Origin: Confluentibacter lentus
GTDB lineage: Bacteria > Bacteroidota > Bacteroidia > Flavobacteriales > Flavobacteriaceae
DNA length: 64,000 nucleotides
Assembly: GCF_002806995.1 (NCBI RefSeq)
Contig: NZ_NIHE01000001.1
Span: forward strand, 310,001-374,000
Direction of reading: 5' to 3'
The notes beneath the pieces were generated by a model that was given only the letters and a program-made list of their open reading frames with translations, ran no database searches and was not told the origin of the DNA. Positions 1-64,000 of the stretch are shown here, piece by piece; within the stretch, counting starts at the first letter, position 1; each line of letters begins with the position of its first letter. Both the position numbers and the translations under genes were made by a program.

Positions 1-375
1 TTTAAAGCATTAATCAATGCGATTTGCTTTGGCTCTAAAAAAATTGTGGATAGATTTGAAGAAGAAGGTGTGCGTATCGATACCGTTATTGGTATTGGTG
101 GTGTGGCTAGAAAATCGCCTTTCATCATGCAAACCTTGGCAAATGTTTTAAATAAACCGATTAAAGTGGCGGAATCTGATCAAGCACCCGCTTTGGGAGC
201 AGCGATTTATGCAGCAGTAGCAGCAGGCATTTACCCGAACGTTATTGAAGCCAGTAAACACATGGGAAGCGATTTTGAAGCAGAATATTTACCTGAAAAC
301 GATAAAATTGAAGATTACAAAGTGCTTATGGATTCCTATTCAGAATTAAGTGCTTTTATTGAATCCGTAAACTAA
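1..375 (+). CDS. araB: Ribulokinase (FGGY kinase), C-terminal end only
   Basis: This is the 3' end of a carbohydrate kinase that phosphorylates L-ribulose in the arabinose isomerase pathway. The reading frame is open from base 1 to the TAA at 373-375, so the gene enters from the left edge. Visible are the C-terminal ATPase-fold motifs of FGGY kinases: IGIGGVARKSPF, followed by the QAPALGAAIYAA helix. A GTG at 46 is an internal valine and not a start. The ribulokinase assignment rests mostly on the immediately downstream araD and araA, with an 8-base gap to araD. Family is certain; substrate is inferred from context. Confidence 0.9.
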   Translation, partial: FKALINAICFGSKKIVDRFEEEGVRIDTVIGIGGVARKSPFIMQTLANVLNKPIKVAESDQAPALGAAIYAAVAAGIYPNVIEASKHMGSDFEAEYLPENDKIEDYKVLMDSYSELSAFIESVN

Positions 376-383
376 TATTAAAC

Positions 384-1085
384 ATGAGTTCAAAATATAA
401 AGATTTAAAGCAAGAATGCTACGAAGCCAATATGCAATTGGACGCCTTAGGTTTGGTAGTCTATACTTTTGGAAATGTGAGTGCGGTTGATAGAAAAAAT
501 GGTGTTTTTGCCATCAAACCGAGTGGCGTGCCTTATGAGGTTTTAAAACCTGAAGACATTGTTATTTTAGATTTTGATAACAATATTATTGAAGGTACCA
601 TGCGACCTTCATCAGACACTAAAACACACTCCTATCTTTACAAACATTGGGAAGACATTGGTGGTATTGCGCATACGCATGCCACATATTCTTGTGCTTG
701 GGCACAATCGCAATTAGATATTCCTATTTTTGGAACGACTCACGCCGATCATTTAACATCTGATATTCCTTGTGCGCCGCCGATGAGCGACGATTTAATT
801 CAAGGAAATTACGAACATAATACGGGTATTCAAATTCTAGATTGTTTTAAAAACAAAGGCCTTTCTTATCAAGAAGTCGAAATGATTCTTATTGGAAACC
901 ATGGCCCTTTTGCTTGGGGAAAAAACGCTGCCAAAGCTGTATATAATAGTAAAGTGTTGGAAGTCGTTGCCGAAATGGCTTATTTAACCCGACAAATAAA
1001 TCCGAATGCCCCAAGACTTAAAGATTCATTAATCAAAAAACATTATGAGCGTAAACACGGAAAAAATTCCTATTACGGTCAATAA
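384..1085 (+). CDS. araD: L-ribulose-5-phosphate 4-epimerase
   Basis: Class II aldolase-family epimerase (233 aa) that converts L-ribulose-5-phosphate to D-xylulose-5-phosphate, the last arabinose-specific step before the pentose phosphate pathway. The zinc and catalytic residues are visible: D78 in the RPSSDTKTH motif, H97 and H99 in AHTHATY, and H173 in IGNHGPFAWG. All are shifted by two from the E. coli AraD positions. The length is normal for the family. It lies between araB and araA in a tight plus-strand operon. Confidence 0.95.
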   Translation: MSSKYKDLKQECYEANMQLDALGLVVYTFGNVSAVDRKNGVFAIKPSGVPYEVLKPEDIVILDFDNNIIEGTMRPSSDTKTHSYLYKHWEDIGGIAHTHATYSCAWAQSQLDIPIFGTTHADHLTSDIPCAPPMSDDLIQGNYEHNTGIQILDCFKNKGLSYQEVEMILIGNHGPFAWGKNAAKAVYNSKVLEVVAEMAYLTRQINPNAPRLKDSLIKKHYERKHGKNSYYGQ

Positions 1086-1110
1086 CTAACTATAATTCAA
1101 ACTATTAAAA

Positions 1111-2619
1111 ATGATAGATATATCTAAAAAAGAAATTTGGTTCGTCACAGGTAGTCAACATTTATACGGAGAAGAAACCTTAAAACAAGTCGCTTTAAAT
1201 TCTCAAGAAATTGTTAAAGGCTTAAATGCGACGTCTCATATTCCAGTAAAAATTGTTTTTAAACCTACCGTAAAAACCCCTAGTGAAATCACTAATATTT
1301 GCCAAGAAGCAAATGCTGAAAAAAATTGTATTGGTTTAATAACTTGGATGCATACCTTCTCCCCTGCTAAAATGTGGATTAATGGTTTAACTATTTTGAA
1401 CAAACCAATTTGCCATTTACACACACAATTTAATGCTGAAATTCCTTGGAAAACAATCGATATGGATTTTATGAATCTAAATCAGTCCGCTCACGGCGAT
1501 AGGGAATTTGGATATATCATGTCTAGAATGCGCAAAAAACGTAAAGTGGTTGTTGGTCATTGGCAAAGCGAACGCGTTCAGAAAAAATTAGGAATTTGGT
1601 CTCGTGTGGTATTAGGCTGGGATGATTTACAGAATTTGAAAGTTGCTAGATTTGGAGACAACATGCGTGAAGTTGCAGTAACCGATGGCGATAAAGTAGA
1701 AGCACAAATTCGTTTTGGCATGTCTGTTAATGGTTATGATTCTTCAGATATTGTAAAGCATATCGATAAAGTTTCAGAAAGCGATTTAAACAAATTATTG
1801 GAGGTTTACGAGTCTTCATACGACTTAACACCATCACTTAAAAAAGGCGGCGACAAAAGACAATCTTTAGTGGAAGCTGCTAAAATAGAATTAGGATTGC
1901 GTTCCTTTTTAGATGAAGGTGGATTTAAAGCATTTACAGATACTTTTGAAAATTTAGGTGCCTTAAAACAATTACCAGGCATCGCTGCACAACGTTTAAT
2001 GGCCGATGGTTACGGTTTTGCTGGAGAAGGCGATTGGAAAACAGCAGCTATGGTAAGAGCATTAAAAGTGATGAATTACGGCTTGGAAGGTGGCACGTCT
2101 TTTATGGAAGATTACACGTATCATTTCACACCTGAAAAATCATATGTATTAGGTTCTCACATGCTTGAAATTTGTCCGTCTATTACCGATGGAAAAACAT
2201 CATGTGAAGTACATCCGTTAGGCATTGGCGGTAAAGAAGATCCTGTGAGATTGGTATTTAATTCGCCTGCTGGTGATGCTATCAACGTATCGTTAGTTGA
2301 TATGGGCAACCGATTTAGATTGATTGTCAACGAAGTAGAAGCTGTAAAACCGATGGCAGATTTACCAAAACTTCCTGTTGCCAGAGTATTGTGGGATGCT
2401 AAACCCAATTTAGAAGTGGCAGCAACAGCTTGGATTTTGGCAGGTGGTGCACATCATACCGTTTACAGTCAAGCCATAACTACCGAATATATGGAAGATT
2501 TTGCCGATATTGCTGGTGTAGAATTATTGGTTATCGACAACAATACATCCGTAAGGGAATTTAAAGATAAAATCAATGCCAACGAAGCCTATTATAATAT
2601 GTTTCAGCATCGTTTATAA
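1111..2619 (+). CDS. araA: L-arabinose isomerase
   Basis: Converts L-arabinose to L-ribulose with Mn2+. The protein is 502 aa, the usual size. Its active-site residues fall exactly at the E. coli numbers: E306 (FAGEGDWK), E333 (FMEDYTYHF) and H350 ([10 protein letters not shown]), plus the C-terminal His pair H448/H449 ([11 protein letters not shown]). The 25-base leader is A/C-rich and contains TAACTAACTAT, like other sugar genes here. Cotranscription with araB and araD is inferred from spacing. Confidence 0.97.
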
Positions 2620-2645
2620 TTGTTTAACTAAAACACCACAAACAA

Positions 2646-3833
2646 ATGAGTACATTAAAGCGTAGTTTTTATGTAGTAACCTTAGTAGGCTTTGCCTTAT
2701 TAAGTATTCAATGTAAAAATGAAAAAAAAGCGGACACTAATATGACACCTGTCGAAGAAATGAAAAATTTAGTCACCATTACAAAAGAATCTTTTGGAAC
2801 AACAACAGATAGCATTGCTGTAGATAAATTCATTTTAAAAAATGAAAAAGGCATGGAAATAAGTATCATTACTTATGGAGGCATCATCACATCTTGGACA
2901 GCACCAGATAAAAATGGAGAATACAAGGATATTGTTTTAGGTTTTGATAGTATACACAAATATCAAATGCCGGGTGTGCCGTATTTTGGAGCTTTAATTG
3001 GTAGATTCGGTAACAGAATTGCAAATGCTAAGTTTTCATTGGATGGCACTGAATACACGTTGGCTGCCAACGATGGTAAAAACCATTTACATGGTGGTGT
3101 TAAAGGATTTGACAAAGTGGTTTGGACTGCTGCAGAAGAATCAACAGACAGCACAGCATCTTTAGTTCTAACCTATTTAAGTAAAGATATGGAAGAAGGT
3201 TACCCAGGTAATTTAGAGACCAAAGTAACTTATACGCTTAGTAATGATAATACGCTAGATGTTGTTTACGAAGCTACCACCGATAAAAAAACTATCGTAA
3301 ATCTGACCCAACATTCGTATTTTAATTTATCTGGTGATTTCTCTAAAACTATTTTAGATCATGAAATCACAATTAACTCAGATAAATTGGTTCCAGTTGA
3401 TGCTACTTTGATTCCAACTGGACAATTAACTGATGTTACAAATACACCTTTTGATTTTAGACAAGCCAAAACTATTGGTAAAGATATTGGCGTAAAAGAT
3501 GAACAGTTGAAAAGAGGTGGTGGTTACGATCATTGCTGGGTACTTAACAACCAAAATGAAGGCATGAGATTAGCTGCAACAGCTTACGACCCTACGAGCG
3601 GCAGATTATTAGAAATTGCTACTGATGAACCTGGCATTCAACTTTATACTGGTAATTTTTTAGATGGTACATTACCAAGTAAACAAGGTGGAACTTATGC
3701 TCACAGAACAGGTTTTTGTTTAGAAACACAACATTATCCAGATTCACCAAACCAAAAAGATTTCCCATCAGTTGTTTTAAGTCCGGGAGAAAATTACATG
3801 TCTAAAACTACTTTCAAATTTTCTGTAAAATAA
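2646..3833 (+). CDS. galM: Aldose 1-epimerase, predicted lipoprotein
   Basis: Mutarotase that interconverts alpha and beta anomers of aldoses and so feeds the correct anomer to the isomerase or transporter. GalM-family residues are present: His147/His149 (NHLHGG), His223 (TQHSYFNL) and catalytic Glu360 (LETQHYPDSPN). The N-terminus (hydrophobic segment 8-20 then SIQC at 20-23) looks like a lipoprotein signal, with Cys23 as the lipidated residue. The -1 Gln is atypical. The enzyme therefore probably acts in the periplasm or at the membrane, next to the downstream symporter. 395 aa, long for GalM because of the roughly 45-residue leader and linker. Confidence 0.92.
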   Translation: MSTLKRSFYVVTLVGFALLSIQCKNEKKADTNMTPVEEMKNLVTITKESFGTTTDSIAVDKFILKNEKGMEISIITYGGIITSWTAPDKNGEYKDIVLGFDSIHKYQMPGVPYFGALIGRFGNRIANAKFSLDGTEYTLAANDGKNHLHGGVKGFDKVVWTAAEESTDSTASLVLTYLSKDMEEGYPGNLETKVTYTLSNDNTLDVVYEATTDKKTIVNLTQHSYFNLSGDFSKTILDHEITINSDKLVPVDATLIPTGQLTDVTNTPFDFRQAKTIGKDIGVKDEQLKRGGGYDHCWVLNNQNEGMRLAATAYDPTSGRLLEIATDEPGIQLYTGNFLDGTLPSKQGGTYAHRTGFCLETQHYPDSPNQKDFPSVVLSPGENYMSKTTFKFSVK

Positions 3834-3894
3834 AAAGAATTAAGGACGTATATTGCCGACTTTTATACTAACTAACCAATAAAATAAATAAATT

Positions 3895-5460
3895 ATGGGA
3901 ATTATATCTTTTGCTGCTTTCACTTTGCTAGTTGCTGTTATTGCATGGTGGTCTACTCGAAAAACTGATGAGAATACCTCAGACGGCTATTTTTTAGGAG
4001 GAAGAAGTTTAACTGGCCCTGTCATCGCTGGCTCTTTATTACTTACCAATCTATCAACCGAACAAATTGTAGGCATGAATGGTGTGTCATTTAGAGATGG
4101 TCTGCCCATTATGGCATATGAAGTTGTTGCTGCCATAGCTATGGTTTTTACAGCTTTTGTATTACTTCCCAAATACTTAAAAGTAGGTATAGCGACCATA
4201 CCTCAATTTCTTGAAAAAAGATATGGTAAAACTACCAAAACTATAGTATCACTTTTATTTTTATTAGGATATGCCATCTCCATGCTTCCAACCGTTTTAT
4301 ATTCTGGGGCATTAGCTATAAATAGTATGTTTGATATTCCCCAAATGCTAGGAATGGAACCCATACCTGCGCTTTGGGTTACCGTTTGGGCTATTGGCAT
4401 CATAGGCGGTATTTATGCTATTTTTGGAGGATTAAAAGCAGTTGCTGTGTCCGATTCCATTAATGCCATAGGTTTAATTATAGGTGGTTCTTTAATTCCT
4501 ATTTTTGGATTGATGTATATTGGTGATGGTAATGTATTTACTGGATTGCATACATTAACTACTGCTTTACCTGAAAAGTTTGTTATTATTGGAGGCCCAG
4601 ATTCTGATGTGCCTTTCTGGACATTGTTTACAGGTATGATTATAGTAAATTTTTATTATTGGGGAACTAATCAAGCGATTATACAAAGAGCGCTTGGTGC
4701 CAAAAACTTAAAAGAAGGTCAAAAGGGATTATTATTAGCCGCTTTTATTAAAATATTAGGACCTTTTATAGTGGTTCTACCAGGTATTATAGCTTTTTAT
4801 ATTTTTAATGGTGATATCCCGAATGCCGATGAGGCTTACCCCATGTTGGTAAAAAGAGTACTTCCAGCGGCCTTTATAGGTTTCTTTGCTGCTGTTCTTT
4901 TCGGAGCTATTTTGAGTTCTTTCAACAGTGCTTTGAATAGTTCTGTAACGTTGTTTGGACTTGATTTTTATAAAGAATACATTAATAAAGATGCTTCTGA
5001 AAGACAAACCGTAAAAGCGGGTAAAATATTCGGAGCTGTTTTAGGCATTTTCTCGATGGCCATTGCACCTTTGTTATATGGTGTAGAAGGTGGCGTTTTC
5101 ACCTATCTTCAGGAATTAAATGGAACGCATAGTGTGCCGATTTTAGCCATTGTAATCGTTGGTATTTTTTCAAAGAGAGTTACCGGAAAGGCTGCCAATT
5201 TAGCTATTGTATTTAGTGCTGTTACTTATTTAATTACTTTATATGTGATTAAACCAGACATTAGCTTCTTGCATCTTATGGGTATCTTATTTGTTTTAAC
5301 TATAGCACTGATGTACATTATTAGCTACTTCAAACCAAGAGAAACCGATTTCTTTGATGAATATACTAAGCAAGTAGATATTTCCCCTTGGAAATATTTA
5401 AAACCTGTTGGTTATGCTATTTGTGCTCTTGTTGTTTTACTTTATATATATCTTTCTTAG
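3895..5460 (+). CDS. Sodium:solute symporter (SGLT-like), probable arabinose importer
   Basis: A 521-aa polytopic protein of the SSS family (about 13-14 membrane segments). It has the family motifs: an N-terminal segment followed by DGYFLGGRSLTG, the unwound TM1 (LLTNLSTEQIVGMNG), and FGAILSSFNSALNSSVTLFGLDFYKEY in the mid-C-terminal half. Similar proteins import sugars with Na+. It ends the arabinose operon, so L-arabinose is the likely substrate by context only. The leader carries ACTAACTAACCAAT, a motif type also seen before the fucP and gntP genes of this window. Confidence 0.88.
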   Translation: MGIISFAAFTLLVAVIAWWSTRKTDENTSDGYFLGGRSLTGPVIAGSLLLTNLSTEQIVGMNGVSFRDGLPIMAYEVVAAIAMVFTAFVLLPKYLKVGIATIPQFLEKRYGKTTKTIVSLLFLLGYAISMLPTVLYSGALAINSMFDIPQMLGMEPIPALWVTVWAIGIIGGIYAIFGGLKAVAVSDSINAIGLIIGGSLIPIFGLMYIGDGNVFTGLHTLTTALPEKFVIIGGPDSDVPFWTLFTGMIIVNFYYWGTNQAIIQRALGAKNLKEGQKGLLLAAFIKILGPFIVVLPGIIAFYIFNGDIPNADEAYPMLVKRVLPAAFIGFFAAVLFGAILSSFNSALNSSVTLFGLDFYKEYINKDASERQTVKAGKIFGAVLGIFSMAIAPLLYGVEGGVFTYLQELNGTHSVPILAIVIVGIFSKRVTGKAANLAIVFSAVTYLITLYVIKPDISFLHLMGILFVLTIALMYIISYFKPRETDFFDEYTKQVDISPWKYLKPVGYAICALVVLLYIYLS

Positions 5461-5487
5461 AAGATTATTTAATAAAATATTCGGCAT

Positions 5488-5523
5488 AAAAAAGCCTTTA
5501 ATTTTAAAATTAAAGGCTTTTTT
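5488..5523. terminator. Bidirectional rho-independent terminator
   Basis: A near-perfect palindrome with stem AAGCCTTTAATTTT / AAAATTAAAGGCTT is flanked by A-runs on the left and T-runs on the right. It lies between the convergent ends of the symporter gene (+) and the mutarotase gene (-), so it can terminate both operons. Confidence 0.9.
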
Positions 5524-5542
5524 ATATTTTAAACTTATTCAG

Positions 5543-5878
5543 TTATAACTTAAAAATCCTATCTAAAAGAAGCCATTTTTCATCTTCACTAGCCATTGGG
5601 ACTTTTTGCTGATAGTTCCACATAAGTGTTTCCCATTCCTGTACTTTAGGGTTATTGGCATCCATTTCTGCCTTTTTCTGGAATGAAAAAGTCTCGTTGA
5701 CTTCCATAATCATAAACAACCTATTGCCGTTATTATAGATTTCCATATTAATTATTCCCGAATCTTTTATACTTTTTATGATTTCTGGCCATACCTTTTT
5801 ATGATATGCTTTATATTCTGTTATTAGTTTTTCATCATCTTTCAAATCACAGAACAAATAATATTTTTTAGTTCCCAT
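5543..5878 (-). CDS. L-rhamnose/L-fucose mutarotase (RhaM family)
   Basis: A 111-aa protein of the RhaM (DUF718) family of 6-deoxysugar mutarotases. It carries the conserved AYHKKVWPEI motif with His26, which corresponds to the E. coli RhaM catalytic His, followed by MEIYNNGNRLFMIMEV and a C-terminal DRIFKL. In bacteria using oxidative L-fucose catabolism a member of this family is the L-fucose mutarotase. The neighbouring FucP and fucose dehydrogenase make that the likely substrate here. It overlaps the 3' end of the fucP gene by 11 bases, so the two are probably translationally coupled. It is the last gene of the operon. Confidence 0.88.
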   Translation of the reverse strand: MGTKKYYLFCDLKDDEKLITEYKAYHKKVWPEIIKSIKDSGIINMEIYNNGNRLFMIMEVNETFSFQKKAEMDANNPKVQEWETLMWNYQQKVPMASEDEKWLLLDRIFKL

Positions 5879-7199
5879 GGCTTTTAAATATATTCTTATA
5901 TACCATCATACCATAATATCCAACAATTAAAAAACAAATGGATGGCAGCAAAAAAGAGAAATTAACTTCTGGAACTCCTAAAATAAGCGTATCGGTATAA
6001 CCTATACCACCTATATCCAAGATCAATCCTTGTAACGTTGGCATCAGTGCACCACCAACAATAGCCATGACTAAAAAGGCGGCACCAAATTTAGCATCTT
6101 CACCCTGTCCTTCTAAAGCAATACCGTAAATTGTTGGGAACATGATAGACATAAAAAATGATATACCAACCAAGGCATATAATCCAATCATCCCAGTGAC
6201 AAAAATAGTAACCATTGTACAAACCAAAGCACCTACTGAAAAATAAAACAACAATCTCCCACTATTAATATATTTCAACAAAGCAGTACCTATCCATCTA
6301 CCAACTAGAAAAATAACTAAAGCCGCAATGCCATAAGAAACTGCCGATTGATTATCAATACCAATGGATTCAGCATATTGATATAAATAGGTCCAACACA
6401 TAATTTGCGCCCCTACATAAAATGCCTGAGCAATAACCCCCCATACAAATTTTTTGGATTTAAATAATCTACCAATAGATTGCCCTATGTGAACCTTGGC
6501 TTCTTGATCTTTGTTTTGCGGCATTTTTATTAATGCTATTAACACGAAAAAGCCAATAACAACCAAACCTAATAACACATAAGGATTACGGATTATTTGT
6601 AAATCTGAGGTACGAACTGTTGCTTTTGCCGTTTCACTTAATGTTTCGTAAACGGAAGCTCCATCCGCATTTAAATCGTCCGATTGTAAAAATCCTAAGA
6701 TGAATTTTTGTGCAATTATTAATCCGCCTAAAGCCCCTATTGGATTGAATGCCTGAGCCAGATTAAGACGTTGGGTAGCTGTTGCTTCGTCCCCCATGGA
6801 CAATATGTATGGATTGGCCGTGGTTTCTAAAAATGCCAATCCGAATGTTAAAATGTACAACGCTGCCAAGAAAAAACCAAAGGCTTCAAATTTTGCAGCA
6901 GGATAAAATAGCAATGCACCAAAAGCATATAAAGCCAATCCTAACAAAACCCCTTTTTTATAAGAATATTTATTTACAAAAATAGCTGCTGGTAAAGCCA
7001 TGGTAAAATAACCGCCATAAAAAGCCATTTGAACTAAGGATGCTTGAAAATTATCCAGTTCTAATACTTTTTTAAAAGCCGAAACCATGGGGTTGGTAAT
7101 ATCGTTAGCAAAACCCCAAAGTGCAAAAAGCGAGGTGATTAAAATAAACGGTAAAATAATAGATTTAGCAACAACGGGGATTTTGGTTGTTTTATTCAT
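5868..7199 (-). CDS. fucP: L-fucose:H+ symporter (MFS, FucP family)
   Basis: A 443-aa major facilitator permease with 12 predicted helices. It has the FucP signatures FALWGFANDITNPMV (Asp33) and FLETTANPYI (Glu125). These match the proton/sugar-coupling Asp46 and Glu135 of E. coli FucP by motif. Its role is uptake of L-fucose. Encoded between the mutarotase and fucose dehydrogenase genes, which supports fucose over glucose or galactose, the other substrates of this subfamily. Its leader (bases 7200-7240) is rich in AACTAAC-type repeats. Confidence 0.9.
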   Translation of the reverse strand: MNKTTKIPVVAKSIILPFILITSLFALWGFANDITNPMVSAFKKVLELDNFQASLVQMAFYGGYFTMALPAAIFVNKYSYKKGVLLGLALYAFGALLFYPAAKFEAFGFFLAALYILTFGLAFLETTANPYILSMGDEATATQRLNLAQAFNPIGALGGLIIAQKFILGFLQSDDLNADGASVYETLSETAKATVRTSDLQIIRNPYVLLGLVVIGFFVLIALIKMPQNKDQEAKVHIGQSIGRLFKSKKFVWGVIAQAFYVGAQIMCWTYLYQYAESIGIDNQSAVSYGIAALVIFLVGRWIGTALLKYINSGRLLFYFSVGALVCTMVTIFVTGMIGLYALVGISFFMSIMFPTIYGIALEGQGEDAKFGAAFLVMAIVGGALMPTLQGLILDIGGIGYTDTLILGVPEVNFSFLLPSICFLIVGYYGMMVYKNIFKSHGN

Positions 7200-7240
7200 A
7201 GTAGTTTAGTTAGTTAATTGGTTTAGTGGTGTTGGTAACA

Positions 7241-8032
7241 TTATTCTGTTAATAATGAACGGTCTAAATGGACATAGCCCCCATCAACAGTTATAAATTG
7301 TCCTGTGGTGTGTGATGACCTATCGGAAATGGCAAATAAACAAGTATCCGCTATTTCCTGTGGTGTGGTCATTCTATTTTCCAATGGAATTTTCTTGACA
7401 ATGGCTTGTAATTTTTCTTGACCATTTTCCAAGGTTTTAATCCAGGTATCGTAGGCTGGTGTCCAACTTTCAGCAATAATGATGGCATTGACGCGAATGC
7501 TGTCTTTAATTAAATCTACCGCCCATTCCCTGGTGAGTCCTAAAATACCGCCTTTTGAAGCAGCGTATCCGGAGGTTCTCCCTTGTCCTGTAAGTGCTAC
7601 TTTAGAACCTATGTTCAATATATTCCCTTTAGATTTTTTGATGTAAGGCAAACAATATTTCGTCATAGCAAAAAAGCTAACAAGGTTCAGTTGCAAGGAA
7701 TCAATAAACTCCTGAATCGATGCATCTAATCCTGCGCCATCATTCACCCCAACGTTATTAATCAAGGCATCAATACGACCATATTTTTCTCCTATGATTT
7801 TTGCTGCCCTTTCAATCTCTTGTGGATTTTTCAAATCTGTTTTAACAAAAAGCGCATCAATACCTTTGTCTTTCAATTCTTTTTCATATCCATAACCACG
7901 ATCGTTTCGACAAACAATGACCGGAATGGCACCCTCATTTGCCAAGGATTGTACAATCGTTTCACCTATACTACCTTTTATTCCTGCTGCGCCCGTTACA
8001 ACGACTACTTTATCTTTTAAATATAAATCCAT
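7241..8032 (-). CDS. L-fucose dehydrogenase (SDR family)
   Basis: Short-chain dehydrogenase (263 aa) that should oxidise L-fucose to L-fuconolactone with NAD(P)+. The Rossmann glycine motif is at TGAAGIKGSIG (13-23) and the catalytic triad is S143, Y156, K160. The C-terminal half (GRTSGYAASKGG, LTREWAVDL, TPAYDTWI, SSHTTGQFITVDGGYVHLDRSLL) strongly resembles characterised Burkholderia-type L-fucose dehydrogenases from memory. It lies four bases downstream of the lactonase gene end. Substrate confidence is good because all neighbours belong to the same pathway. Confidence 0.85.
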   Translation of the reverse strand: MDLYLKDKVVVVTGAAGIKGSIGETIVQSLANEGAIPVIVCRNDRGYGYEKELKDKGIDALFVKTDLKNPQEIERAAKIIGEKYGRIDALINNVGVNDGAGLDASIQEFIDSLQLNLVSFFAMTKYCLPYIKKSKGNILNIGSKVALTGQGRTSGYAASKGGILGLTREWAVDLIKDSIRVNAIIIAESWTPAYDTWIKTLENGQEKLQAIVKKIPLENRMTTPQEIADTCLFAISDRSSHTTGQFITVDGGYVHLDRSLLTE

Positions 8033-8036
8033 ATCA

Positions 8037-8864
8037 TTAGAGATTATAAAAATTTATGGCATTGGTTCCCATAATTTGTGCTTGTTCACTGGAACTTAAT
8101 GTTGATATAAAATTTGTGACTAAACTCTTTACTTTTGAATAGTTTCCAGCCACCAAACATACGGGCCAATCGGAACCAAACATTAATCGTTCTGCACCAA
8201 AAGCTTCTAAAACCAATTCCATGTATGGCTTGATTTGTTCTGGTGTCCATAGCTTATAATCGGCTTCAGTAATCATTCCAGAAAGTTTGCAAGTCACATT
8301 TTCATACTTGGCAACTTCCTTCATTAAAGTAGCCCAACCATCATAAAAACCATCTTTGATATAGGGTTTTGCAATGTGGTCTATCACAAATTTCTGATTC
8401 GGAAATTGCTTTACAAACTCTAAAGTGGCACCAAGTTGGTGTGGAAAAATTAATATATCATAAGTGAAATTAAATTTTTTCAACAAGGACATACCTATTA
8501 AAAATTGAGGGCGAAGCAAAAAATTAGGGTCGGTTTCTCCTTGAACCACATGGCGAAATCCTTTGAGTTTTTTGTATTGAGAATAGGTTTCTAAAGTAGT
8601 TTCAATAGTACTGCTTCGTAAATCGACCCAACCTACAACGCCTTTAATAAAATCATGTTCTGAGGCTAATTTCAATAGAAAATCCGTTTCAGCGAGCGTT
8701 TGATCTGCTTGAACGGCAACACAGCCATCAATGCCATGTTCTTTATAAACGACTTCTAAATCTGAAGGCATAAAATCCTTCCGAATAACAGCCATATTAT
8801 CATCTATCCATGCATGTTTTATAGGTTCGTAATACCAAAAATGTTGGTGACTATCTATAATCAT
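8037..8864 (-). CDS. L-fuconolactonase (amidohydrolase family)
   Basis: A 275-aa TIM-barrel amidohydrolase_2 protein predicted to hydrolyse L-fuconolactone to L-fuconate. Metal motif H6-x-H8 is in IIDSHQHFWYY. Other family blocks are GFRHVVQGE, FVIDHIAKP, CKLSGMITEAD and the C-terminal FGSDWPVC with the conserved Asp. The start codon overlaps the end of the upstream FAH-family hydrolase gene by four bases, a sign of coupling. Related lactonases act on rhamnonolactone or galactarolactone, so fuconate specificity is from context. Confidence 0.87.
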   Translation of the reverse strand: MIIDSHQHFWYYEPIKHAWIDDNMAVIRKDFMPSDLEVVYKEHGIDGCVAVQADQTLAETDFLLKLASEHDFIKGVVGWVDLRSSTIETTLETYSQYKKLKGFRHVVQGETDPNFLLRPQFLIGMSLLKKFNFTYDILIFPHQLGATLEFVKQFPNQKFVIDHIAKPYIKDGFYDGWATLMKEVAKYENVTCKLSGMITEADYKLWTPEQIKPYMELVLEAFGAERLMFGSDWPVCLVAGNYSKVKSLVTNFISTLSSSEQAQIMGTNAINFYNL

Positions 8865-9721
8865 TTTTCTTGATATGCTTTTACGTTTTGTCTTGAAACC
8901 CCTAATCCCTCAATGCCTAATTCCATAACATCGCCTGGTTTCAAATATAATGGAGGTTTTAAACCTAGTCCAACACCAAATGGCGTTCCTGTTGAAATCA
9001 CATCGCCTGGAAGCAAAGTCATAAACTGACTGATATAACTAATGGACGTTTCAATATTAAATATAAAATCGGATGTAGAGCTATCTTGCATGGTTTTGCC
9101 GTTTAGTTTTAACCACAGATTCAAGTTATTTGGGTCTTTTATTTCGTCAGTTGTGGCCAAAAATGGCCCTAATGGCGCAAATGTATCGCATCCTTTTCCT
9201 TTACACCATTGCCCTTCTCTTTCAATCTGAAAAGCACGCTCACTAATATCGTTATGCAATACATATCCGGCAATATGATCTATCACCTCATCTTTTGAAA
9301 TATAAGACGTTTTTTTGCCAATAACGACAGCCAACTCAACTTCCCAATCCGTTTTTTCACTTCCTTTTGGAATTATGACATCGTCATTTGGGCCAATGAT
9401 TGCTGTAGTAGATTTGAAAAACAACACAGGTTCGTTTGGAACTTTCATACCAGCTTCGGCAGCGTGTTGCGCATAATTTAAACCAATACAAAGAAGTTTT
9501 GATGGTCGACAAACTGGTGAACCTAAACGCGTTTCCTCAGAAATTGATGGACATTTAATTTCATTATCCTTTAACCATTTTTTTAATCGCTCAATGCCAT
9601 TAGTTTCAAAAAAAGTCTCATTATAATCTTCTCCAAAATTGGATACATCTATTTTAGTGCCATTCTCTAATTGAACGCCTGGTTTTTCCTTACCTACTTC
9701 TCCAAATCGTATTAATTTCAT
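8861..9721 (-). CDS. 2,4-diketo-3-deoxy-L-fuconate hydrolase (FAH family)
   Basis: Fumarylacetoacetate-hydrolase family member (286 aa) expected to split 2,4-diketo-3-deoxy-L-fuconate into pyruvate and L-lactate. The metal-binding acidic residues E127 and E129 (DWEVELAVVIG) and D158 (HNDISERAFQ) are present. So are the family phrases CIGLNYAQHAAEAG, KGCDTFAPLGP and GDVISTGTPFGVG. It sits between the lactonase and the keto-deoxy-fuconate dehydrogenase, exactly as the pathway predicts. The sequence alone cannot exclude a related acylpyruvate substrate. Confidence 0.86.
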   Translation of the reverse strand: MKLIRFGEVGKEKPGVQLENGTKIDVSNFGEDYNETFFETNGIERLKKWLKDNEIKCPSISEETRLGSPVCRPSKLLCIGLNYAQHAAEAGMKVPNEPVLFFKSTTAIIGPNDDVIIPKGSEKTDWEVELAVVIGKKTSYISKDEVIDHIAGYVLHNDISERAFQIEREGQWCKGKGCDTFAPLGPFLATTDEIKDPNNLNLWLKLNGKTMQDSSTSDFIFNIETSISYISQFMTLLPGDVISTGTPFGVGLGLKPPLYLKPGDVMELGIEGLGVSRQNVKAYQEK

Positions 9722-9763
9722 TTTTAGTTGTTTAATCGTTGATTCGTTTAATCGTTAATCGTA

Positions 9764-10546
9764 TTATCCGTTTAATTTTATAAATCCACCATCAATTGGG
9801 AAATCAGTTCCCGTAATAAAAGAGGCTTCATCAGAACATAAATATAGTGCTAAATCTGCTACTTCCTGCGGAACGCCCATACGACCAATTGGTTGCGCTT
9901 TAGATAGTTTTTCAAACATCTCCGTTTCTTTACCGGGATAATTATTCTTTAAAAACCCATCCACAAAAGGCGTGTGAATTCTTGCTGGTGAAATAGAATT
10001 GCATCGAATACCGTAACCAATATAATCTTTTGCCACGGAATAGGTCATGGTAAGCGTGGCGCCTTTAGACATCGAATAAGCAAATCTATCCGAAACCGCC
10101 ACCGAACCCGCAACCGATGCCATGTTTATAATAACCCCACCCTGTTTTTTCATATGAGGAATGGCACAAAATATACAGTTATAAACTCCTTTAACATTCA
10201 CATTATAGACTTTATCGAAATCGGCTTCTAATGTTTTTTCTATATTTCCAATATGGGCGACCCCAGCACTATTTATTAAAATATGGATGCTGTGTTTTTC
10301 GGAAATTTTGTTGATGACCTTACTAACGTCTTCTTGATTTGCCACGTTACACGCATGAATTTCAGCTGAACCGCCATCTCTTTCAATGTCTTCTTTAGTG
10401 ATGTTTCCATTATCGGCATTCAGTTCTAAAATATGCACATACGCACCTTGAGATGCCAAAGTTTTTGAAATCGCTTTGCCTATACCGCTGCCACCACCAG
10501 TAACTATAGCTGTTTTATTTTTTAGGCTAAACTTCATGTTGGTCAT
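9764..10546 (-). CDS. 2-keto-3-deoxy-L-fuconate dehydrogenase (SDR family)
   Basis: Classical SDR (260 aa; TGGGSGIG at 16-23, catalytic S144, Y157, K161). The acidic residue after beta-2 (LELN) suggests NAD+ preference. It should oxidise C4 of 2-keto-3-deoxy-L-fuconate to make the substrate of the FAH hydrolase encoded next. The intergenic spacer 9722-9763 contains two copies of TTTAATCGTT. A Met at residue 4 is an alternative start. Family is certain; substrate is inferred from the operon. Confidence 0.82.
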   Translation of the reverse strand: MTNMKFSLKNKTAIVTGGGSGIGKAISKTLASQGAYVHILELNADNGNITKEDIERDGGSAEIHACNVANQEDVSKVINKISEKHSIHILINSAGVAHIGNIEKTLEADFDKVYNVNVKGVYNCIFCAIPHMKKQGGVIINMASVAGSVAVSDRFAYSMSKGATLTMTYSVAKDYIGYGIRCNSISPARIHTPFVDGFLKNNYPGKETEMFEKLSKAQPIGRMGVPQEVADLALYLCSDEASFITGTDFPIDGGFIKLNG

Positions 10547-10583
10547 TCCATATCTAAAATGAGTTGTACAATATACCGTTTTA

Positions 10584-11597
10584 CTAACTATTAAAATTTA
10601 CCATGGCTTTGATGACCTTTGTTTTTGGATCTAGCCAAGAATCGAAGTTGGAAATCATATCGTTAAAACTTACTTGATGGGTTACAAAAGCGTTGGTTGG
10701 AAACTTATCGAGATTATTTATAACAAATTCAAAATCTTCTAAAGTCGCATTTCTACTGCACATAATAGTGGATTCTTTGGCATGGATTGATGGATGGCTA
10801 AAGGTCAATTCACCTTTTGACAATCCTACCAATATATACCTTCCGCCATGCGACATATAACTAATACCACCCTCTAAGGCTCTTTTATTTCCTGTAGCAT
10901 CAAAAACAACTGCGGCCAAATCGCCATTGGTTATCTTTGACACTTCTTCAACGGCCGTTTCAGAAACTTTTACCGTATGCTTAACACCGATTTCATTTTT
11001 TACAAATTCCAATCTTGCTTCATCAACATCTAAAGCAATAACTTCGGCGCCCTTAATTTGAGCCAATTTCATTAAACCAATACCAATAGGCCCACAACCA
11101 ATAACAACAATGGTTTCTCCTTTTAGTACATTGGCTCTTCGAATAGCATGTGCGCCAATAGCCAATGGTTCTACGATGGCCATTTCTTCATAGGAAAGAT
11201 GGTTAGCAGGAAGTAGCAAATCTGTTCTTACGGCAATTTTTTCTTGCATGCCACCATCAGTATGCACTCCCAAAACTCTTATGTTGGTACAACAGTTGGT
11301 TTTTCCTTGTCGACAAGCAACACAGTTTCCACAACTGACATAGGGCATGACGATAACGCTATCGCCTACTTTTAAATTTTTAGGATTCTCACCAATTTCC
11401 AATATTTCGCCGGCTAACTCGTGTCCCAATATTCTTGGATAGGTAAAAAATGCTTGATTACCAGAATAAGCATGCAAATCTGTGCCGCAAATGCCTACTC
11501 TATGTATTTTTATAAGGGCTTGATTATCTTCTTTTACAGGGATTTCCTTTTCTTTTAAGGCAAACTTGTTTGGTTCTTCACAAACGATATATTTCAT
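10584..11597 (-). CDS. Zinc-dependent alcohol dehydrogenase (MDR family)
   Basis: A 337-aa sorbitol/threonine dehydrogenase-like MDR enzyme. The catalytic zinc site is visible as C37 with GHE at 58-60. The structural zinc cysteines are C89, C92, C95 and C102/C103, and the cofactor motif is IGCGPIGIG. It is the first gene of the fucose operon. Its step is unclear: it could be an alternative sugar or sugar-acid dehydrogenase, or could act on a side substrate such as L-galactonate or lactaldehyde. No specific substrate can be read from the sequence. Confidence 0.75.
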   Translation of the reverse strand: MKYIVCEEPNKFALKEKEIPVKEDNQALIKIHRVGICGTDLHAYSGNQAFFTYPRILGHELAGEILEIGENPKNLKVGDSVIVMPYVSCGNCVACRQGKTNCCTNIRVLGVHTDGGMQEKIAVRTDLLLPANHLSYEEMAIVEPLAIGAHAIRRANVLKGETIVVIGCGPIGIGLMKLAQIKGAEVIALDVDEARLEFVKNEIGVKHTVKVSETAVEEVSKITNGDLAAVVFDATGNKRALEGGISYMSHGGRYILVGLSKGELTFSHPSIHAKESTIMCSRNATLEDFEFVINNLDKFPTNAFVTHQVSFNDMISNFDSWLDPKTKVIKAMVNFNS

Positions 11598-11887
11598 TTT
11601 TTTATTTCTTGGTTATCTAAATATGATTTCCCTTTCAATTTACGTGAAGTTTAAAGGGAGTTTTTATCCTAACTTTATCTAAAGTCACGATTTGTAAAAT
11701 TAACTAAATTATTATGCAATGAACACAAAATTTACAAGAAATTCCCCAACTAATACAACCCTTTAAAAACGTAATGCTCATGGTTTTATGTTTTCTACAA
11801 AGGATACATTTTAACCCATTTGTTTAAAGTTATTTTTATATTTTGCATCAAATAAGCCAATATTTTAAACTAAGTTACTAAACTGAT
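11598..11887. promoter_or_regulatory. Divergent promoter region between fucose operon and acetylesterase gene
   Basis: These 290 bases contain no gene and separate two divergent units. A 14-bp perfect palindrome, ACTTTATCTAAAGT, lies at 11672-11685. A longer inverted pair, TCCCTTT (11629-11635) with AAAGGGA (11653-11659), lies between it and the fucose operon. Both are plausible operator positions for the fucose operon, but no local regulator gene exists. The esterase-side sequence is AT-rich with a TATATTTTG stretch close to its start. Confidence 0.35.
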
Positions 11888-13834
11888 ATGAAAAAAATTT
11901 TAACATCCCTACTCTTAATTTTTAGCTTTTATTCTTATGCTAATATTGAATTACCCTTGTTGTTTTCTGACAATATGGTTTTGCAACGTAATAAACCTAT
12001 TCCTATTTGGGGCTGGGCAGATGCTAATGAGAAGATTGAGATTCGCTTCAACAGGCAAATTATAAAAACCAAGGCCGATAAAAATGGCAAATGGGAGGTT
12101 AATTTAAAGCCTGAAACTGCTGGCGGCCCTTATAGCATGTCTATCCAAGGGAAAAACCCCATAACCTTAAAGGATATTTTAGTGGGTGAAGTTTGGGTTT
12201 GCAGTGGCCAATCCAATATGGAGTTCACAGTTAGCCAATCCATGAATGCCCAACAAGAAATGAATGACGCAAACTATCCAATGATACGTCAGTTTTTGGT
12301 TGAAAATGACGTTGCTACAACTCCTAAACAAAAATTAAAAGGAGGTAAATGGGCTGTTTGCAATACTAATACCGTTGGCAATTTTTCGGCCGTAGGTTAC
12401 TTTTTTGCTAAAAAAATATATAGTGAATTAAAAATCCCTATTGGCATAATACATACCTCTTGGGGCGGCACTTGCGTTGAAACTTGGACCAGCAAAGAAG
12501 CTTTTGAAAGCAGTGATGAATTTAAAGATATGATTGCAAATATGCCAGATATTAAGACCGATGCTATTTTAGAATTTCAAGTAAAATCTATTTTAGAAAA
12601 AGTAGAAAAAATTCAAGGTTCAAAAATAAGTATGGATAATGAAGGTGCCTTCAAAAATCCTGATTATGATGATATTAGTTGGCCAGAAATGAATGCTCCT
12701 GGTCTATGGGAAAGCCAAGCCTTAGGAAATTTGGATGGAATAGTTTGGATGCGTAAAACATTTACAATATCTAAAGATGATGCCAACAAAGAAGCCTTTT
12801 TAGAATTGGCAAAAATTGACGACATAGATATTACCTATATAAATGGTAAAGAAGTAGGGACAACTAATCTATATAATTTAAAAAGAGCCTATAAAATACC
12901 GACTGGTGTATTACAGGAAGGCATCAATACCATTGCCGTTAGAATTATTGATAACACGGGTGGCGGTGGCATTTACGGGGAAGCATCCGATTTAAAATTA
13001 ACCACTCAGAATGACGTAATTACTTTAACTGGAGCATGGAAATACCAAGTGGTTGATGTTTTAACATCTATATCCCCAAACAGTTACCCATCATTATTAT
13101 TCAATGCTATGGTTAATCCATTAATTCCATATGCCATTCAAGGTGTATTGTGGTATCAAGGAGAGGCTAATGCTGGAAGAGCAAAACAATACAAAAAAGC
13201 ATTCCCGTTAATGATAGCAGATTGGAGACAAAAATGGAACCAAGGTGACTTTCCATTTTATTTTGTACAATTATCTACGTTTGATGAATTTGGAGGAAAC
13301 AGTAATAAGGGAAGTAAATGGGCCGAACTTAGGGAAGCACAAACATATACTTTACAAACAGTTCCGAATACAGGTATGGCTGTGACAATAGACGTTGGAG
13401 ATGCTAAAGATATTCATCCTACAAATAAACAAGATGTTGGAAAAAGGTTGGCTGCTATTGCGTTAAATAATGTTTACAAAAAAGATGTTGTTTTTAACGG
13501 CCCTACTTATAAATCGATGGAAATTAAAGACAATCAAATCATTTTAACTTTTGATAATATAGGAAGTGGTTTAATGACACCTGATAAATATGGTTATATA
13601 AAAGGATTTGAAATTGCTGGGACAGATAAAATCTTTCATTATGCTAAAGCATTTATAAGCAATAATAAAGTCATTGTTTATCATGATGAAATTAAAAACC
13701 CGGTTTCTGTTCGCTATGGATGGGCAGATGATGCTGGCGATTGCAATCTTTATAATGAAGAAAAATTTCCTGCTTCACCATTTAGAACAGATGATTGGAA
13801 AGGTATTACTGAAAATGAAAAATATCAATTTTAA
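11888..13834 (+). CDS. Sialate O-acetylesterase-like SGNH carbohydrate esterase
   Basis: A secreted esterase of 648 aa with a signal peptide at about 1-18 (ending SYA). The SASA/SGNH nucleophile is Ser107 in VCSGQSNMEF. The catalytic Asp/His block is near residue 511 (DAKDIHPTNKQD). Between them, at about 270-370, is a beta-galactosidase-like jelly-roll insert (GIVWMRKTFTI, ITYINGKEVG). Members remove acetyl groups from sialic acids or from plant polysaccharides such as xylan and xyloglucan. The neighbouring pentose and xylanase genes favour a plant or algal glycan here; this is inference. Confidence 0.85.
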   Translation: MKKILTSLLLIFSFYSYANIELPLLFSDNMVLQRNKPIPIWGWADANEKIEIRFNRQIIKTKADKNGKWEVNLKPETAGGPYSMSIQGKNPITLKDILVGEVWVCSGQSNMEFTVSQSMNAQQEMNDANYPMIRQFLVENDVATTPKQKLKGGKWAVCNTNTVGNFSAVGYFFAKKIYSELKIPIGIIHTSWGGTCVETWTSKEAFESSDEFKDMIANMPDIKTDAILEFQVKSILEKVEKIQGSKISMDNEGAFKNPDYDDISWPEMNAPGLWESQALGNLDGIVWMRKTFTISKDDANKEAFLELAKIDDIDITYINGKEVGTTNLYNLKRAYKIPTGVLQEGINTIAVRIIDNTGGGGIYGEASDLKLTTQNDVITLTGAWKYQVVDVLTSISPNSYPSLLFNAMVNPLIPYAIQGVLWYQGEANAGRAKQYKKAFPLMIADWRQKWNQGDFPFYFVQLSTFDEFGGNSNKGSKWAELREAQTYTLQTVPNTGMAVTIDVGDAKDIHPTNKQDVGKRLAAIALNNVYKKDVVFNGPTYKSMEIKDNQIILTFDNIGSGLMTPDKYGYIKGFEIAGTDKIFHYAKAFISNNKVIVYHDEIKNPVSVRYGWADDAGDCNLYNEEKFPASPFRTDDWKGITENEKYQF

Positions 13835-13848
13835 TAAGTAACTATTAC

Positions 13849-13882
13849 AAAAAAAGCCAAGAATTTAATTCTTGGCTTTTTT
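13849..13882. terminator. Bidirectional rho-independent terminator
   Basis: Stem AAAGCCAAGAAT / ATTCTTGGCTTT with a TTA loop is flanked by A- and T-runs. It lies between the convergent acetylesterase gene and the semialdehyde dehydrogenase gene and can serve both. Confidence 0.9.
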
Positions 13883-13886
13883 GCTT

Positions 13887-15467
13887 TTACCTCTTATATT
13901 CACCATCAACAAGTCTCATTATTCCTAATGGATTTTCGGTTTTTAATTCTTCTGGCAATAAATGTTCAGGAAAATTTTGATAGCATATTGGACGCGTAAA
14001 CCGATATATAGCAGCCGTACCGACAGAAGTGGACCGGCTGTTTGAAGTTGCTGGAAAAGGCCCTCCATGCACCATAGCATGGCACACTTCTACACCAGTA
14101 GGAAAGTTATTAATTATCAACCTACCAACCTTCTGTTCTAATATTTCGATTAAATCGGTATAATTATTTAAATCATTTTCAGTTCCAAAAAGTGTTGCCG
14201 TTAAATGGCCTTTCATTTTTTTTGCTGAAGCCAACAACTCTTCTTTAGAGTCTGCAATCACACTAATTGTTGATGGCCCGAAGTTTTCTTCTTCTAGGTA
14301 ATCCCTTAAAATAAAACTTTTAGCTGTGGTTTCAAATAGATGGGCACTTCCTTTAAATCCTTCTATACTTGATTTGCCCTTAGCTAATAATTTCACTTCA
14401 AGTTTATTACTAGCCAAATGCTCAATACCGTTATCGAATGCCGATTTAATTCCTTTATTCAACATCGCTTTAGCTTCTGTTTCTTCAAAGTGTTTGGCCG
14501 TCTGCTTCTGAAAGTTTTGCAAGTTTTCATCGTTATTCAAAAAAACCAAGCCAGGGTTTGTACAAAATTGTCCTGCCCCAAGGGTTACAGAATCCGTTAA
14601 TTCTTTAGCAATCTCTTCAGAACGCTCTTTTAATGCTTCAGGTAAAATAAAGACTGGGTTTGTACTTCCCATTTCAGAATAAACCGGAATAGGTTCTTTC
14701 CTGTTATTTGCAGCATTAAAAATAGCCATGCCACCTCTAGTAGATCCAGTAAATCCGATGGCCTTAATTTGTGGATGCATGACAATGGCCATTCCGACCT
14801 CAACAGAAGCCCCATGGACCATGGAGAAAACGCCTTTTGGCATATTGCTTTTTTCAGCTGCCTTATTTATTGCCATAGATACCAACTCACAAGTTCCAGG
14901 ATGTGAAGGATGTCCTTTTACAACCACAGGGCATCCGCTTGCTAAAGCTGAAGCGGTATCTCCACCAGCAACTGAAAATGCCAATGGAAAATTGCTGGCC
15001 CCAAATATACCGACCGCCCCTAAAGGTTTTTGCATATAACGAAAATCAGATCTTGGTAAGGGTTCCCTATCTAGCAGAGGCGTATCTATTCTGGCATTCA
15101 CCCAAGAACCTTCTCGTAAAACAGTCGCAAATAATTTTAATTGACCCATAGTTCTGGCACGTTCACTGACAATTCTACCTGCTGGCAAACCGGTTTCTGC
15201 AGAACAACGTTCTATTAAAACGTCTCCAAGATTTAAAATTTCATTAGCAATCGTATCTAAGAACAATGCTTTTTCTTTTCCGCTTTTTTTACGATAAATC
15301 GCGAATGCTTCATGTGCTTTTGATGCTGCTTCATTAACTTCATCTATTGTGGCTTCATAAAAAGTGGTTGGTAATTCGGAAGCATCCGAAGGATTGATAC
15401 CTTTAAATGTTGTTTTTCCTTCTGATGAAATTGTGCCTGCTATATAATTCTTTCCTGTTAATTTCAT
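13887..15467 (-). CDS. Alpha-ketoglutaric semialdehyde dehydrogenase
   Basis: An aldehyde dehydrogenase (526 aa) of the NADP+-dependent KGSADH branch. It should make alpha-ketoglutarate from the semialdehyde, the last step of the oxidative pentose (Weimberg-type) pathway. Catalytic residues are visible: general base Glu265 (YSEMGSTNPVF) and nucleophile Cys302 (GAGQFCTNPG). The coenzyme region GFTGSTRGG follows the Rossmann core. The same family serves glucarate and hydroxyproline breakdown. The co-encoded pentonate dehydratase and keto-deoxy-pentonate dehydratase point to pentoses. It is the last gene of the operon. Confidence 0.88.
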   Translation of the reverse strand: MKLTGKNYIAGTISSEGKTTFKGINPSDASELPTTFYEATIDEVNEAASKAHEAFAIYRKKSGKEKALFLDTIANEILNLGDVLIERCSAETGLPAGRIVSERARTMGQLKLFATVLREGSWVNARIDTPLLDREPLPRSDFRYMQKPLGAVGIFGASNFPLAFSVAGGDTASALASGCPVVVKGHPSHPGTCELVSMAINKAAEKSNMPKGVFSMVHGASVEVGMAIVMHPQIKAIGFTGSTRGGMAIFNAANNRKEPIPVYSEMGSTNPVFILPEALKERSEEIAKELTDSVTLGAGQFCTNPGLVFLNNDENLQNFQKQTAKHFEETEAKAMLNKGIKSAFDNGIEHLASNKLEVKLLAKGKSSIEGFKGSAHLFETTAKSFILRDYLEEENFGPSTISVIADSKEELLASAKKMKGHLTATLFGTENDLNNYTDLIEILEQKVGRLIINNFPTGVEVCHAMVHGGPFPATSNSRSTSVGTAAIYRFTRPICYQNFPEHLLPEELKTENPLGIMRLVDGEYKR

Positions 15468-15492
15468 TTTATAGGTTTTAAATTATTGATTC

Positions 15493-16368
15493 TTATTTGG
15501 ATTTAATATCGCCCCACAACCATCGCAAGGCTTCTGGAAGCACACTGCCTCCATGTTTACCATTGTGAGCACCGGTTCCTGTCACGAAAATATAATCATA
15601 AGATTTGTATTCTAATGAGGATGCCATTTGCTGGTTGGCAAGCCACCAATTTCCGTGTTCATTATTTAAATCGTTAGAGCCATCTTGCAGATACACCTTA
15701 ATATCTTTTTTAGGTGTTTTTCTAATCATGGCTTCATAATGATGTCCGCCACGGATGTTTGTAAAACTTCCAAAGTGGCTCATGACCTTACTAAAATAAT
15801 CTGGTCGTTCCCAAGCTGCCGTAAAGGCACAAATACCCCCAGAAGACAATCCACAAATGGCTTTCATTTGTGGATTGGTGGAGATATTATATGTTTTGCT
15901 TAATTCAGGTATTAATTCTTCTATAAGAAACCGTGCATAGGCATCGGTAAGACTATCATATTCAATGCTTCGGTTACTCGCCCTAAAAGGGTTTTCGGGC
16001 AATTCTGAACTCATGTGACCTGGGTTTATAAATAACCCAATAATCACTGGTATGTCTTTTTTGTGGATGAGATTATCAAACACGATTGGCACTCTAAAAT
16101 CGCCTGCTTCATTCACATAAGCATGGCCATCTTGAAAAACCATTAATGCAGCAGCTTCGTTGGGGTTATACTGCACAGGAATATACATGTAGTATTCCCT
16201 AATGGTGCCATCAAAAATGGTGCTCTTCCAGACTTGTTTTGTTACCATGCCTTTCGGAACACCATCATGCCGTTTAGAGTCTTCATTAAAACTATATTCA
16301 CTTTCTTGTCCGAAACCCATGTTCAGAGTCAGGAGCAAAAAAACAAATACAGTTTTTATGGGTTTCAT
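15493..16368 (-). CDS. Secreted CE1-like esterase
   Basis: An alpha/beta-hydrolase of the esterase D/feruloyl esterase type (291 aa) with a signal peptide at about 1-20 (ending GFGQ). The nucleophile is Ser175 in CGLSSGG. An Asp lies in the LQDGSNDLN block, and the catalytic His is in [11 protein letters not shown] near the C-terminus. It could release acetyl or feruloyl groups from xylan, or hydrolyse an aldonolactone outside the cytoplasm. The second idea is tempting because no other lactonase for pentonolactone is encoded in this operon. It overlaps the upstream dehydratase gene by four bases. Confidence 0.75.
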
Positions 16369-17198
16369 CTCACATAGTTGATTAAAGTTCCAATATGATC
16401 GATAGTAATTTGAATTTCATCACCACTTTGTAATGTAAACGCCGTTGTTGGTACAATACCAGTTCCTGTCATTAAAAAACTTCCGGTAGGGAAAGAACAT
16501 TCTCTGTATAAATAAGACACCAAATCTTCAAACTTGCGTATGATTTTATTAATTTCTATTTTATCTTCAAAAACAACTTCTCCTTTTCTAAGGATTTTCA
16601 TCGCAATTTTAGTATCGGTTGGAAGCGCTTCTTTTGTTAAAAACACACAGGGCCCTAAACCAGCACACGCATCAAATGTTTTTGCTTGTGGAAGGTATAA
16701 AGGATTTTCACCTTCAATACTTCTAGAACTCATATCATTACCAATGGTATAACCAATTATTTTACCAGAAGACGTAATAGCTAATGTTAATTCTGGTTCT
16801 GGCACATCCCAAGTAGAATCTTTTCTAATATTTACTTTTCCACCAGAAGGCACGGCTCTATTTACGGTTGCTTTAAAAAACAATTCTGGTCTGTCTGCAT
16901 TATAAACACGCTCGTAATAATCGCCGCCGCCAGCACCTTTGCTTTCTTCCTGTCTTCCTAATTTACTATTGAAATAGGTAACGCCACTTGCCCATAATTC
17001 TTGGCTTTTCATTGGCACCAACAAATCATTTGCTAAAATATCTTGTGCGTTGTTAATTGGTGACCCTTTTCTAGCAATATCTTGCGCTTTATCATACAAA
17101 TTGTCATTGTTAAAAAAATCATCCCAATTTTCATTTACTAAGTAAAATGAGTTTTCGGATTGAACTAAAATTCCTTTTGTAGTGTTGTAAATTTTCAT
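16365..17198 (-). CDS. 2-keto-3-deoxy-pentonate dehydratase (FAH family)
   Basis: A 277-aa FAH-fold enzyme resembling archaeal KdaD and Caulobacter XylX. It dehydrates 2-keto-3-deoxy-arabinonate or -xylonate to alpha-ketoglutarate semialdehyde. Key stretches are [25 protein letters not shown] (acidic E134/E136) and [28 protein letters not shown] (D155). The last is very close to the Sulfolobus enzyme as I remember it. Substrate stereochemistry is not readable from sequence. The gene is encoded just upstream of the esterase and the semialdehyde dehydrogenase. Confidence 0.85.
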
Positions 17199-17260
17199 TA
17201 GTCTATGTTTATTGTTTTAATTGTCGGATTAAAAAAATTCTTTTATAATTAGATGAATAC

Positions 17261-18610
17261 TTAATTTAAAATCAAATAGGTTATAAATAATAATACAGCT
17301 GCTGAAGTTCCTAAAACGGCTGTTCCCAAACTATGAAGACGATAACCCGTTTTCACATCCATGCCTGATAATTGGGTAACTACCCAAAAGAAACTATCGT
17401 TAACATGTGAAATGACTGTAGAGCCAGCGCCAATGGCAATAACCACCATCGCTTTTTGCATTTCGGTCTCAAAACCTAAAGTTGACATCATAGGCGCCAA
17501 GATAGACGCTGTTGTTATCAAGGCCACTGTTGATGACCCTTGTGCTGTTTTAATAGCTGCAGCCAATAAAAATGGCAACCAAATACTTATATGAACGTTT
17601 GATAATGTTTCTCCTAAAGTAACGGCAATTCCTGAATCGCGTAATACTTGTCCAAAAATCCCACCGGCACCTGTAATCAATAAAATGGACGATGCATCAA
17701 CTAAAGCTTTCCCAATCCACCCATCTGTTGAAAACATATTGGTTTCTAATTTTTTAGGAAGCGTTAAAGATAAAAAACATCCTATTAATAATGCCATAAA
17801 AGGCGCTCCCAAAAAGGTTAAAATTTTGATAAATATTGGAAAGGACTCATAATCTTCAGGTTTATAACCATATACAGACGACAATAATGAACTGATAACA
17901 ATTAAAATGATAGGTACAAAAATAGGAATGAAAGATTTTAGGGCACTTGGTTTTGACTTTAATCGTTCTAATATTTCTTCATCAGATACATCAGGACTTG
18001 GGTCTATATAGGTTTTTGAAACATATTTATTGACAAAAATAAGACTGATTGCCAATGCCCCCAAACTGATAAAAATACCAAATAACATAACCAAACCTAA
18101 ATCGGCTTTCAAATAATGAGCCGCCGCAATAGGCCCTGGTGTGGGTGGCACTAGCGTATGCGCTGCAGTTAAACCCAAGGCTAAAGCAATAGCCGAACCT
18201 GCTAATGAGATGCCTGCTTTTTTAGACAAGCTTTTATTTAAAGGAGATAGTAACATAAAGCCGCTATCCGCAAAAACGGGAATAGACACAAACCAGCCAA
18301 TAATTCCCATGGCGAATGGAATTTTTTTCTTCCCAGTAAACTTTAATACTTTTTCCGCTAAGGCATAAGCGCCACCCGAATTTTCTAAAAAAGCACCAAT
18401 AATAACCCCTAGAATGATAATCATGCCGATGCCGCCCATGGTATTGCCAAACCCATTATTAACAGAAGTAATAATTTGGTTTAAAGGCATTCCAGAAACG
18501 ATTCCGTAAAGAATAGCCACTAAAAGCAATACTACAAATGGATGCACTTTTAATTTTGTGGTTAGCAAAATGATTAAGGCAACACTTCCTAATAAATAAA
18601 TAACGACCAT
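17261..18610 (-). CDS. Gluconate:H+ symporter family permease (GntP)
   Basis: A 449-aa membrane protein with about 12-14 helices and GntP-family blocks (GFGNTMGGIGMIIILGVIIGAFLENSG, AHTLVPPTPGPIAAA, QGSSTVALITTASI, SHVNDSFFWVV; the first runs from about residue 53 to 79). GntP proteins import aldonic acids. Here arabonate or xylonate is the likely cargo because the dehydratases that consume them surround it. This would let the cell take up sugar acids directly, bypassing a cytoplasmic sugar dehydrogenase. Its leader has AACCAACCAACTAACCAAC. Confidence 0.9.
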   Translation of the reverse strand: MVVIYLLGSVALIILLTTKLKVHPFVVLLLVAILYGIVSGMPLNQIITSVNNGFGNTMGGIGMIIILGVIIGAFLENSGGAYALAEKVLKFTGKKKIPFAMGIIGWFVSIPVFADSGFMLLSPLNKSLSKKAGISLAGSAIALALGLTAAHTLVPPTPGPIAAAHYLKADLGLVMLFGIFISLGALAISLIFVNKYVSKTYIDPSPDVSDEEILERLKSKPSALKSFIPIFVPIILIVISSLLSSVYGYKPEDYESFPIFIKILTFLGAPFMALLIGCFLSLTLPKKLETNMFSTDGWIGKALVDASSILLITGAGGIFGQVLRDSGIAVTLGETLSNVHISIWLPFLLAAAIKTAQGSSTVALITTASILAPMMSTLGFETEMQKAMVVIAIGAGSTVISHVNDSFFWVVTQLSGMDVKTGYRLHSLGTAVLGTSAAVLLFITYLILN

Positions 18611-18655
18611 TTAGTTGTTGGTTAGTTGGTTGGTTTTTTAGTATGTTTAATACCC

Positions 18656-18820
18656 GTTGGGCGTAATTAACTAGAAACGTTTTTTGATTAAAAAGTTAAT
18701 ATAACTAGAAACTAAATGTCAGTCTGAGCGCAGTCGAAGACCTCGTAAACAAGCACTTCGACGCGCTCAGTGTGACAAATTTAACATCATTGACATTTAT
18801 TCTAGTTAATTACACCCAAC
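18656..18820. repeat. Nested palindromic intergenic repeat (REP/MITE-like)
   Basis: Outer 21-bp inverted repeats at 18656-18676 and 18800-18820 match with one mismatch (core GTAATTAACTAGAA). Inside them, TGTCAGTCTGAGCGCAGTCG (from 18718) pairs imperfectly with the complement of CGACGCGCTCAGTGTGACA (18759-18777). A further copy of AACTAGAAAC occurs at about 18704. The element fills the gap between the gntP gene and the dehydratase gene. No coding potential is seen. The GC-rich inner arms resemble dispersed intergenic repeats of Flavobacteriaceae. Confidence 0.8.
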
Positions 18821-18828
18821 AGTTCTAT

Positions 18829-20553
18829 TTAATGCAAATCTCTATCAACTTTAGAGCCTGAACCACCTACAAGCACATCTAAATCAGCTCCCAGTTCAGC
18901 ACCTTCCACATGGTCTAAATAAATACGCACATAACCTCGTGTCGCCATAGGTTCTGGTGCTATCCAAGCTGCTTTTCGTTTGGCTATTTCTTCATCGGAG
19001 ATATTAAGTTGTAACAATCTTTTCTCCACATCCAAGGTAATCATGTCGCCATTTTGAACAATGGCAAGCGTTCCTCCAATGGTTGATTCAGGAGATACGT
19101 GAAGTACCACCGTTCCATAAGCTGTTCCGCTCATACGTCCATCAGAAATACGAATCATATCCTTCACCCCTTTCATTATCAATTTTGAAGGTAAATCTAC
19201 ATTCCCCACTTCAGGCATTCCAGGATACCCTTTTGGACCTACACCTTTAAGTACAATCACACTATCTTCATCAATATCTAAATTCGGGTCATCGATTCTA
19301 TGGTGATAATCTTCCATACTTTCAAAAACAACAGCTTTACCTGTATGGTTCATCAATCGTTTGGTTGCTGCCGAAGGCTTAATAACCGCACCGTTTTCAC
19401 ATAAATTTCCTTTTAAAACAGCAATTCCCGCATGTTTTTGCAACGGCTTGTCTATTTTGGCAATAACTTCTTCATTGTAGCATATCGCTTTCGCATAATT
19501 CTCCTTAAAGGTTTTTCCGTTTGCTGTGATGATGTCTTGGTGCAATAAATCGCCCAATTCTTTCATAACTACAGGCAAGCCTCCTGCATAAAAGAAATCT
19601 TCCATTAAGTATTTTCCTGATGGCATCAAATTAACCAACAAAGGTATTTGACTACCCACACTATCAAAATCCTCTAATTTTAAATCGACTCCAATACGGC
19701 GTGCAATGGCGATTAAGTGAATGATTAAATTGGTAGAACCACCAACAGCGGCATTGGTTACAATGGCGTTTTCAAATGCTTTTCTGGTAAGGATTTTAGA
19801 TAAGGTTAAATCTTCTTTCACCATTTCTACAATACGACGACCAGATAATTGTTGCATCACTTTTTTACGGGAATCTGCCGCTGGAATGGATGAAAAGCCC
19901 GGAAGTGTTAAACCCAATGCTTCACACATCGTTCCCATAGTTGAAGCCGTTCCCATCGTGTTACAATGACCTATACTTCTAGCCGCACAAATTTCGGCTT
20001 CTTGCATCGCTTCCGCATCAAAATCTTGTGTCTTTTGTTTTTCTTTAATCATCCAGTTGAAAGAACCAGACCCAATGGTTTCACCTCTAAATCTGCCATT
20101 TAACATCGGCCCACCTGGCACTACAATGGTTGGTAAATCTACACTACACGCACCCATAACGGTGGATGGTGTTGTTTTATCACAGCCTGTTAAAAGCACA
20201 ATACCATCTAGTGGATTGGCTCTAATAGATTCCTCAGTATCCATACTCGCCAAATTACGGAACAACATCGTGGTTGGTCTCATAATGGTTTCGCCTAAAG
20301 ACATTACGGGGAATTCCAAAGGAAACCCACCCGCTTCAAGAATACCACGTTTTACAACCTCAGCAACGTCACGTAAATGGCCATTACATGGCGTTAAATC
20401 AGACCACGTATTGCAAATACCAATCACGGGCTTGCCTTCAAAATAATCATTTGGATACCCTTGGTTTCTTAACCATGAACGGTGTACAAACCCCATTTTA
20501 TCATTGCCTCCAAACCATTCTTGGCTTCTTAATTTTTTTTTATCTTCACTCAT
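18829..20553 (-). CDS. L-arabonate/D-xylonate-type dehydratase (IlvD/Edd family)
   Basis: A 574-aa [2Fe-2S] dehydratase. Ligand cysteines C56 (LTPCNGHL), C124 (TGCDKTTPS) and C197 (GHCNTMGTAS) match C59/C127/C200 of Rhizobium L-arabinonate dehydratase, and the whole chain follows that enzyme closely (KLRSQEWFGG, LVNLMPSGKYLMEDFFYAGG, GPKGYPGMPEVGN). It makes 2-keto-3-deoxy-pentonate from pentonate. This subfamily is often promiscuous. Because the fucose operon lacks its own fuconate dehydratase, a second role on L-fuconate is possible but unproven. It lies downstream of the xylanase gene. Confidence 0.9.
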   Translation of the reverse strand: MSEDKKKLRSQEWFGGNDKMGFVHRSWLRNQGYPNDYFEGKPVIGICNTWSDLTPCNGHLRDVAEVVKRGILEAGGFPLEFPVMSLGETIMRPTTMLFRNLASMDTEESIRANPLDGIVLLTGCDKTTPSTVMGACSVDLPTIVVPGGPMLNGRFRGETIGSGSFNWMIKEKQKTQDFDAEAMQEAEICAARSIGHCNTMGTASTMGTMCEALGLTLPGFSSIPAADSRKKVMQQLSGRRIVEMVKEDLTLSKILTRKAFENAIVTNAAVGGSTNLIIHLIAIARRIGVDLKLEDFDSVGSQIPLLVNLMPSGKYLMEDFFYAGGLPVVMKELGDLLHQDIITANGKTFKENYAKAICYNEEVIAKIDKPLQKHAGIAVLKGNLCENGAVIKPSAATKRLMNHTGKAVVFESMEDYHHRIDDPNLDIDEDSVIVLKGVGPKGYPGMPEVGNVDLPSKLIMKGVKDMIRISDGRMSGTAYGTVVLHVSPESTIGGTLAIVQNGDMITLDVEKRLLQLNISDEEIAKRKAAWIAPEPMATRGYVRIYLDHVEGAELGADLDVLVGGSGSKVDRDLH

Positions 20554-20588
20554 AATACGTGTACAACAAATTTTGAAAAACTAGTGAT

Positions 20589-21758
20589 TTATTTATTTTT
20601 TTTAATGTTTAAAATAGCATTTAAAGCAGGTTTAGGCTTTTTATTTCTATCATACAATAGCGGATAATTGGTTCTGCCAAAAATAGGATAATCATTTTTC
20701 CAAGACATCCCATCGTGTAAGCCCCATACCGTCACCCTATCAATTTTATCTCTTTTTCTGTAGAAGATTTCAAATAATTCGGCATATCTATTTGCTAATG
20801 CTTCTTCTTCCGCTACTGGAAGTCCGTGTTGATACGGGTCTAAATATGTTTTGAATTCTTCCAACTGAAACTGAGGATGCAACATCCCCGTACCAATAAT
20901 TTGCCCTTCCTTCGTTAGTGGCAACACATCCACATCCAATTCGGTAATCATCACTTTCACGCCAAGCGACGCAAAAGAATCTATGGCAGCTTCAATATAC
21001 TCGGTTTTTGGGTAATTCAATCCCCAATGCCCTTGAATACCAATACCATCAATTCTTATATTTTCCTTTTTTAACATTCTAACCATGCGCATAATCCCAT
21101 CTCTTTTTTCTGGTCGCCATGCATTAAAATCGTTATAATATAATTCGGTATTTGGCGCATATTCACTAGCATACTTAAACGCATTTTTTATCAGTTCATC
21201 ACCATTTCCAACGCTTTTTACCCAAGCCGTTTCGCTTCTGTAAGAACCATCATTATCAATAACTTCGTTCACCACATCCCAAGCCCGTACTTTACCCGCA
21301 TATCTACCAGCAACGGTTTCTATATGTTGTCGCAAACGCTCTATTTGTGCTTCGGGTGTATTCGGATTTCCTTTGTCGTCATGAAAAAACCAAACAGGTG
21401 TTTGGTTATGCCATATTAAAGTATGACCCACAATAAACAAGTTGTTTTTTTGTCCGAATTCCACAAAATCATCGGCATCTTTAAAATTATAAACCCCAGG
21501 TTCTGGATTTACAACCTCAGCTTTCATCACATTTTCAGGCGTGATGCTATTAAATTGCTGTACAATGATGTTTTGGGATATAGAATCAAGTCCAGAAGAC
21601 ACCTCAACATTTAGCGCGCAACCCATTAAAAAGGCCTCTTTATAAGCTTCTTTTAAGGCTACTTGATTTTCGCTTGGTATCTCTTTTTTAGGGTTGGAAC
21701 AACCAACTAAAATCAATACGGACGAACAAATCATCAAAAAGAATATGGAAATTTTCAT
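20589..21758 (-). CDS. Endo-1,4-beta-xylanase, GH10, lipoprotein
   Basis: Start chosen at the ATG at 21758, because the sequence from there is a clean lipoprotein signal (MKISIFFLMICSSVLILVGC, lipid Cys20). The frame stays open upstream to 21812. The 389-aa product is a single GH10 barrel. Its acid/base is Glu165 (WDVVNEVI) and its nucleophile is Glu273 (MITELDVDV), with HTLIWHNQTPVWF and GIGIQGHWG in the expected order. It should cut xylan at the cell surface. It is the first gene of the unit that carries the pentonate pathway. Confidence 0.92.
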   Translation of the reverse strand: MKISIFFLMICSSVLILVGCSNPKKEIPSENQVALKEAYKEAFLMGCALNVEVSSGLDSISQNIIVQQFNSITPENVMKAEVVNPEPGVYNFKDADDFVEFGQKNNLFIVGHTLIWHNQTPVWFFHDDKGNPNTPEAQIERLRQHIETVAGRYAGKVRAWDVVNEVIDNDGSYRSETAWVKSVGNGDELIKNAFKYASEYAPNTELYYNDFNAWRPEKRDGIMRMVRMLKKENIRIDGIGIQGHWGLNYPKTEYIEAAIDSFASLGVKVMITELDVDVLPLTKEGQIIGTGMLHPQFQLEEFKTYLDPYQHGLPVAEEEALANRYAELFEIFYRKRDKIDRVTVWGLHDGMSWKNDYPIFGRTNYPLLYDRNKKPKPALNAILNIKKNK

Positions 21759-22090
21759 AAAAGAGAAATTATCACAATAGATTTTGCGTAAATATAAAAA
21801 AATTAAATTCAAACGGTAGAAGTTTAAGCTTCAATAAAATTAAGCCAAACAAACCCTACATTTAAGTTTTCCATTGACTTAATAAGTAGAAAGTCAAAAT
21901 ATTGCTAAAAATAATTATGAAAAGTGAATTGTGTTAAAGGCATTGCAATTACAATCGTATTAAATAAGTCACTGCCATTAAAGCATAATGATATTTGTCA
22001 ACAAAATAACCGGTTAGGGAAGCGGCAAAACCACTTCCCTTTGAGCTAAGGATATTGTGTATGTATTCATTGCTCACGGTTCTAAATTAA
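21759..22090. other. Gene-poor intergenic stretch
   Basis: An AT-rich region upstream of the xylanase gene and downstream of the HExxH gene. I see one hairpin, AGGGAAG-C-GG / CC-A-CTTCCCT at about 22017-22041, without a clear T-run. It could end the metal-locus transcript weakly. No convincing gene, RNA or repeat was found. The xylanase promoter must lie here, but no clean flavobacterial -7/-33 pair stands out. Confidence 0.4.
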
Positions 22091-22564
22091 TTAATCTGCA
22101 TTTAGTTTTAGTACATTATCAGGTTGGTCTACAAGTAAGTTTGTCCAATAATCCACTTTTTGTTCGCTCCAATCTGGAAAGCGGACGTGCAACAATTCAT
22201 GTACAATATCATCTTCCTGCAAAGGTCGGGTGTGGTAAATAACCCCTACCCGATTTGTGAAATCAATTTCTATTCCCACGAATTCATGACCAGGCATATC
22301 GCCTTTCAAATCATCTAGAACTTGCATTTCATCAATTGGTTCACATAGAATAATCCAATGATGAATGCCTAACAATGATTGCCACTTTTCAAGCGGGTTC
22401 GATACTTTTCGAACACTAATTTTGCTACATGTATTATTACTACTTAAGCCGTTCACCTTGCTCTTTGGATAATACTCGCCAACAGTCGTGGGTGCCGTTT
22501 GGGGATTTTGCAACTGCGAAGTAGCGGTTGTTTTTTTGCTGAATCCCGTATTCTTTCGATTCAA
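22091..22564 (-). CDS. Small HExxH-motif protein, unknown function
   Basis: The well-formed part is the C-terminal roughly 105 residues: KWQSLLGIHHW, GHEFVGIEIDF, then DDIVHELLHVRFPDW and a WTNLL tail. HELLH is a zinc-metalloprotease-type motif, so a minimal metallopeptidase fold is possible. The only in-frame ATG is at 22564, which makes the first 42 codons overlap another gene in a different frame and gives a low-complexity N-terminus. The true start may be a non-ATG codon near 22410 (ATT) or 22366 (TTG). Function unknown; it may belong to the adjacent metal locus. Confidence 0.5.
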   Translation of the reverse strand: MNRKNTGFSKKTTATSQLQNPQTAPTTVGEYYPKSKVNGLSSNNTCSKISVRKVSNPLEKWQSLLGIHHWIILCEPIDEMQVLDDLKGDMPGHEFVGIEIDFTNRVGVIYHTRPLQEDDIVHELLHVRFPDWSEQKVDYWTNLLVDQPDNVLKLNAD

Positions 22565-22661
22565 ACTTTGATTTACTTTTTACGTCATAAAAACTTAATG
22601 ATTCTTCCATAGTTTTAAATATTATGACCGATGGAACAAGCGATTTCCACTTGTCTTTCAC
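22440..22661 (-). CDS. Small conserved-looking protein, unknown function
   Basis: A 73-aa soluble, basic protein (MKDKWKSLVPSV, SLSFYDVKSKSKF, NNRYFAVAKSPNG, CWRVLSKEQ) ending in three consecutive stops (TAG TAA TAA). Composition and the block structure look like a real small protein. I recognise no family with confidence. It begins 20 bases after the DUF4625 gene ends, so it is probably cotranscribed. Its last third overlaps the ATG-initiated version of the HExxH gene. Confidence 0.55.
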   Translation of the reverse strand: MKDKWKSLVPSVIIFKTMEESLSFYDVKSKSKFESKEYGIQQKNNRYFAVAKSPNGTHDCWRVLSKEQGERLK

Positions 22662-22681
22662 GGTCTGGTTTAGATGCTTTA

Positions 22682-23161
22682 TTACTCAATAATTTTTATA
22701 TCTATGGATGTTCTGCTTTGCCATCCTGTTTGGTCTATTACTGAAAATTGGCAATGGTAATCTCCCGTGTCTATATCGTTTGGGATTGCTAAAGACACGT
22801 TTATTTCATAAGAGGTCTTTCCGCCTTCTATGCTATAGTTCTGCATAAATATTAATGGTTTGATAGCCTGTTTTATAGGGCCTAAAGTACATGGCGTTCC
22901 TTGGTCATCGTGGGTATGGTGATCAAAATTATGGTGGATATCCAAGCTATAGGAAGCCAGTTCTTTATTGTCCGTTACTTTTGCTTTAAAATTGTAGGTC
23001 TCCCCTTTTTGCAATTGCGTGCAAGCTTGAGGGAATCCACCAGCATAATTTATGGTAATGGTAGGTTTTTCTTCATCCTTATCCATGCTATCATCGCTAG
23101 AACAAGAAACGATGGGTAATAATAAAAATAGGCTGTAAATATATTTTAATGCTGTCTTCAT
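22682..23161 (-). CDS. DUF4625 lipoprotein, single domain, His-rich
   Basis: Start chosen at 23161, because MKTALKYIYSLFLLLPIVSC is a standard lipoprotein signal (Cys20). A longer in-frame start at 23182 adds only basic residues. The mature part is one immunoglobulin-like DUF4625 domain with a striking His/Asp cluster, DIHHNFDHHTHDD, and a Cys pair (QACTQL, TPCTL) that may form a disulfide. The clustered histidines suggest metal binding at the cell surface or in the periplasm. It follows a two-domain paralogue and a TonB receptor. Confidence 0.82.
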   Translation of the reverse strand: MKTALKYIYSLFLLLPIVSCSSDDSMDKDEEKPTITINYAGGFPQACTQLQKGETYNFKAKVTDNKELASYSLDIHHNFDHHTHDDQGTPCTLGPIKQAIKPLIFMQNYSIEGGKTSYEINVSLAIPNDIDTGDYHCQFSVIDQTGWQSRTSIDIKIIE

Positions 23162-23176
23162 TTTTTTGTTTTTAAA

Positions 23177-23204
23177 CCGCATAGCTTCATAAAAAACTAT
23201 GCGG
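23177..23204. other. Intercistronic hairpin
   Basis: CCGCATAG (23177-23184) and CTATGCGG (23197-23204) form a perfect 8-bp stem with a 12-base A-rich loop. It lies in the gap between the two DUF4625 genes. There is no proper T-run on the minus strand, so it looks more like an mRNA processing or stabilising hairpin than a terminator. It could make the upstream gene more expressed than the downstream one. Confidence 0.5.
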
Positions 23205-23229
23205 CGTATTATGATTTGGTATTTTAACC

Positions 23230-24063
23230 TTAATGAATACTAAATGGAACAGATAGCTTAAAAGGTTGGCCTCCACCTGTTTCTTTCACATAAATGTTCA
23301 ACCAATAATCTCCTACTGGAAAATCTGGATTTATAGCCATGTGCGTATGGATATGAGACTTGCTTTGATTTTCATAAAGATTTTTAGGAAGTGTTACTAC
23401 AATATTATCCCAGCTACCAGCAGGCACATTTTGTCCATCTCGCCACTCTTCAAACCATAGTTCAAATTTCACCTCATCAACTTTATTATTTCCTGCATCA
23501 TAATCAAATTCTATATGTAAATCGTCACTTCCTGCATCTACTTCATTGTCATGCCCAACCTCAACATTTGAGAAATTTTTAACAATCTCAAATTCTTTAG
23601 TTATGGAACTTTCAGAATTATCTTCTTCTATAACCGTAATTTTTAAACTATAAATTCCTTTTGCAGGTCTTAATGCTGGGGAAAGTAAATTGTTAGGGTC
23701 AAAATATATGTGATAATGTACATGCGGATTTATTTGCCCTTCATAATAATCTTCTGGAACCAAATGGTCTAACACTTGCCATCTTATCTCTCCACTACTA
23801 GGGTTGCTTACATTTACCGGTTTAATATCATAGTAGATTTTTTTCACCTTGCTATTTCCCGTGTAATCAAATACCGTATGCAAATCCACATTTAGTTGCG
23901 GCACTTTAAAATCAAGATTCCCAATTTCAATATTTTCAAATCTTTGCGGATTTATATCCGCATTTAAATCATCGTCGTCATTGCTACAAGAGAATAAAAA
24001 GAGCCCTAAAAAAGCGGCGACTGCTAAAAGTTTAAAATTTGTTTTCATAAAGTTTGTTTTCAT
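23230..24063 (-). CDS. DUF4625 lipoprotein with two tandem domains, His-rich
   Basis: A 277-aa lipoprotein (signal LFLFSC, Cys26) followed by acidic DDDD and two repeats of about 110 residues. Each has a strand-rich Ig-like pattern and a His motif near its end: HVHYH at 114-118 and HIHTH at 237-241. The aligned ends (GIYSLKITVIEED and GDYWLNIYVKETG) show the duplication. ATGs at 24063 and 24048 are both possible, because the first 15 bases are nearly repeated. Role not known; metal capture for the adjacent TonB receptor is inferred from the histidines and context. Confidence 0.82.
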   Translation of the reverse strand: MKTNFMKTNFKLLAVAAFLGLFLFSCSNDDDDLNADINPQRFENIEIGNLDFKVPQLNVDLHTVFDYTGNSKVKKIYYDIKPVNVSNPSSGEIRWQVLDHLVPEDYYEGQINPHVHYHIYFDPNNLLSPALRPAKGIYSLKITVIEEDNSESSITKEFEIVKNFSNVEVGHDNEVDAGSDDLHIEFDYDAGNNKVDEVKFELWFEEWRDGQNVPAGSWDNIVVTLPKNLYENQSKSHIHTHMAINPDFPVGDYWLNIYVKETGGGQPFKLSVPFSIH

Positions 24064-24096
24064 TTTTTTGTTTTGATTGTTAATAATGTTTGTTTG

Positions 24097-26460
24097 TTAA
24101 AAAGATATGGTTAAGGACAAAGAGATGTTTCTCCCCGCTTCGGGAACATCAATAAGTCTGTAAAAACTGGTGTGATTGAAATATTTGGTATCTAACACAT
24201 TATTCAGCTTTAAGCGTAATTGAGCGTTTGATTTCATCATGTTGAAATGACTCATTACAGACAGATTTAAAACCTGAAACCCTGCTGTTTTTTCTTCTGG
24301 CGGAACAATCTCATCTTGAGCAGCCGTTATCCTGTAATCCACGATGAGTTGCGGTTTTTCAAAGAATAAAAACTTTTTAAACTGATAGCTTGCGGAAAAT
24401 AAGGTGGACAACGGCGGTGAAAAAGGCAATGTAAAGCCCTTTTTTGCACCACTTGTTTGTCTGGAATATACATACTCTACAGAGGCATCCAATTGTAGAT
24501 CATGAAACACAGTGGTACTAGCTCTCACTTCACCGCCCATCCTAAAAACCTTGCTTTGGGTGTACTCATATATCTGCAAAGTTTCAAAGTAATTTGGGGT
24601 CGGGTTTAAATAGATGAAATTGTCAAATAGATTCACAAACGGACTTATCCCCACACTAAATTGTTTAACGGTATGGTCTATATCAATATCCAATTGATAG
24701 GTTTCTTCAGCATCTAAATCAAGATTGCCTCGCTCATAGCGATACATGTGATAGTTAACCCCATCGGAAGCCAATTCATTTGCCAAAGGCATTCTAAAGC
24801 TTTTGCCTATATTTATTTTATAGGTTGTATTATTTTGGATGTAACTTAATCCAACCGAAGCGCTCACGTTGCCAAAATCCAAACGCTTATCCTGTGCTCT
24901 TTGCAGATAGATAGAGGACATTGAACCATCTTCATTTATTCTGATGGAAGGATACCAATCAAAGTACGCTTTAGTATCTATAAACCCAAAGTCATAACGC
25001 AAACCCGCCTGAACATGTAAATTAGGATTGATTTCAAATTGGTTATAAGCAAATGCGCCAGCCGTAAAACGATTAAATTCTGGAATTAAAAACCCCCAAC
25101 CATCAATAGTATTTTGCTGAAACTCCAAATTCACGCCCGACTGAATGATGTGTTCTTTATTCATTTGGAAAGCATCCCTGATATTTAAGGAAAAGGTATT
25201 CTTATGAAACTCCCGTTCTTTGCTATCGTTGGGTTTGGGCATATACCCATGCGGCACTGGCTCTGAATGTTCCTCACGGTGGTTATTTTGAAAACCAGTC
25301 TCCACATACCAGGTACGCCTATTGGCCGTGATAATCGTGTTGTTGGTAATTTTGAAATGATTCACTTTATGGTAGGGAAGATCAACATCTCTGGTTGAGC
25401 TATCGTAGTCAATTCTGGAGGTTCTCACTTCAAGACCGTGGGCATTCGCGAAAAATCCGTTCTTAGCATACACATTACTAAAAAAGGTTTCAGATTTTAT
25501 ATTATCTGCAATATACCCCACACTAAAGCTTGCGTTGGCCTCCATGCCAGCGGTGTTTCTTAAATGGTTTTCATGCAGTTCAAAAATGTAGTTTTCATAG
25601 TTTATCTTATCTGTCGGAACTTTATAATCACCATAATCACGAAAGGTTAACCGTCCTCTATAAAACCATTCTTCCTTTCTAGCTTGGATTCCTGTTGAAA
25701 CTCCGAATAAATTATTATTAGTTTCTCCCAACAGATTCACTTCTCCACTAAATGAATTTTCTAAAGGAGCTGCGGAAGGTTTAATATTGACCACGCCAGC
25801 AATGGCATCAGACCCATATAATAAGGATGCAGACCCTTTTATGATTTGTATGGTTTCAATACCGTATTGATCAATTTCTAAACCATGGTCGCTCCCCCAC
25901 TGTTGGGCTTCATGCTTTATGCCATTTTGAACCACGGCTACCCTGTTAAATCCGAGTCCTCTAATAACTGGCTTAGACTGTCCAGAACCAATATTTATGG
26001 CACTCACTCCAGGAATTTTACTCAAGGTTTGCATCAAGCTATTTTCCCTGTTGGCTTCCATAAACTCTTTGGATGCTTCCACGGTAACCAAAGGCTGTTC
26101 TTTTGCTAATTTCTCTTTGGTTTTCCCCAGTAATTCTACTTCTTCGAGTACGGTGTTAGATTCCTTTAAGGCAACTATCACTTTTTCGGAATTACCATTT
26201 ACCTCTAAATCGAAAAATTCTGGCGTGTATCCCAAATGCGTTACTTTAAATGTATGAAACCCTTCACTTACATTTTTTAGCGTAAACGCCCCATCGTTTG
26301 ATGACACCGCAAACAAGCCCTCCCCAATAATAGTAGCCCCAACAATAGGGCTTTGGGTTTGGGCATTTATAACGGTGCCTTTAATGGTAAAGGTTTTTTG
26401 CGCAAATGATAGCGAGCATAGGCTGAAACTTAGCCCTGCCCACAGTAATTTATGGAACAT
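24097..26460 (-). CDS. TonB-dependent receptor, probable metal (zinc-type) importer
   Basis: A 787-aa outer-membrane receptor. It has a signal peptide at 1-20, a CarboxypepD_reg-like beta-sandwich at about 22-105, a plug at about 118-230 (TLSKIPGVSAINIG, PVIRGLGFNRVAV, LLYGSDAIAGVVNI), then a 22-strand barrel ending in Phe (SLTISF). Extracellular parts carry His-rich stretches such as NNHREEHSEPVPHGYM, and a barrel segment reads RMPLANELASDGVNYHMYRYERG. Both resemble ZnuD-like zinc receptors. No SusD partner is encoded, which argues against a glycan system. Metal identity is inferred. Confidence 0.85.
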   Translation of the reverse strand: MFHKLLWAGLSFSLCSLSFAQKTFTIKGTVINAQTQSPIVGATIIGEGLFAVSSNDGAFTLKNVSEGFHTFKVTHLGYTPEFFDLEVNGNSEKVIVALKESNTVLEEVELLGKTKEKLAKEQPLVTVEASKEFMEANRENSLMQTLSKIPGVSAINIGSGQSKPVIRGLGFNRVAVVQNGIKHEAQQWGSDHGLEIDQYGIETIQIIKGSASLLYGSDAIAGVVNIKPSAAPLENSFSGEVNLLGETNNNLFGVSTGIQARKEEWFYRGRLTFRDYGDYKVPTDKINYENYIFELHENHLRNTAGMEANASFSVGYIADNIKSETFFSNVYAKNGFFANAHGLEVRTSRIDYDSSTRDVDLPYHKVNHFKITNNTIITANRRTWYVETGFQNNHREEHSEPVPHGYMPKPNDSKEREFHKNTFSLNIRDAFQMNKEHIIQSGVNLEFQQNTIDGWGFLIPEFNRFTAGAFAYNQFEINPNLHVQAGLRYDFGFIDTKAYFDWYPSIRINEDGSMSSIYLQRAQDKRLDFGNVSASVGLSYIQNNTTYKINIGKSFRMPLANELASDGVNYHMYRYERGNLDLDAEETYQLDIDIDHTVKQFSVGISPFVNLFDNFIYLNPTPNYFETLQIYEYTQSKVFRMGGEVRASTTVFHDLQLDASVEYVYSRQTSGAKKGFTLPFSPPLSTLFSASYQFKKFLFFEKPQLIVDYRITAAQDEIVPPEEKTAGFQVLNLSVMSHFNMMKSNAQLRLKLNNVLDTKYFNHTSFYRLIDVPEAGRNISLSLTISF

Positions 26461-26712
26461 AATGAGATACTATAAGATTTGAATACTTGCCCGAAGACAT
26501 GGGCCGTGATTTATCCTAAACATGGGATTATATGAGATTGAAATCAGTTGAAGCTCAAAACTTCTTACTGATGATACATCTATATCAGATTACAAGAAAC
26601 AGATATAAACAACACACCTGTCTTGTCATTAAGCATTTGGTATTCAAATACTTTAAATGACTTATAACCTGATTGACCCAATCAATCTTAAATAATACAT
26701 CTACAGGAAAAA
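26461..26712. promoter_or_regulatory. Upstream region of the TonB receptor gene
   Basis: These 252 bases precede the receptor gene on the minus strand and hold no gene. One short palindrome, GATTGA-CCCAA-TCAATC, lies at 26671-26687, and ACATGGG occurs twice near the start. The palindrome could be an operator, but it does not match the candidate Zur site upstream of the regulator. No riboswitch core was recognised. Confidence 0.3.
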
Positions 26713-27024
26713 TTATAGAAAAAAAGGCGGAGGCCGGGAAAAGAGCTGATTTGAAACAATACTATTAGAGATAATAAAATTATAGGTTTTGCTTATTTCT
26801 CTTCTAACAATATATTCTGTATTTTCAATTATGAATTCCTGCAAATCGGGAGTAAGTGCCGGAGTTAAGTTATTTGCAATAACATGGTCACATATAGCAC
26901 ACTGCACAGCATGGCCCTTCTCATTTTCATGGGAAAGCGCATGAAGTCCCAGCATTTTCATTGAAAGAAAAAGAGCTAGGAGTAAAAAGGCCATACTATT
27001 TTTTAACCAACCATTTTTCATCAC
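26713..27024 (-). CDS. Small membrane-anchored His/Cys protein
   Basis: A 103-aa protein with an N-terminal hydrophobic segment (about 11-27), either a signal or an anchor. It is followed by a compact potential metal site: H28, H32, H38, C42, C45 and H47 in HALSHENEKGHAVQCAICDH. The C-terminus is short and hydrophobic (RPPPFFL). I do not recognise a named family, although small proteins of this layout are common near metal TonB receptors in Bacteroidota. It is encoded five bases after the flavoprotein gene, so they are probably cotranscribed. Confidence 0.65.
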   Translation of the reverse strand: MMKNGWLKNSMAFLLLALFLSMKMLGLHALSHENEKGHAVQCAICDHVIANNLTPALTPDLQEFIIENTEYIVRREISKTYNFIISNSIVSNQLFSRPPPFFL

Positions 27025-27028
27025 TTTT

Positions 27029-27943
27029 CTAATTGTTGAACGATTGTGCCGTTAATTCCATATTCACCATCGCCCCAGTCACATTGCCACTATTAACTGC
27101 AAACGAAACAGAGCGAAACCTATTGGTGCTATCACCACAGGCAAATACGCCTTCAATAGTTGTTTTATAAAAATCATCTACCCGAATATACCCTTGCTCT
27201 GTTATTTCACAGCCCAAATGCTTAGGAATATCAGAATGTTGTTCAAAAGGAATGCCAGCATACATGGCATCAAACGGTTCTGTTTTTTGGTCTTTAAATA
27301 CAATGCGCTTTAGGTTTCCGTTTTCGTGAACTATTTCAGAAATCTCGGTAGTAACAATCTTAATGTTATGTTTTTTAAGTTTTTCCATTTGTTCTGAAGT
27401 GAAATCAGCTTCACCTCGCGTTAAAATGGTAATATCTTTAGTAAGGTTGTTTACCAATTGCGCCAAGTGATTTGCTTTCTCTCCATTTGCCATAATCGCC
27501 GTTTTCTGATTACGAAATTCATAGCCGTGGCAATACGGACAATGAATAACCGAAATGCCCCAACACTCTGAAAACCCTTTAATATTTGGCATGATGTCCT
27601 TTATTCCAGTTGCGAAAATCAACTTTTTAGCAATAAAAGATTTACCAGAAGCAGTTACTATTTCAAATCCTCCATCTTTTTTACCACCAGAAATGGCCAT
27701 ATCATTTAAAAAATGAACTGTTTTGTATTGTTCTACTTGCTGTTTTGCCACCGTCATTATTTCAAGAGGCGTTTTCCCGTCTTGGGTTAAAAAATTATGG
27801 GAATGTGGTGTTTGCTTATTACAAGGATTACCGCTATCAATAATTAAAACGTTTCTTAAGGAACGCCCTAATGACATCGCTGCTGAAAGCCCAGCATAGC
27901 TGCCTCCAATAATAATCACATCAAATTCTTTAATCTCCTTCAT
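27029..27943 (-). CDS. Thioredoxin-reductase-like FAD/NAD(P) oxidoreductase
   Basis: A 304-aa flavoprotein: FAD motif IIGGSYAGLSA (11-21), redox CPYC at 135-138 (HCPYCHGYEF), and a C-terminal FAD contact in GVFACGDSTNRFRSVS. The chain is shorter than housekeeping TrxB in the NADPH region and resembles the stand-alone thioredoxin-reductase-like group near metal or stress genes. The electron acceptor is unknown. It is divergent from the Fur-family regulator and shares a 138-base promoter region with it, so both are probably controlled together. Confidence 0.85.
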   Translation of the reverse strand: MKEIKEFDVIIIGGSYAGLSAAMSLGRSLRNVLIIDSGNPCNKQTPHSHNFLTQDGKTPLEIMTVAKQQVEQYKTVHFLNDMAISGGKKDGGFEIVTASGKSFIAKKLIFATGIKDIMPNIKGFSECWGISVIHCPYCHGYEFRNQKTAIMANGEKANHLAQLVNNLTKDITILTRGEADFTSEQMEKLKKHNIKIVTTEISEIVHENGNLKRIVFKDQKTEPFDAMYAGIPFEQHSDIPKHLGCEITEQGYIRVDDFYKTTIEGVFACGDSTNRFRSVSFAVNSGNVTGAMVNMELTAQSFNN

Positions 27944-28045
27944 AACAATAACAACATAGTTAATTCATCAATTTTTATAGGCATTACAATATAAAGCCTT
28001 TCAATTTTTTGTCAAAAATAGTAATTAATTGTATTATTGCAACAC

Positions 28046-28068
28046 AATCGCATTTATTTATTGCGATT
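28046..28068. promoter_or_regulatory. Candidate Fur/Zur operator
   Basis: AATCGCA (28046-28052) and TGCGATT (28062-28068) form a perfect inverted repeat with an AT-only 9-base spacer. It lies 13 bases before the regulator's ATG, in the divergent promoter region. Position and symmetry fit autoregulation by the encoded Fur-family protein. The sequence does not equal the classical Fur box, so this is a prediction. Confidence 0.45.
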
Positions 28069-28081
28069 ATGTCGTATTAAA

Positions 28082-28462
28082 ATGAAAAGAAGACAAACCG
28101 AATCTAAAATGGGCATTTTAAATGCTTTAAAAAAAGCAAACTCCGCTTTAAGCCATGATATGTTAGAAACGCTTATAGATACGCCTATTGACCGAGCCAC
28201 CATCTATCGTGTTTTAAATAGTTTTTGTGAGGATGGTTTGGTTCATAAAACCCTTGGAGACGATGGGAAACAATACTTTGCACTTTGCGGTCATTGTGCG
28301 GAAAACGAACATGGACATAACCATACCCATTTTCACTTTCGTTGCTTAAATTGTGGAAAGGTAGAATGTTTAAAAAGCGATGTACACATTCCGCTGCCGA
28401 CAGGATATACTTTTGAAAATTTCAATGGTTTTATTACAGGAAGATGCTCTATATGCATCTAA
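28082..28462 (+). CDS. Fur-family transcriptional regulator (Zur-like)
   Basis: Start chosen at the ATG at 28082; the frame is open from a TTG at 28037, but that codon lies before the operator-like repeat. The 126-aa protein has the winged-helix recognition helix PIDRATIYRVLNSF. It then has a His-rich metal site (HCAENEHGHNHTHFHF) and two CxxC pairs (CLNC and C-terminal CSIC) that form the structural zinc site. The His-rich stretch and the adjacent probable zinc receptor favour Zur over Fur or PerR. Confidence 0.85.
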   Translation: MKRRQTESKMGILNALKKANSALSHDMLETLIDTPIDRATIYRVLNSFCEDGLVHKTLGDDGKQYFALCGHCAENEHGHNHTHFHFRCLNCGKVECLKSDVHIPLPTGYTFENFNGFITGRCSICI

Positions 28463-28511
28463 TTTCTTAAAATTTAAAACTTTTAATTACACTTTCAAAA
28501 ATTCCTAAAAC

Positions 28512-28541
28512 AAAAAAAGCTCCTTGTTTCCAAGAAGCTTT
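28512..28541 (-). terminator. Rho-independent terminator of tRNA-Leu
   Basis: On the minus strand AAAGCTTCTTG-GAAA-CAAGGAGCTTTTTTT forms a stem with one wobble pair, a GAAA tetraloop and a T-run. It lies nine bases after the tRNA 3' end. Confidence 0.85.
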
Positions 28542-28549
28542 CTGTTTAG

Positions 28550-28631
28550 TACGGGCGGGGAGACTCGAACTCCCACACCTCGCGGCACTAGATCCTAAGT
28601 CTAGCGTGTCTACCAATTCCACCACGCCCGC
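28550..28631 (-). tRNA. tRNA-Leu (anticodon UAG)
   Basis: An 82-base class II tRNA. The 5' acceptor strand GCGGGCG pairs with CGCCCGT (G1-U72 wobble), followed by discriminator A. The D arm contains GGTAGACAC. The anticodon stem CTAGA/TCTAG encloses loop CTTAGGA, giving anticodon TAG. A variable arm and a T arm with loop TTCGAGT follow. CCA is not encoded. Confidence 0.95.
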
Positions 28632-28732
28632 AAAAGGACTGCAAATATAATCAAGATTTTTAAATGGCAAACTTCTAAGATTAAAAAACATTCTTTTTTT
28701 ATACTTTTGAAAAAATGAATTTTATAAACATC

Positions 28733-30121
28733 ATGAACCAGATTCAATCTTACATAAACCAACACAAAGACCGATTTATAAACGAACTTTTCGAACTTTT
28801 AAAAATACCATCGATAAGTGCCGATTCCGCTTATAAAAACGATTTACTAAAAACTGCCGAAGCCGTAAAAATAAGTTTAGAAAAAGCAGGGTGTGATACC
28901 GTTGAAATATGTAAAACAGATGGCAACCCTATTGTTTATGGCGAAAAAATAATTGATAGTAACTTACCTACGGTTTTAGTTTACGGACATTACGATGTAC
29001 AACCAGCAGATCCTTTAGATTTATGGGATTCACCCCCTTTTGAACCCATCATAAAGAAAACGGATTTACACCCTGATGGTGCTATTTTTGGAAGAGGTTC
29101 TTGTGATGATAAAGGGCAAATGTATATGCATGTGAAAGCTTTGGAATTCATGGTAAAAACCAATCAATTACCTTGTAACGTAAAATTTATGATTGAAGGC
29201 GAAGAAGAAGTTGGAAGTCCAAATCTGGCCGTTTTCGTGAAAAACAATCAAGAAAAATTAAAGAATGACGTGATTCTTATTTCCGATACTGGGATGATTG
29301 CCAATGACATTCCTTCTATCACTACGGGCTTACGCGGACTGAGTTATGTAGAAGTAGAAGTTACAGGCCCCAACCGTGATTTACATTCTGGGTTATACGG
29401 TGGTGCCGTGGCAAACCCTATCAATATTTTAACAAAAATGATTGCATCGCTTCATGATGAAAACAATCACATCACCATCCCTGGGTTTTATGACAAAGTT
29501 GAAGAACTTTCAAAAGAAGAACGTGCCGAGATGGCAAAAGCGCCCTTCAACTTAGAAAACTATAAAAAAGCCTTGGATATTGAAGCCGTTTATGGGGAAA
29601 CTGGTTATACCACCAATGAACGAAACTCAATTAGGCCTACTTTAGATGTGAATGGTATTTGGGGTGGTTATACAGGTGAAGGTGCCAAAACGGTTATTGT
29701 CAGTAAAGCCTATGCAAAAATATCCATGCGATTAGTCCCGCATCAAGATTGGATTGAAATCACCGAATTATTTACCAAACATTTCACCAACATGGCTCCA
29801 GAAGGTGTAAAGGTAAACGTAAAACCGCATCATGGCGGACAAGGTTATGTGACGCCTATTGACAGCATTGGCTACCAAGCGGCAAGCAAAGCTTATCAAG
29901 ATACATTTGGAAAAACACCTATTCCACAACGCAGTGGCGGAAGTATTCCTATTGTATCGCTTTTTGAACAAGAATTAAAAAGCAAAACCATTTTAATGGG
30001 CTTTGGTCTGGATAGCGATGCCATACACTCACCAAACGAGCATTTTGGTGTTTTTAATTATTTAAAAGGCATTGAAACCATTCCGTTGTTTTATAAGTAT
30101 TTTACGGAGCTTTCTAAATAA
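28733..30121 (+). CDS. M20-family metallodipeptidase
   Basis: A cytosolic di-zinc peptidase (462 aa) of the carnosinase-like M20 group. Metal motifs are GHYDVQPADP, GRGSCDDKGQ, EGEEEVGSPN, SDTGM and the C-terminal IHSPNEHFG, with the lid/dimerisation domain between. The ATG at 28733 is preferred over 28715, because a flavobacterial -7-like element TACTTTTG sits at 28702-28709, which puts transcription start near 28716. It is divergent from the tRNA gene and followed after 26 bases by a transporter gene. Confidence 0.9.
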   Translation: MNQIQSYINQHKDRFINELFELLKIPSISADSAYKNDLLKTAEAVKISLEKAGCDTVEICKTDGNPIVYGEKIIDSNLPTVLVYGHYDVQPADPLDLWDSPPFEPIIKKTDLHPDGAIFGRGSCDDKGQMYMHVKALEFMVKTNQLPCNVKFMIEGEEEVGSPNLAVFVKNNQEKLKNDVILISDTGMIANDIPSITTGLRGLSYVEVEVTGPNRDLHSGLYGGAVANPINILTKMIASLHDENNHITIPGFYDKVEELSKEERAEMAKAPFNLENYKKALDIEAVYGETGYTTNERNSIRPTLDVNGIWGGYTGEGAKTVIVSKAYAKISMRLVPHQDWIEITELFTKHFTNMAPEGVKVNVKPHHGGQGYVTPIDSIGYQAASKAYQDTFGKTPIPQRSGGSIPIVSLFEQELKSKTILMGFGLDSDAIHSPNEHFGVFNYLKGIETIPLFYKYFTELSK

Positions 30122-30147
30122 ATTTTGGTTTGTAGCTAAACATATAG

Positions 30148-31014
30148 ATGAAAAACCAACATACCAAAAACCTTATTTTTCTTTTTGTAGCCACCTTATT
30201 TGGAAGTACCTCTGGTCCACTAGGTAAATTTATAGACTTACCGCCGCCGGTTAGTATTTGGTGTCGGTGTATCTTGGGCGGCATCTTTTTATATGCTTTT
30301 TGCTACTTCAAAAAAGTTAATCTAAAAATTTATTCGAAACGGGATTTTTTAACCATTTTGATCAGTGCCTTATTTTTTGGTGCCCATTGGATCACCTATT
30401 TCTACGCCCTAAAATTATCGAATGTTGCCATTGGGATGCTCTCGTTATTCACCTACCCTATGATCACCGCATTAATAGAACCTCTTTTTATTAAAGTGAA
30501 ATTCGACCCAATGTACATTATTTTGAGTCTTATGGTACTTGTTGGCTTATATATTTTAGCTCCTGAATTTAATCTTGAAAATTCCCATGTTGGTGCCATT
30601 TTGTTTGGTGTATTATCGGCGCTCTTATATTCTATTAGAAATATTATTTCTAAAAAATTAACCAGCCATTATTCTGGCTCTAGTATTATGCTTTATCAAA
30701 TTTCCATACTGAGTGTATTATTGCTTCCCTCGTTATTTTTCATGGATATATCAAATATCACAAACCAAATTCCTTCTTTAGTCATGTTAGGATTGTTAAC
30801 AACGGCTATTGGTCATACTATGATTGTAAGCAGCTTTAAACACTTCTCGGTAAGTACAGCGAGTATTATTACCAGTATTACACCCATTTTTGGAATCATT
30901 TTGGCTTTCATATTTTTAAATGAAACTCCTAACCTCAACACATTTATTGGTGGTTCTCTGATATTAGCAACCGTTGTTATTGAGAGTATTCGTTCTCAAA
31001 AAAAGAATTCTTAA
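30148..31014 (+). CDS. EamA/DMT-family transporter
   Basis: A 288-aa inner-membrane protein with ten predicted helices arranged as two EamA repeats. The first starts LIFLFVATLFGSTSGPLGKF, and the second covers about 148-280 (GAILFGVLSALLYSIRNIIS, TSITPIFGIILAFIFLNE). Such proteins export metabolites or amino acids. The substrate is unknown. It is probably cotranscribed with the dipeptidase. Confidence 0.85.
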   Translation: MKNQHTKNLIFLFVATLFGSTSGPLGKFIDLPPPVSIWCRCILGGIFLYAFCYFKKVNLKIYSKRDFLTILISALFFGAHWITYFYALKLSNVAIGMLSLFTYPMITALIEPLFIKVKFDPMYIILSLMVLVGLYILAPEFNLENSHVGAILFGVLSALLYSIRNIISKKLTSHYSGSSIMLYQISILSVLLLPSLFFMDISNITNQIPSLVMLGLLTTAIGHTMIVSSFKHFSVSTASIITSITPIFGIILAFIFLNETPNLNTFIGGSLILATVVIESIRSQKKNS

Positions 31015-31026
31015 TTTTAATAATCT

Positions 31027-31145
31027 TGTCAGTTCGAGTGATTTTCACCCAAAAAATAATGGGTGAAAATTGTATCGAGAACACGTTTTTACTTTTCTAA
31101 CGGTTCTCGATACAATGCTACTAATTCGCATCACTCGAACTGACA
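31027..31145. repeat. Cloverleaf-like nested inverted repeat
   Basis: The outer arms TGTCAGTTCGAGTGAT (31027-31042) and ATCACTCGAACTGACA (31130-31145) are perfect 16-bp complements. They enclose two more perfect hairpins: ATTTTCACCC/GGGTGAAAAT (31041-31050, 31061-31070) and ATTGTATCGAGAAC/GTTCTCGATACAAT (31069-31082, 31103-31116). The fold is a three-way junction in DNA or RNA. It sits in the gap after the EamA gene and probably also acts as a transcription barrier. It looks like a mobile intergenic repeat family. Confidence 0.85.
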
Positions 31146-31161
31146 GAAAAATTATTTTTAC

Positions 31162-31223
31162 TCTACGCTTGTAGAATTAAAATATTTGTTCTATGTTTGT
31201 AGAACATAATCTAATTTTGTAGA
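31162..31223. promoter_or_regulatory. Triple BlaI-type operator
   Basis: Three copies of TCTA-N6-TAGA lie just before the regulator gene: TCTACGCTTGTAGA (31162), TCTATGTTTGTAGA (31190) and TCTAATTTTGTAGA (31210). The spacers share (T/C)TTG. The middle copy extends to GTTCTA/TAGAAC. The last ends four bases before the ATG. This fits autorepression by the BlaI-family protein encoded next. Confidence 0.75.
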
Positions 31224-31226
31224 AGA

Positions 31227-31592
31227 ATGCAATTATCAAAAACCGAAGAAGAATTAATGAATTACCTCTGGAAGCTAGAAAAAGCCTTTATGAAAGACTT
31301 GCTTGAGGCTTATCCAGAACCCAAACCGGCAAGTACCACCGTGGCAACGCTTTTAAAACGCATGACAGACAAAGGGTTTATTGATTATAATGTATATGGA
31401 AATTCAAGGGAATATTACCCGTTGGTTAAAAAGAAAGATTATTTCTCTAAACATGTAAACGGCCTTATAAAGACCTTTTTTAACGATAGCGCTTCTCAGT
31501 TCGCTTCGTTTTTTACCAAAGAAACCAATTTAACCAAAGAAGAATTGGAAGATTTAAAAATGCTTATAGATAAAGAACTCAAAAACAAATAG
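31227..31592 (+). CDS. BlaI/MecI-family repressor
   Basis: A 121-aa winged-helix repressor: N-terminal LSKTEEELMNYLWKLEKAFMKDLLEAYP, recognition region PASTTVATLLKRMTDKGFIDYNV, and a C-terminal dimerisation helix (LTKEELEDLKMLIDKEL). In the known systems a membrane metalloprotease cleaves this protein to derepress the operon. The protease gene starts three bases after its stop, and three symmetric sites lie upstream. Confidence 0.92.
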   Translation: MQLSKTEEELMNYLWKLEKAFMKDLLEAYPEPKPASTTVATLLKRMTDKGFIDYNVYGNSREYYPLVKKKDYFSKHVNGLIKTFFNDSASQFASFFTKETNLTKEELEDLKMLIDKELKNK

Positions 31593-31594
31593 AT

Positions 31595-33835
31595 ATGGAA
31601 TTCTATATTTTAAAATCGGGCACCTGTTTAGCAATCTTCTATGGCTTTTATAAGTTGGTATTAGAAAAAGAAAGCTTTCATGTTTTCAAACGTTTTTATT
31701 TATTGGTTTCGGCAGTTTTAGCATTCGTTATTCCGTTAATCACTTTTACAGAATATATAGAAGTTGTTCCACAAGAAATGCCTTTATTTTTTCAAGAATC
31801 CTCCATAACCCATACTGTAATAAAAGCAAAACCCATAAACTATATGCCCATTATTTTATGGAGCATATACTGTTTAGGTGTTTTGCTTTTTAGCTTTAAA
31901 TTCTTAAAAAATTTATCAGGAATCATTTATAGAATAAAACGAAACCCAAAGTTTAAAAACCAAAGTTTCATTAATGTGTTGCTGCAAGATTTAGTCATTC
32001 CGCATACTTTTTTAAGTTACATATTTTTAAATAAACACAAGTTTGAAATGCATCAAATTCCCAAAGAAGTATTGCTTCACGAAGAAACCCATGCTAAACA
32101 AAAACACAGTTTAGATGTACTTTTTATTGAAATATTACAAATACTGTTTTGGTTCAATCCATTAATATATTTCATAAAACATAGTATCAAATTAAACCAC
32201 GAATTTCTGGCAGACCATGCCGTTTTAAAACAAGGTGTAGCCTCATCAACTTACCAAAACATTTTATTGGCATTCTCATCTTCCGATAGCTATCGGGATA
32301 CACCAGAACCTCGATTGGCAAACGCCATCAATTATTCATCTATCAAAAAACGATTTACAGTTATGAAAACACACACATCCAAACAAGCCTTTTGGCTTCG
32401 AAGTTTAATTTTATTGCCCTTACTAGCTCTATTGATTTACAGTTTTAGTGAAAAGCAGATTGTTGAAAAACCATTTGTTGTTCAACAAAACACATTAGCC
32501 AATGGTGTAACAGAAACTATGATGAAAGAGTATCGAGACTTCATCAATGACTTTGAAAGTTCAAACAGGATAATTTATCCTAAATATTTAAGAGCCGTAG
32601 CTATTTATGATTTAATGACCGAGGAGCAACGTAATTCAGTAAAAAAATATCCTGAAAATATTATTTCCAATCTCTCGAATATAAAACCAAAAACGCCTAC
32701 TGAAGCAGAATTCAATTCTTGGAAAGACTCAAACAAATTCGCAATTTGGATTGACGGAACTCATGTGAAAAATTCAGAACTGAATAATTACAATGCTTCA
32801 GATATTAAATACTTCACTAACAGTTTTGTGCATGACAATGCAAGAAGCGAAAAATTTCCCCAGCCTTATCAAAATCATTTATATACAGAAAAAGGGTTTG
32901 ATACGGCATTTACTAATGCAGAAAAAGATCATTCTGTTTTAGACGAAATTAAAAAAGAATTATTAAAGGGTGCTTCACAAGAGGAAATTGAAGAATATAA
33001 TAACCTAATTAAACAACTCAATTCTAAACCAGAAAAGGAACGCATCATTAAAGTAAAGGATAAAAATCGTATTGAATACATCTATGGCTTAATGACTGAT
33101 GAACAGAAAAAAGAGAATGAATCGTTTCCTGATTTTTTAACCGTAGCGCCACCACCTCAGCCTTATCAACAAAAAGCAAAAAACGGAAATGATATTTATA
33201 TTGCAATAAATGAAATAGGAATTCTTATTGTAAACAAAAATATAGTTCAAATTAGAGACCTTAAAGGGTTTTTAAACGACTTAACTAAAGACCTAACCAA
33301 AGAAGAAAAAGAAAAAATTGCAGTAAACTTAGTAAGTTATGAAGCTCCGGATGAAGTTTTAACTCGAGTTAAATCAATTTTAAGAGAATCGGTGTTTTTA
33401 AAAATAAATATAACTAAATCTCAACAAAAAGTTATTGAAATGCCAATGAGTTCACAAGAACAAAAGGCTAATAAAAAAATAATTGATGATTACTTGAAAG
33501 AACATCCTGAAGCTTTGAGAAAAATAAAGTCTAAATCAGGCGAAACTATAGAAATCGTTGAAATTCCTAATGATTCTATTCCGCCACCACCGCCGCCAGT
33601 TGAAAAAGAAACAGATGACCATTCAAAAGAATCATTGGAAGCCAGAAAAAAATTTTTGGGAAAAGCACATATTTATGGAGAAGCCATGCAAGGTTATTTT
33701 AAAGAGAAAAAAGGAAACCTTGATGATTTAAAAAAACAGTATAAAGAGGTTATGGAATTATATAACTCGTATCAAAAACTTTTGGGAAAAGAGAATGTGT
33801 TGCCCCCGCCTCCACCGCCACCTGCAAAAAATTAA
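31595..33835 (+). CDS. M56-family membrane metallopeptidase (BlaR1-like sensor)
   Basis: 746 aa. Membrane helices are at about 5-20, 33-50, 84-101 and 266-284. Zinc motif HEETH at 162-166 and NHEFLAD (Glu203) lie in the cytoplasmic M56 domain. The extracytoplasmic half has no penicillin-binding SxxK/SDN/KTG set. Instead it has two copies of an IYxLMTxEQ motif (333-353, 492-512), a QPYQ block after each, and proline runs at the C-terminus. It probably senses an envelope signal and cleaves the BlaI-family repressor. Beta-lactam sensing cannot be claimed. Confidence 0.88.
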   Translation: MEFYILKSGTCLAIFYGFYKLVLEKESFHVFKRFYLLVSAVLAFVIPLITFTEYIEVVPQEMPLFFQESSITHTVIKAKPINYMPIILWSIYCLGVLLFSFKFLKNLSGIIYRIKRNPKFKNQSFINVLLQDLVIPHTFLSYIFLNKHKFEMHQIPKEVLLHEETHAKQKHSLDVLFIEILQILFWFNPLIYFIKHSIKLNHEFLADHAVLKQGVASSTYQNILLAFSSSDSYRDTPEPRLANAINYSSIKKRFTVMKTHTSKQAFWLRSLILLPLLALLIYSFSEKQIVEKPFVVQQNTLANGVTETMMKEYRDFINDFESSNRIIYPKYLRAVAIYDLMTEEQRNSVKKYPENIISNLSNIKPKTPTEAEFNSWKDSNKFAIWIDGTHVKNSELNNYNASDIKYFTNSFVHDNARSEKFPQPYQNHLYTEKGFDTAFTNAEKDHSVLDEIKKELLKGASQEEIEEYNNLIKQLNSKPEKERIIKVKDKNRIEYIYGLMTDEQKKENESFPDFLTVAPPPQPYQQKAKNGNDIYIAINEIGILIVNKNIVQIRDLKGFLNDLTKDLTKEEKEKIAVNLVSYEAPDEVLTRVKSILRESVFLKINITKSQQKVIEMPMSSQEQKANKKIIDDYLKEHPEALRKIKSKSGETIEIVEIPNDSIPPPPPPVEKETDDHSKESLEARKKFLGKAHIYGEAMQGYFKEKKGNLDDLKKQYKEVMELYNSYQKLLGKENVLPPPPPPPAKN
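32283..32296. repeat. CCGATAGCTATCGG palindrome inside a gene
   Basis: A perfect 14-bp palindrome within the M56 gene, followed by GGAT. The encoded SSSDSYRD looks like an unstructured linker. Palindromes of this kind are highly repeated in several flavobacterial genomes as far as I recall; only one copy is seen here. Confidence 0.4.
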
Positions 33836-33854
33836 TAATCTTAAAAATAAACCC

Positions 33855-33886
33855 ACAGCCAAGCTTAACCCTTGGCTGTTTTTTTT
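33855..33886 (+). terminator. Rho-independent terminator
   Basis: ACAGCCAAG / CTTGGCTGT stem, seven-base loop and a run of eight Ts follow the M56 gene by about 20 bases. It separates the sensor operon from the DUF4407 gene. Confidence 0.92.
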
Positions 33887-33951
33887 ACCCATTATGTAAC
33901 ATTTAGCATACTTTAACGTTCTAATAACCAATCAATCAAATCACAAACGTT

Positions 33952-35052
33952 ATGTTAAAGCAATTCTTCATTATTTGCTCGGGTTCAGACACCGATATTT
34001 TAGAAAGCTGTTCTAAAGGCGAACAAAATAAATATGCCGGTATTGGCGCCACCGTTTTCTTTACAGCCGTTATGGCTTTTATAGCGGCCAGTTATGCGCT
34101 TTATACGGTTTTTGATAATCTGTATTCGTCCATATTTTTCGGACTTATATGGGGATTTCTCATTTTTAATTTAGACCGTTTTATCGTGTCTACCATTAAA
34201 AAAACAGGCAATTTTATGGATGAATTCATACAAGCCACACCTCGAATTATATTGGCTGTGATTATTGCTGTGGTGATTTCAAAACCTTTGGAACTTAAAA
34301 TTTTTGAAAAGGAAATCAATCAGGTGCTATTAGAACAAAAAAACGACTTAACGCTTGCCAATAAAAACCAGATTGCTGAACAATTCACGCCAACCATTAC
34401 GGGTTTGGATGATGATATTAAATCCCTTCAACAAGAGATTGCTACTAAAGAAGCGGAAGTGAATGCGTTGTACGATACCTACATAGCAGAAGCGGAAGGA
34501 ACCGCAGGCACCAAACTATTGGGCAAAGGACCTGTTTATCAAGAAAAACGAGACAAACATGATGCCTTATTAGCAGAATTACAACAATTAAAAGCAGATA
34601 ACAAATTAAAAATGGACGCTTTTGAAGTTCAAAAAACAGATTTAAAAAACACTTATGACACCGAAGTACAAAAAACACAACCTATCATCAATAATTTTGA
34701 TGGTTTAATGGCACGGGTTAACGCACTTGGCGAATTGCCTTGGTTACCGTCGTTCTTTATTTTTCTATTATTCTTAGCCATTGAAACCTCGCCTATTTTT
34801 GCGAAACTTTTATCACCTAAAAGTGCCTACGATTTTAAATTGGAAGACCAAGAAACTGCCATTAAATCAAATGTGCTTCAAAACAAAAACCAACGAGAAG
34901 CGATGCTTAAAACCGATTTCGCCATCAACGACCGAATTTACAAGGATATTGAAAACGAAGACGAATTATACAATTATAAACGCAAAACGGCTAGAGAACT
35001 TATGCAGCTTCAAGCCGATGCGTTCTTTAAACAACAAAAAAATGTACTGTGA
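33952..35052 (+). CDS. DUF4407 membrane protein
   Basis: A 366-aa inner-membrane protein of the DUF4407 family. It starts with FFIICSGSDTDILESCSKGEQNKYAGIGATVFFTAVMAF in short blocks, with helices at about 27-45, 52-70 and 95-112. A long charged coiled coil runs at about 120-240, then a fourth helix at about 260-278 (PSFFIFLLFLAIETSPIFAKL), then a basic cytoplasmic tail. The function of the family is not established. The coiled coil probably projects from the membrane and oligomerises. It ends base-to-base with the convergent STAS gene. Confidence 0.85.
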   Translation: MLKQFFIICSGSDTDILESCSKGEQNKYAGIGATVFFTAVMAFIAASYALYTVFDNLYSSIFFGLIWGFLIFNLDRFIVSTIKKTGNFMDEFIQATPRIILAVIIAVVISKPLELKIFEKEINQVLLEQKNDLTLANKNQIAEQFTPTITGLDDDIKSLQQEIATKEAEVNALYDTYIAEAEGTAGTKLLGKGPVYQEKRDKHDALLAELQQLKADNKLKMDAFEVQKTDLKNTYDTEVQKTQPIINNFDGLMARVNALGELPWLPSFFIFLLFLAIETSPIFAKLLSPKSAYDFKLEDQETAIKSNVLQNKNQREAMLKTDFAINDRIYKDIENEDELYNYKRKTARELMQLQADAFFKQQKNVL

Positions 35053-35328
35053 TTAAGCGGCTTCCGATCTAAAATGATGGTATAAATCCTCACAACCATT
35101 GCCAATAATAGTAAACTTTTTGTTTTTAATAATCGCTTGATTATGAAGCTCTGCCATGGCATTAACACCATATTTGTCCATACTCACAATATCCTCAATA
35201 TTTATGGTGAGAGCGTTTACTTCTCTAAAAATATTCCTGAATTCGTCATGAAACACATGTATGGTATTTCTATCGAGAATTCCTTTCATTTTAAAAAAAT
35301 TGTTGTAATTGCTAATTGATAAGTTCAT
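35053..35328 (-). CDS. STAS-domain protein (anti-sigma antagonist-like)
   Basis: A 91-aa single STAS-type domain: strand GILDRNTIHVFHDEF, strand ALTINIEDIVSMDKYGVNAM (the usual phospho-acceptor position is Met-Asp-Lys rather than Ser/Thr plus partner), helix AELHNQAIIKNKKFTIIGNG, and a C-terminal helix. No kinase or phosphatase partner is encoded nearby. The apparent lack of a phosphorylatable serine suggests a structural or ligand-binding STAS, not a classic switch. Family call is moderately secure. Confidence 0.7.
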   Translation of the reverse strand: MNLSISNYNNFFKMKGILDRNTIHVFHDEFRNIFREVNALTINIEDIVSMDKYGVNAMAELHNQAIIKNKKFTIIGNGCEDLYHHFRSEAA

Positions 35329-35536
35329 AATATTTATTTTAAATATTAAACAATAAATCAGTGCTATTAATTGATTATCATATAAATATATATTTAAAAA
35401 TAAACTTAAACCAATTTAATCGATGAAGCTAAAACTACATTAGTCGAACAATTTAAATCTGTCAAATAAATCGATATACAGCTACTTTAAAAGTTTGATT
35501 TTATTATTTTTACCTCAACAAATATTAAAATCAGCC

Positions 35537-35965
35537 ATGAAAAAGTTTTTACTCCTATTCTTTATTTTATCATTTTACAATGGTATTGCACAAACTGAAG
35601 AGAAAGACAAAAAGGATATTCTTACTGTTTTAAAAGACCAAAGAATCGCTTGGTCCAATGATGATTTGGAAGGCTATATGGAAGGTTTTTGGAAAAACGA
35701 TTCCCTTAAATTATATGGCCCAAATGGTATCACACGGGGTTGGGATAATCTGTTTGAAAAATACAGAAGAAACTATCCAGATAAAGACCACACAGGCATA
35801 TTAAGCTATAAAGTAAACGATATCTCAAAAATTAGTGATGGTAACTATTATGTTTTGGGAGAGTACCATATAAAACGAAACGCAGGGAATATCGATGGTT
35901 TTTTTATGTTACTTTTTAGGAAAATAGAAAATGATTGGAAGATTGTTGTTGATACCTCCAACTAA
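35537..35965 (+). CDS. Secreted DUF4440/NTF2-like protein
   Basis: Start chosen at 35537, where a clear signal peptide begins (MKKFLLLFFILSFYNGIAQ). The upstream in-frame extension to 35495 is AT-rich leader sequence. The mature 124-residue domain has the SnoaL/DUF4440 cone fold pattern: ILTVLKDQRIAWSNDDLEGYMEGFW, then GPNGITRGWDNLFEKYRR, then strand-rich IDGFFMLLFRKIENDWKIVVDTSN. Role unknown. It ends seven bases before the convergent PorP/SprF gene. Confidence 0.82.
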   Translation: MKKFLLLFFILSFYNGIAQTEEKDKKDILTVLKDQRIAWSNDDLEGYMEGFWKNDSLKLYGPNGITRGWDNLFEKYRRNYPDKDHTGILSYKVNDISKISDGNYYVLGEYHIKRNAGNIDGFFMLLFRKIENDWKIVVDTSN

Positions 35966-35972
35966 GATTTTT

Positions 35973-36977
35973 TTAATTTACAGCAGGACAATTACAATCG
36001 TATCGTACCTTTCTACAATTAAAGTTATACCCTAGGGTTAATTGATGAAACCCACCATTGGTAAATACCACAGAATTGGTTTGGTAAGTATAGTTATAAG
36101 CGAACATAAACTGATCGTAATTTACGCCAATGATAGGCGTTATATTTTGTAATTTTTGGCTAGCAATGGCTCCAGAATTTGTTAGATATTGAGCACCATC
36201 TAAACTTTGACGGTAAGACAAGCCCCCCCAAAGGGTTCCAAACTGCGTTGTTTTATAAACTTTGGCGTTTATATCTATAGAGGACTCCTGCGTACCTTCT
36301 TTGTATTGAAACATTAAAGACGGCTCATAAGTCCAGTCACTTCCATACTTTCCAAAAACATAGCCCGCAGATAATAAATACCTTCTCAGATTACTTGTAA
36401 TTTCAATATCGTTGTTAATACCTGAGTTTTTCAATAGATTTTTAACCGTTCCGTGGGCATAGAAATCTAAATAATTATACGAAAAACCAAAGTCCATGTT
36501 AAGATTGGTTTCACTTTGCACAACACCATCAATGATAGGGTCGAAACCATCTTGCGGAAATGATGTTTCATCTAATCTGTATTGAATAAAACCAACACTT
36601 AAACCAAATGATAACTGATTTAAATCGACTTCAGACCTAGAAAACATCAAGTGATGCGCATAGGTTACATAAGCACCTGTTTGAGAATGGTAGCCGTTTT
36701 TATCAGTATATAAAATACCTCCAATAGCAGAAGGTGTATCCCCAATTCTACTATTCATGCTCAACGTTAAAAGTTTTGGTGCATCTTCATGACCAAACCA
36801 TTGTTGGCGACCCGTTAAACGCACCTTGGCGCAGTTAGCAGCACCAGCCATGGATGGATGGATTAAATAATAATTATCTGTTAAATAGTCTGTATAAATA
36901 GGCAACCCTTCTTGGGCTTGGGTTTTAAGTGCCCCCAAAAGGGTTATTACCAAAATAAAACAATATTTAAACTTCAT
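35973..36977 (-). CDS. PorP/SprF-family type IX secretion membrane protein
   Basis: A 334-aa outer-membrane beta-barrel of the PorP/SprF family. It has a signal peptide at 1-20 (ending TQAQ), PIYTDYLTDNYYLIHPSMAGAANCAKVRLTGRQQW at the start of the barrel (in short conserved blocks), and a C-terminal barrel closing with QLTLGYNFNCRKVRYDC. SprF-type proteins support secretion or attachment of one specific type IX substrate, usually a large adhesin encoded next door. No such adhesin is present here, so it is an orphan copy. Confidence 0.88.
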   Translation of the reverse strand: MKFKYCFILVITLLGALKTQAQEGLPIYTDYLTDNYYLIHPSMAGAANCAKVRLTGRQQWFGHEDAPKLLTLSMNSRIGDTPSAIGGILYTDKNGYHSQTGAYVTYAHHLMFSRSEVDLNQLSFGLSVGFIQYRLDETSFPQDGFDPIIDGVVQSETNLNMDFGFSYNYLDFYAHGTVKNLLKNSGINNDIEITSNLRRYLLSAGYVFGKYGSDWTYEPSLMFQYKEGTQESSIDINAKVYKTTQFGTLWGGLSYRQSLDGAQYLTNSGAIASQKLQNITPIIGVNYDQFMFAYNYTYQTNSVVFTNGGFHQLTLGYNFNCRKVRYDCNCPAVN

Positions 36978-37138
36978 AAACTATTATTAAGTAGGTTTTA
37001 TATGGATACTATTGCTTTGATTATCAATAAATTAAAACAAAAAATACCACTATTAATCATGCCTTATAAAGAGCAACAAAACCCAAATATATACATAACT
37101 ATAGTTTTCTTTTAGTATTTTTACAAAAAAAAGCTAAA

Positions 37139-38041
37139 ATGAACACTTTTACCGTTTCAATACAGGAAACTTCCAATAAAGCTATCATCAAGTTCGAACT
37201 TAATCAATTCATTACCAAAAACCAAAGTTTTGAATTCAACAACATAGATGAAGCGAAACCGTCGCCATTAGCACAACAATTATTTTATTTACCTTTTGTA
37301 AAAAAGGTGTATATCTCTAGCAATTTTATTGCTGTAGAACGCTACAATATTGTAGAATGGGAAGATGTGCAGGATGAAATTGCTGAACAGATAGCAGATT
37401 ATTTAAATGATGGAGGCGTTATTATTGAAGAAACCGCTGTTTCTAAAAAAACACCAGTTACAGTATATGCAGAAAGTACACCAAACCCATCTGTGATGAA
37501 GTTTGTTGCCAATAAAAAATTAGTAACAACTTTATTTGAATTCACTTCTATAGATGAAACCAAATTTTCGCCATTGGCTAAGGAATTGTTCCATTTTCCA
37601 TTTGTTAAGAATGTTTTTTTTGATGAGAATTATATTTCAATAACAAAATATGATATTGCAGAATGGCAAGATATCACCGTGCAATTACGCGAATTTATAA
37701 GGAGTTATATTGAACAAGGGAAAGACATTGTATTGCCTGGAGCTGCTGAAAAGTTACAGAAATCAACAAAACAAGTAGATGCGTATTTTGAATCTCTTGA
37801 CGATACCTCTAAAGAAATAATAAACATTCTGGAAGAATACGTAAAACCTGCTGTGGCTAGTGATGGAGGAAATATTCAGTTTATTTCTTATGATGCCATG
37901 TCTAAAAAAGTAAGCGTGCTGCTTCAAGGCGCTTGTAGTGGTTGTCCATCTTCAACATATACTTTAAAAAGCGGTATTGAAAATATGCTCAAAGAAATGC
38001 TACAAGGCAAAGTTGAAACAGTAGAAGCCATTAACGGTTAA
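37139..38041 (+). CDS. NifU-family Fe-S carrier with two Nfu N-domains
   Basis: 300 aa. Two Nfu N-terminal domains (about 5-100 and 108-200) are duplicates: compare SPLAQQLFYLPFVKKVYISSNF with SPLAKELFHFPFVKNVFFDENY, both before an (E/Q)WEDV-like segment. The C-terminal NifU domain has CSGC (QGACSGCPSS) that binds a [4Fe-4S] cluster as a dimer. It delivers clusters to apo-proteins in the cytosol. The duplicated N-domain is common in Bacteroidota. A lipoprotein gene follows after 12 bases. Confidence 0.9.
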   Translation: MNTFTVSIQETSNKAIIKFELNQFITKNQSFEFNNIDEAKPSPLAQQLFYLPFVKKVYISSNFIAVERYNIVEWEDVQDEIAEQIADYLNDGGVIIEETAVSKKTPVTVYAESTPNPSVMKFVANKKLVTTLFEFTSIDETKFSPLAKELFHFPFVKNVFFDENYISITKYDIAEWQDITVQLREFIRSYIEQGKDIVLPGAAEKLQKSTKQVDAYFESLDDTSKEIINILEEYVKPAVASDGGNIQFISYDAMSKKVSVLLQGACSGCPSSTYTLKSGIENMLKEMLQGKVETVEAING

Positions 38042-38053
38042 TTTCTTTACATA

Positions 38054-40165
38054 ATGCAAAAATCATTCTACATTTTAGTAATTTCAACAATCTTGCTTTT
38101 TAGTTGTAAAAACGACACTTCAAAAGACATGACACATCCATATACAAACGACCTAGTACATGAAACGAGTCCGTACTTACTACAGCACGCGCACAACCCT
38201 GTAAACTGGAATGCATGGAACGACAAAACACTGGAGAAAGCAAAGTCTGAAAAAAAACTTATACTGATTAGCGTTGGTTATGCCGCATGCCATTGGTGCC
38301 ATGTTATGGAACACGAAAGCTTTGAGGACAGTTTGGTGGCGCAAGTGATGAATAAAAATTTCATCAATATAAAAGTAGACAGAGAAGAACGCCCTGACGT
38401 TGACCAAATTTACATGAGTGCGGTACAACTTATGACTGGTAGCGGCGGTTGGCCTTTAAATGTGATTGCCTTACCTGATGGACGACCAGTTTGGGGCGGC
38501 ACGTATTTCAAAAAAGAACAATGGGTAGATATTTTAAACCAGATTTCTAAATTATACGCTGAAAACCCTAACAAACTTTATGACTATGCAGACAAATTAT
38601 CGCAGGGCATTAAGTCTTTAGATGTTGTTAATTTAAACACAGACGAACCGATTTTTGAAACGTCTTTTATAAATGATGCCCTTAAAAATTGGGAGGAAAA
38701 TTTCGATTACAACCATGGTGGCACAAAGGCAACGCAAAAATTCATGATGCCTAACAACTATCATTTTTTAATGAGGCAAGCTTACCAAAATAATGATAAA
38801 AAATTACAGGAATTTGTAAATTTTACGCTAACCAAAATGGCTTATGGCGGTGTTTATGATCATGTGGGTGGTGGTTTTTCAAGATATTCGGTTGATGAAA
38901 AATGGCATGTGCCCCACTTTGAAAAAATGCTGTATGATAATGCACAATTGGTGAGTTTATATGCCGATGCGTATCTTATCACCAAAAATGAACTTTACAA
39001 AAAGGTTGTTGAAGAAACTCTAGAATATGTAAAAAATGACATGACCGGAAGCAATGGTATCTTTTATTCATCACTAGATGCGGACAGCAACAATGCCAAA
39101 GGAAAATTAGAAGAAGGCGCTTTTTATGTTTGGACTAAAGATGAACTAAAAACGCTACTTAAAGACGATTTTGATTTGTTTTCAGGATATTATAATGTTA
39201 ATGATTACGGCCTTTGGGAACATGATAATTATGTATTAATCCGCAAAGATGATGACGCTTCCATTACTAAAAAATACGCCCTTACTGAAAACCAATTAAC
39301 GGAAAAGAAACAACAGTGGAAAAAAACGCTTTTGGCCGTTCGGAATAAAAGACCAAAACCAAGACTTGATGATAAAACATTAACTTCATGGAACGCCTTA
39401 ATGCTTAAAGGTTATATAGATGCTTACAGAGTTTTGGGAAACAAAGACTATTTAGAAGCTGCTGAAAAAAATGCCAAATTTATATTAAGCACACAACTTC
39501 GTAAAGATGGTGGTTTAAACCATAATTATAAAAATGGTAAAAGCACCATAAACGGTTATTTGGAAGATTATTCGGCTACCATTGATGCTTTTATTACGCT
39601 TTATGAAAATACTTTAAATGAAACCTATTTAAAAACCGCTAGAGATTTAGCCAATTACAGCTTCGATCACTTTTTTGATGAAACCAGTAAAATGTTTTTT
39701 TTCACGTCAAATAGTGATGCCTCTTTAGTATCCAGAAGCATTGAATATCGTGACAATGTGATTCCTGCTAGTAATTCCATAATGGCTAAAAACTTGTTTA
39801 AATTATCACATTATTTTGATAATGAGCATTTCTCAAAAACGGCAATGACGATGTTAAACAACGTAAAACCAGAAATGATGGAATATCCAACAGGTTACTC
39901 CAATTGGTTTGATTTGATGCTGAATTATGCCAGTCCGTATTATGAAGTTGCCATAGTAGGCAAAGACGCTAGACAAAAATTAGCCGAGTTAAATAAACAT
40001 TACGTGCCCAATAAATTAATTGCTGCTAGCACTACCGAAAACAATATGCCATTATTGGAAAGCAGATACAATCCGCAAGAAACATTTATTTACGTTTGCG
40101 TAAACAAAGCCTGTAAACTACCTGTTAAAGACGTTAATAAAGCTTTAGAGTTTCTAAAAGAATGA
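38054..40165 (+). CDS. DUF255 thioredoxin-fold lipoprotein (YyaL/SSP411 family)
   Basis: A 703-aa protein. Lipoprotein signal ILLFSC gives Cys18. A thioredoxin-like DUF255 domain follows with the hallmark SPYLLQHAHNPVNW and CHWCHVMEHESFED, so a CxxC pair is present. The rest is an (alpha/alpha)6 barrel like N-acylglucosamine 2-epimerases (GGVYDHVGGGFSRYSVDEKWHVPHFEKML spans the best-known block). The biochemical role is unknown. The lipid anchor is unusual compared with the cytosolic homologues. Its stop overlaps the ATG of the next gene (ATGA). Confidence 0.88.
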   Translation: MQKSFYILVISTILLFSCKNDTSKDMTHPYTNDLVHETSPYLLQHAHNPVNWNAWNDKTLEKAKSEKKLILISVGYAACHWCHVMEHESFEDSLVAQVMNKNFINIKVDREERPDVDQIYMSAVQLMTGSGGWPLNVIALPDGRPVWGGTYFKKEQWVDILNQISKLYAENPNKLYDYADKLSQGIKSLDVVNLNTDEPIFETSFINDALKNWEENFDYNHGGTKATQKFMMPNNYHFLMRQAYQNNDKKLQEFVNFTLTKMAYGGVYDHVGGGFSRYSVDEKWHVPHFEKMLYDNAQLVSLYADAYLITKNELYKKVVEETLEYVKNDMTGSNGIFYSSLDADSNNAKGKLEEGAFYVWTKDELKTLLKDDFDLFSGYYNVNDYGLWEHDNYVLIRKDDDASITKKYALTENQLTEKKQQWKKTLLAVRNKRPKPRLDDKTLTSWNALMLKGYIDAYRVLGNKDYLEAAEKNAKFILSTQLRKDGGLNHNYKNGKSTINGYLEDYSATIDAFITLYENTLNETYLKTARDLANYSFDHFFDETSKMFFFTSNSDASLVSRSIEYRDNVIPASNSIMAKNLFKLSHYFDNEHFSKTAMTMLNNVKPEMMEYPTGYSNWFDLMLNYASPYYEVAIVGKDARQKLAELNKHYVPNKLIAASTTENNMPLLESRYNPQETFIYVCVNKACKLPVKDVNKALEFLKE

Positions 40166-40523
40166 GTTTTTTAAGCATTTTTTAATCGTATTTGTTGCTT
40201 TAGAACATCTCTATTTTTTGATATTTGAAATGTTTTTTTGGACCAAACCAAAAGGCATAAAAGCGTTCAGATTGAAGTCAAAACAATTTACTGAAGACAC
40301 TAAAGTACTGGCTACAAACCAAGGATTATATAATGGATTTTTGTCGGCTGGATTAATTTTTTCAATTATAGAAAACGATATTAAAATCGCTTTATTTTTT
40401 CTTTCTTGTGTTACCATTGCGGGTATTTATGGTGCTTATTCTACCAAAAAAATCAAACTATTTTATCTTCAAGCCATACCAGCAATCCTTGGTATATTAT
40501 CTCTCATTATTAACATTATTTAA
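40162..40523 (+). pseudogene. DUF1304 membrane protein with a one-base frameshift
   Basis: The DUF1304 core (LYFLIFEMFFWTKPKGIKAF and three following helices) is intact in the frame ending at 40523, but that frame has no good start codon. An ATG at 40162, overlapping the previous stop as ATGA, begins MSFLSIF and then hits TAA at 40183. Adding one T to the six-T run at 40178-40183 would join both into MSFLSIFLIVFVALEH, a normal family N-terminus. So this is a frameshifted gene, a sequencing error in a homopolymer, or a slippage site. Confidence 0.7.
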
Positions 40524-40591
40524 CCTTTTTGATTCCCCTTTTTAAGAAGAAAATTGTATTATGTGCTAGCATATATTAAAAACAAACATTT

Positions 40592-41413
40592 ATGAATTTA
40601 GAAAGTATTGAAACAGAAAGACTGGTTGTATTAGCTACAGAATATGGCATGAAAATTATAGGTGCCATTATTATATGGATTGTGGGTGCTTGGGTTATAA
40701 AAAAAATTCTCCAAGCTAGCCGTAGAGTGATGGCAAAAAGTAATTACGATGTAAGCCTACAAAAATTTTTAATAAACCTTTTAAATTGGTCATTAAAAGC
40801 ACTGCTTATTATTACGTTGTTAGGAACACTTGGCGTTTCAACAACCTCTTTTGCTGCCGTTATTGCAGCAGCGGGTTTAGCCATTGGCTTGGCACTTCAA
40901 GGCTCTTTAGGTAATTTTGCCGGAGGTGTATTGATTATGATTTTCAAACCATTTAAAATAGGCGATCTTATAGAAGCGCAAGGTGAACTTGGTACGGTGA
41001 AACAAATTGAAATATTTACCACAAAATTAATTGGGCTTTCCAACAAGGAAATAATCATTCCAAATGGTGCTTTATCAAACGGTAATATTATTAATTACAC
41101 AACTGAGGGCACTAGACGAGTCGATTTGGTTTTTGGTGTTGGTTATGAGTCCGATATTAAAAAAACAAAAGAAGTTTTAATGACGGTTTTAAAGCAAACC
41201 CCTAAAGTTTTAGAAACTCCCGAACCAACCGTAAATGTTTTAGAATTGGCTGATAGTTCGGTTAATTTTGCGGTTAGGCCTTGGTGCAAATCTGAGGACT
41301 ATTGGGCCGTTTATTTCGAAATAACTGAAAGCGTTAAAGAGGCTCTTGATGCTGCTGGCATAGAAATACCTTACCCACATCAAGTTGAAGTAAAAAAGGG
41401 AGCTAAAATTTAG
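40592..41413 (+). CDS. Small-conductance mechanosensitive channel (MscS family)
   Basis: A 273-aa channel that opens on hypo-osmotic shock. Helices are at about 13-32, 60-80 and the pore-lining TM3 at about 88-112 (AAVIAAAGLAIGLALQGSLGNFAGG). Then come the beta domain (FKIGDLIEAQGELGTVKQIEIFTTKL, IIIPNGALSNGNIINYT) and the C-terminal alpha/beta domain ending IEIPYPHQVEV. Length matches E. coli MscS. It overlaps the convergent tsaB gene by 11 bases. Confidence 0.93.
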   Translation: MNLESIETERLVVLATEYGMKIIGAIIIWIVGAWVIKKILQASRRVMAKSNYDVSLQKFLINLLNWSLKALLIITLLGTLGVSTTSFAAVIAAAGLAIGLALQGSLGNFAGGVLIMIFKPFKIGDLIEAQGELGTVKQIEIFTTKLIGLSNKEIIIPNGALSNGNIINYTTEGTRRVDLVFGVGYESDIKKTKEVLMTVLKQTPKVLETPEPTVNVLELADSSVNFAVRPWCKSEDYWAVYFEITESVKEALDAAGIEIPYPHQVEVKKGAKI

Positions 41414-42074
41414 CTTTTAAAGCTACAAAGTCTTTTAAGTAATAAGGTTCAAAATAAGCGACATCTTCAAAGTCGCTTATTTTGAACTTATCATAAGATA
41501 ACAAACCCATCTCGTTTGCAGAGGGCAATGTATCATCTATAAAAATAGCATGGGGGTGCATGATAATATCTTTGGCTTTTTCAACACCATTACCAACAAA
41601 ATAGACTTTTCCTTTTTCCAAATAATCTTTAAACGCATTGTCGTCTAGAATCTGTGCTTCAGTTTCCCTAATTTGGCTATAATCTGAATTGAAAATAGTC
41701 GAATATACTTCCATACGTCTGGCATCAAGCATAGGAATGATAATCCCTTCGGTAATTTTAACCTGATGTGCTAAAGCTAGAAGCGTTGGGACCGAAATCA
41801 ACGGCTTATTTAAAGCAAAACAAAGCCCTTTTGCGGCAGAAACACCAATACGAAGCCCCGTATAAGACCCTGGCCCCTTGCTTACCGCAATAGCATCAAT
41901 ATCAATTAACTTAGTATTTGATTCTTTTAAAACAGTATCAATAAAGACATGCAAACTTTCGGCATGCGAATAATTCTTGTTATTATCTTCTTTTAAGAAA
42001 ACTGTTTTACCTTCTTTAGAAATCGAAACCGAACAATTGGTCGTTGCTGTTTCAATATTTAGTATTAAAGCCAA
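41403..42074 (-). CDS. tsaB: tRNA t6A37 modification protein TsaB
   Basis: A 223-aa ASKHA-fold protein that partners TsaD/TsaE in making N6-threonylcarbamoyladenosine at tRNA position 37. Family blocks are ILNIETATTNCSVSI, HAESLHVFIDTVL, AIAVSKGPGSYTGLRIGVSAAKGLCFAL and PMLDARRMEVYS. The length is right for the short TsaB type. It overlaps the mscS 3' end by 11 bases on the opposite strand. Confidence 0.93.
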   Translation of the reverse strand: MALILNIETATTNCSVSISKEGKTVFLKEDNNKNYSHAESLHVFIDTVLKESNTKLIDIDAIAVSKGPGSYTGLRIGVSAAKGLCFALNKPLISVPTLLALAHQVKITEGIIIPMLDARRMEVYSTIFNSDYSQIRETEAQILDDNAFKDYLEKGKVYFVGNGVEKAKDIIMHPHAIFIDDTLPSANEMGLLSYDKFKISDFEDVAYFEPYYLKDFVALKAKF

Positions 42075-42158
42075 ATTAATCTATTGTTATTTTTTTCCAT
42101 GTAAAAGTCTAAAACTTTTGTCTTAAAAACAAAAATTGTATCTAGTGATATTAAACTA

Positions 42159-42190
42159 TAATTGCTTTATCCGTAAGAATAAAGCAATTA
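42159..42190. terminator. Hairpin, probable terminator of the export operon
   Basis: TAATTGCTTTAT (42159-42170) and ATAAAGCAATTA (42179-42190) are perfect 12-bp complements around an eight-base loop. It lies downstream of the TolC-like gene on the minus strand. The following sequence is AT-rich without a strong T-run, so termination may be partial. Confidence 0.6.
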
Positions 42191-42222
42191 TAAACAAAAG
42201 AACAATAATTGTTAAACTATGA

Positions 42223-43563
42223 TTAATCCAATTCTGAGATAGGAATCCCAAAATAGAACTCCAACACTTTTAGTTTAAATATATAATCGTATTTGGTTCT
42301 AACCACATCACTTTGAGCAGCTTCTAACTGATTTTGGGATTGACTGAAGTCAAATGCATTTAACAAGCCAACATTGTAACGCTCTTGCGAATAATTATAA
42401 GCTTCTTGACGTGCTGTTACCGTCTTTTGGGCAGCCTCATAAGCTTTCATGGCACCTTTAGCATCATTAAAGGCTTGATAAACATTGGCTTCCAAATCCA
42501 AATTAGCTTGCTCTAATTGAAATTTAGATCGTTCTAAATTTATACGACTTCTGCTTACATTATTACTTGTAGAAAAACGATTGAATATTGGAATGCTTAA
42601 TTGAAACCCAAAATTATGACGCTTGTTATTAGAAACTTGAACATCAAAAGGTTGCGTATCAAATAATTCCGAAGTGAAATAATTAGTTCCAAAACTATAA
42701 AAGCCACTTAATGTTGGCTGGAAAGCTCCCTTTGCAATTTCCAAATTATAATCTGCTATTTTCGTATTGGCTTCTGCTATTTTAATTTCATAACGTTCTT
42801 CCTTCGCTTTGCTAACAATAGTTTCAGGAGTTTCATTTAAAATATTGGTCATTGGCACATCATAATCGATATCAGCGGTGTCAAAATTTTGATAATCCTT
42901 AATCAATAATGTTTGTGCCAAGCTTACCCTTGACAATAAAATGGCATTTTCTGCATTTACAATTTGTTGTTCTTGGGATGCAATGGTTGCTTGAACCTCA
43001 AGTAAATCCCCTCTTGGCAATAAACCGCTGTCAACTAAACTTTGGGTTCGCTCTAATTGCTGTAATGAAACGGCTTGCTGTGCTTGTAACACTTTTAATT
43101 GTTCCTTATTGAAAAGAATTTGTAAAAATGAATTAGCAACCATAAGGGAAATATCATCCTTCATTTTATCTAGTTGATATTGACTTGCTACAATTTCTAA
43201 TCTAGAACGGTACAACTGATTCAAATTTCTTAAACCATCATAAATGGTAATATTGGAATTTATATTACCCGAAAGCGTATTGGATGTTGCTGTAACAGCA
43301 TCAAAACTTACTGGATTTTGAGTTAGACCAATACTCCAAGAATAAGATGATGATGCGCTTAAACTTGGCAAAAAATTACCAACAGCATCTTTTTTGTTTA
43401 TCTCAGAAGTTTGTACATCTAAACCAGATTGTTTTACTGAAATATTATTCTCTAAAGCATACGCCACGCATTCTTGCAGTGTCCATTTTTTTTGCGAAAA
43501 ACACAAGGCACTTATAAAGAAAACACTAACTATAATGTAATTTTTCATCTGATTCATAATCAA
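42223..43563 (-). CDS. TolC-family outer-membrane efflux protein
   Basis: A 446-aa protein with a signal peptide (cleavage near CFSQ) and two OEP repeats made of long coiled-coil helices. The opening block is KWTLQECVAYALENNISVKQSGLDV; the last helices contain YNYSQERYNVGLLNAFDFSQSQNQ. It forms the outer-membrane exit duct for the adjacent adaptor and ABC transporter. Several Met codons (43563, 43557, 43548) could be the start. It follows directly on the adaptor gene's stop. Confidence 0.9.
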   Translation of the reverse strand: MIMNQMKNYIIVSVFFISALCFSQKKWTLQECVAYALENNISVKQSGLDVQTSEINKKDAVGNFLPSLSASSSYSWSIGLTQNPVSFDAVTATSNTLSGNINSNITIYDGLRNLNQLYRSRLEIVASQYQLDKMKDDISLMVANSFLQILFNKEQLKVLQAQQAVSLQQLERTQSLVDSGLLPRGDLLEVQATIASQEQQIVNAENAILLSRVSLAQTLLIKDYQNFDTADIDYDVPMTNILNETPETIVSKAKEERYEIKIAEANTKIADYNLEIAKGAFQPTLSGFYSFGTNYFTSELFDTQPFDVQVSNNKRHNFGFQLSIPIFNRFSTSNNVSRSRINLERSKFQLEQANLDLEANVYQAFNDAKGAMKAYEAAQKTVTARQEAYNYSQERYNVGLLNAFDFSQSQNQLEAAQSDVVRTKYDYIFKLKVLEFYFGIPISELD

Positions 43564-44697
43564 TTAGTTATTTCTTCTTCTTTGTTGTTCGTCTTCATTG
43601 TTGTCTTTAGAAGCTTTGTTCCAAACCTTGATTTTATCGCCCTTCTTTACACCATCAAGGATTTCAACATTAATACCATCAGACAATCCTACCTTCACAT
43701 CTTTCCTTTCAAATTTTCCTTCTCCAGTTTGTATTTCAACAAATGGTTTATCTGTAATTCTATCGTATTGAAGCAAGGCTTCCCTAATACTAAAAACACT
43801 GTCTTTGCCTTCTAAATCTATCTCGGCATTAGCACTGTAACCAGCCCTTATGTTTGTACCATTTTCAATAGACACATCTGCTTTTATGGTAAACTGAACA
43901 GCACCATTTTCTTCAATTCCTTTTGGTGCCACAAATGTTAATTTCCCTGGAAAATGTTTATCCTGGATTGCTCCAAGAACTATTTTAATTTCCTTGCCTT
44001 CCTTTAATTTGCCTACTTCAGCTTCATCAACTTTACCTTCAAAAATCATAAGGCTCATATCTGCAATAGTGGCAATGGTGGTTCCATCATTAAAAGTATT
44101 ACTTTCAATAACTTGGTCCCCCTCTCTTACTGGAATCTCCAAAATAGTCCCATCAATTTGAGCCGTAATACTCGTGTTGGCGCCACTACCTCCCGAAATA
44201 GAACCTTTTTTAGTTATTTGGTAATCGTTTTGGGATTGCGAATATGTCTCTTTAGCCTGATTAAAGCTAAGCTCTATATTTTCAAAATCTTGTTTAGAGA
44301 TGACTCCTTTTTCAAATAGTGCCTTGTTTCTATCGTATTGAATTTTGGCATTATCAAAAGCCAATTGAGATGTTTTTATTCTACTTTGCGCTTGAACCAA
44401 GGTTTGTTCGTTAGGCACCACACGAATGGTAGCGATTAAATCTCCTTTCTTAACGACATCGCCTTCATCAACAAAAATTTCATCAACAATTCCAGAAATC
44501 TGAGGTTTTAACGCCACTTCTTCCTCTGGATTTAATTTACCAGTTGCTACCGCTTTTGTACTTATAGTTGTGTAAAAAGGTTCTTCAACTTTAAAATCCT
44601 CAACGGCTTTTGAGTTGGCATCCATAAAATACTTGAGCACGATTATTAATAATATGACTGCAACTAATACTAAAATAATTTTTACTGTTTTTTTCAT
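43564..44697 (-). CDS. Membrane-fusion adaptor (MacA/HlyD-like)
   Basis: A 377-aa periplasmic adaptor with one N-terminal helix (about 6-24). It has a lipoyl-like half-motif (LKPQISGIVDEIFVDEGDVVKKGDLI), a hairpin of two coiled-coil helices (about 105-165), the second lipoyl half (IDGTILEIPVREGDQV), a beta-barrel domain, and a charged C-terminus (NNEDEQQRRRNN). It links the MacB-like permeases to the TolC-like duct. The 169-base gap to the upstream permease gene holds direct repeats. Confidence 0.9.
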   Translation of the reverse strand: MKKTVKIILVLVAVILLIIVLKYFMDANSKAVEDFKVEEPFYTTISTKAVATGKLNPEEEVALKPQISGIVDEIFVDEGDVVKKGDLIATIRVVPNEQTLVQAQSRIKTSQLAFDNAKIQYDRNKALFEKGVISKQDFENIELSFNQAKETYSQSQNDYQITKKGSISGGSGANTSITAQIDGTILEIPVREGDQVIESNTFNDGTTIATIADMSLMIFEGKVDEAEVGKLKEGKEIKIVLGAIQDKHFPGKLTFVAPKGIEENGAVQFTIKADVSIENGTNIRAGYSANAEIDLEGKDSVFSIREALLQYDRITDKPFVEIQTGEGKFERKDVKVGLSDGINVEILDGVKKGDKIKVWNKASKDNNEDEQQRRRNN

Positions 44698-44855
44698 TTG
44701 GTTGTTCTTATTGTTTTTTATTTGTCAAATGGTGCTTCTATATTAAGTTTATAATAAAAAATAGTATAACGTTTATAGAAGGTTCATTTGGTTATTCTTA
44801 TTATTTCTAATTCTTCAAATGCTGATTATACACTTGCTTTATAGAAGGTTCATTT
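44693..44855. repeat. Direct repeats between permease and adaptor genes
   Basis: TTTATAGAAGGTTCATTT occurs identically at 44772-44789 and 44838-44855. A longer imperfect copy pair starts at 44693 and 44783 (TTCATTTGGTT(G/A)TTCTTATT and so on to TCAAATG). The first copy of the longer repeat includes the adaptor start codon. This looks like local duplication of the 5' end of the adaptor gene and its leader. Confidence 0.75.
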
Positions 44856-44866
44856 TTTTTGATTAT

Positions 44867-46111
44867 TTATTCTTCTCTTAATGCTTCAATTGGTTTTATA
44901 CTTGTGGCTTTAAATGCTGGAATTAAGCCTATTAATGTTCCTAAAACCACTAATAATGAAAGAGCTGCAAATACCACAAGAATGGATACAGATGCGTTGA
45001 CAATGACAGCGTCATCCCCTTGACCAAATGCAGAATCTAACCATATTAAAATCCAGCCCCCTGATATGATTCCAAATAATCCCGCTACAAGGGTTAAAAA
45101 GACAGCTTCTACTACAATTTGCCTTTTTATTTCAAATGGCGTGGCACCCAATGCACGACGAACACCAATTTCTTTGGTACGTTCGCGAACGGTAATCAAC
45201 AAAATGTTCCCGATGGCAAAAACACCTGCTATTAAAGTAGCAACACCTACAAATATTGTTAAGAACTGCATACCTGTTAAAAATCCTGTTACTCTGGCAA
45301 AATCAGTACCTAAGTTTCTGCTGGCAAGACCTCTTTTATCATCTGGATGAATATTATTTAAGTTTTTCAGCAAAAGTTTGGCGTCTTGTTCTATCTGGCT
45401 TATATCGTATTCTGGCTTTCCGGTTATCATCATATAACCAATTCGATCACCTTGATTGTATATTTGTTGAAATGTGGTAAACGGTATATTTATTTCTGTT
45501 GAAGAACCAATATTTATAGCACCAACTTCATACATACCAATAACCTTAAAATTAATATCATTAATCTGGATATATTCCCCTATGGGATTGACATCTTTCT
45601 CAAATAGTTGTTTGTAAGTATCCTCAGAAATAACAGCGACCTTTTTCTTTTCATCAATATCTGCTTGATTTAAAAATCGGCCATTTATTAATTTTTTCTT
45701 TTGAACTTTGTCTAATAACGGATAATCTCCAGAAATTTGAGCCGTTCCTGAAAGAAAATTTCTTATAACAGTTGCTTGGTTTTGGTTTCTAGGAACCAAG
45801 AATTCAATACCTTCTACATTTTCCTCTACCTTTTTGGCATCCGTTAATGATAGTCTTACCTGTCTGCCTTCTTGAAATCCTTTAAAGGGTTTGCTAGTGG
45901 TTTGTCCCCAAATAAAAACACTATTGGTAGCAAAATTTCCGAACAAACGGTTAAAAGAATTTTCCAGACCTCTGGCAGAACCCAACAATCCTATTAACAA
46001 TAAAATACCCCACCAAACGCCTACCATAGTAAGTATAGACCTTAATTTGTTTTTATTAAAGCTATCAAAAACTTCTTGCCATGTATCTCTATCAAATAAA
46101 AATCTAAACAT
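44867..46111 (-). CDS. MacB-like ABC transporter permease (second copy)
   Basis: A 414-aa permease: N-terminal helix (about 20-40, LRSILTMVGVWWGILLLIGL), a large periplasmic MacB_PCD domain, then three FtsX-domain helices beginning FLTIFVGVATLIAGVFAIGNILLITVRERTKEIGVRRALGATPFEI (blocks at about 277-325). It pairs with the neighbouring permease and the ATPase to drive export through the TolC-like pore. It starts two bases after the end of the other permease gene. Confidence 0.9.
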   Translation of the reverse strand: MFRFLFDRDTWQEVFDSFNKNKLRSILTMVGVWWGILLLIGLLGSARGLENSFNRLFGNFATNSVFIWGQTTSKPFKGFQEGRQVRLSLTDAKKVEENVEGIEFLVPRNQNQATVIRNFLSGTAQISGDYPLLDKVQKKKLINGRFLNQADIDEKKKVAVISEDTYKQLFEKDVNPIGEYIQINDINFKVIGMYEVGAINIGSSTEINIPFTTFQQIYNQGDRIGYMMITGKPEYDISQIEQDAKLLLKNLNNIHPDDKRGLASRNLGTDFARVTGFLTGMQFLTIFVGVATLIAGVFAIGNILLITVRERTKEIGVRRALGATPFEIKRQIVVEAVFLTLVAGLFGIISGGWILIWLDSAFGQGDDAVIVNASVSILVVFAALSLLVVLGTLIGLIPAFKATSIKPIEALREE

Positions 46112-46113
46112 AC

Positions 46114-47343
46114 TTAATCATTTCTTAAGGCAACAATGGGTTTAATTTGTGATGCTTTTTGAGCAGGTAAATATCCTGCCAATGCACCTGCTAATACTAG
46201 GGTTATCGTGGCTCCAAAAACGAGACTATTATTAACACCTGGATTCGTTATAAAATAAACTTCTAAACCAGAACCAATCAATTCTAACACGCCCACTCCT
46301 ATTAACAACCCTACATATCCTGCAATGGCAGTTATAAGTATAGATTCAATTAATATGATGGATACAATTGATCTTGGGGTAGCTCCTAGGGCTTTTCTAA
46401 TGCCTATTTCTTTGGTACGCTCTTTTACAATGAAAATCATGATGTTGCTAATTCCTACAATACCTGCTATAAGGGTTCCAAAACCAATAACTAAAATGAT
46501 AACGGTAAGCCCTAAAGTCATTTGATCAACTTGTTGGGTAGCTTCTGCCATATTAAAAACCCTGATACCCCTTTGATCATCATTAGCAACAGAAAACCGA
46601 CTCTTTAACTTTCTGGTTAGCAAATTACTAAAGCCCAATGCCTGCTCATAATTTAAGTCAGGGCTATAAGTTAAGTTCATTTGATCTATATAATCATTAT
46701 TCCCATAAAGATGTTGTGCTGTAGTAAGTGGCATATAAATAATCCGCTCCTCATCATCACCACCTTCATCCATAAAAGTTCCCACTACTTTATATTGAAT
46801 ACCATTAAGATTTATGTATTTACCTATTGAAGATTCATTTATAAATAAATCTTCTTCAACTAACCTTCCTATAACAATAACTTTAGTCCTGTTTTCAATA
46901 TCGTTTTGGTTAATATAGCGTCCCTCTTTTATGATATTTTTCTCTACAAACTGATAATCCGGGTGTACAGCGATTAAACTGTAACTATTCTTTTCGTTTT
47001 TATAGGAAGCATTGACACTTTTGAAAACCCTTGAGGTTATAAATTCAACTTTATCGCTAAATTCTTCCTTTATGTAATCGTAATCCTCATTTTTAAATTG
47101 AATTTTTCTTCCAGCTTGAAGCCCTTCGCTCGCTATGCTTGTTTGCCCAGACATAATAAATATGGAATTTGAGGCCGTATCTACAAACTCTTGCTCAAAT
47201 GTATTTTGTAATCCATTGGCAATACCAAAAAGAATTGTAAACAGCAAAATAGCAAATGCCACAGTAAACCCAGAAAGTAAACTTCTAGTTCTGTTTTTAT
47301 TGATACTTTGAAAAATTTCTCTCCAGAGATCTAAATCAAACAT
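46114..47343 (-). CDS. MacB-like ABC transporter permease (first copy)
   Basis: A 409-aa paralogue of the next permease, with the same layout: helix at about 20-40 (TRSLLSGFTVAFAILLFTIL), MacB_PCD domain, and FtsX segments with IVKERTKEIGIRKALGATPRSI. Two different half-permeases in one operon suggest a heterodimer rather than a MacB homodimer. Substrate unknown; lipids, peptides or macrolide-like compounds are all possible for this family. It overlaps the ATPase gene by eight bases. Confidence 0.9.
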   Translation of the reverse strand: MFDLDLWREIFQSINKNRTRSLLSGFTVAFAILLFTILFGIANGLQNTFEQEFVDTASNSIFIMSGQTSIASEGLQAGRKIQFKNEDYDYIKEEFSDKVEFITSRVFKSVNASYKNEKNSYSLIAVHPDYQFVEKNIIKEGRYINQNDIENRTKVIVIGRLVEEDLFINESSIGKYINLNGIQYKVVGTFMDEGGDDEERIIYMPLTTAQHLYGNNDYIDQMNLTYSPDLNYEQALGFSNLLTRKLKSRFSVANDDQRGIRVFNMAEATQQVDQMTLGLTVIILVIGFGTLIAGIVGISNIMIFIVKERTKEIGIRKALGATPRSIVSIILIESILITAIAGYVGLLIGVGVLELIGSGLEVYFITNPGVNNSLVFGATITLVLAGALAGYLPAQKASQIKPIVALRND

Positions 47344-48037
47344 GTTGTCCTGCCCTTATTTGGTTTATTTTTTTGTCTTCTATAATGATGCCATCACGCA
47401 AACGCACAATGCGTTTACACATATTGGCGATATCTTCTTCATGTGTTACCATTAAAATGGTTTTGCCTTCATCATTTAATTGTTGGATAAATGCCATAAT
47501 TTCATGAGAAGTTGTTGAGTCTAAAGCTCCTGTAGGCTCATCTGCTAATAGCAGCTTAGGGTTTGCAGCCAATGCCCTAGCGATGGCAACACGTTGTTTT
47601 TGTCCACCTGAAAGCTCCTTAGGTAAATGGTGCGCCCAATTAGTCAGTCCCACTTTTTCTAAATGGAACATGGCCAATTCTTGGCGCTCTTTACGTTTCA
47701 ACCCTTGATAATATAAAGGCAACGCTACGTTTTCAAGTGCATTTTTATAATTAATAAGATTAAATGATTGGAAAATAAACCCTAAAAACTTATTTCTATA
47801 TACAGCCGCTTTTTTTTCGGTAAGGTTTTTAATAAGAAGCCCATCAAGTATATATTCACCCGAATCTGCTTCATCAAGCATCCCTATGATATTTAACAAT
47901 GTAGATTTTCCAGAACCTGAAGACCCCATAATAGCAACCATCTCCCCTTCTTCAACTGATAGGTCTATACCTTTTAAAACATGTAAACTGGTGTTTCCTA
48001 TGGGATAGGATTTGTGTAGTTTTTTAATTTGTAACAT
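47336..48037 (-). CDS. ABC transporter ATPase (MacB/LolD type)
   Basis: A 233-aa nucleotide-binding protein: Walker [10 protein letters not shown] at 38-46, signature [15 protein letters not shown], Walker [13 protein letters not shown], and a switch His in MVTHEED. This is a separate ATPase, not fused to the permease as in E. coli MacB. It is the first gene of the export operon (ATPase, two permeases, adaptor, outer-membrane duct). Confidence 0.93.
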
Positions 48038-48119
48038 CTTTGATTGATTAATGAGCCTTACAGATTTATACGTTAGACTTATATTATTAAGAAAAGTTAC
48101 ATGTGAATTAAAAAAAATA

Positions 48120-48350
48120 TTACTTTTTTAGCTTATCATCCACTTTATAAAACTTTCTATATATTAAATAACTTATGCCTGCTACTAAGATATAAGGAAT
48201 TGCCATAAGATAAACAATCCCATCATTAATCCCTTGCGCAGCGGTTTGCCCTTCTTCACTTTCCAAAACCGCTCTACACATGGCGCATTGCGCATTTGTC
48301 TTGAGACAAAAAACAAGGAACAAAAGATAAAAGGTTATTTTAGTTTTCAT
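48120..48350 (-). CDS. Small membrane protein with CAMC motif
   Basis: A 76-aa protein with a signal peptide (MKTKITFYLLFLVFCLKTNAQ) followed at once by CAMCRAVLES and one C-terminal helix (IVYLMAIPYILVAGISYLIY). The CxxC just after cleavage suggests heme or copper handling, or a disulfide. It is the last gene of the Sco/DUF420 cytochrome oxidase assembly group. No named family is recognised. Confidence 0.75.
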   Translation of the reverse strand: MKTKITFYLLFLVFCLKTNAQCAMCRAVLESEEGQTAAQGINDGIVYLMAIPYILVAGISYLIYRKFYKVDDKLKK

Positions 48351-48374
48351 TTCACTGATTGTTTCGTTCCTACG

Positions 48375-48911
48375 TTATGCATAATATGGAGAAATCATAA
48401 TATAAACAATAACACCTGATACCGCTACATAAAACCAAAGCGGAAATGTTATTTTAGCTATTTTTTTATGTTTTTCTATATTATTAGTTATGGCTCTTAC
48501 ATAAGTAATAAGCACAAATGGAATAACAATAATTGACAATAATATATGTGTTATCAATATAAAATAATATATATATTTTACAACACCTTCACCTCCAAAT
48601 TTCGTAGAATCGCTTGTCATGTGGTAAGCCACATACATAACTAAAAACACTACGGAACACCAAATAGCTGTGGTCATTAAGTTTTCATGAAGCACAATAT
48701 TCTTGTTTTTAATTGCTATTAAAGCAATAACCAAAATAATAGCGGTTAAACCATTTATGGTTGCATAAATAGGAGGCAAAAAAGAAAGGGGCTCTACATT
48801 GGGTATTTTTACCCCAAATAAAATAGCTACAGCTATTGGAATAGCTACGGATAGTATGACAATTAATTTGTTGTACTTTTTATCGTCTAATATTTTTTCA
48901 GAATTATTCAT
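48375..48911 (-). CDS. DUF420 membrane protein (oxidase assembly, CtaM-like)
   Basis: A 178-aa polytopic protein with five helices (about 15-34, 42-65, 78-97, 112-136, 153-175). Conserved His residues are in LHENLMTTA, VAYHMTSDS and ITHILLSI. The DUF420 family is linked to cytochrome c oxidase maturation. It overlaps the Sco gene by eight bases. Confidence 0.85.
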   Translation of the reverse strand: MNNSEKILDDKKYNKLIVILSVAIPIAVAILFGVKIPNVEPLSFLPPIYATINGLTAIILVIALIAIKNKNIVLHENLMTTAIWCSVVFLVMYVAYHMTSDSTKFGGEGVVKYIYYFILITHILLSIIVIPFVLITYVRAITNNIEKHKKIAKITFPLWFYVAVSGVIVYIMISPYYA

Positions 48912-49647
48912 TAAGCAATTTTTTTAAGTCTTCTTTTAGTGCACTAATTTCTTCTTTTGATCCATCATCATCTACCTTTTCTTCTTCTGAAACTATGCCT
49001 TTATAGTAAATTATAGGATTTCCAAATTCATCTTTTCTAGATCGAATAAACCCTTTCTTATCTATTAAAGCAAAGTTTCCCGAATGTTCGAATCCGCCCA
49101 AAGCATTTTCTTCTTTAGCGGTATATAAATTAAACCCTTCGTTGGAGAGTTTGTAAATGGCATTTTGGTCGCCAGTTAATAAATGCCAGTTCGGATTTGT
49201 AATACCATATTTTTTAGCATATTCCTTTAATACTTGGGGTGAGTCATATTCTGGATTAATGGTAAATGAAGCCACTCCAAAATTTTCAAAATCATTGAAC
49301 TCATTTTGGATTTGGACCAAATTTGAATTCATTCTTGGACAAATGGTTGGGCAGGTTGTAAAAAAGAATTCAACAATATATACTTTACCTTCGTAATCTT
49401 TGTTTGATATGATGGTACCATCTTGGTTTGTAAAAGAAAATGCTGGCACTTTTTTTGGTTCACCATTAATTTCAATAAATGCTAAATCGGATTTAGATTT
49501 TTCTTCTAGTTTTTGGTCACTTCTACTTTCTTTTCTAGAGACGTCATCATTTGTAATTCTATCAATAATTCTTGGAATGAAATAAATACCAAAAACCAAA
49601 ATAATAAAGGCAATACCTATGTACGAATAATTAGTTTTCTTCATCAT
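48904..49647 (-). CDS. SCO1/SenC copper chaperone
   Basis: A 247-aa protein anchored by an N-terminal helix (about 7-25). Its thioredoxin-like domain carries the copper site CPTIC (FFTTCPTICPRMN) and the ligand His in GGFEHSGNFALID. It delivers copper to the CuA centre of cytochrome c oxidase. The C-terminus is acidic. It overlaps the upstream membrane-protein gene by 17 bases. Confidence 0.92.
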   Translation of the reverse strand: MMKKTNYSYIGIAFIILVFGIYFIPRIIDRITNDDVSRKESRSDQKLEEKSKSDLAFIEINGEPKKVPAFSFTNQDGTIISNKDYEGKVYIVEFFFTTCPTICPRMNSNLVQIQNEFNDFENFGVASFTINPEYDSPQVLKEYAKKYGITNPNWHLLTGDQNAIYKLSNEGFNLYTAKEENALGGFEHSGNFALIDKKGFIRSRKDEFGNPIIYYKGIVSEEEKVDDDGSKEEISALKEDLKKLLNE

Positions 49648-50353
49648 CTTCTTTTAAATCGTTTGCCCTTCTGGTTGAGGAATCAAAATCGCCTGTTCTT
49701 TTCTGTCTGTATTCAGTAAAAAGAATGCGCATATCTTCACTCATTTTATTTTTTATTTCAGCGACCTCAATACAATTATATGAATATAAGCCAAGAACAG
49801 GGTTGTTTTTGGCAATGTCGTTATCTTCCCTATCATCCAATCGCCCTCGTTGGTTTAAATCCTTATCTATTATAAACACATTATCGGTTGCTAAATTGGC
49901 ATCTAAAACGGCATTTCCTTTTAAGCTTTTAAATAGATTCTGAATGTCTTCTGGTTCTCCGAAAACAAAATGCCAAAACCTAATATCTTCGTAAGAGTTG
50001 ATTTCCTGTTTTAAGGATTCCACCTCATCTTCGGTTCCAAAAGGCATAACAATCACTACTTGAAACCTTTTGAATCCTTTAAATTTATCGTAAACTAATT
50101 CTTTTAAATTGGAAGCAGTAATTGATTTTTCCAAAGGATGATTTCCTAAAAACCCCAACACGGTAATATGGTCACTTAAAACAATCTCATCATTTGAATC
50201 TGATGAAAATCCGTTTAAATCCAATACCGATTCATTAACAATATCCAATGGGGTATAATTATGGGTAGCAGGATATAAAAACAATAAAAAAGTAACAGGA
50301 AGAAAAAACAGAATTCCTAAAACTACATAGCGGGCAACTTTTTTATAATCCAT
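49631..50353 (-). CDS. Membrane-anchored Sco-like protein without copper cysteines
   Basis: A 240-aa protein with one N-terminal helix (about 10-27). Its domain has the strand/helix order of a thioredoxin fold: ITVLGFLGNHPLEKS, RFQVVIVMPFGTEDEV, FIIDKDLNQRGRLDDR. No CxxxC is present where Sco proteins bind copper, so it would not be a copper chaperone in the usual way. It is translationally coupled to the true Sco gene. The fold assignment is inference from pattern, not a confirmed family. Confidence 0.65.
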   Translation of the reverse strand: MDYKKVARYVVLGILFFLPVTFLLFLYPATHNYTPLDIVNESVLDLNGFSSDSNDEIVLSDHITVLGFLGNHPLEKSITASNLKELVYDKFKGFKRFQVVIVMPFGTEDEVESLKQEINSYEDIRFWHFVFGEPEDIQNLFKSLKGNAVLDANLATDNVFIIDKDLNQRGRLDDREDNDIAKNNPVLGLYSYNCIEVAEIKNKMSEDMRILFTEYRQKRTGDFDSSTRRANDLKEDDEEN

Positions 50354-50390
50354 TGAAGTATTCTGTTATTGTAAACCGATGTGCAAAAAT

Positions 50391-50417
50391 AAAAAAGGTG
50401 GTTTAAATAACCACCTT
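50391..50417 (-). terminator. Rho-independent terminator of the oxidase operon
   Basis: On the minus strand AAGGTGGTT-ATTTA-AACCACCTT followed by TTTT. It lies 30 bases after the CoxIV-like gene and separates it from the Sco group. Confidence 0.88.
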
Positions 50418-50446
50418 GAATTTATCTTTTAACAATATAATATGAA

Positions 50447-50827
50447 TTAAAAATCTCTTTTTATATATCCAGATGAATAGATACTTTCAATATAACCTCC
50501 TTCTTGTAATAAGATGAAGATTAAATATAAAATTAAGAATATAGCTGTCCAAACCACCATACGACGTAACGCTTTAACCTCATCGCGCATGTGCATAAAG
50601 TCCCAAGTAATATAATACGCCTTTACTAAAGTTAGTATGATGAATATCCAGTTTAGAATTTTCATTCCTATAAACTTTGCCATTAAGGATTCTGGCTTGT
50701 AAATACCTAAAACTACTTCGATAGCGGTTATAATTGACAAGAAAATTAAAACGCCCCAAATTTTTTGGGTATTGGATTTAAACTTAACTAAGCCTCTAAA
50801 TATTTCTAATTTATGTGCGTGTGCCAT
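50447..50827 (-). CDS. Cytochrome c oxidase subunit IV
   Basis: A 126-aa three-helix protein of the prokaryotic COX4 family (helices about 22-40, 53-70, 88-110), with the conserved KAYYITWDFMHMRDE segment. It is an accessory subunit of the heme-copper oxidase. It follows the large CoxIII gene by 19 bases. Confidence 0.87.
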   Translation of the reverse strand: MAHAHKLEIFRGLVKFKSNTQKIWGVLIFLSIITAIEVVLGIYKPESLMAKFIGMKILNWIFIILTLVKAYYITWDFMHMRDEVKALRRMVVWTAIFLILYLIFILLQEGGYIESIYSSGYIKRDF

Positions 50828-50846
50828 TTCTTAATATTAAATAAAA

Positions 50847-51827
50847 TTAAACAAGGTAGAAGAACGTGAATACAAATACCCAAACTAAATCTACAAAGTG
50901 CCAATAAAGCCCCACTTTTTCCACCATTTCATAGTTTTTGCGTTTTTCGTAAGTTCCTAAAATAACATTAAAGAAAATAATGATATTAATAACAACTCCA
51001 GAAAATACGTGAAACCCGTGAAACCCTGTGATAAAGAAAAAGAAATCGGCAAATAACGGAGAACCATATTCATTTTCGTGCAAGTTGGCACCTTCAACAA
51101 CATGGGTTCCGTTGTTTTTTAATTGCTTTAATGATTCTGCTCTTGAAAGCACTGTTTTTTCACCATTCTCATCAAGCAATTGTGTTCTTACTAAAATATT
51201 ATCATGAGCTTCTAAACCATTAACGACTTCTTCAACAGTATAGGTTGGCAACGTTCCTTCTGAAACAAACCAAATACCATTTTTCCTTTCATGCTGTGTT
51301 CTTTCGCCGTGTTCTGCCACAACAAAATCTCTTAAAGCAACTCTATGACCTTCAGTATCTACAAATTGTAAAATGTTACCTCCCTTTGTTTGTACGGCAC
51401 CAAAATCACCTTTAATAAATGTTGCCCATTCCCAAGCTTGAGAACCCACAAATATTAAACCACCAATGATGGTTAAAAACATGTATAACGTTACTTTAGC
51501 TTTATTTAAATGATGGCCAGCATCAACTGCCAAAACCATGGTTACAGACGACATGATAAGAATAAACGTCATAAACGCTACATAAATCATCGGTAATTCT
51601 TGGCCATGTAGAAAAGGTACGTGAGTAAATACTTCGTCGGCAATTGGCCAATAATCTATAAACTTAAATCTTGAAAATCCATAGGCTGCTAAAAACCCAG
51701 AAAATGTTAAGGCATCAGACACGATGAAAAACCACATCATCATTTTACCATAACTTGCTTTTAATGGCTCGTTACCACCTCCCCAAGCTTTACCTTCAAT
51801 TTCAGTAGCTACAACTGTATTACTCAT
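50847..51827 (-). CDS. Cytochrome c oxidase subunit III with large insert
   Basis: A 326-aa CoxIII. The seven-helix core is recognisable (KMMMWFFIVSDALTFSGFLAAYG, GSQAWEWATFIKG, FFFFITGFHGFHVFSG, YWHFVDLVWVFVFTF). Between helices, at about 140-252, there is a hydrophilic insert of roughly 110 residues that standard CoxIII lacks. A smaller CoxIII paralogue is encoded just upstream. Confidence 0.9.
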   Translation of the reverse strand: MSNTVVATEIEGKAWGGGNEPLKASYGKMMMWFFIVSDALTFSGFLAAYGFSRFKFIDYWPIADEVFTHVPFLHGQELPMIYVAFMTFILIMSSVTMVLAVDAGHHLNKAKVTLYMFLTIIGGLIFVGSQAWEWATFIKGDFGAVQTKGGNILQFVDTEGHRVALRDFVVAEHGERTQHERKNGIWFVSEGTLPTYTVEEVVNGLEAHDNILVRTQLLDENGEKTVLSRAESLKQLKNNGTHVVEGANLHENEYGSPLFADFFFFITGFHGFHVFSGVVINIIIFFNVILGTYEKRKNYEMVEKVGLYWHFVDLVWVFVFTFFYLV

Positions 51828-51876
51828 ATATATTGGTTGTTTTTTAAAAAAAGTTGCACAAAAATAATCAATTTAT

Positions 51877-52458
51877 TTATCTAATAAAATATAAAAACAA
51901 AAAGAGATACACCCAAAGTATATCAATAAAGTGCCAAAAGGTAGATGCGAGTTCAAAACCAAGCATTTTCGAAGCATTATACTTTTGTTTAAAATGATTA
52001 TAAATTACCACCAATAAACAAATTAACCCAACAACAACGTGCAAAATATGCACTAATGCTATCAAATAGATGTAAGACATGGTTACATTACTGGTCGGTC
52101 CCGTAAAATTATAACCTAAATCAATAATTTGCTGAAAGCCTGAAAATTGATTGAAAATAAATACACATCCCAAGATAAGCGTTACAAATAACCATAAGGT
52201 AGTTAGCTGTCTATTATCCTTTTTTAATGCTTGTTTTGCCAAAAAAAACGAAACACTACTTAATAAAATAACTACTGAACTTATTATAAATGCATTTGGC
52301 AATTGAAAATCTTTCAACCAATCTGGTCTAGAACTGCTTACCACAAATGCACTGGTCCACCCTGCAAACGACATGATAAGCGAAATAATGCCAAACCAAA
52401 GCATCATTTTCTTTGCTCGATTGTTTTTTTCTTCTAAAGTACCTTGAGTTAAATCCAT
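51877..52458 (-). CDS. Cytochrome c oxidase subunit III-like protein (short)
   Basis: A 193-aa five-helix heme-copper oxidase subunit III: KMMLWFGIISLIMSFAGWTSAFVV at the start, and YLIALVHILHVVVGLICLLVV and STFWHFIDILWVYLFLFLYFI at the end. It lies three bases after the heme o synthase gene. Two CoxIII-type genes in a row is common in Bacteroidota. Confidence 0.9.
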   Translation of the reverse strand: MDLTQGTLEEKNNRAKKMMLWFGIISLIMSFAGWTSAFVVSSSRPDWLKDFQLPNAFIISSVVILLSSVSFFLAKQALKKDNRQLTTLWLFVTLILGCVFIFNQFSGFQQIIDLGYNFTGPTSNVTMSYIYLIALVHILHVVVGLICLLVVIYNHFKQKYNASKMLGFELASTFWHFIDILWVYLFLFLYFIR

Positions 52459-52461
52459 GAT

Positions 52462-53355
52462 TTATCTTATAAATTTATCGATAACGTAAACAATTTGAAC
52501 CAATGTAATATAGGATACGCTTGCCAGCATCAATTGTTTTGCAGCTTGCTCCGTCATTTTTTTAAATAATTGAATGGCATAATACAACATCCCGAGACCT
52601 AAAATAAACACCAAAATAGCTGCTATTACAGATAATTGTAACTTACCTGTAAAACCAAAAACAGGAATAATAGAAACTAACAGTGTCCAAATAGTGTACA
52701 TAATGGTTTGTACCGATGTACCTCTGTCTTGCTTGCCTGTTGGCAGCATAAAAAACCCCCCTTTTTTATAATCTTCAAACAAAAACCAACCAATGGCCCA
52801 AAAGTGAGGGAATTGCCAAAAAAACTGCAACGCGAATAATGTACCTGGCTCTATTCCAAAATGATCAGTAGCAGCTACCCAACCCAACATAAATGGAATG
52901 GCTCCGGGAATGGCACCAACAAAAACCGATAATGGTGTTTTTGTTTTTAGGGGCGTATAAACGCAGGTATATATAAAAATTGAAATAGCACCAAACATAG
53001 CGGTTTGCTTGTTGATGGTATATAAAATAATCATTCCCAACAACGTAAAAACAGATGCAATAATAAAGGCTGTATTAACAGACATACGACCAGCGGGTAT
53101 AGGCCGGTTTTTAGTGCGATCCATTAAAGCATCTAAATCTTTTTCAATAATTTGATTAAAAGCGTTTGAAGCCCCAACCATAAAATAACCACCAAACGCC
53201 AATAAAACCAAGGTTTTAAAATCTACTATATCAACACCTAACAAATAGCCAGCAAGCGATGAAAAAACCACACTTACTGCCAGTCGCATTTTAGTGATTT
53301 CCTTAAAATCTGATATAACAGAATGTGTTGTTAATGAAGAATTTGTAGTGCCCAA
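52462..53355 (-). CDS. ctaB: Protoheme IX farnesyltransferase (heme o synthase)
   Basis: A 297-aa UbiA-family enzyme with eight or nine helices. The first prenyl-diphosphate/Mg motif is NAFNQIIEKDLDALMDRT with RPIPAG, and the second is in FWAIGWFLFEDYKKGG. It attaches a farnesyl group to heme b for the oxidase. The gene leads the oxidase operon (ctaB, two coxIII, coxIV). Confidence 0.93.
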   Translation of the reverse strand: MGTTNSSLTTHSVISDFKEITKMRLAVSVVFSSLAGYLLGVDIVDFKTLVLLAFGGYFMVGASNAFNQIIEKDLDALMDRTKNRPIPAGRMSVNTAFIIASVFTLLGMIILYTINKQTAMFGAISIFIYTCVYTPLKTKTPLSVFVGAIPGAIPFMLGWVAATDHFGIEPGTLFALQFFWQFPHFWAIGWFLFEDYKKGGFFMLPTGKQDRGTSVQTIMYTIWTLLVSIIPVFGFTGKLQLSVIAAILVFILGLGMLYYAIQLFKKMTEQAAKQLMLASVSYITLVQIVYVIDKFIR

Positions 53356-53458
53356 CGTTTTATGTGTAAGTCTCTTTAATAATGCGAGTGCAAAGATACT
53401 TTATTAATGTATTTTGAGCAATGCTTTTAATTATAAAAAAAAGGAAGTCTTTTATAAA

Positions 53459-55555
53459 CTAAAAATCAAAATACCAATTGAACAAATCGGTTCTTACACC
53501 CAAATTAAACCACACCGTATCGCTATTAAATGCAGTGGCCGTTTCGGCTTCGGGGTTAAAGTTTCTAAATGTAATATCAGTAAATATTTTTAGGTTTGAT
53601 GCTGGATTAATCACATAACCGGCCTGAATATTACCATTAAACGTTTTGGTTTTTATACCTTGACCCACTTCAACACCTGTATCAAAAGGTCTATCACTGT
53701 AATCTCTATAAATATCACCACCATAACTAAAATCATCTGTACCATCATTAAAATCCAGTCCTCTCAGGCCAAAAATAAGTTTGGCATCAGCAAACCATCG
53801 TTTATAATGGTAGCGGCCAATGATGATAGCTTCACTAAAATTAGCGCCCCATAAATGCGCCATGGATTGGTTATTGTGACCATAATTCAAAACCGTATTA
53901 TGCGAATAGGTATAAGGCCTTATTCTATTATATTCAAATTGTAACAATAAATTATCAACTTTAAAAGCATTATAATATTTAACTCCAAGTTGATATCCAA
54001 ATTTATTTTTCCAACTTTTTTCTCCGCCTTTTACATCGCTCAGGGAAAACTCGTCTAAAATAAATTGGCTGTATAGGTTCACGTTATTGTTCCATTTGTA
54101 TTTTGCTGAAGCCCCTAAAATAGCATTTCCCGCTCCTTGCCCTGTTTCAAATTCTATTGCTCGGTAAAATATAATAGGATTCAAATAGTTTACATCAAAA
54201 CCTCTATCGTTACTATTAGTCCATAAAACCGATTCAAATAATCCCAAATTAAATCGTTTAGACACGTTCCAACTCAAATAATGGGTTGCCATATATTTGG
54301 TTAAAAATGCCTTATCCTGAGTAACTTCTGGCCTTACATCTTTTAACCACATCCAAGTATTGGTATATTTTATTTTCCAGAACGTAGTGTTTAATTTTAG
54401 AAAAGGATGCGGACTAGCTACATCACTCAATAACAAAGAACGATAGCCGTCACCTATAAAATTTTTACCATGTCCGAATTGAACATTTAAAAACTTTGCT
54501 GGCGAATATGACAAATAAGCCTCTGCTACAGGATAATCATAACTATTTGTTTTAAAACGTTTTGCAATACCCCGCCCTGGAATAATAGCTGGGTCTGGGC
54601 CAAATGCTTTTAAGCTTTCGGCATAAGTGTTAACATAGTTTGCAAATCGACCCTGGCTTTCAAACACCGAGGTATAAAAATTAAACTTTTCACCTAAGCC
54701 ACCTTGAACCAAAAATCCACGTGTATTATTGTAGGTTGAACCAAAATCGGCTTCCGTATCTTTACCTACTTGTAAATCTAAAATAGGGTCAATGGTGAAC
54801 CAGTAATCTTTACCTTGTAGCTCAACCAAATGCTCATTCCAAAGTTTTTTTTCTGCCCAAGTCCTTGATTCCTTTTTTAGTGATTCTTTTTCTTTTTCGA
54901 TGTCATAAAACCTAGAAACGTCTTCATAAATAAAAGGTTTAGATGCCGTATGGCTGTTCGTTCCAATCCTATTCATATGGCTATCAAATCTAGCATAATC
55001 ACTATGTATAAACGGAATATTTAATTGACTGGAATAGGCCTTGTTGGTAAATGCGGTTAGATTATTGTTTACACTATCAAATTCTCTTTGGGCTTTTTGT
55101 TGCAATTGAGTTATCTCATTTGCTTTAGAAGTATTATCTGTTGAAATCTGTTGATTAACCAACGGTATTTTAATAGCTATAGAATACTGCTTAAATGTAG
55201 GTTTTCCATTATAAGTACCTGGTTTTATGGTTGGAAACAAGCCAAAAACACGCTTCGTTTCTTCCTTTAGCTCATCATACATAGCATCGGTATAAACAAT
55301 CTTAAATTGTCCTTCAGCATTAACTTCAAAAATAACAGAGACTTCACCATTATAATTGGCATTGGAAACATGTTGAGGCACTTTGAAATTTTCAAAAATA
55401 AATTGGCGCACCTGACTGTTAAAACAATTTTGTTGTGCATCAAAAGAAACTCCCTCACAATTGGTATAAACTGGAGGTTTTTCATTATGAGATGTTTCTT
55501 GTGAAAAAGTATTATATTGAACTAAAAATAGAAGTAGTACAATGAATCGCTTCAT
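53459..55555 (-). CDS. RemB-like outer-membrane protein with TonB_C-like N-domain
   Basis: A 698-aa protein: signal peptide 1-19 (ending TFSQ), then at about 30-135 a domain that resembles the C-terminal domain of TonB (CFNSQVRQFIFENFKVP, NGEVSVIFEVNAEGQFKIVY, FPTIKPGTYNGKP, then a YSIAIKIPL strand). After a charged coiled stretch a large beta-barrel follows (QGKDYWFTIDPILDLQVG onward), resembling Wzi/RemB-type proteins. F. johnsoniae RemB aids gliding motility. The name is from recollection and is moderately secure. Confidence 0.65.
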   Translation of the reverse strand: MKRFIVLLLFLVQYNTFSQETSHNEKPPVYTNCEGVSFDAQQNCFNSQVRQFIFENFKVPQHVSNANYNGEVSVIFEVNAEGQFKIVYTDAMYDELKEETKRVFGLFPTIKPGTYNGKPTFKQYSIAIKIPLVNQQISTDNTSKANEITQLQQKAQREFDSVNNNLTAFTNKAYSSQLNIPFIHSDYARFDSHMNRIGTNSHTASKPFIYEDVSRFYDIEKEKESLKKESRTWAEKKLWNEHLVELQGKDYWFTIDPILDLQVGKDTEADFGSTYNNTRGFLVQGGLGEKFNFYTSVFESQGRFANYVNTYAESLKAFGPDPAIIPGRGIAKRFKTNSYDYPVAEAYLSYSPAKFLNVQFGHGKNFIGDGYRSLLLSDVASPHPFLKLNTTFWKIKYTNTWMWLKDVRPEVTQDKAFLTKYMATHYLSWNVSKRFNLGLFESVLWTNSNDRGFDVNYLNPIIFYRAIEFETGQGAGNAILGASAKYKWNNNVNLYSQFILDEFSLSDVKGGEKSWKNKFGYQLGVKYYNAFKVDNLLLQFEYNRIRPYTYSHNTVLNYGHNNQSMAHLWGANFSEAIIIGRYHYKRWFADAKLIFGLRGLDFNDGTDDFSYGGDIYRDYSDRPFDTGVEVGQGIKTKTFNGNIQAGYVINPASNLKIFTDITFRNFNPEAETATAFNSDTVWFNLGVRTDLFNWYFDF

Positions 55556-55615
55556 AAGAGTTGGAAAGAATTGATTTTAAAGTGGAAAGATAGTATATTT
55601 TTAATAACGAACCAT

Positions 55616-55656
55616 TAAAAAACCGCTATCACTGTTATGATAACGGTTTAAAAAAA
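55616..55656 (-). terminator. Terminator downstream of the tonB gene
   Basis: AAACCG-C-TATCA / TGATA-A-CGGTTT stem with one mismatch and a six-base loop (55620-55649), with a T-run on the minus strand. It separates the TonB gene from the RemB-like gene. Confidence 0.75.
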
Positions 55657-55674
55657 TATCAAATTTTTATATTA

Positions 55675-56457
55675 CTAATTCTGAACCTGAAGCACAATTG
55701 GCAAAGAATAAATAACACTTACATTTTTATCTTGCTGTTTGCCCGGTGTCATTTCTGGAATTTTATTGATGACCCGCTCCGCTTCTTCTTTTAGTTTTGG
55801 ATGCGTCGCCCGTGTTTGAATATCTATAACGTGGCCTGTTTTATCAATCTTAAACTGTGTATTAATTACTTGTTTCCCTGACAAACCCAGTTCACCAGCT
55901 AAATTCGGGTCAAACTGTTTTTGTACCAATTGGGATATTTTATCGGACATACATTTTCGTTTAGCATCATTGCTTTTTTCCTTTTCACAACCGGGATAGA
56001 TTGGCACTTGTTCTATAAAATCTAGATGTATTGGAATATCTTCTGGAACATCAACAACTTTCACATCCTCAGGTGATATTGGACTATTTGTAACAGGAGG
56101 TTCTGTGAAAATTTCTAGGGTTTCTTCAATAATAGGATCTTCACTTATTATTGGTTCTTTAAAGCTAACGGGGGTCTTTTTTACCAATTCTTTTTTAACT
56201 TCCTCTTCATAAACTTTTACGGGTTCATTAAAAACGAATAAGTCATTTTCCTCTATTTGAGGACAAGCGGTAACAATACCGTCTGTTTTTTCAAATTTCA
56301 TTTCAAGCATACCATAGGCTGCCATTAAACATACAATTAACCCTACTTGAAAAAACAGAACAGAGTTTTTTTGTAAATTTGCATCATGTTTTTGTGATTT
56401 TTTTACGACTTGAGCATTTTGCCGAATGCCGTCGTGAGTCTTTTTTTGAGTTCTCAT
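55675..56457 (-). CDS. Energy transducer TonB (paralogue 2)
   Basis: A 260-aa protein with one N-terminal helix (about 32-50, SVLFFQVGLIVCLMAAYGM), a Glu/Lys/Pro linker (about 75-140), and a TonB C-terminal domain. The C-domain starts VPIYPGCE and includes RKCMSDKISQLV, NTQFKIDKTGHVIDIQ and MTPGKQQ. It couples the proton gradient to outer-membrane receptors. It is a paralogue of the adjacent gene, separated from it by a terminator, so both have their own transcription. Confidence 0.88.
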   Translation of the reverse strand: MRTQKKTHDGIRQNAQVVKKSQKHDANLQKNSVLFFQVGLIVCLMAAYGMLEMKFEKTDGIVTACPQIEENDLFVFNEPVKVYEEEVKKELVKKTPVSFKEPIISEDPIIEETLEIFTEPPVTNSPISPEDVKVVDVPEDIPIHLDFIEQVPIYPGCEKEKSNDAKRKCMSDKISQLVQKQFDPNLAGELGLSGKQVINTQFKIDKTGHVIDIQTRATHPKLKEEAERVINKIPEMTPGKQQDKNVSVIYSLPIVLQVQN

Positions 56458-56515
56458 AATATTATAGTTTAAATGTTAATATTATGATAAAATCACAATA
56501 AGCATACCAAAAAAG

Positions 56516-56547
56516 AAATCCCGTTACAAAATTTTGTAACGGGATTT
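56516..56547. terminator. Perfect palindromic terminator
   Basis: A 32-base perfect palindrome, AAATCCCGTTACAAAA and its complement, with AT-rich flanks, between the two tonB genes. Confidence 0.88.
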
Positions 56548-56571
56548 TATATTTAATATAATTTAAAAAAA

Positions 56572-57291
56572 TTACTCTTGAACCACAAAAACTATTGGTA
56601 ATGAATATGGTACAGTAACTGCTTTACCACGTTGTTTACCTGGCAACATTTTAGGCAATAAATTTACAACCCTCGCAGCTTCTTTTTCTAACCCTGGGTG
56701 TGGAGCTCTAGCCTGAACGCCAGTAACAGCACCTGATTTATCAATTTTAAACATAACGGTAATACGTTGTCTACCAGATAACCCTAAATCACTTGCCAAG
56801 TCTGTATTAAATTTTTTACTAACAAATTCTTGAATCTTATCAGACATACATTTTTTCTTAGCATTGTTGTCCCCTTTTTCGCAACCTGGAAACGTTGGAA
56901 CATTTTCAATAACTGCAAAAGGTACTTCAAGATCTTCCTCTACTTCCTTCACTTCAATTTGTTTCACTTCAACAATTTTTTCTTGTTGATTGGTTTCGGT
57001 TGACTGTATGACCGTTTCCTCAACCTCTTCTTCATCTTCAACAATTTCTATCACCTCTGTAGGAGCTGGAGGTGGCGGTGGAGGCGGTGGTAATACTTGT
57101 TGCTGGGTTATTGGAATTTCTTCTTCTAATTCTTCATCTAAATTTAATTGACCTATATCTATGTTAGATTCATCATAGGTTTTATAATTAATAGCAAAAT
57201 TGGTTAAAAATAACATGAGCATTAAACCAATTGCGAAGTAAAGCGAACTATTACGTCCAACATTAGCTTTAGGATTTTTTTTAGGTTCCAT
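56572..57291 (-). CDS. Energy transducer TonB (paralogue 1)
   Basis: 239 aa: N-terminal helix at about 15-32 (SSLYFAIGLMLMLFLTNFA), a run of eight prolines at about 68-75, an acidic valine-rich linker, and a TonB_C domain with VPTFPGCEKGDNN, KKCMSDKIQEFV, TVMFKIDKSGAVTGVQ and MLPGKQRG. The two cysteines (PGCE, KCMS) are conserved in both paralogues. It likely energises the many TonB receptors of this cell, including the one near 25 kb. Confidence 0.9.
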   Translation of the reverse strand: MEPKKNPKANVGRNSSLYFAIGLMLMLFLTNFAINYKTYDESNIDIGQLNLDEELEEEIPITQQQVLPPPPPPPPAPTEVIEIVEDEEEVEETVIQSTETNQQEKIVEVKQIEVKEVEEDLEVPFAVIENVPTFPGCEKGDNNAKKKCMSDKIQEFVSKKFNTDLASDLGLSGRQRITVMFKIDKSGAVTGVQARAPHPGLEKEAARVVNLLPKMLPGKQRGKAVTVPYSLPIVFVVQE

Positions 57292-57351
57292 AATTTATAC
57301 TGTTTTTGAAGATTGCTAAAATAAGTATTTATTTATCAAAATTGCAAGCGT

Positions 57352-57729
57352 TTATAATTTTTTAACTGTATTTATATTTTTTAACAATAATAGAGATGCG
57401 GCAAATAAAACTCCCAAGGAATTAGCAAGTACATCAAACACATCAGCCTGTCTTGTTGCTGTAAACACTCCTTGTAATACCTCAACAATTATACCAAAAA
57501 TAATTGATATAACAGAAGCGTATACAATGGCTTGTATTTTTCCTTTTTTAAATTGAAAAAAAAAAGTACCAAACCATAAAAAAGCTAAAATAACATAAGT
57601 TAATGAGTGAAATATCTTGTCGCCAAAGGACACGCCCATATCTGGTATTTTTTTTAATGGCATCAAATAAATTAAAGCCAATGCCAAAGAATAAAAAATG
57701 GTTATTAAAAACACCCGCTTTTTAAGCAC
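57352..57729 (-). CDS. VanZ-like membrane protein
   Basis: A 125-aa four-helix VanZ-family protein ([49 protein letters not shown] in short blocks). The function of the family outside glycopeptide resistance is unknown. It overlaps the gcvH end by eight bases, the usual arrangement in Flavobacteriaceae next to sprA. Confidence 0.87.
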
Positions 57730-58102
57730 CTATAAGATTTTTATATGCCTCTGCAGATAATAAACCATCAACCTCGTTTAAATTTGAGCATTTAATTTTT
57801 ATCATCCAACCATCGCCATAAGGGTCTTTATTAACCTTTTCTGGTTCATCTTCTAAGGCATTATTAAATTCAATGATGTCGCCAGATAGTGGTAAAAACA
57901 AATCTGAAACCGTTTTTACAGCCTCTACTGTTCCAAAAATTTCTTCAGCCGCCAATGTTTCATCTAAGGTTTCAACCTCAACATATACAATATCACCTAA
58001 TTCACTTTGTGCAAAATCTGTAATACCTACAGTAGCAATATCGCCTTCAACTTTAACCCATTCGTGGTCTTTTGTATATTTTAATTCTGATGGAATATTC
58101 AT
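57722..58102 (-). CDS. gcvH: Glycine cleavage system H protein
   Basis: A 126-aa lipoyl carrier that shuttles the aminomethyl group between the P, T and L proteins. The lipoylated residue is Lys63 in [13 protein letters not shown]. Other family blocks are [12 protein letters not shown] at the start and [13 protein letters not shown] near the end. It lies 65 bases downstream of sprA. Confidence 0.95.
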
Positions 58103-58167
58103 GTCATTGTTTTAAGTTAAATATGGGCAAATGTATCTATTCGAACTTTAAATTCAAACAGATATTT

Positions 58168-61100
58168 TTAATTTCCGAAATTATATCTTAACGTAAATCC
58201 AGAACGGATGGTTGTTTGTGGAAATGCTGTTGAAATGGCATATTCAGAAAACGAATAATCAAAATAAAACAAGGCTGTTAGGTTTTTACTAAACGCGTAA
58301 TCGGCCGAGTATTTTACGCTCCAAATGGTTTGTCCAGAGGTTATTTGATTATTTTCTAAGTCTAAATACCTTATGATGGTTTTATTATCTCTTATGGAAA
58401 CATCTGCTTTCATATTTAAATCGCTCACAATACGTTGCGTTGGGCCCGCTAAATTAGAGCGGATACGTAAATCCTTTATTCTATAGCCTAGCCCTAAAAT
58501 GTATTCATTCCCTTGAATTTCGGTCATTAAATTATTATCAAAACTCAGTGATAATAATCGATCCTTTTTAATTTCGGCCAAAATCTTTATGGAGTTTTGC
58601 ATTTCCATATCGATTCTAATGAGCGGACTGAACATTTCAGCCAAATTGATGTTACTATACAAGACTTGGTTTTTAAAATTCCCTGATTGATCTAAGTCAT
58701 CATTTGGTTGCGATGCATAATCTAAACCATAATCGATACCATTAAAATCCAAATTAGATCTAAATTGGTTAATAGTATATGTCGAACGGTAGCCATGGTT
58801 TACTGAAAAACGCCTGAAATTCTTTTTAAACCAAGCAAACTTCATAAAACCCGTGTATTTTAAGTCCCAATTAGGAATGGGTACATTCCTAAACGCTCCC
58901 AATTTTACTTTACTAGCATCTTGCCCAGTATAAGCTGCCAAAAAAGCTGGCAATAATACGGCTTGACTATTTTTGCCAAACCCATTTGGATAACCATCAG
59001 TATCTACATCGTTAACATCTGCACCTCTTTCTTGTGCCAATCTTCTAGCAATGGTAAGTCGGTTTGCTCTAAAATCATTAAACGCATCTGATGTATTTTC
59101 ATCACTTACACCAAACGCCGTTTTAATTAAAAGTGTAGAAATATTAAAATTACCAAACGTATTTGGCGTTAATGATTCATATTGTAAATCTCCAGCATTA
59201 TTATTGACTCTAAAGTTTTCTGTGTAATTTTCATAATACGTTCTGTTACCTATAACATCTATTTGTAAATCGGTTACAGGTTGTAAACTTGCTGAAAAAT
59301 CCAATTGCTTTGTATGCGTTTCTGTATATTGTTGGTTAAATTCTGGATACAAGGTTAACCATCCACGACTGGCTGCTAAATACCTAATGTCACTTTGGCT
59401 ACCAAACGTATAACCTAAAGTTGGTTTAAGCGTTCCTATAAACCCAGGTGTTTGTAAATACCCTGGTAAAAAAGTACCATTGTTTTCGATGTAATTAAAT
59501 TGAATTCTTTTTATACTAGTTAATATATCTACTCCTGCGTTTAATAGCTTAGTAGTTGATTGACTTTTTCTGTTTGTTTGAACCGGATTGCTTTGTCCTG
59601 GACCAGGAGGCCCACCCCTGTTGGTATTTGTTGTGCTAGCTCTTGAAATAGGTTTTTTAACCAAGCCAATATATCTATAAAGCTTATTCATGTCTAGCGA
59701 CGAATTAAGACGATGGGTGTTGGCATTTTGAATGTTATTCCCTAAATCATAAGTCTGCCCATCGAGTTCCAAATTGCCATATAAATCAGAGCCTTTTTGC
59801 CATTGAAAATCTCCCATATATTCATAAGTGGCATTAATAAAATTGAAGGTTGGGATTTTATCTAACGGTAATTTATAGGTAAGTCCTAATCTTTGCGATT
59901 GTCTGTTGGGGTCACCAAAATCCAGAAAGCCATCCCAAACATCCAAATTGGGATCTTGTTCGCCATTTAGAATATCATCTTTGAAATAATTGCGTACGAT
60001 ATTATTATTAGCTGCCGTAAAGTTTAACTGTAACGAATTCGTCAAAGCATAATTAATGGTGTATTGAAAATCGAAGGTGTAATTTCTTCGGAATAACTCT
60101 TCAATACCAATATTGCCTCCGCCAAGGTCGATATCCCTAAATTTTTGCTTGTTGAATTGCCTATTAATATCGGTATTGATGGTAAAACTTGTTGGTAATA
60201 AATTCACATTAAAATCTTTTAGTATTCTCCAATACTTACCAGTAAACAAAGAATCATTCTTTTTAAAAGGCTCTACGGTAATAGGATTAAAGTTGAAAGC
60301 ATAATTGGCACCCACCCTAACTGTTTTAATTTCGGAATTTTCTATTTCAAAATCACGATGCTCAATTTCGTTATAAGAATAGTTTAATGTTAAATTTTCC
60401 ACATCATAAAAACGTGGTGTGGCATCGGTTGTTCTTGTTTTTCTAATGCCTATAAAATTAATGCTTTGTCGTTTTGTATAATCTTCCGATTGTTGTCTTA
60501 CAATCTCCTTTTCATCACTCGTATTTGCCGCATCTAATCGAGATCGCAGGGTTAAATCCTCATAAAACTGATCATATTTAGGTGTAATGAGTTCTTCACT
60601 TTGCCCATAGTTGAATGGAATTTGAATGCCCCATTTTTTTGGTAATAGCTGCCCTACGTTTATGTTGGTAACCACATCATATTGCTTGACGTCTTCTAAG
60701 CTACGTTGACTTGGCCCTTGGTCTAAGCTACCAAAACCAGAGGTACTTTGTCTTCCTGTTGCGCTAATGTTCATAAAATCGGCGAAATTGCTATCCATAC
60801 TTACTACAGCGGCCCAGCCTCCTTCGTTATCCATATCGGATAATCGAAGTTCATTAAACCAAACTTCGGCACAAACATCATTACTGTTCGTAGCGTTTTT
60901 AACCCCAACCATAAGGGTTCTAATATCACCAAAATTTGGATTTCCTTTGACACCGATACGATGCTGTCCTGCAACATAGCCCGAGAATGGATCTGTAACA
61001 GCAACTAATTCACCGTTTACAACATCATAAAAAGTGGGATCTTCATTTATTAAAGTTCCATCTGAAATCCCATTTGATTTAATCTGACCCAAGAGTTCAA

Positions 61101-64000
61101 TAGCCAAATTAATTTCATTTTCTTCAGGCCAAAGACCTTCTCTTGAATTAGAGGTTGATACTTGTAAAGGAATCTCTATTTGATAAAAATTTTGGTTTAA
61201 ATCGTTACCTATGCGTATAAAACCAACCAAATCATTATCAGTTAAAGACCCGAAATCACCTGGTTCTGCGTGTAAAAACATTCGTAACTTTTTATATTGA
61301 CGCATATCAATACTAATATTTTTGAATACCCCTCTGGAATCTTCTGATTCTAGATTACATACATTAAGTACTAATGATTGTTCATTTTGTGGTATGACTG
61401 TATTATTGTTAAAAAGTTCTTCGGGTTCGATTCCTGGCGGACGGCTATAACTACCTTCATTGTCTAGTGTACCAATAACCCCGACTGAAAAATCTGTTTG
61501 TGTATCTTCAGGAGTTGCATCATTTTTATCTAATGCTTGGGTATATCGTCTCCAATCGCTTCTTACCAAATCTAAAGTCCCAAACCGAAAAACGGTGCTT
61601 TCAGTAAACTCTTTAAGAAAAACACGGGCAAAACGAACCGATCTTAAATCAGTAATACCACCAACAGCCTTTACATGGCTTCCTTGAACAGGAACTCTAA
61701 GAAGGTACCATCTAACATTTTGACTATCTCCATTAGCAAGTGCGCGGGGTCTTTCTTTAAAATCCCTTATAAATTCTTTTAGCGGATTGGAGTCAGGCAT
61801 ATTATCAAAGCTTAATTGATCTTCCGGTAAATTTTGCCTTGTAATATCTAGTTCATACTCAAAATAACTATCAATCGTGTTCATGGTATTATCACGGTTG
61901 ATATCTTCTACATCGGGTTGGGTGTTGGCACCTCTATCTGTATTGCTAAAGGTGTCTGGTGTATTGCCTTCTACACCATTGTATTGTTTATAACGGTCAA
62001 AAATATCACCATCTGTATTTAAAAAGTAGGTGTAGTTATCTTTTGCGGGGTCGGGGCCAAATTGAGCTCCAAATACAGCGGCTTCTTCCGCATCATTATA
62101 GCCATCATAACCAACATCTTGATTGGTACGTTCCTCTCCTGTGCTATCAAACGCATACACCAATGATTGATTTTGAGGCACCACAGTACCCCAAGCCGTA
62201 GTTGGCAATAAACTTACATCACCACTTTTTGGCAAACCATTCTCGTATAATTTACGTCCGTCTTTAATAATGTCTTCAGAAATGTTTCCTAGGTTAAAAA
62301 CCAATTTACCGCCTGGATTTGTTGGGTTTTCTTGAAAGGGGTCTTGCAACCAAAACTCAATATATTCCACATTTGCTTGCTCTAAATCGGTTGATGTTAA
62401 TTGGCGTGTAATACCTGCCCAAGATTCTTGTGGATTACTGATAACACCATTAGCGGCAGTGGGATCGAAATTATAAGGCCCTCTTTCAGTTGGATAATAT
62501 GCTAGATCTAAAGTAAATAATACCGAATTTTGACCTTGTACCAATTCCCTATCAGGAAACAGTTCATTTATAAAAACACGACTGGTGTATAAACTGGACA
62601 AATCGTCGTCTGATATACCATTGGGTCTTTGGTTGGTATAAAAAATAGGATCGATAGTATACCAATTTAACATGGCTCTACCATAACCATTTTGAATCCC
62701 ATTATTATCATCACCCGGCGAATTTGTTAAATCTAACGGCCTGCTAGATAAAAACCACGACAATTGAGATTTTAAATCGATGGCGTTTTGAGTTCCTTCA
62801 AAATCATCCACATACGAGGTAGCTTCGCCATTAAGATTCGTGCCTTTGGGAGCTCCGGGCACCAAATAAGCAAACTCACCTCTTAGTGACAAATTAGATT
62901 CCACATCAGTATCTATATTTGGCAACTTATTTACCAAGCGTGTCAAAAAAGGCACTTTCGTGGCATAATTTCCATTCATTCCAAAAATGGTATTATTAAT
63001 TGGCTCAGTACCATAATTGGCTTTTTGTGTTATAGGACGTTCACTTAAGTTTAAAAGTGTACCGCCTAATACAAAGTTCTCGTTGAATTTATGTTCAATA
63101 TTAATTCCTGTAAAACGTCTGGTTTGTTGACCAAAAACGGCATTGTTTTCTGTAGAAATATTAATAGGTGTATTAGATGCTTTCAAAGCTTCATCTAAGA
63201 TTTGAACACGCCCCAACTCATAGTTTACAATATAATCAATCCCTTCAACCAAAACACGACCTCCAGCAGTGACTTTTACAGACCCCCTGGGCACATTAAA
63301 AGCTCCAATGGAAATACCATCACCTCCTGTAGATTTGTAACGTCCTTTTATTTGAAATTTATTTTTTTCAATCGCTTCCAAAGCTGCTGTCTTAGTACTT
63401 TTATAAAGTACATCATACACATACTTGGCCTGATTTTCGTTATATGATCCGGGATCGTCATAATTACCACCCCCTAATTTATTAAACAGATATTCCCCAA
63501 AAGGCTCTGCATTTGGGAAAATTATTTTTCCGTTTTGTTGTAAAACCGTTATCCCTGGAACAAAGTCAAAAAAACCATCACCATTCGCTTGTGGGTCATT
63601 GTTGAAATTTAATTTATCTAAATTGAATACTCTTAATAAAGTAGATTCTTCAATTGGTTTATCATTTCCAGTAGGAGGAGGAAATGGTGTTGAACCCACT
63701 GGCGTAATATAATTTAAGGGAGACGCTTCGGTATAAAAAATGTTTAATTTAAAATCATCTTGGCTCAAGTTATAAGCCCCTGTATCATAAATGTTTTTCA
63801 TCATCAAGTCCCAAACAGGTTGCGTCACGTTTGTGATACTGCTTTTTAGCATTTTTAAAACCAGATTGGAATTGACTACATTGGTTACTTGTCCAGAACC
63901 ATTGGTTGTAACACTGGTTGCATCTATACCATCATTAGCAAATTCACCTACTTGATATACCTGACCGCCAACAGTAAACTGAAAAGCGACTGCCAAAACC
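58168..64000 (-). CDS. sprA: Cell-surface protein SprA, type IX secretion translocon (partial)
   Basis: About 1,940 C-terminal residues of the giant outer-membrane barrel through which type IX substrates pass. The gene starts beyond the right edge; full SprA is about 2,400 aa, so roughly 450 N-terminal residues are missing. Recognisable blocks are GEFAYLVPGAPKG with YVDDFEGTQNAIDLKSQLSWFLSSRPLD, DLKYTGF, and the barrel end FTLRYNFGN. Many aromatic beta-strands and periplasmic insertions are visible. The adjacent gcvH and vanZ genes match the usual gene order. Confidence 0.93.
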   Translation of the reverse strand, partial: VLAVAFQFTVGGQVYQVGEFANDGIDATSVTTNGSGQVTNVVNSNLVLKMLKSSITNVTQPVWDLMMKNIYDTGAYNLSQDDFKLNIFYTEASPLNYITPVGSTPFPPPTGNDKPIEESTLLRVFNLDKLNFNNDPQANGDGFFDFVPGITVLQQNGKIIFPNAEPFGEYLFNKLGGGNYDDPGSYNENQAKYVYDVLYKSTKTAALEAIEKNKFQIKGRYKSTGGDGISIGAFNVPRGSVKVTAGGRVLVEGIDYIVNYELGRVQILDEALKASNTPINISTENNAVFGQQTRRFTGINIEHKFNENFVLGGTLLNLSERPITQKANYGTEPINNTIFGMNGNYATKVPFLTRLVNKLPNIDTDVESNLSLRGEFAYLVPGAPKGTNLNGEATSYVDDFEGTQNAIDLKSQLSWFLSSRPLDLTNSPGDDNNGIQNGYGRAMLNWYTIDPIFYTNQRPNGISDDDLSSLYTSRVFINELFPDRELVQGQNSVLFTLDLAYYPTERGPYNFDPTAANGVISNPQESWAGITRQLTSTDLEQANVEYIEFWLQDPFQENPTNPGGKLVFNLGNISEDIIKDGRKLYENGLPKSGDVSLLPTTAWGTVVPQNQSLVYAFDSTGEERTNQDVGYDGYNDAEEAAVFGAQFGPDPAKDNYTYFLNTDGDIFDRYKQYNGVEGNTPDTFSNTDRGANTQPDVEDINRDNTMNTIDSYFEYELDITRQNLPEDQLSFDNMPDSNPLKEFIRDFKERPRALANGDSQNVRWYLLRVPVQGSHVKAVGGITDLRSVRFARVFLKEFTESTVFRFGTLDLVRSDWRRYTQALDKNDATPEDTQTDFSVGVIGTLDNEGSYSRPPGIEPEELFNNNTVIPQNEQSLVLNVCNLESEDSRGVFKNISIDMRQYKKLRMFLHAEPGDFGSLTDNDLVGFIRIGNDLNQNFYQIEIPLQVSTSNSREGLWPEENEINLAIELLGQIKSNGISDGTLINEDPTFYDVVNGELVAVTDPFSGYVAGQHRIGVKGNPNFGDIRTLMVGVKNATNSNDVCAEVWFNELRLSDMDNEGGWAAVVSMDSNFADFMNISATGRQSTSGFGSLDQGPSQRSLEDVKQYDVVTNINVGQLLPKKWGIQIPFNYGQSEELITPKYDQFYEDLTLRSRLDAANTSDEKEIVRQQSEDYTKRQSINFIGIRKTRTTDATPRFYDVENLTLNYSYNEIEHRDFEIENSEIKTVRVGANYAFNFNPITVEPFKKNDSLFTGKYWRILKDFNVNLLPTSFTINTDINRQFNKQKFRDIDLGGGNIGIEELFRRNYTFDFQYTINYALTNSLQLNFTAANNNIVRNYFKDDILNGEQDPNLDVWDGFLDFGDPNRQSQRLGLTYKLPLDKIPTFNFINATYEYMGDFQWQKGSDLYGNLELDGQTYDLGNNIQNANTHRLNSSLDMNKLYRYIGLVKKPISRASTTNTNRGGPPGPGQSNPVQTNRKSQSTTKLLNAGVDILTSIKRIQFNYIENNGTFLPGYLQTPGFIGTLKPTLGYTFGSQSDIRYLAASRGWLTLYPEFNQQYTETHTKQLDFSASLQPVTDLQIDVIGNRTYYENYTENFRVNNNAGDLQYESLTPNTFGNFNISTLLIKTAFGVSDENTSDAFNDFRANRLTIARRLAQERGADVNDVDTDGYPNGFGKNSQAVLLPAFLAAYTGQDASKVKLGAFRNVPIPNWDLKYTGFMKFAWFKKNFRRFSVNHGYRSTYTINQFRSNLDFNGIDYGLDYASQPNDDLDQSGNFKNQVLYSNINLAEMFSPLIRIDMEMQNSIKILAEIKKDRLLSLSFDNNLMTEIQGNEYILGLGYRIKDLRIRSNLAGPTQRIVSDLNMKADVSIRDNKTIIRYLDLENNQITSGQTIWSVKYSADYAFSKNLTALFYFDYSFSEYAISTAFPQTTIRSGFTLRYNFGN

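Follow-up and report, generated by a model that had tools for sequence, protein, structure and literature searches.

In the flavobacterium Confluentibacter lentus, a highly palindromic stretch (positions 31027-31145 of the window, the whole 64,000-nucleotide stretch of DNA that was analyzed) has an EamA transporter gene on one side and a BlaI-type repressor gene on the other, and the two genes point in the same direction. A first-pass annotation saw in it a three-way junction made of three perfect stems and offered two readings, a REP-type element processed by a RAYT transposase or a structured RNA. Here, we ask what the element is, where its relatives are found, and which protein might mobilize it.

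Structure of the element

The palindromes are exactly where they had been placed. In the window sequence, a 16-bp outer stem (31027-31042/31130-31145), the arms of a 10-bp hairpin (31041-31050/31061-31070), and a 14-bp stem (31069-31082/31103-31116) are all exact. The picture of three separate stems did not hold, because bases 31041-31042 and 31069-31070 are each common to two stems, so that stems of 16, 10, and 14 bp cannot form simultaneously at full length; a fourth short arm (ATGC...GCAT, 31115-31131) had also been overlooked. The predicted fold of 31027-31145 reaches −63.3 kcal/mol as RNA (z, −11.8; 0/200 shuffles as good) and −40.3 kcal/mol as DNA (z, −13.0 versus shuffles).

The stretch 31027-31145 consists of a single repeat unit present twice, the copies being inverted and joined at their tails by a 20-nt spacer. 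Recast in these terms, the outer stem pairs head with head, the 14-bp stem pairs tail with tail, and the 10-bp stem is the apical hairpin of unit A. The features are as follows:

31028-31082, + strand: unit A, 55 nt; tag GTCA (T at 31027), foot GTTC, GA core, apical hairpin, tail TATCGAGAAC
31041-31070, + strand: apical hairpin of unit A; arms 31041-31050 and 31061-31070, loop 31051-31060
31083-31102, no strand: tail-to-tail spacer, 20 nt; the GIY-YIG gene occupies the same place in gene-bearing copies elsewhere
31103-31144, − strand: unit B, 42 nt, inverted; head GTCAGTTCGAGTG, short apical hairpin, tail TATCGAGAAC
31115-31131, − strand: short apical arm of unit B, ATGC...GCAT (from sequence and folding)

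Several known identities were tried and rejected. A phage or plasmid origin was set aside, as the element had no DNA match in phage and plasmid collections; membership of an Rfam family, as nothing in 31027-31145 reached the gathering score (a tRNA was the only match in the window); and an intrinsic terminator, as a scan of 31027-31145 found no terminator-like site. Inverted ends are present, but no exact empty site was obtained from which to judge a target-site duplication, the other mark of a transposon-derived MITE.

Copies and architecture of the repeat unit

A search of the C. lentus genome (G000) with the element returned 102 matching pieces, and the head motif GTCANTTCGAGTG occurs there 49 times exactly (reversed control, 0). 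At least 60 units were extracted from this genome, at least 76 from a congener (G002), and at least 40 from a member of another family of the same order (G048), counts that are lower bounds because extraction drew on fetched loci. A stricter unit pattern was present in 165/397 genomes of the family, and its reversed control was present in none. The unit consensus is TGTCA-N4-GA-G-variable hairpin-C-GA-N4′, in which N4 and N4′ covary inside each unit, and the observed lengths are 29 to 68 nt. A T precedes the head in 58/60 (G000), 73/76 (G002), and 40/40 (G048) units.

The variable base of the head is complementary to the last base of the tail in 58/60 units of C. lentus (shuffle mean, 27.4; maximum, 42; 20,000 shuffles) and 73/76 units of G002 (shuffle mean, 33.0; maximum, 49), or in 50/52 and 58/61, respectively, when each apical sequence is counted once. 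Complementarity is weaker in G048 (32/40 units; shuffle mean, 26.6; maximum, 34), with six of the other eight units showing G-T. Apical arms of at least 6 pairs were found in 52/59 and 67/75 units, compared with about 10% of shuffles, and the apical hairpins are diverse (51 distinct among 59). The earlier suggestion of a dispersed REP-type element is supported, and the lack of further copies and of compensatory changes that was to count against it is clearly not what we see: there are many copies in the own genome and in relatives, with strong covariation inside units.

In C. lentus and G002, the dispersed palindromes form inverted pairs, both head to head and tail to tail. Among 34 tail-to-tail pairs from these two genomes, the variable head bases match between units in just 5, compared with head/tail complementarity within 67/68 units of the same pairs; the constraint therefore lies on the single unit and not on a three-way junction, contrary to the constrained structure first proposed. 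Nor is a perfect outer stem a property of the family: a mismatch between units is usual, and the window pair is one of the few G/G pairs. Heads match in 8/10 pairs of G048, which tells nothing either way because nearly all heads there are G.

When single units are folded by energy, a register around TCGA is preferred instead. Covariation argues for the register given above over this one, and a second repeat type supports it: of 110 matches to GTCA-N4-GAG..TCGA-N4′, 76 have fully complementary 4-bp feet (shuffle mean, 10.7; maximum, 21; 5,000 shuffles), and the stems of these feet are of 21 kinds. A complementarity scan also located a second GTCA-tagged inverted pair in the window, of the type-2 kind, at 18718-18776 (GTCAGTCTGAGCGCAGTCGAAGAC on the + strand and GTCACACTGAGCGCGTCGAAGTG on the − strand).

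The slot orthologous to that of the window pair was compared in four genomes, three of which (C. lentus, G002, and G003) carry unit pairs whose apical hairpins differ. In the fourth (G004), the slot orthologous to window 31015-31226 has no recognizable unit. A run of GTGATTA tandem copies stands in that slot instead. This comparison of orthologous slots in four genomes found no exact filled/empty site pair.

Other repeat arrangements were noted along the way. In G048:C7 (L166, 1928-2433), five same-strand units follow one another in tandem at 113-bp spacing, whereas the own genus has inverted pairs, and same-strand units in G128 suggested integron-like arrays, the surrounding genes being inspected by eye only. 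Another dispersed repeat, with TTGGATTCCTGCCTGTGCAGGAAATC, lies at about 51876-51940 of contig C23 of C. lentus (L042, about 1297-1361); it matches many places in all four congeners and looks like a decayed CGTC-type palindrome.

A GIY-YIG gene between units

The list of genes around unit clusters revealed a gene of about 97 codons, assigned to Pfam GIY-YIG and flanked by units. Its C. lentus copy lies outside the window, between two inverted units (C23:52133-52423). PF01541 scores were 62 and 64.8 bits (cutoff, 22.6), and neither of the two GIY-YIG proteins scanned received a name from NCBIfam. An alignment of eight proteins (A1) has invariant residues Y7, Y17-T-G19, R27, and E65, which we take to be the catalytic positions of GIY-YIG. 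The nearest folds to the predicted structure (mean pLDDT, 87.5) are UPF0213 proteins, followed by Slx1, a nuclease for branched DNA. In the usual order, a same-strand unit lies 10 to 43 nt upstream of the start and an opposite-strand unit lies at the stop codon, an arrangement like that of the window pair except that a gene takes up the spacer.

As the loci that yielded the first genes had been chosen for their units, 397 genomes were searched with a protein profile, and 183 had a match at 1e-15. The profile was seeded with the eight A1 proteins, all from unit-fetched loci, and flanks were therefore also counted without the seed genomes. At the 30 best profile loci, accepting units with up to 3 mismatches, a downstream unit lies within 61 nt of 31/31 genes and an upstream unit within 75 nt of 27, and the full inverted layout is present at 24; among genes from genomes without a seed sequence, a unit lies within 11 nt of the stop codon in 23/23.

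Across the 397 genomes, units were present in 59/61 with a close GIY-YIG gene (E value of 1e-40 or better, a cutoff chosen in this analysis) versus 106/336 others (Fisher P value, 1.8e-23; odds ratio, 64; not corrected for phylogeny). Units also occur without the gene. No close GIY-YIG gene was found in 29/59 genomes with at least 10 units, congener G002 has no profile match at 1e-15 alongside its 76 extracted units, and the stretches of G002 and G004 that match the own-genome gene site carry units with no GIY-YIG gene.

Repeat types of the GIY-YIG clades

Twenty loci of a more distant GIY-YIG subgroup carry mostly another GTCA-tagged repeat in the same layout. We examined 73 genes in all, excluding rows with internal stops and exact duplicates. 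Type-1 repeats, the kind found at 31027-31145, flank 39/39 genes of the close clade, 17 of which matched both patterns and were counted as type 1, since the type-2 pattern also fits short type-1 units. The other 34 genes comprise 29 with type 2, 4 with none by pattern, and 1 with type 1; this last gene (G305), "other" by score, is a short copy that neighbors a close-clade gene, and the tree places it in the close clade. On the gene tree, which left out the 4/73 rows without a repeat label, the 40 type-1 rows make up one side of a branch (support, 100/93), and the label changes once, versus 22.4 times on average with shuffled labels. Both kinds of gene coexist in 13 genomes, with type-1 flanks at the close gene in 13/13 and type-2 flanks at one or more of the other genes in 12. 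Every GIY-YIG clade goes with a repeat type of its own, also where two clades share a genome. The sole GIY-YIG gene of C. lentus (at 1e-15) belongs to the clade other than that of the type-2 repeats.

Related genes in other phyla

On a plasmid record of Azospirillum lipoferum 4B, a GIY-YIG gene lies between sufB and sufC with CGTCATCCCCGCGAAGGCGGGGATCCA on both sides. Flanking palindromes were also seen by eye at GIY-YIG genes on plasmid records of Planktothrix, Spirosoma, Sinorhizobium, and Methylobacterium, 10 of the 40 listed matches of this plasmid survey having been inspected. One Bacillus subtilis locus (yazA) and a Legionella lytica gene had no flanking repeats. In Sphingomonas paeninsulae, a GIY-YIG gene with a broken reading frame lies between rnc and era (L304). 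Both sufB/sufC and rnc/era are gene pairs that are usually adjacent.

A genome scan for the Azospirillum/Sinorhizobium type found 163 relatives, and 80 loci were kept; it used a two-sequence alignment, a five-sequence alignment (A2) being too weakly conserved. Seventy of these loci were usable in a flank test (at least 100 bases on each side of the gene). Flanking inverted repeats with a score of at least 16 were found at 42/70 genes versus 6/316 control genes of the same loci, and 28/70 genes of this wider set had no clear flanking inverted repeat. The repeats are mostly CGTC tagged, with a CGTC-type motif on both sides of 35/70 genes versus 5/316 controls.

Two loci of Sphingomonas sp. IC081 share a gene-bearing stretch of 452 bp at 94.7% identity, and Sphingomonas sp. 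IC081 and Novosphingobium clariflavum share 509 bp at 97% identity. These cassettes are of the related CGTC kind, and the kilobases surrounding them are without further similarity. Near-identical cassettes amid unrelated surroundings are good evidence that the gene-bearing cassette moves.

Comparison with known systems

Passages of a 2013 survey that covered A. lipoferum (Di Nocera, De Gregorio and Rocco, PMC3733652) describe CGTC-tagged REPs as one of two REP superfamilies, state that they "apparently lack a dedicated transposase," and name their enzyme as an open question. In the same passages, these REPs have stems of 8 to 9 bp, loops of 4 to 5 bases, mostly CCA tails, and an unpaired tag that is CGTC, TGTC, or CCTC (PMC3733652). 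Set against that description, the window type shares an unpaired TGTC tag at the palindrome end (in nearly all units), inverted dimers, and dispersed copies, and it differs in its GA/GA core, 4-bp foot, long variable apical hairpin, and length of 29 to 68 nt. We regard it as related to the CGTC REPs and not as a member, because tag and pairing are shared, whereas stem, loop, and tail are not. The repeats flanking GIY-YIG genes in other phyla, those of A. lipoferum among them, resemble the CGTC REPs themselves when compared with the text of the survey.

The window system also resembles REP-RAYT/REPIN systems, with tagged imperfect hairpins, inverted pairs, gene-free copies, an enzyme gene between inverted repeats, and type specificity. 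It works like REP-RAYT yet is none, because the tag is TGTCA and not GTAG and the enzyme is a GIY-YIG nuclease and not an HUH tyrosine transposase. The protein itself is like the small GIY-YIG proteins of the UPF0213/YazA/YhbQ type in its PF01541 domain and fold. To our knowledge, such proteins are not known as repeat partners, and, unlike the window system, the single yazA locus inspected stands without a flanking repeat. In the open-licence papers searched, we found none linking GIY-YIG genes to REPs.

Alternative explanations

A RAYT, the processor proposed in the first-pass annotation, would be an HUH tyrosine transposase mobilizing the repeats as in classic REPs and either lost here or acting elsewhere. 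The REP-like units in inverted pairs would suit such an enzyme, and PF01797 genes occur in 157/397 relatives. A RAYT partner was nevertheless rejected: the PF01797 profile has no match in the own genome, a whole unit lies in the available flanking sequence of 0/57 RAYT loci from relatives (30 + 27 loci), and no GTAG tag stands at the hairpin foot, where nearly all units have TGTCA. The link between PF01797 and units is weak (units in 76/157 genomes with PF01797 versus 89/240 without; odds ratio, 1.6; P value, 0.03; not corrected for phylogeny), and PF01797 presence has little bearing on unit presence; we regard RAYT mobilization as very improbable. Weak PF01797 matches (about 22 to 40 bits, in open frames of about 180 to 220 amino acids) form a divergent Y1-like group that may be a separate subfamily. 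It is likewise highly unlikely that the element is a structured RNA, the other reading first offered, or a terminator, with a three-way junction conserved for function. A very stable predicted fold and a position between two same-direction genes would fit, but the Rfam and terminator scans were negative, the outer stem is not conserved between units (5/34), the apical hairpins vary greatly (51/59 distinct), and the orthologous G004 slot is without a recognizable unit. A secondary role of the element in a transcript is possible.

Two further readings accept the GIY-YIG gene and give it another part. The main rival, which we judge unlikely, is homing of the gene into repeats spread by something else; the GIY-YIG gene would be a homing-type selfish gene and the cognate repeat pair only its insertion target. 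GIY-YIG domains do occur in homing endonucleases, the unit-rich genomes without a close gene (29/59) leave room for this rival, and the G002 and G004 stretches at the own-genome gene site, with units and no GIY-YIG gene, are also in its favor. No other enzyme was found at the repeats, however, RAYTs not being associated with them, and the fixed layout, the downstream unit at the stop codon, and the correspondence between clade and repeat type suggest a single element inherited together, although a target-specific homing gene could also yield the fixed layout and the clade/type match. We give almost no credence to a host nuclease that merely clears hairpins, its gene lying near repeats for that reason. 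The branched-DNA nuclease Slx1 is among the nearest folds, and the B. subtilis relative yazA lies among housekeeping genes without repeats, yet the patchy presence of GIY-YIG genes (183/397 genomes at 1e-15), with several copies per genome, speaks against such a role, and the near-identical cassettes in unrelated surroundings and the sufB/sufC placement look like a mobile gene.

Proposed mechanism and implications

We consider it likely that these are REP elements with a GIY-YIG nuclease in place of a RAYT and that the window holds a gene-free unit pair of that mobile system. The GIY-YIG genes are associated with the repeats, and the association is specific to repeat type; that the nuclease cuts and mobilizes the units is what we infer. 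When its cognate unit is single-stranded or extruded, as might happen at replication forks, the nuclease would recognize the tag and the foot of the hairpin and would nick the unit there. Repair or template switching would copy units, the pair, or the unit-gene-unit cassette to new or repeat-bearing sites, and gene-free pairs such as that of the window would spread or be replaced in trans. Copying into repeat-bearing sites would explain the different hairpins in one intergenic slot of three species. We know of no strand-transfer activity in a GIY-YIG nuclease, so host repair would have to do the copying.

On balance, and with more reserve, we favor a broader reading, in which the TGTC/CGTC-tagged REPs of Bacteroidota, Proteobacteria, Patescibacteria, and other phyla would constitute an undescribed, widespread element whose sole protein is the GIY-YIG nuclease of about 97 amino acids, with no transposase or recombinase. 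This element would be a second, independently evolved counterpart of REP-RAYT, and its nuclease would be the missing enzyme of the CGTC REPs.

If true, this may explain the spread of a large class of repeats for which no enzyme is known. With a gene family that lies between CGTC-type repeats and is clade specific, the enzyme question raised in 2013 becomes directly testable. The finding would bring in a nuclease superfamily that, to judge from the open-licence papers searched, had no earlier link to REPs, and it would suggest a function for many genes annotated only as "GIY-YIG nuclease family protein." It would also supply small nuclease-hairpin pairs for biochemistry.
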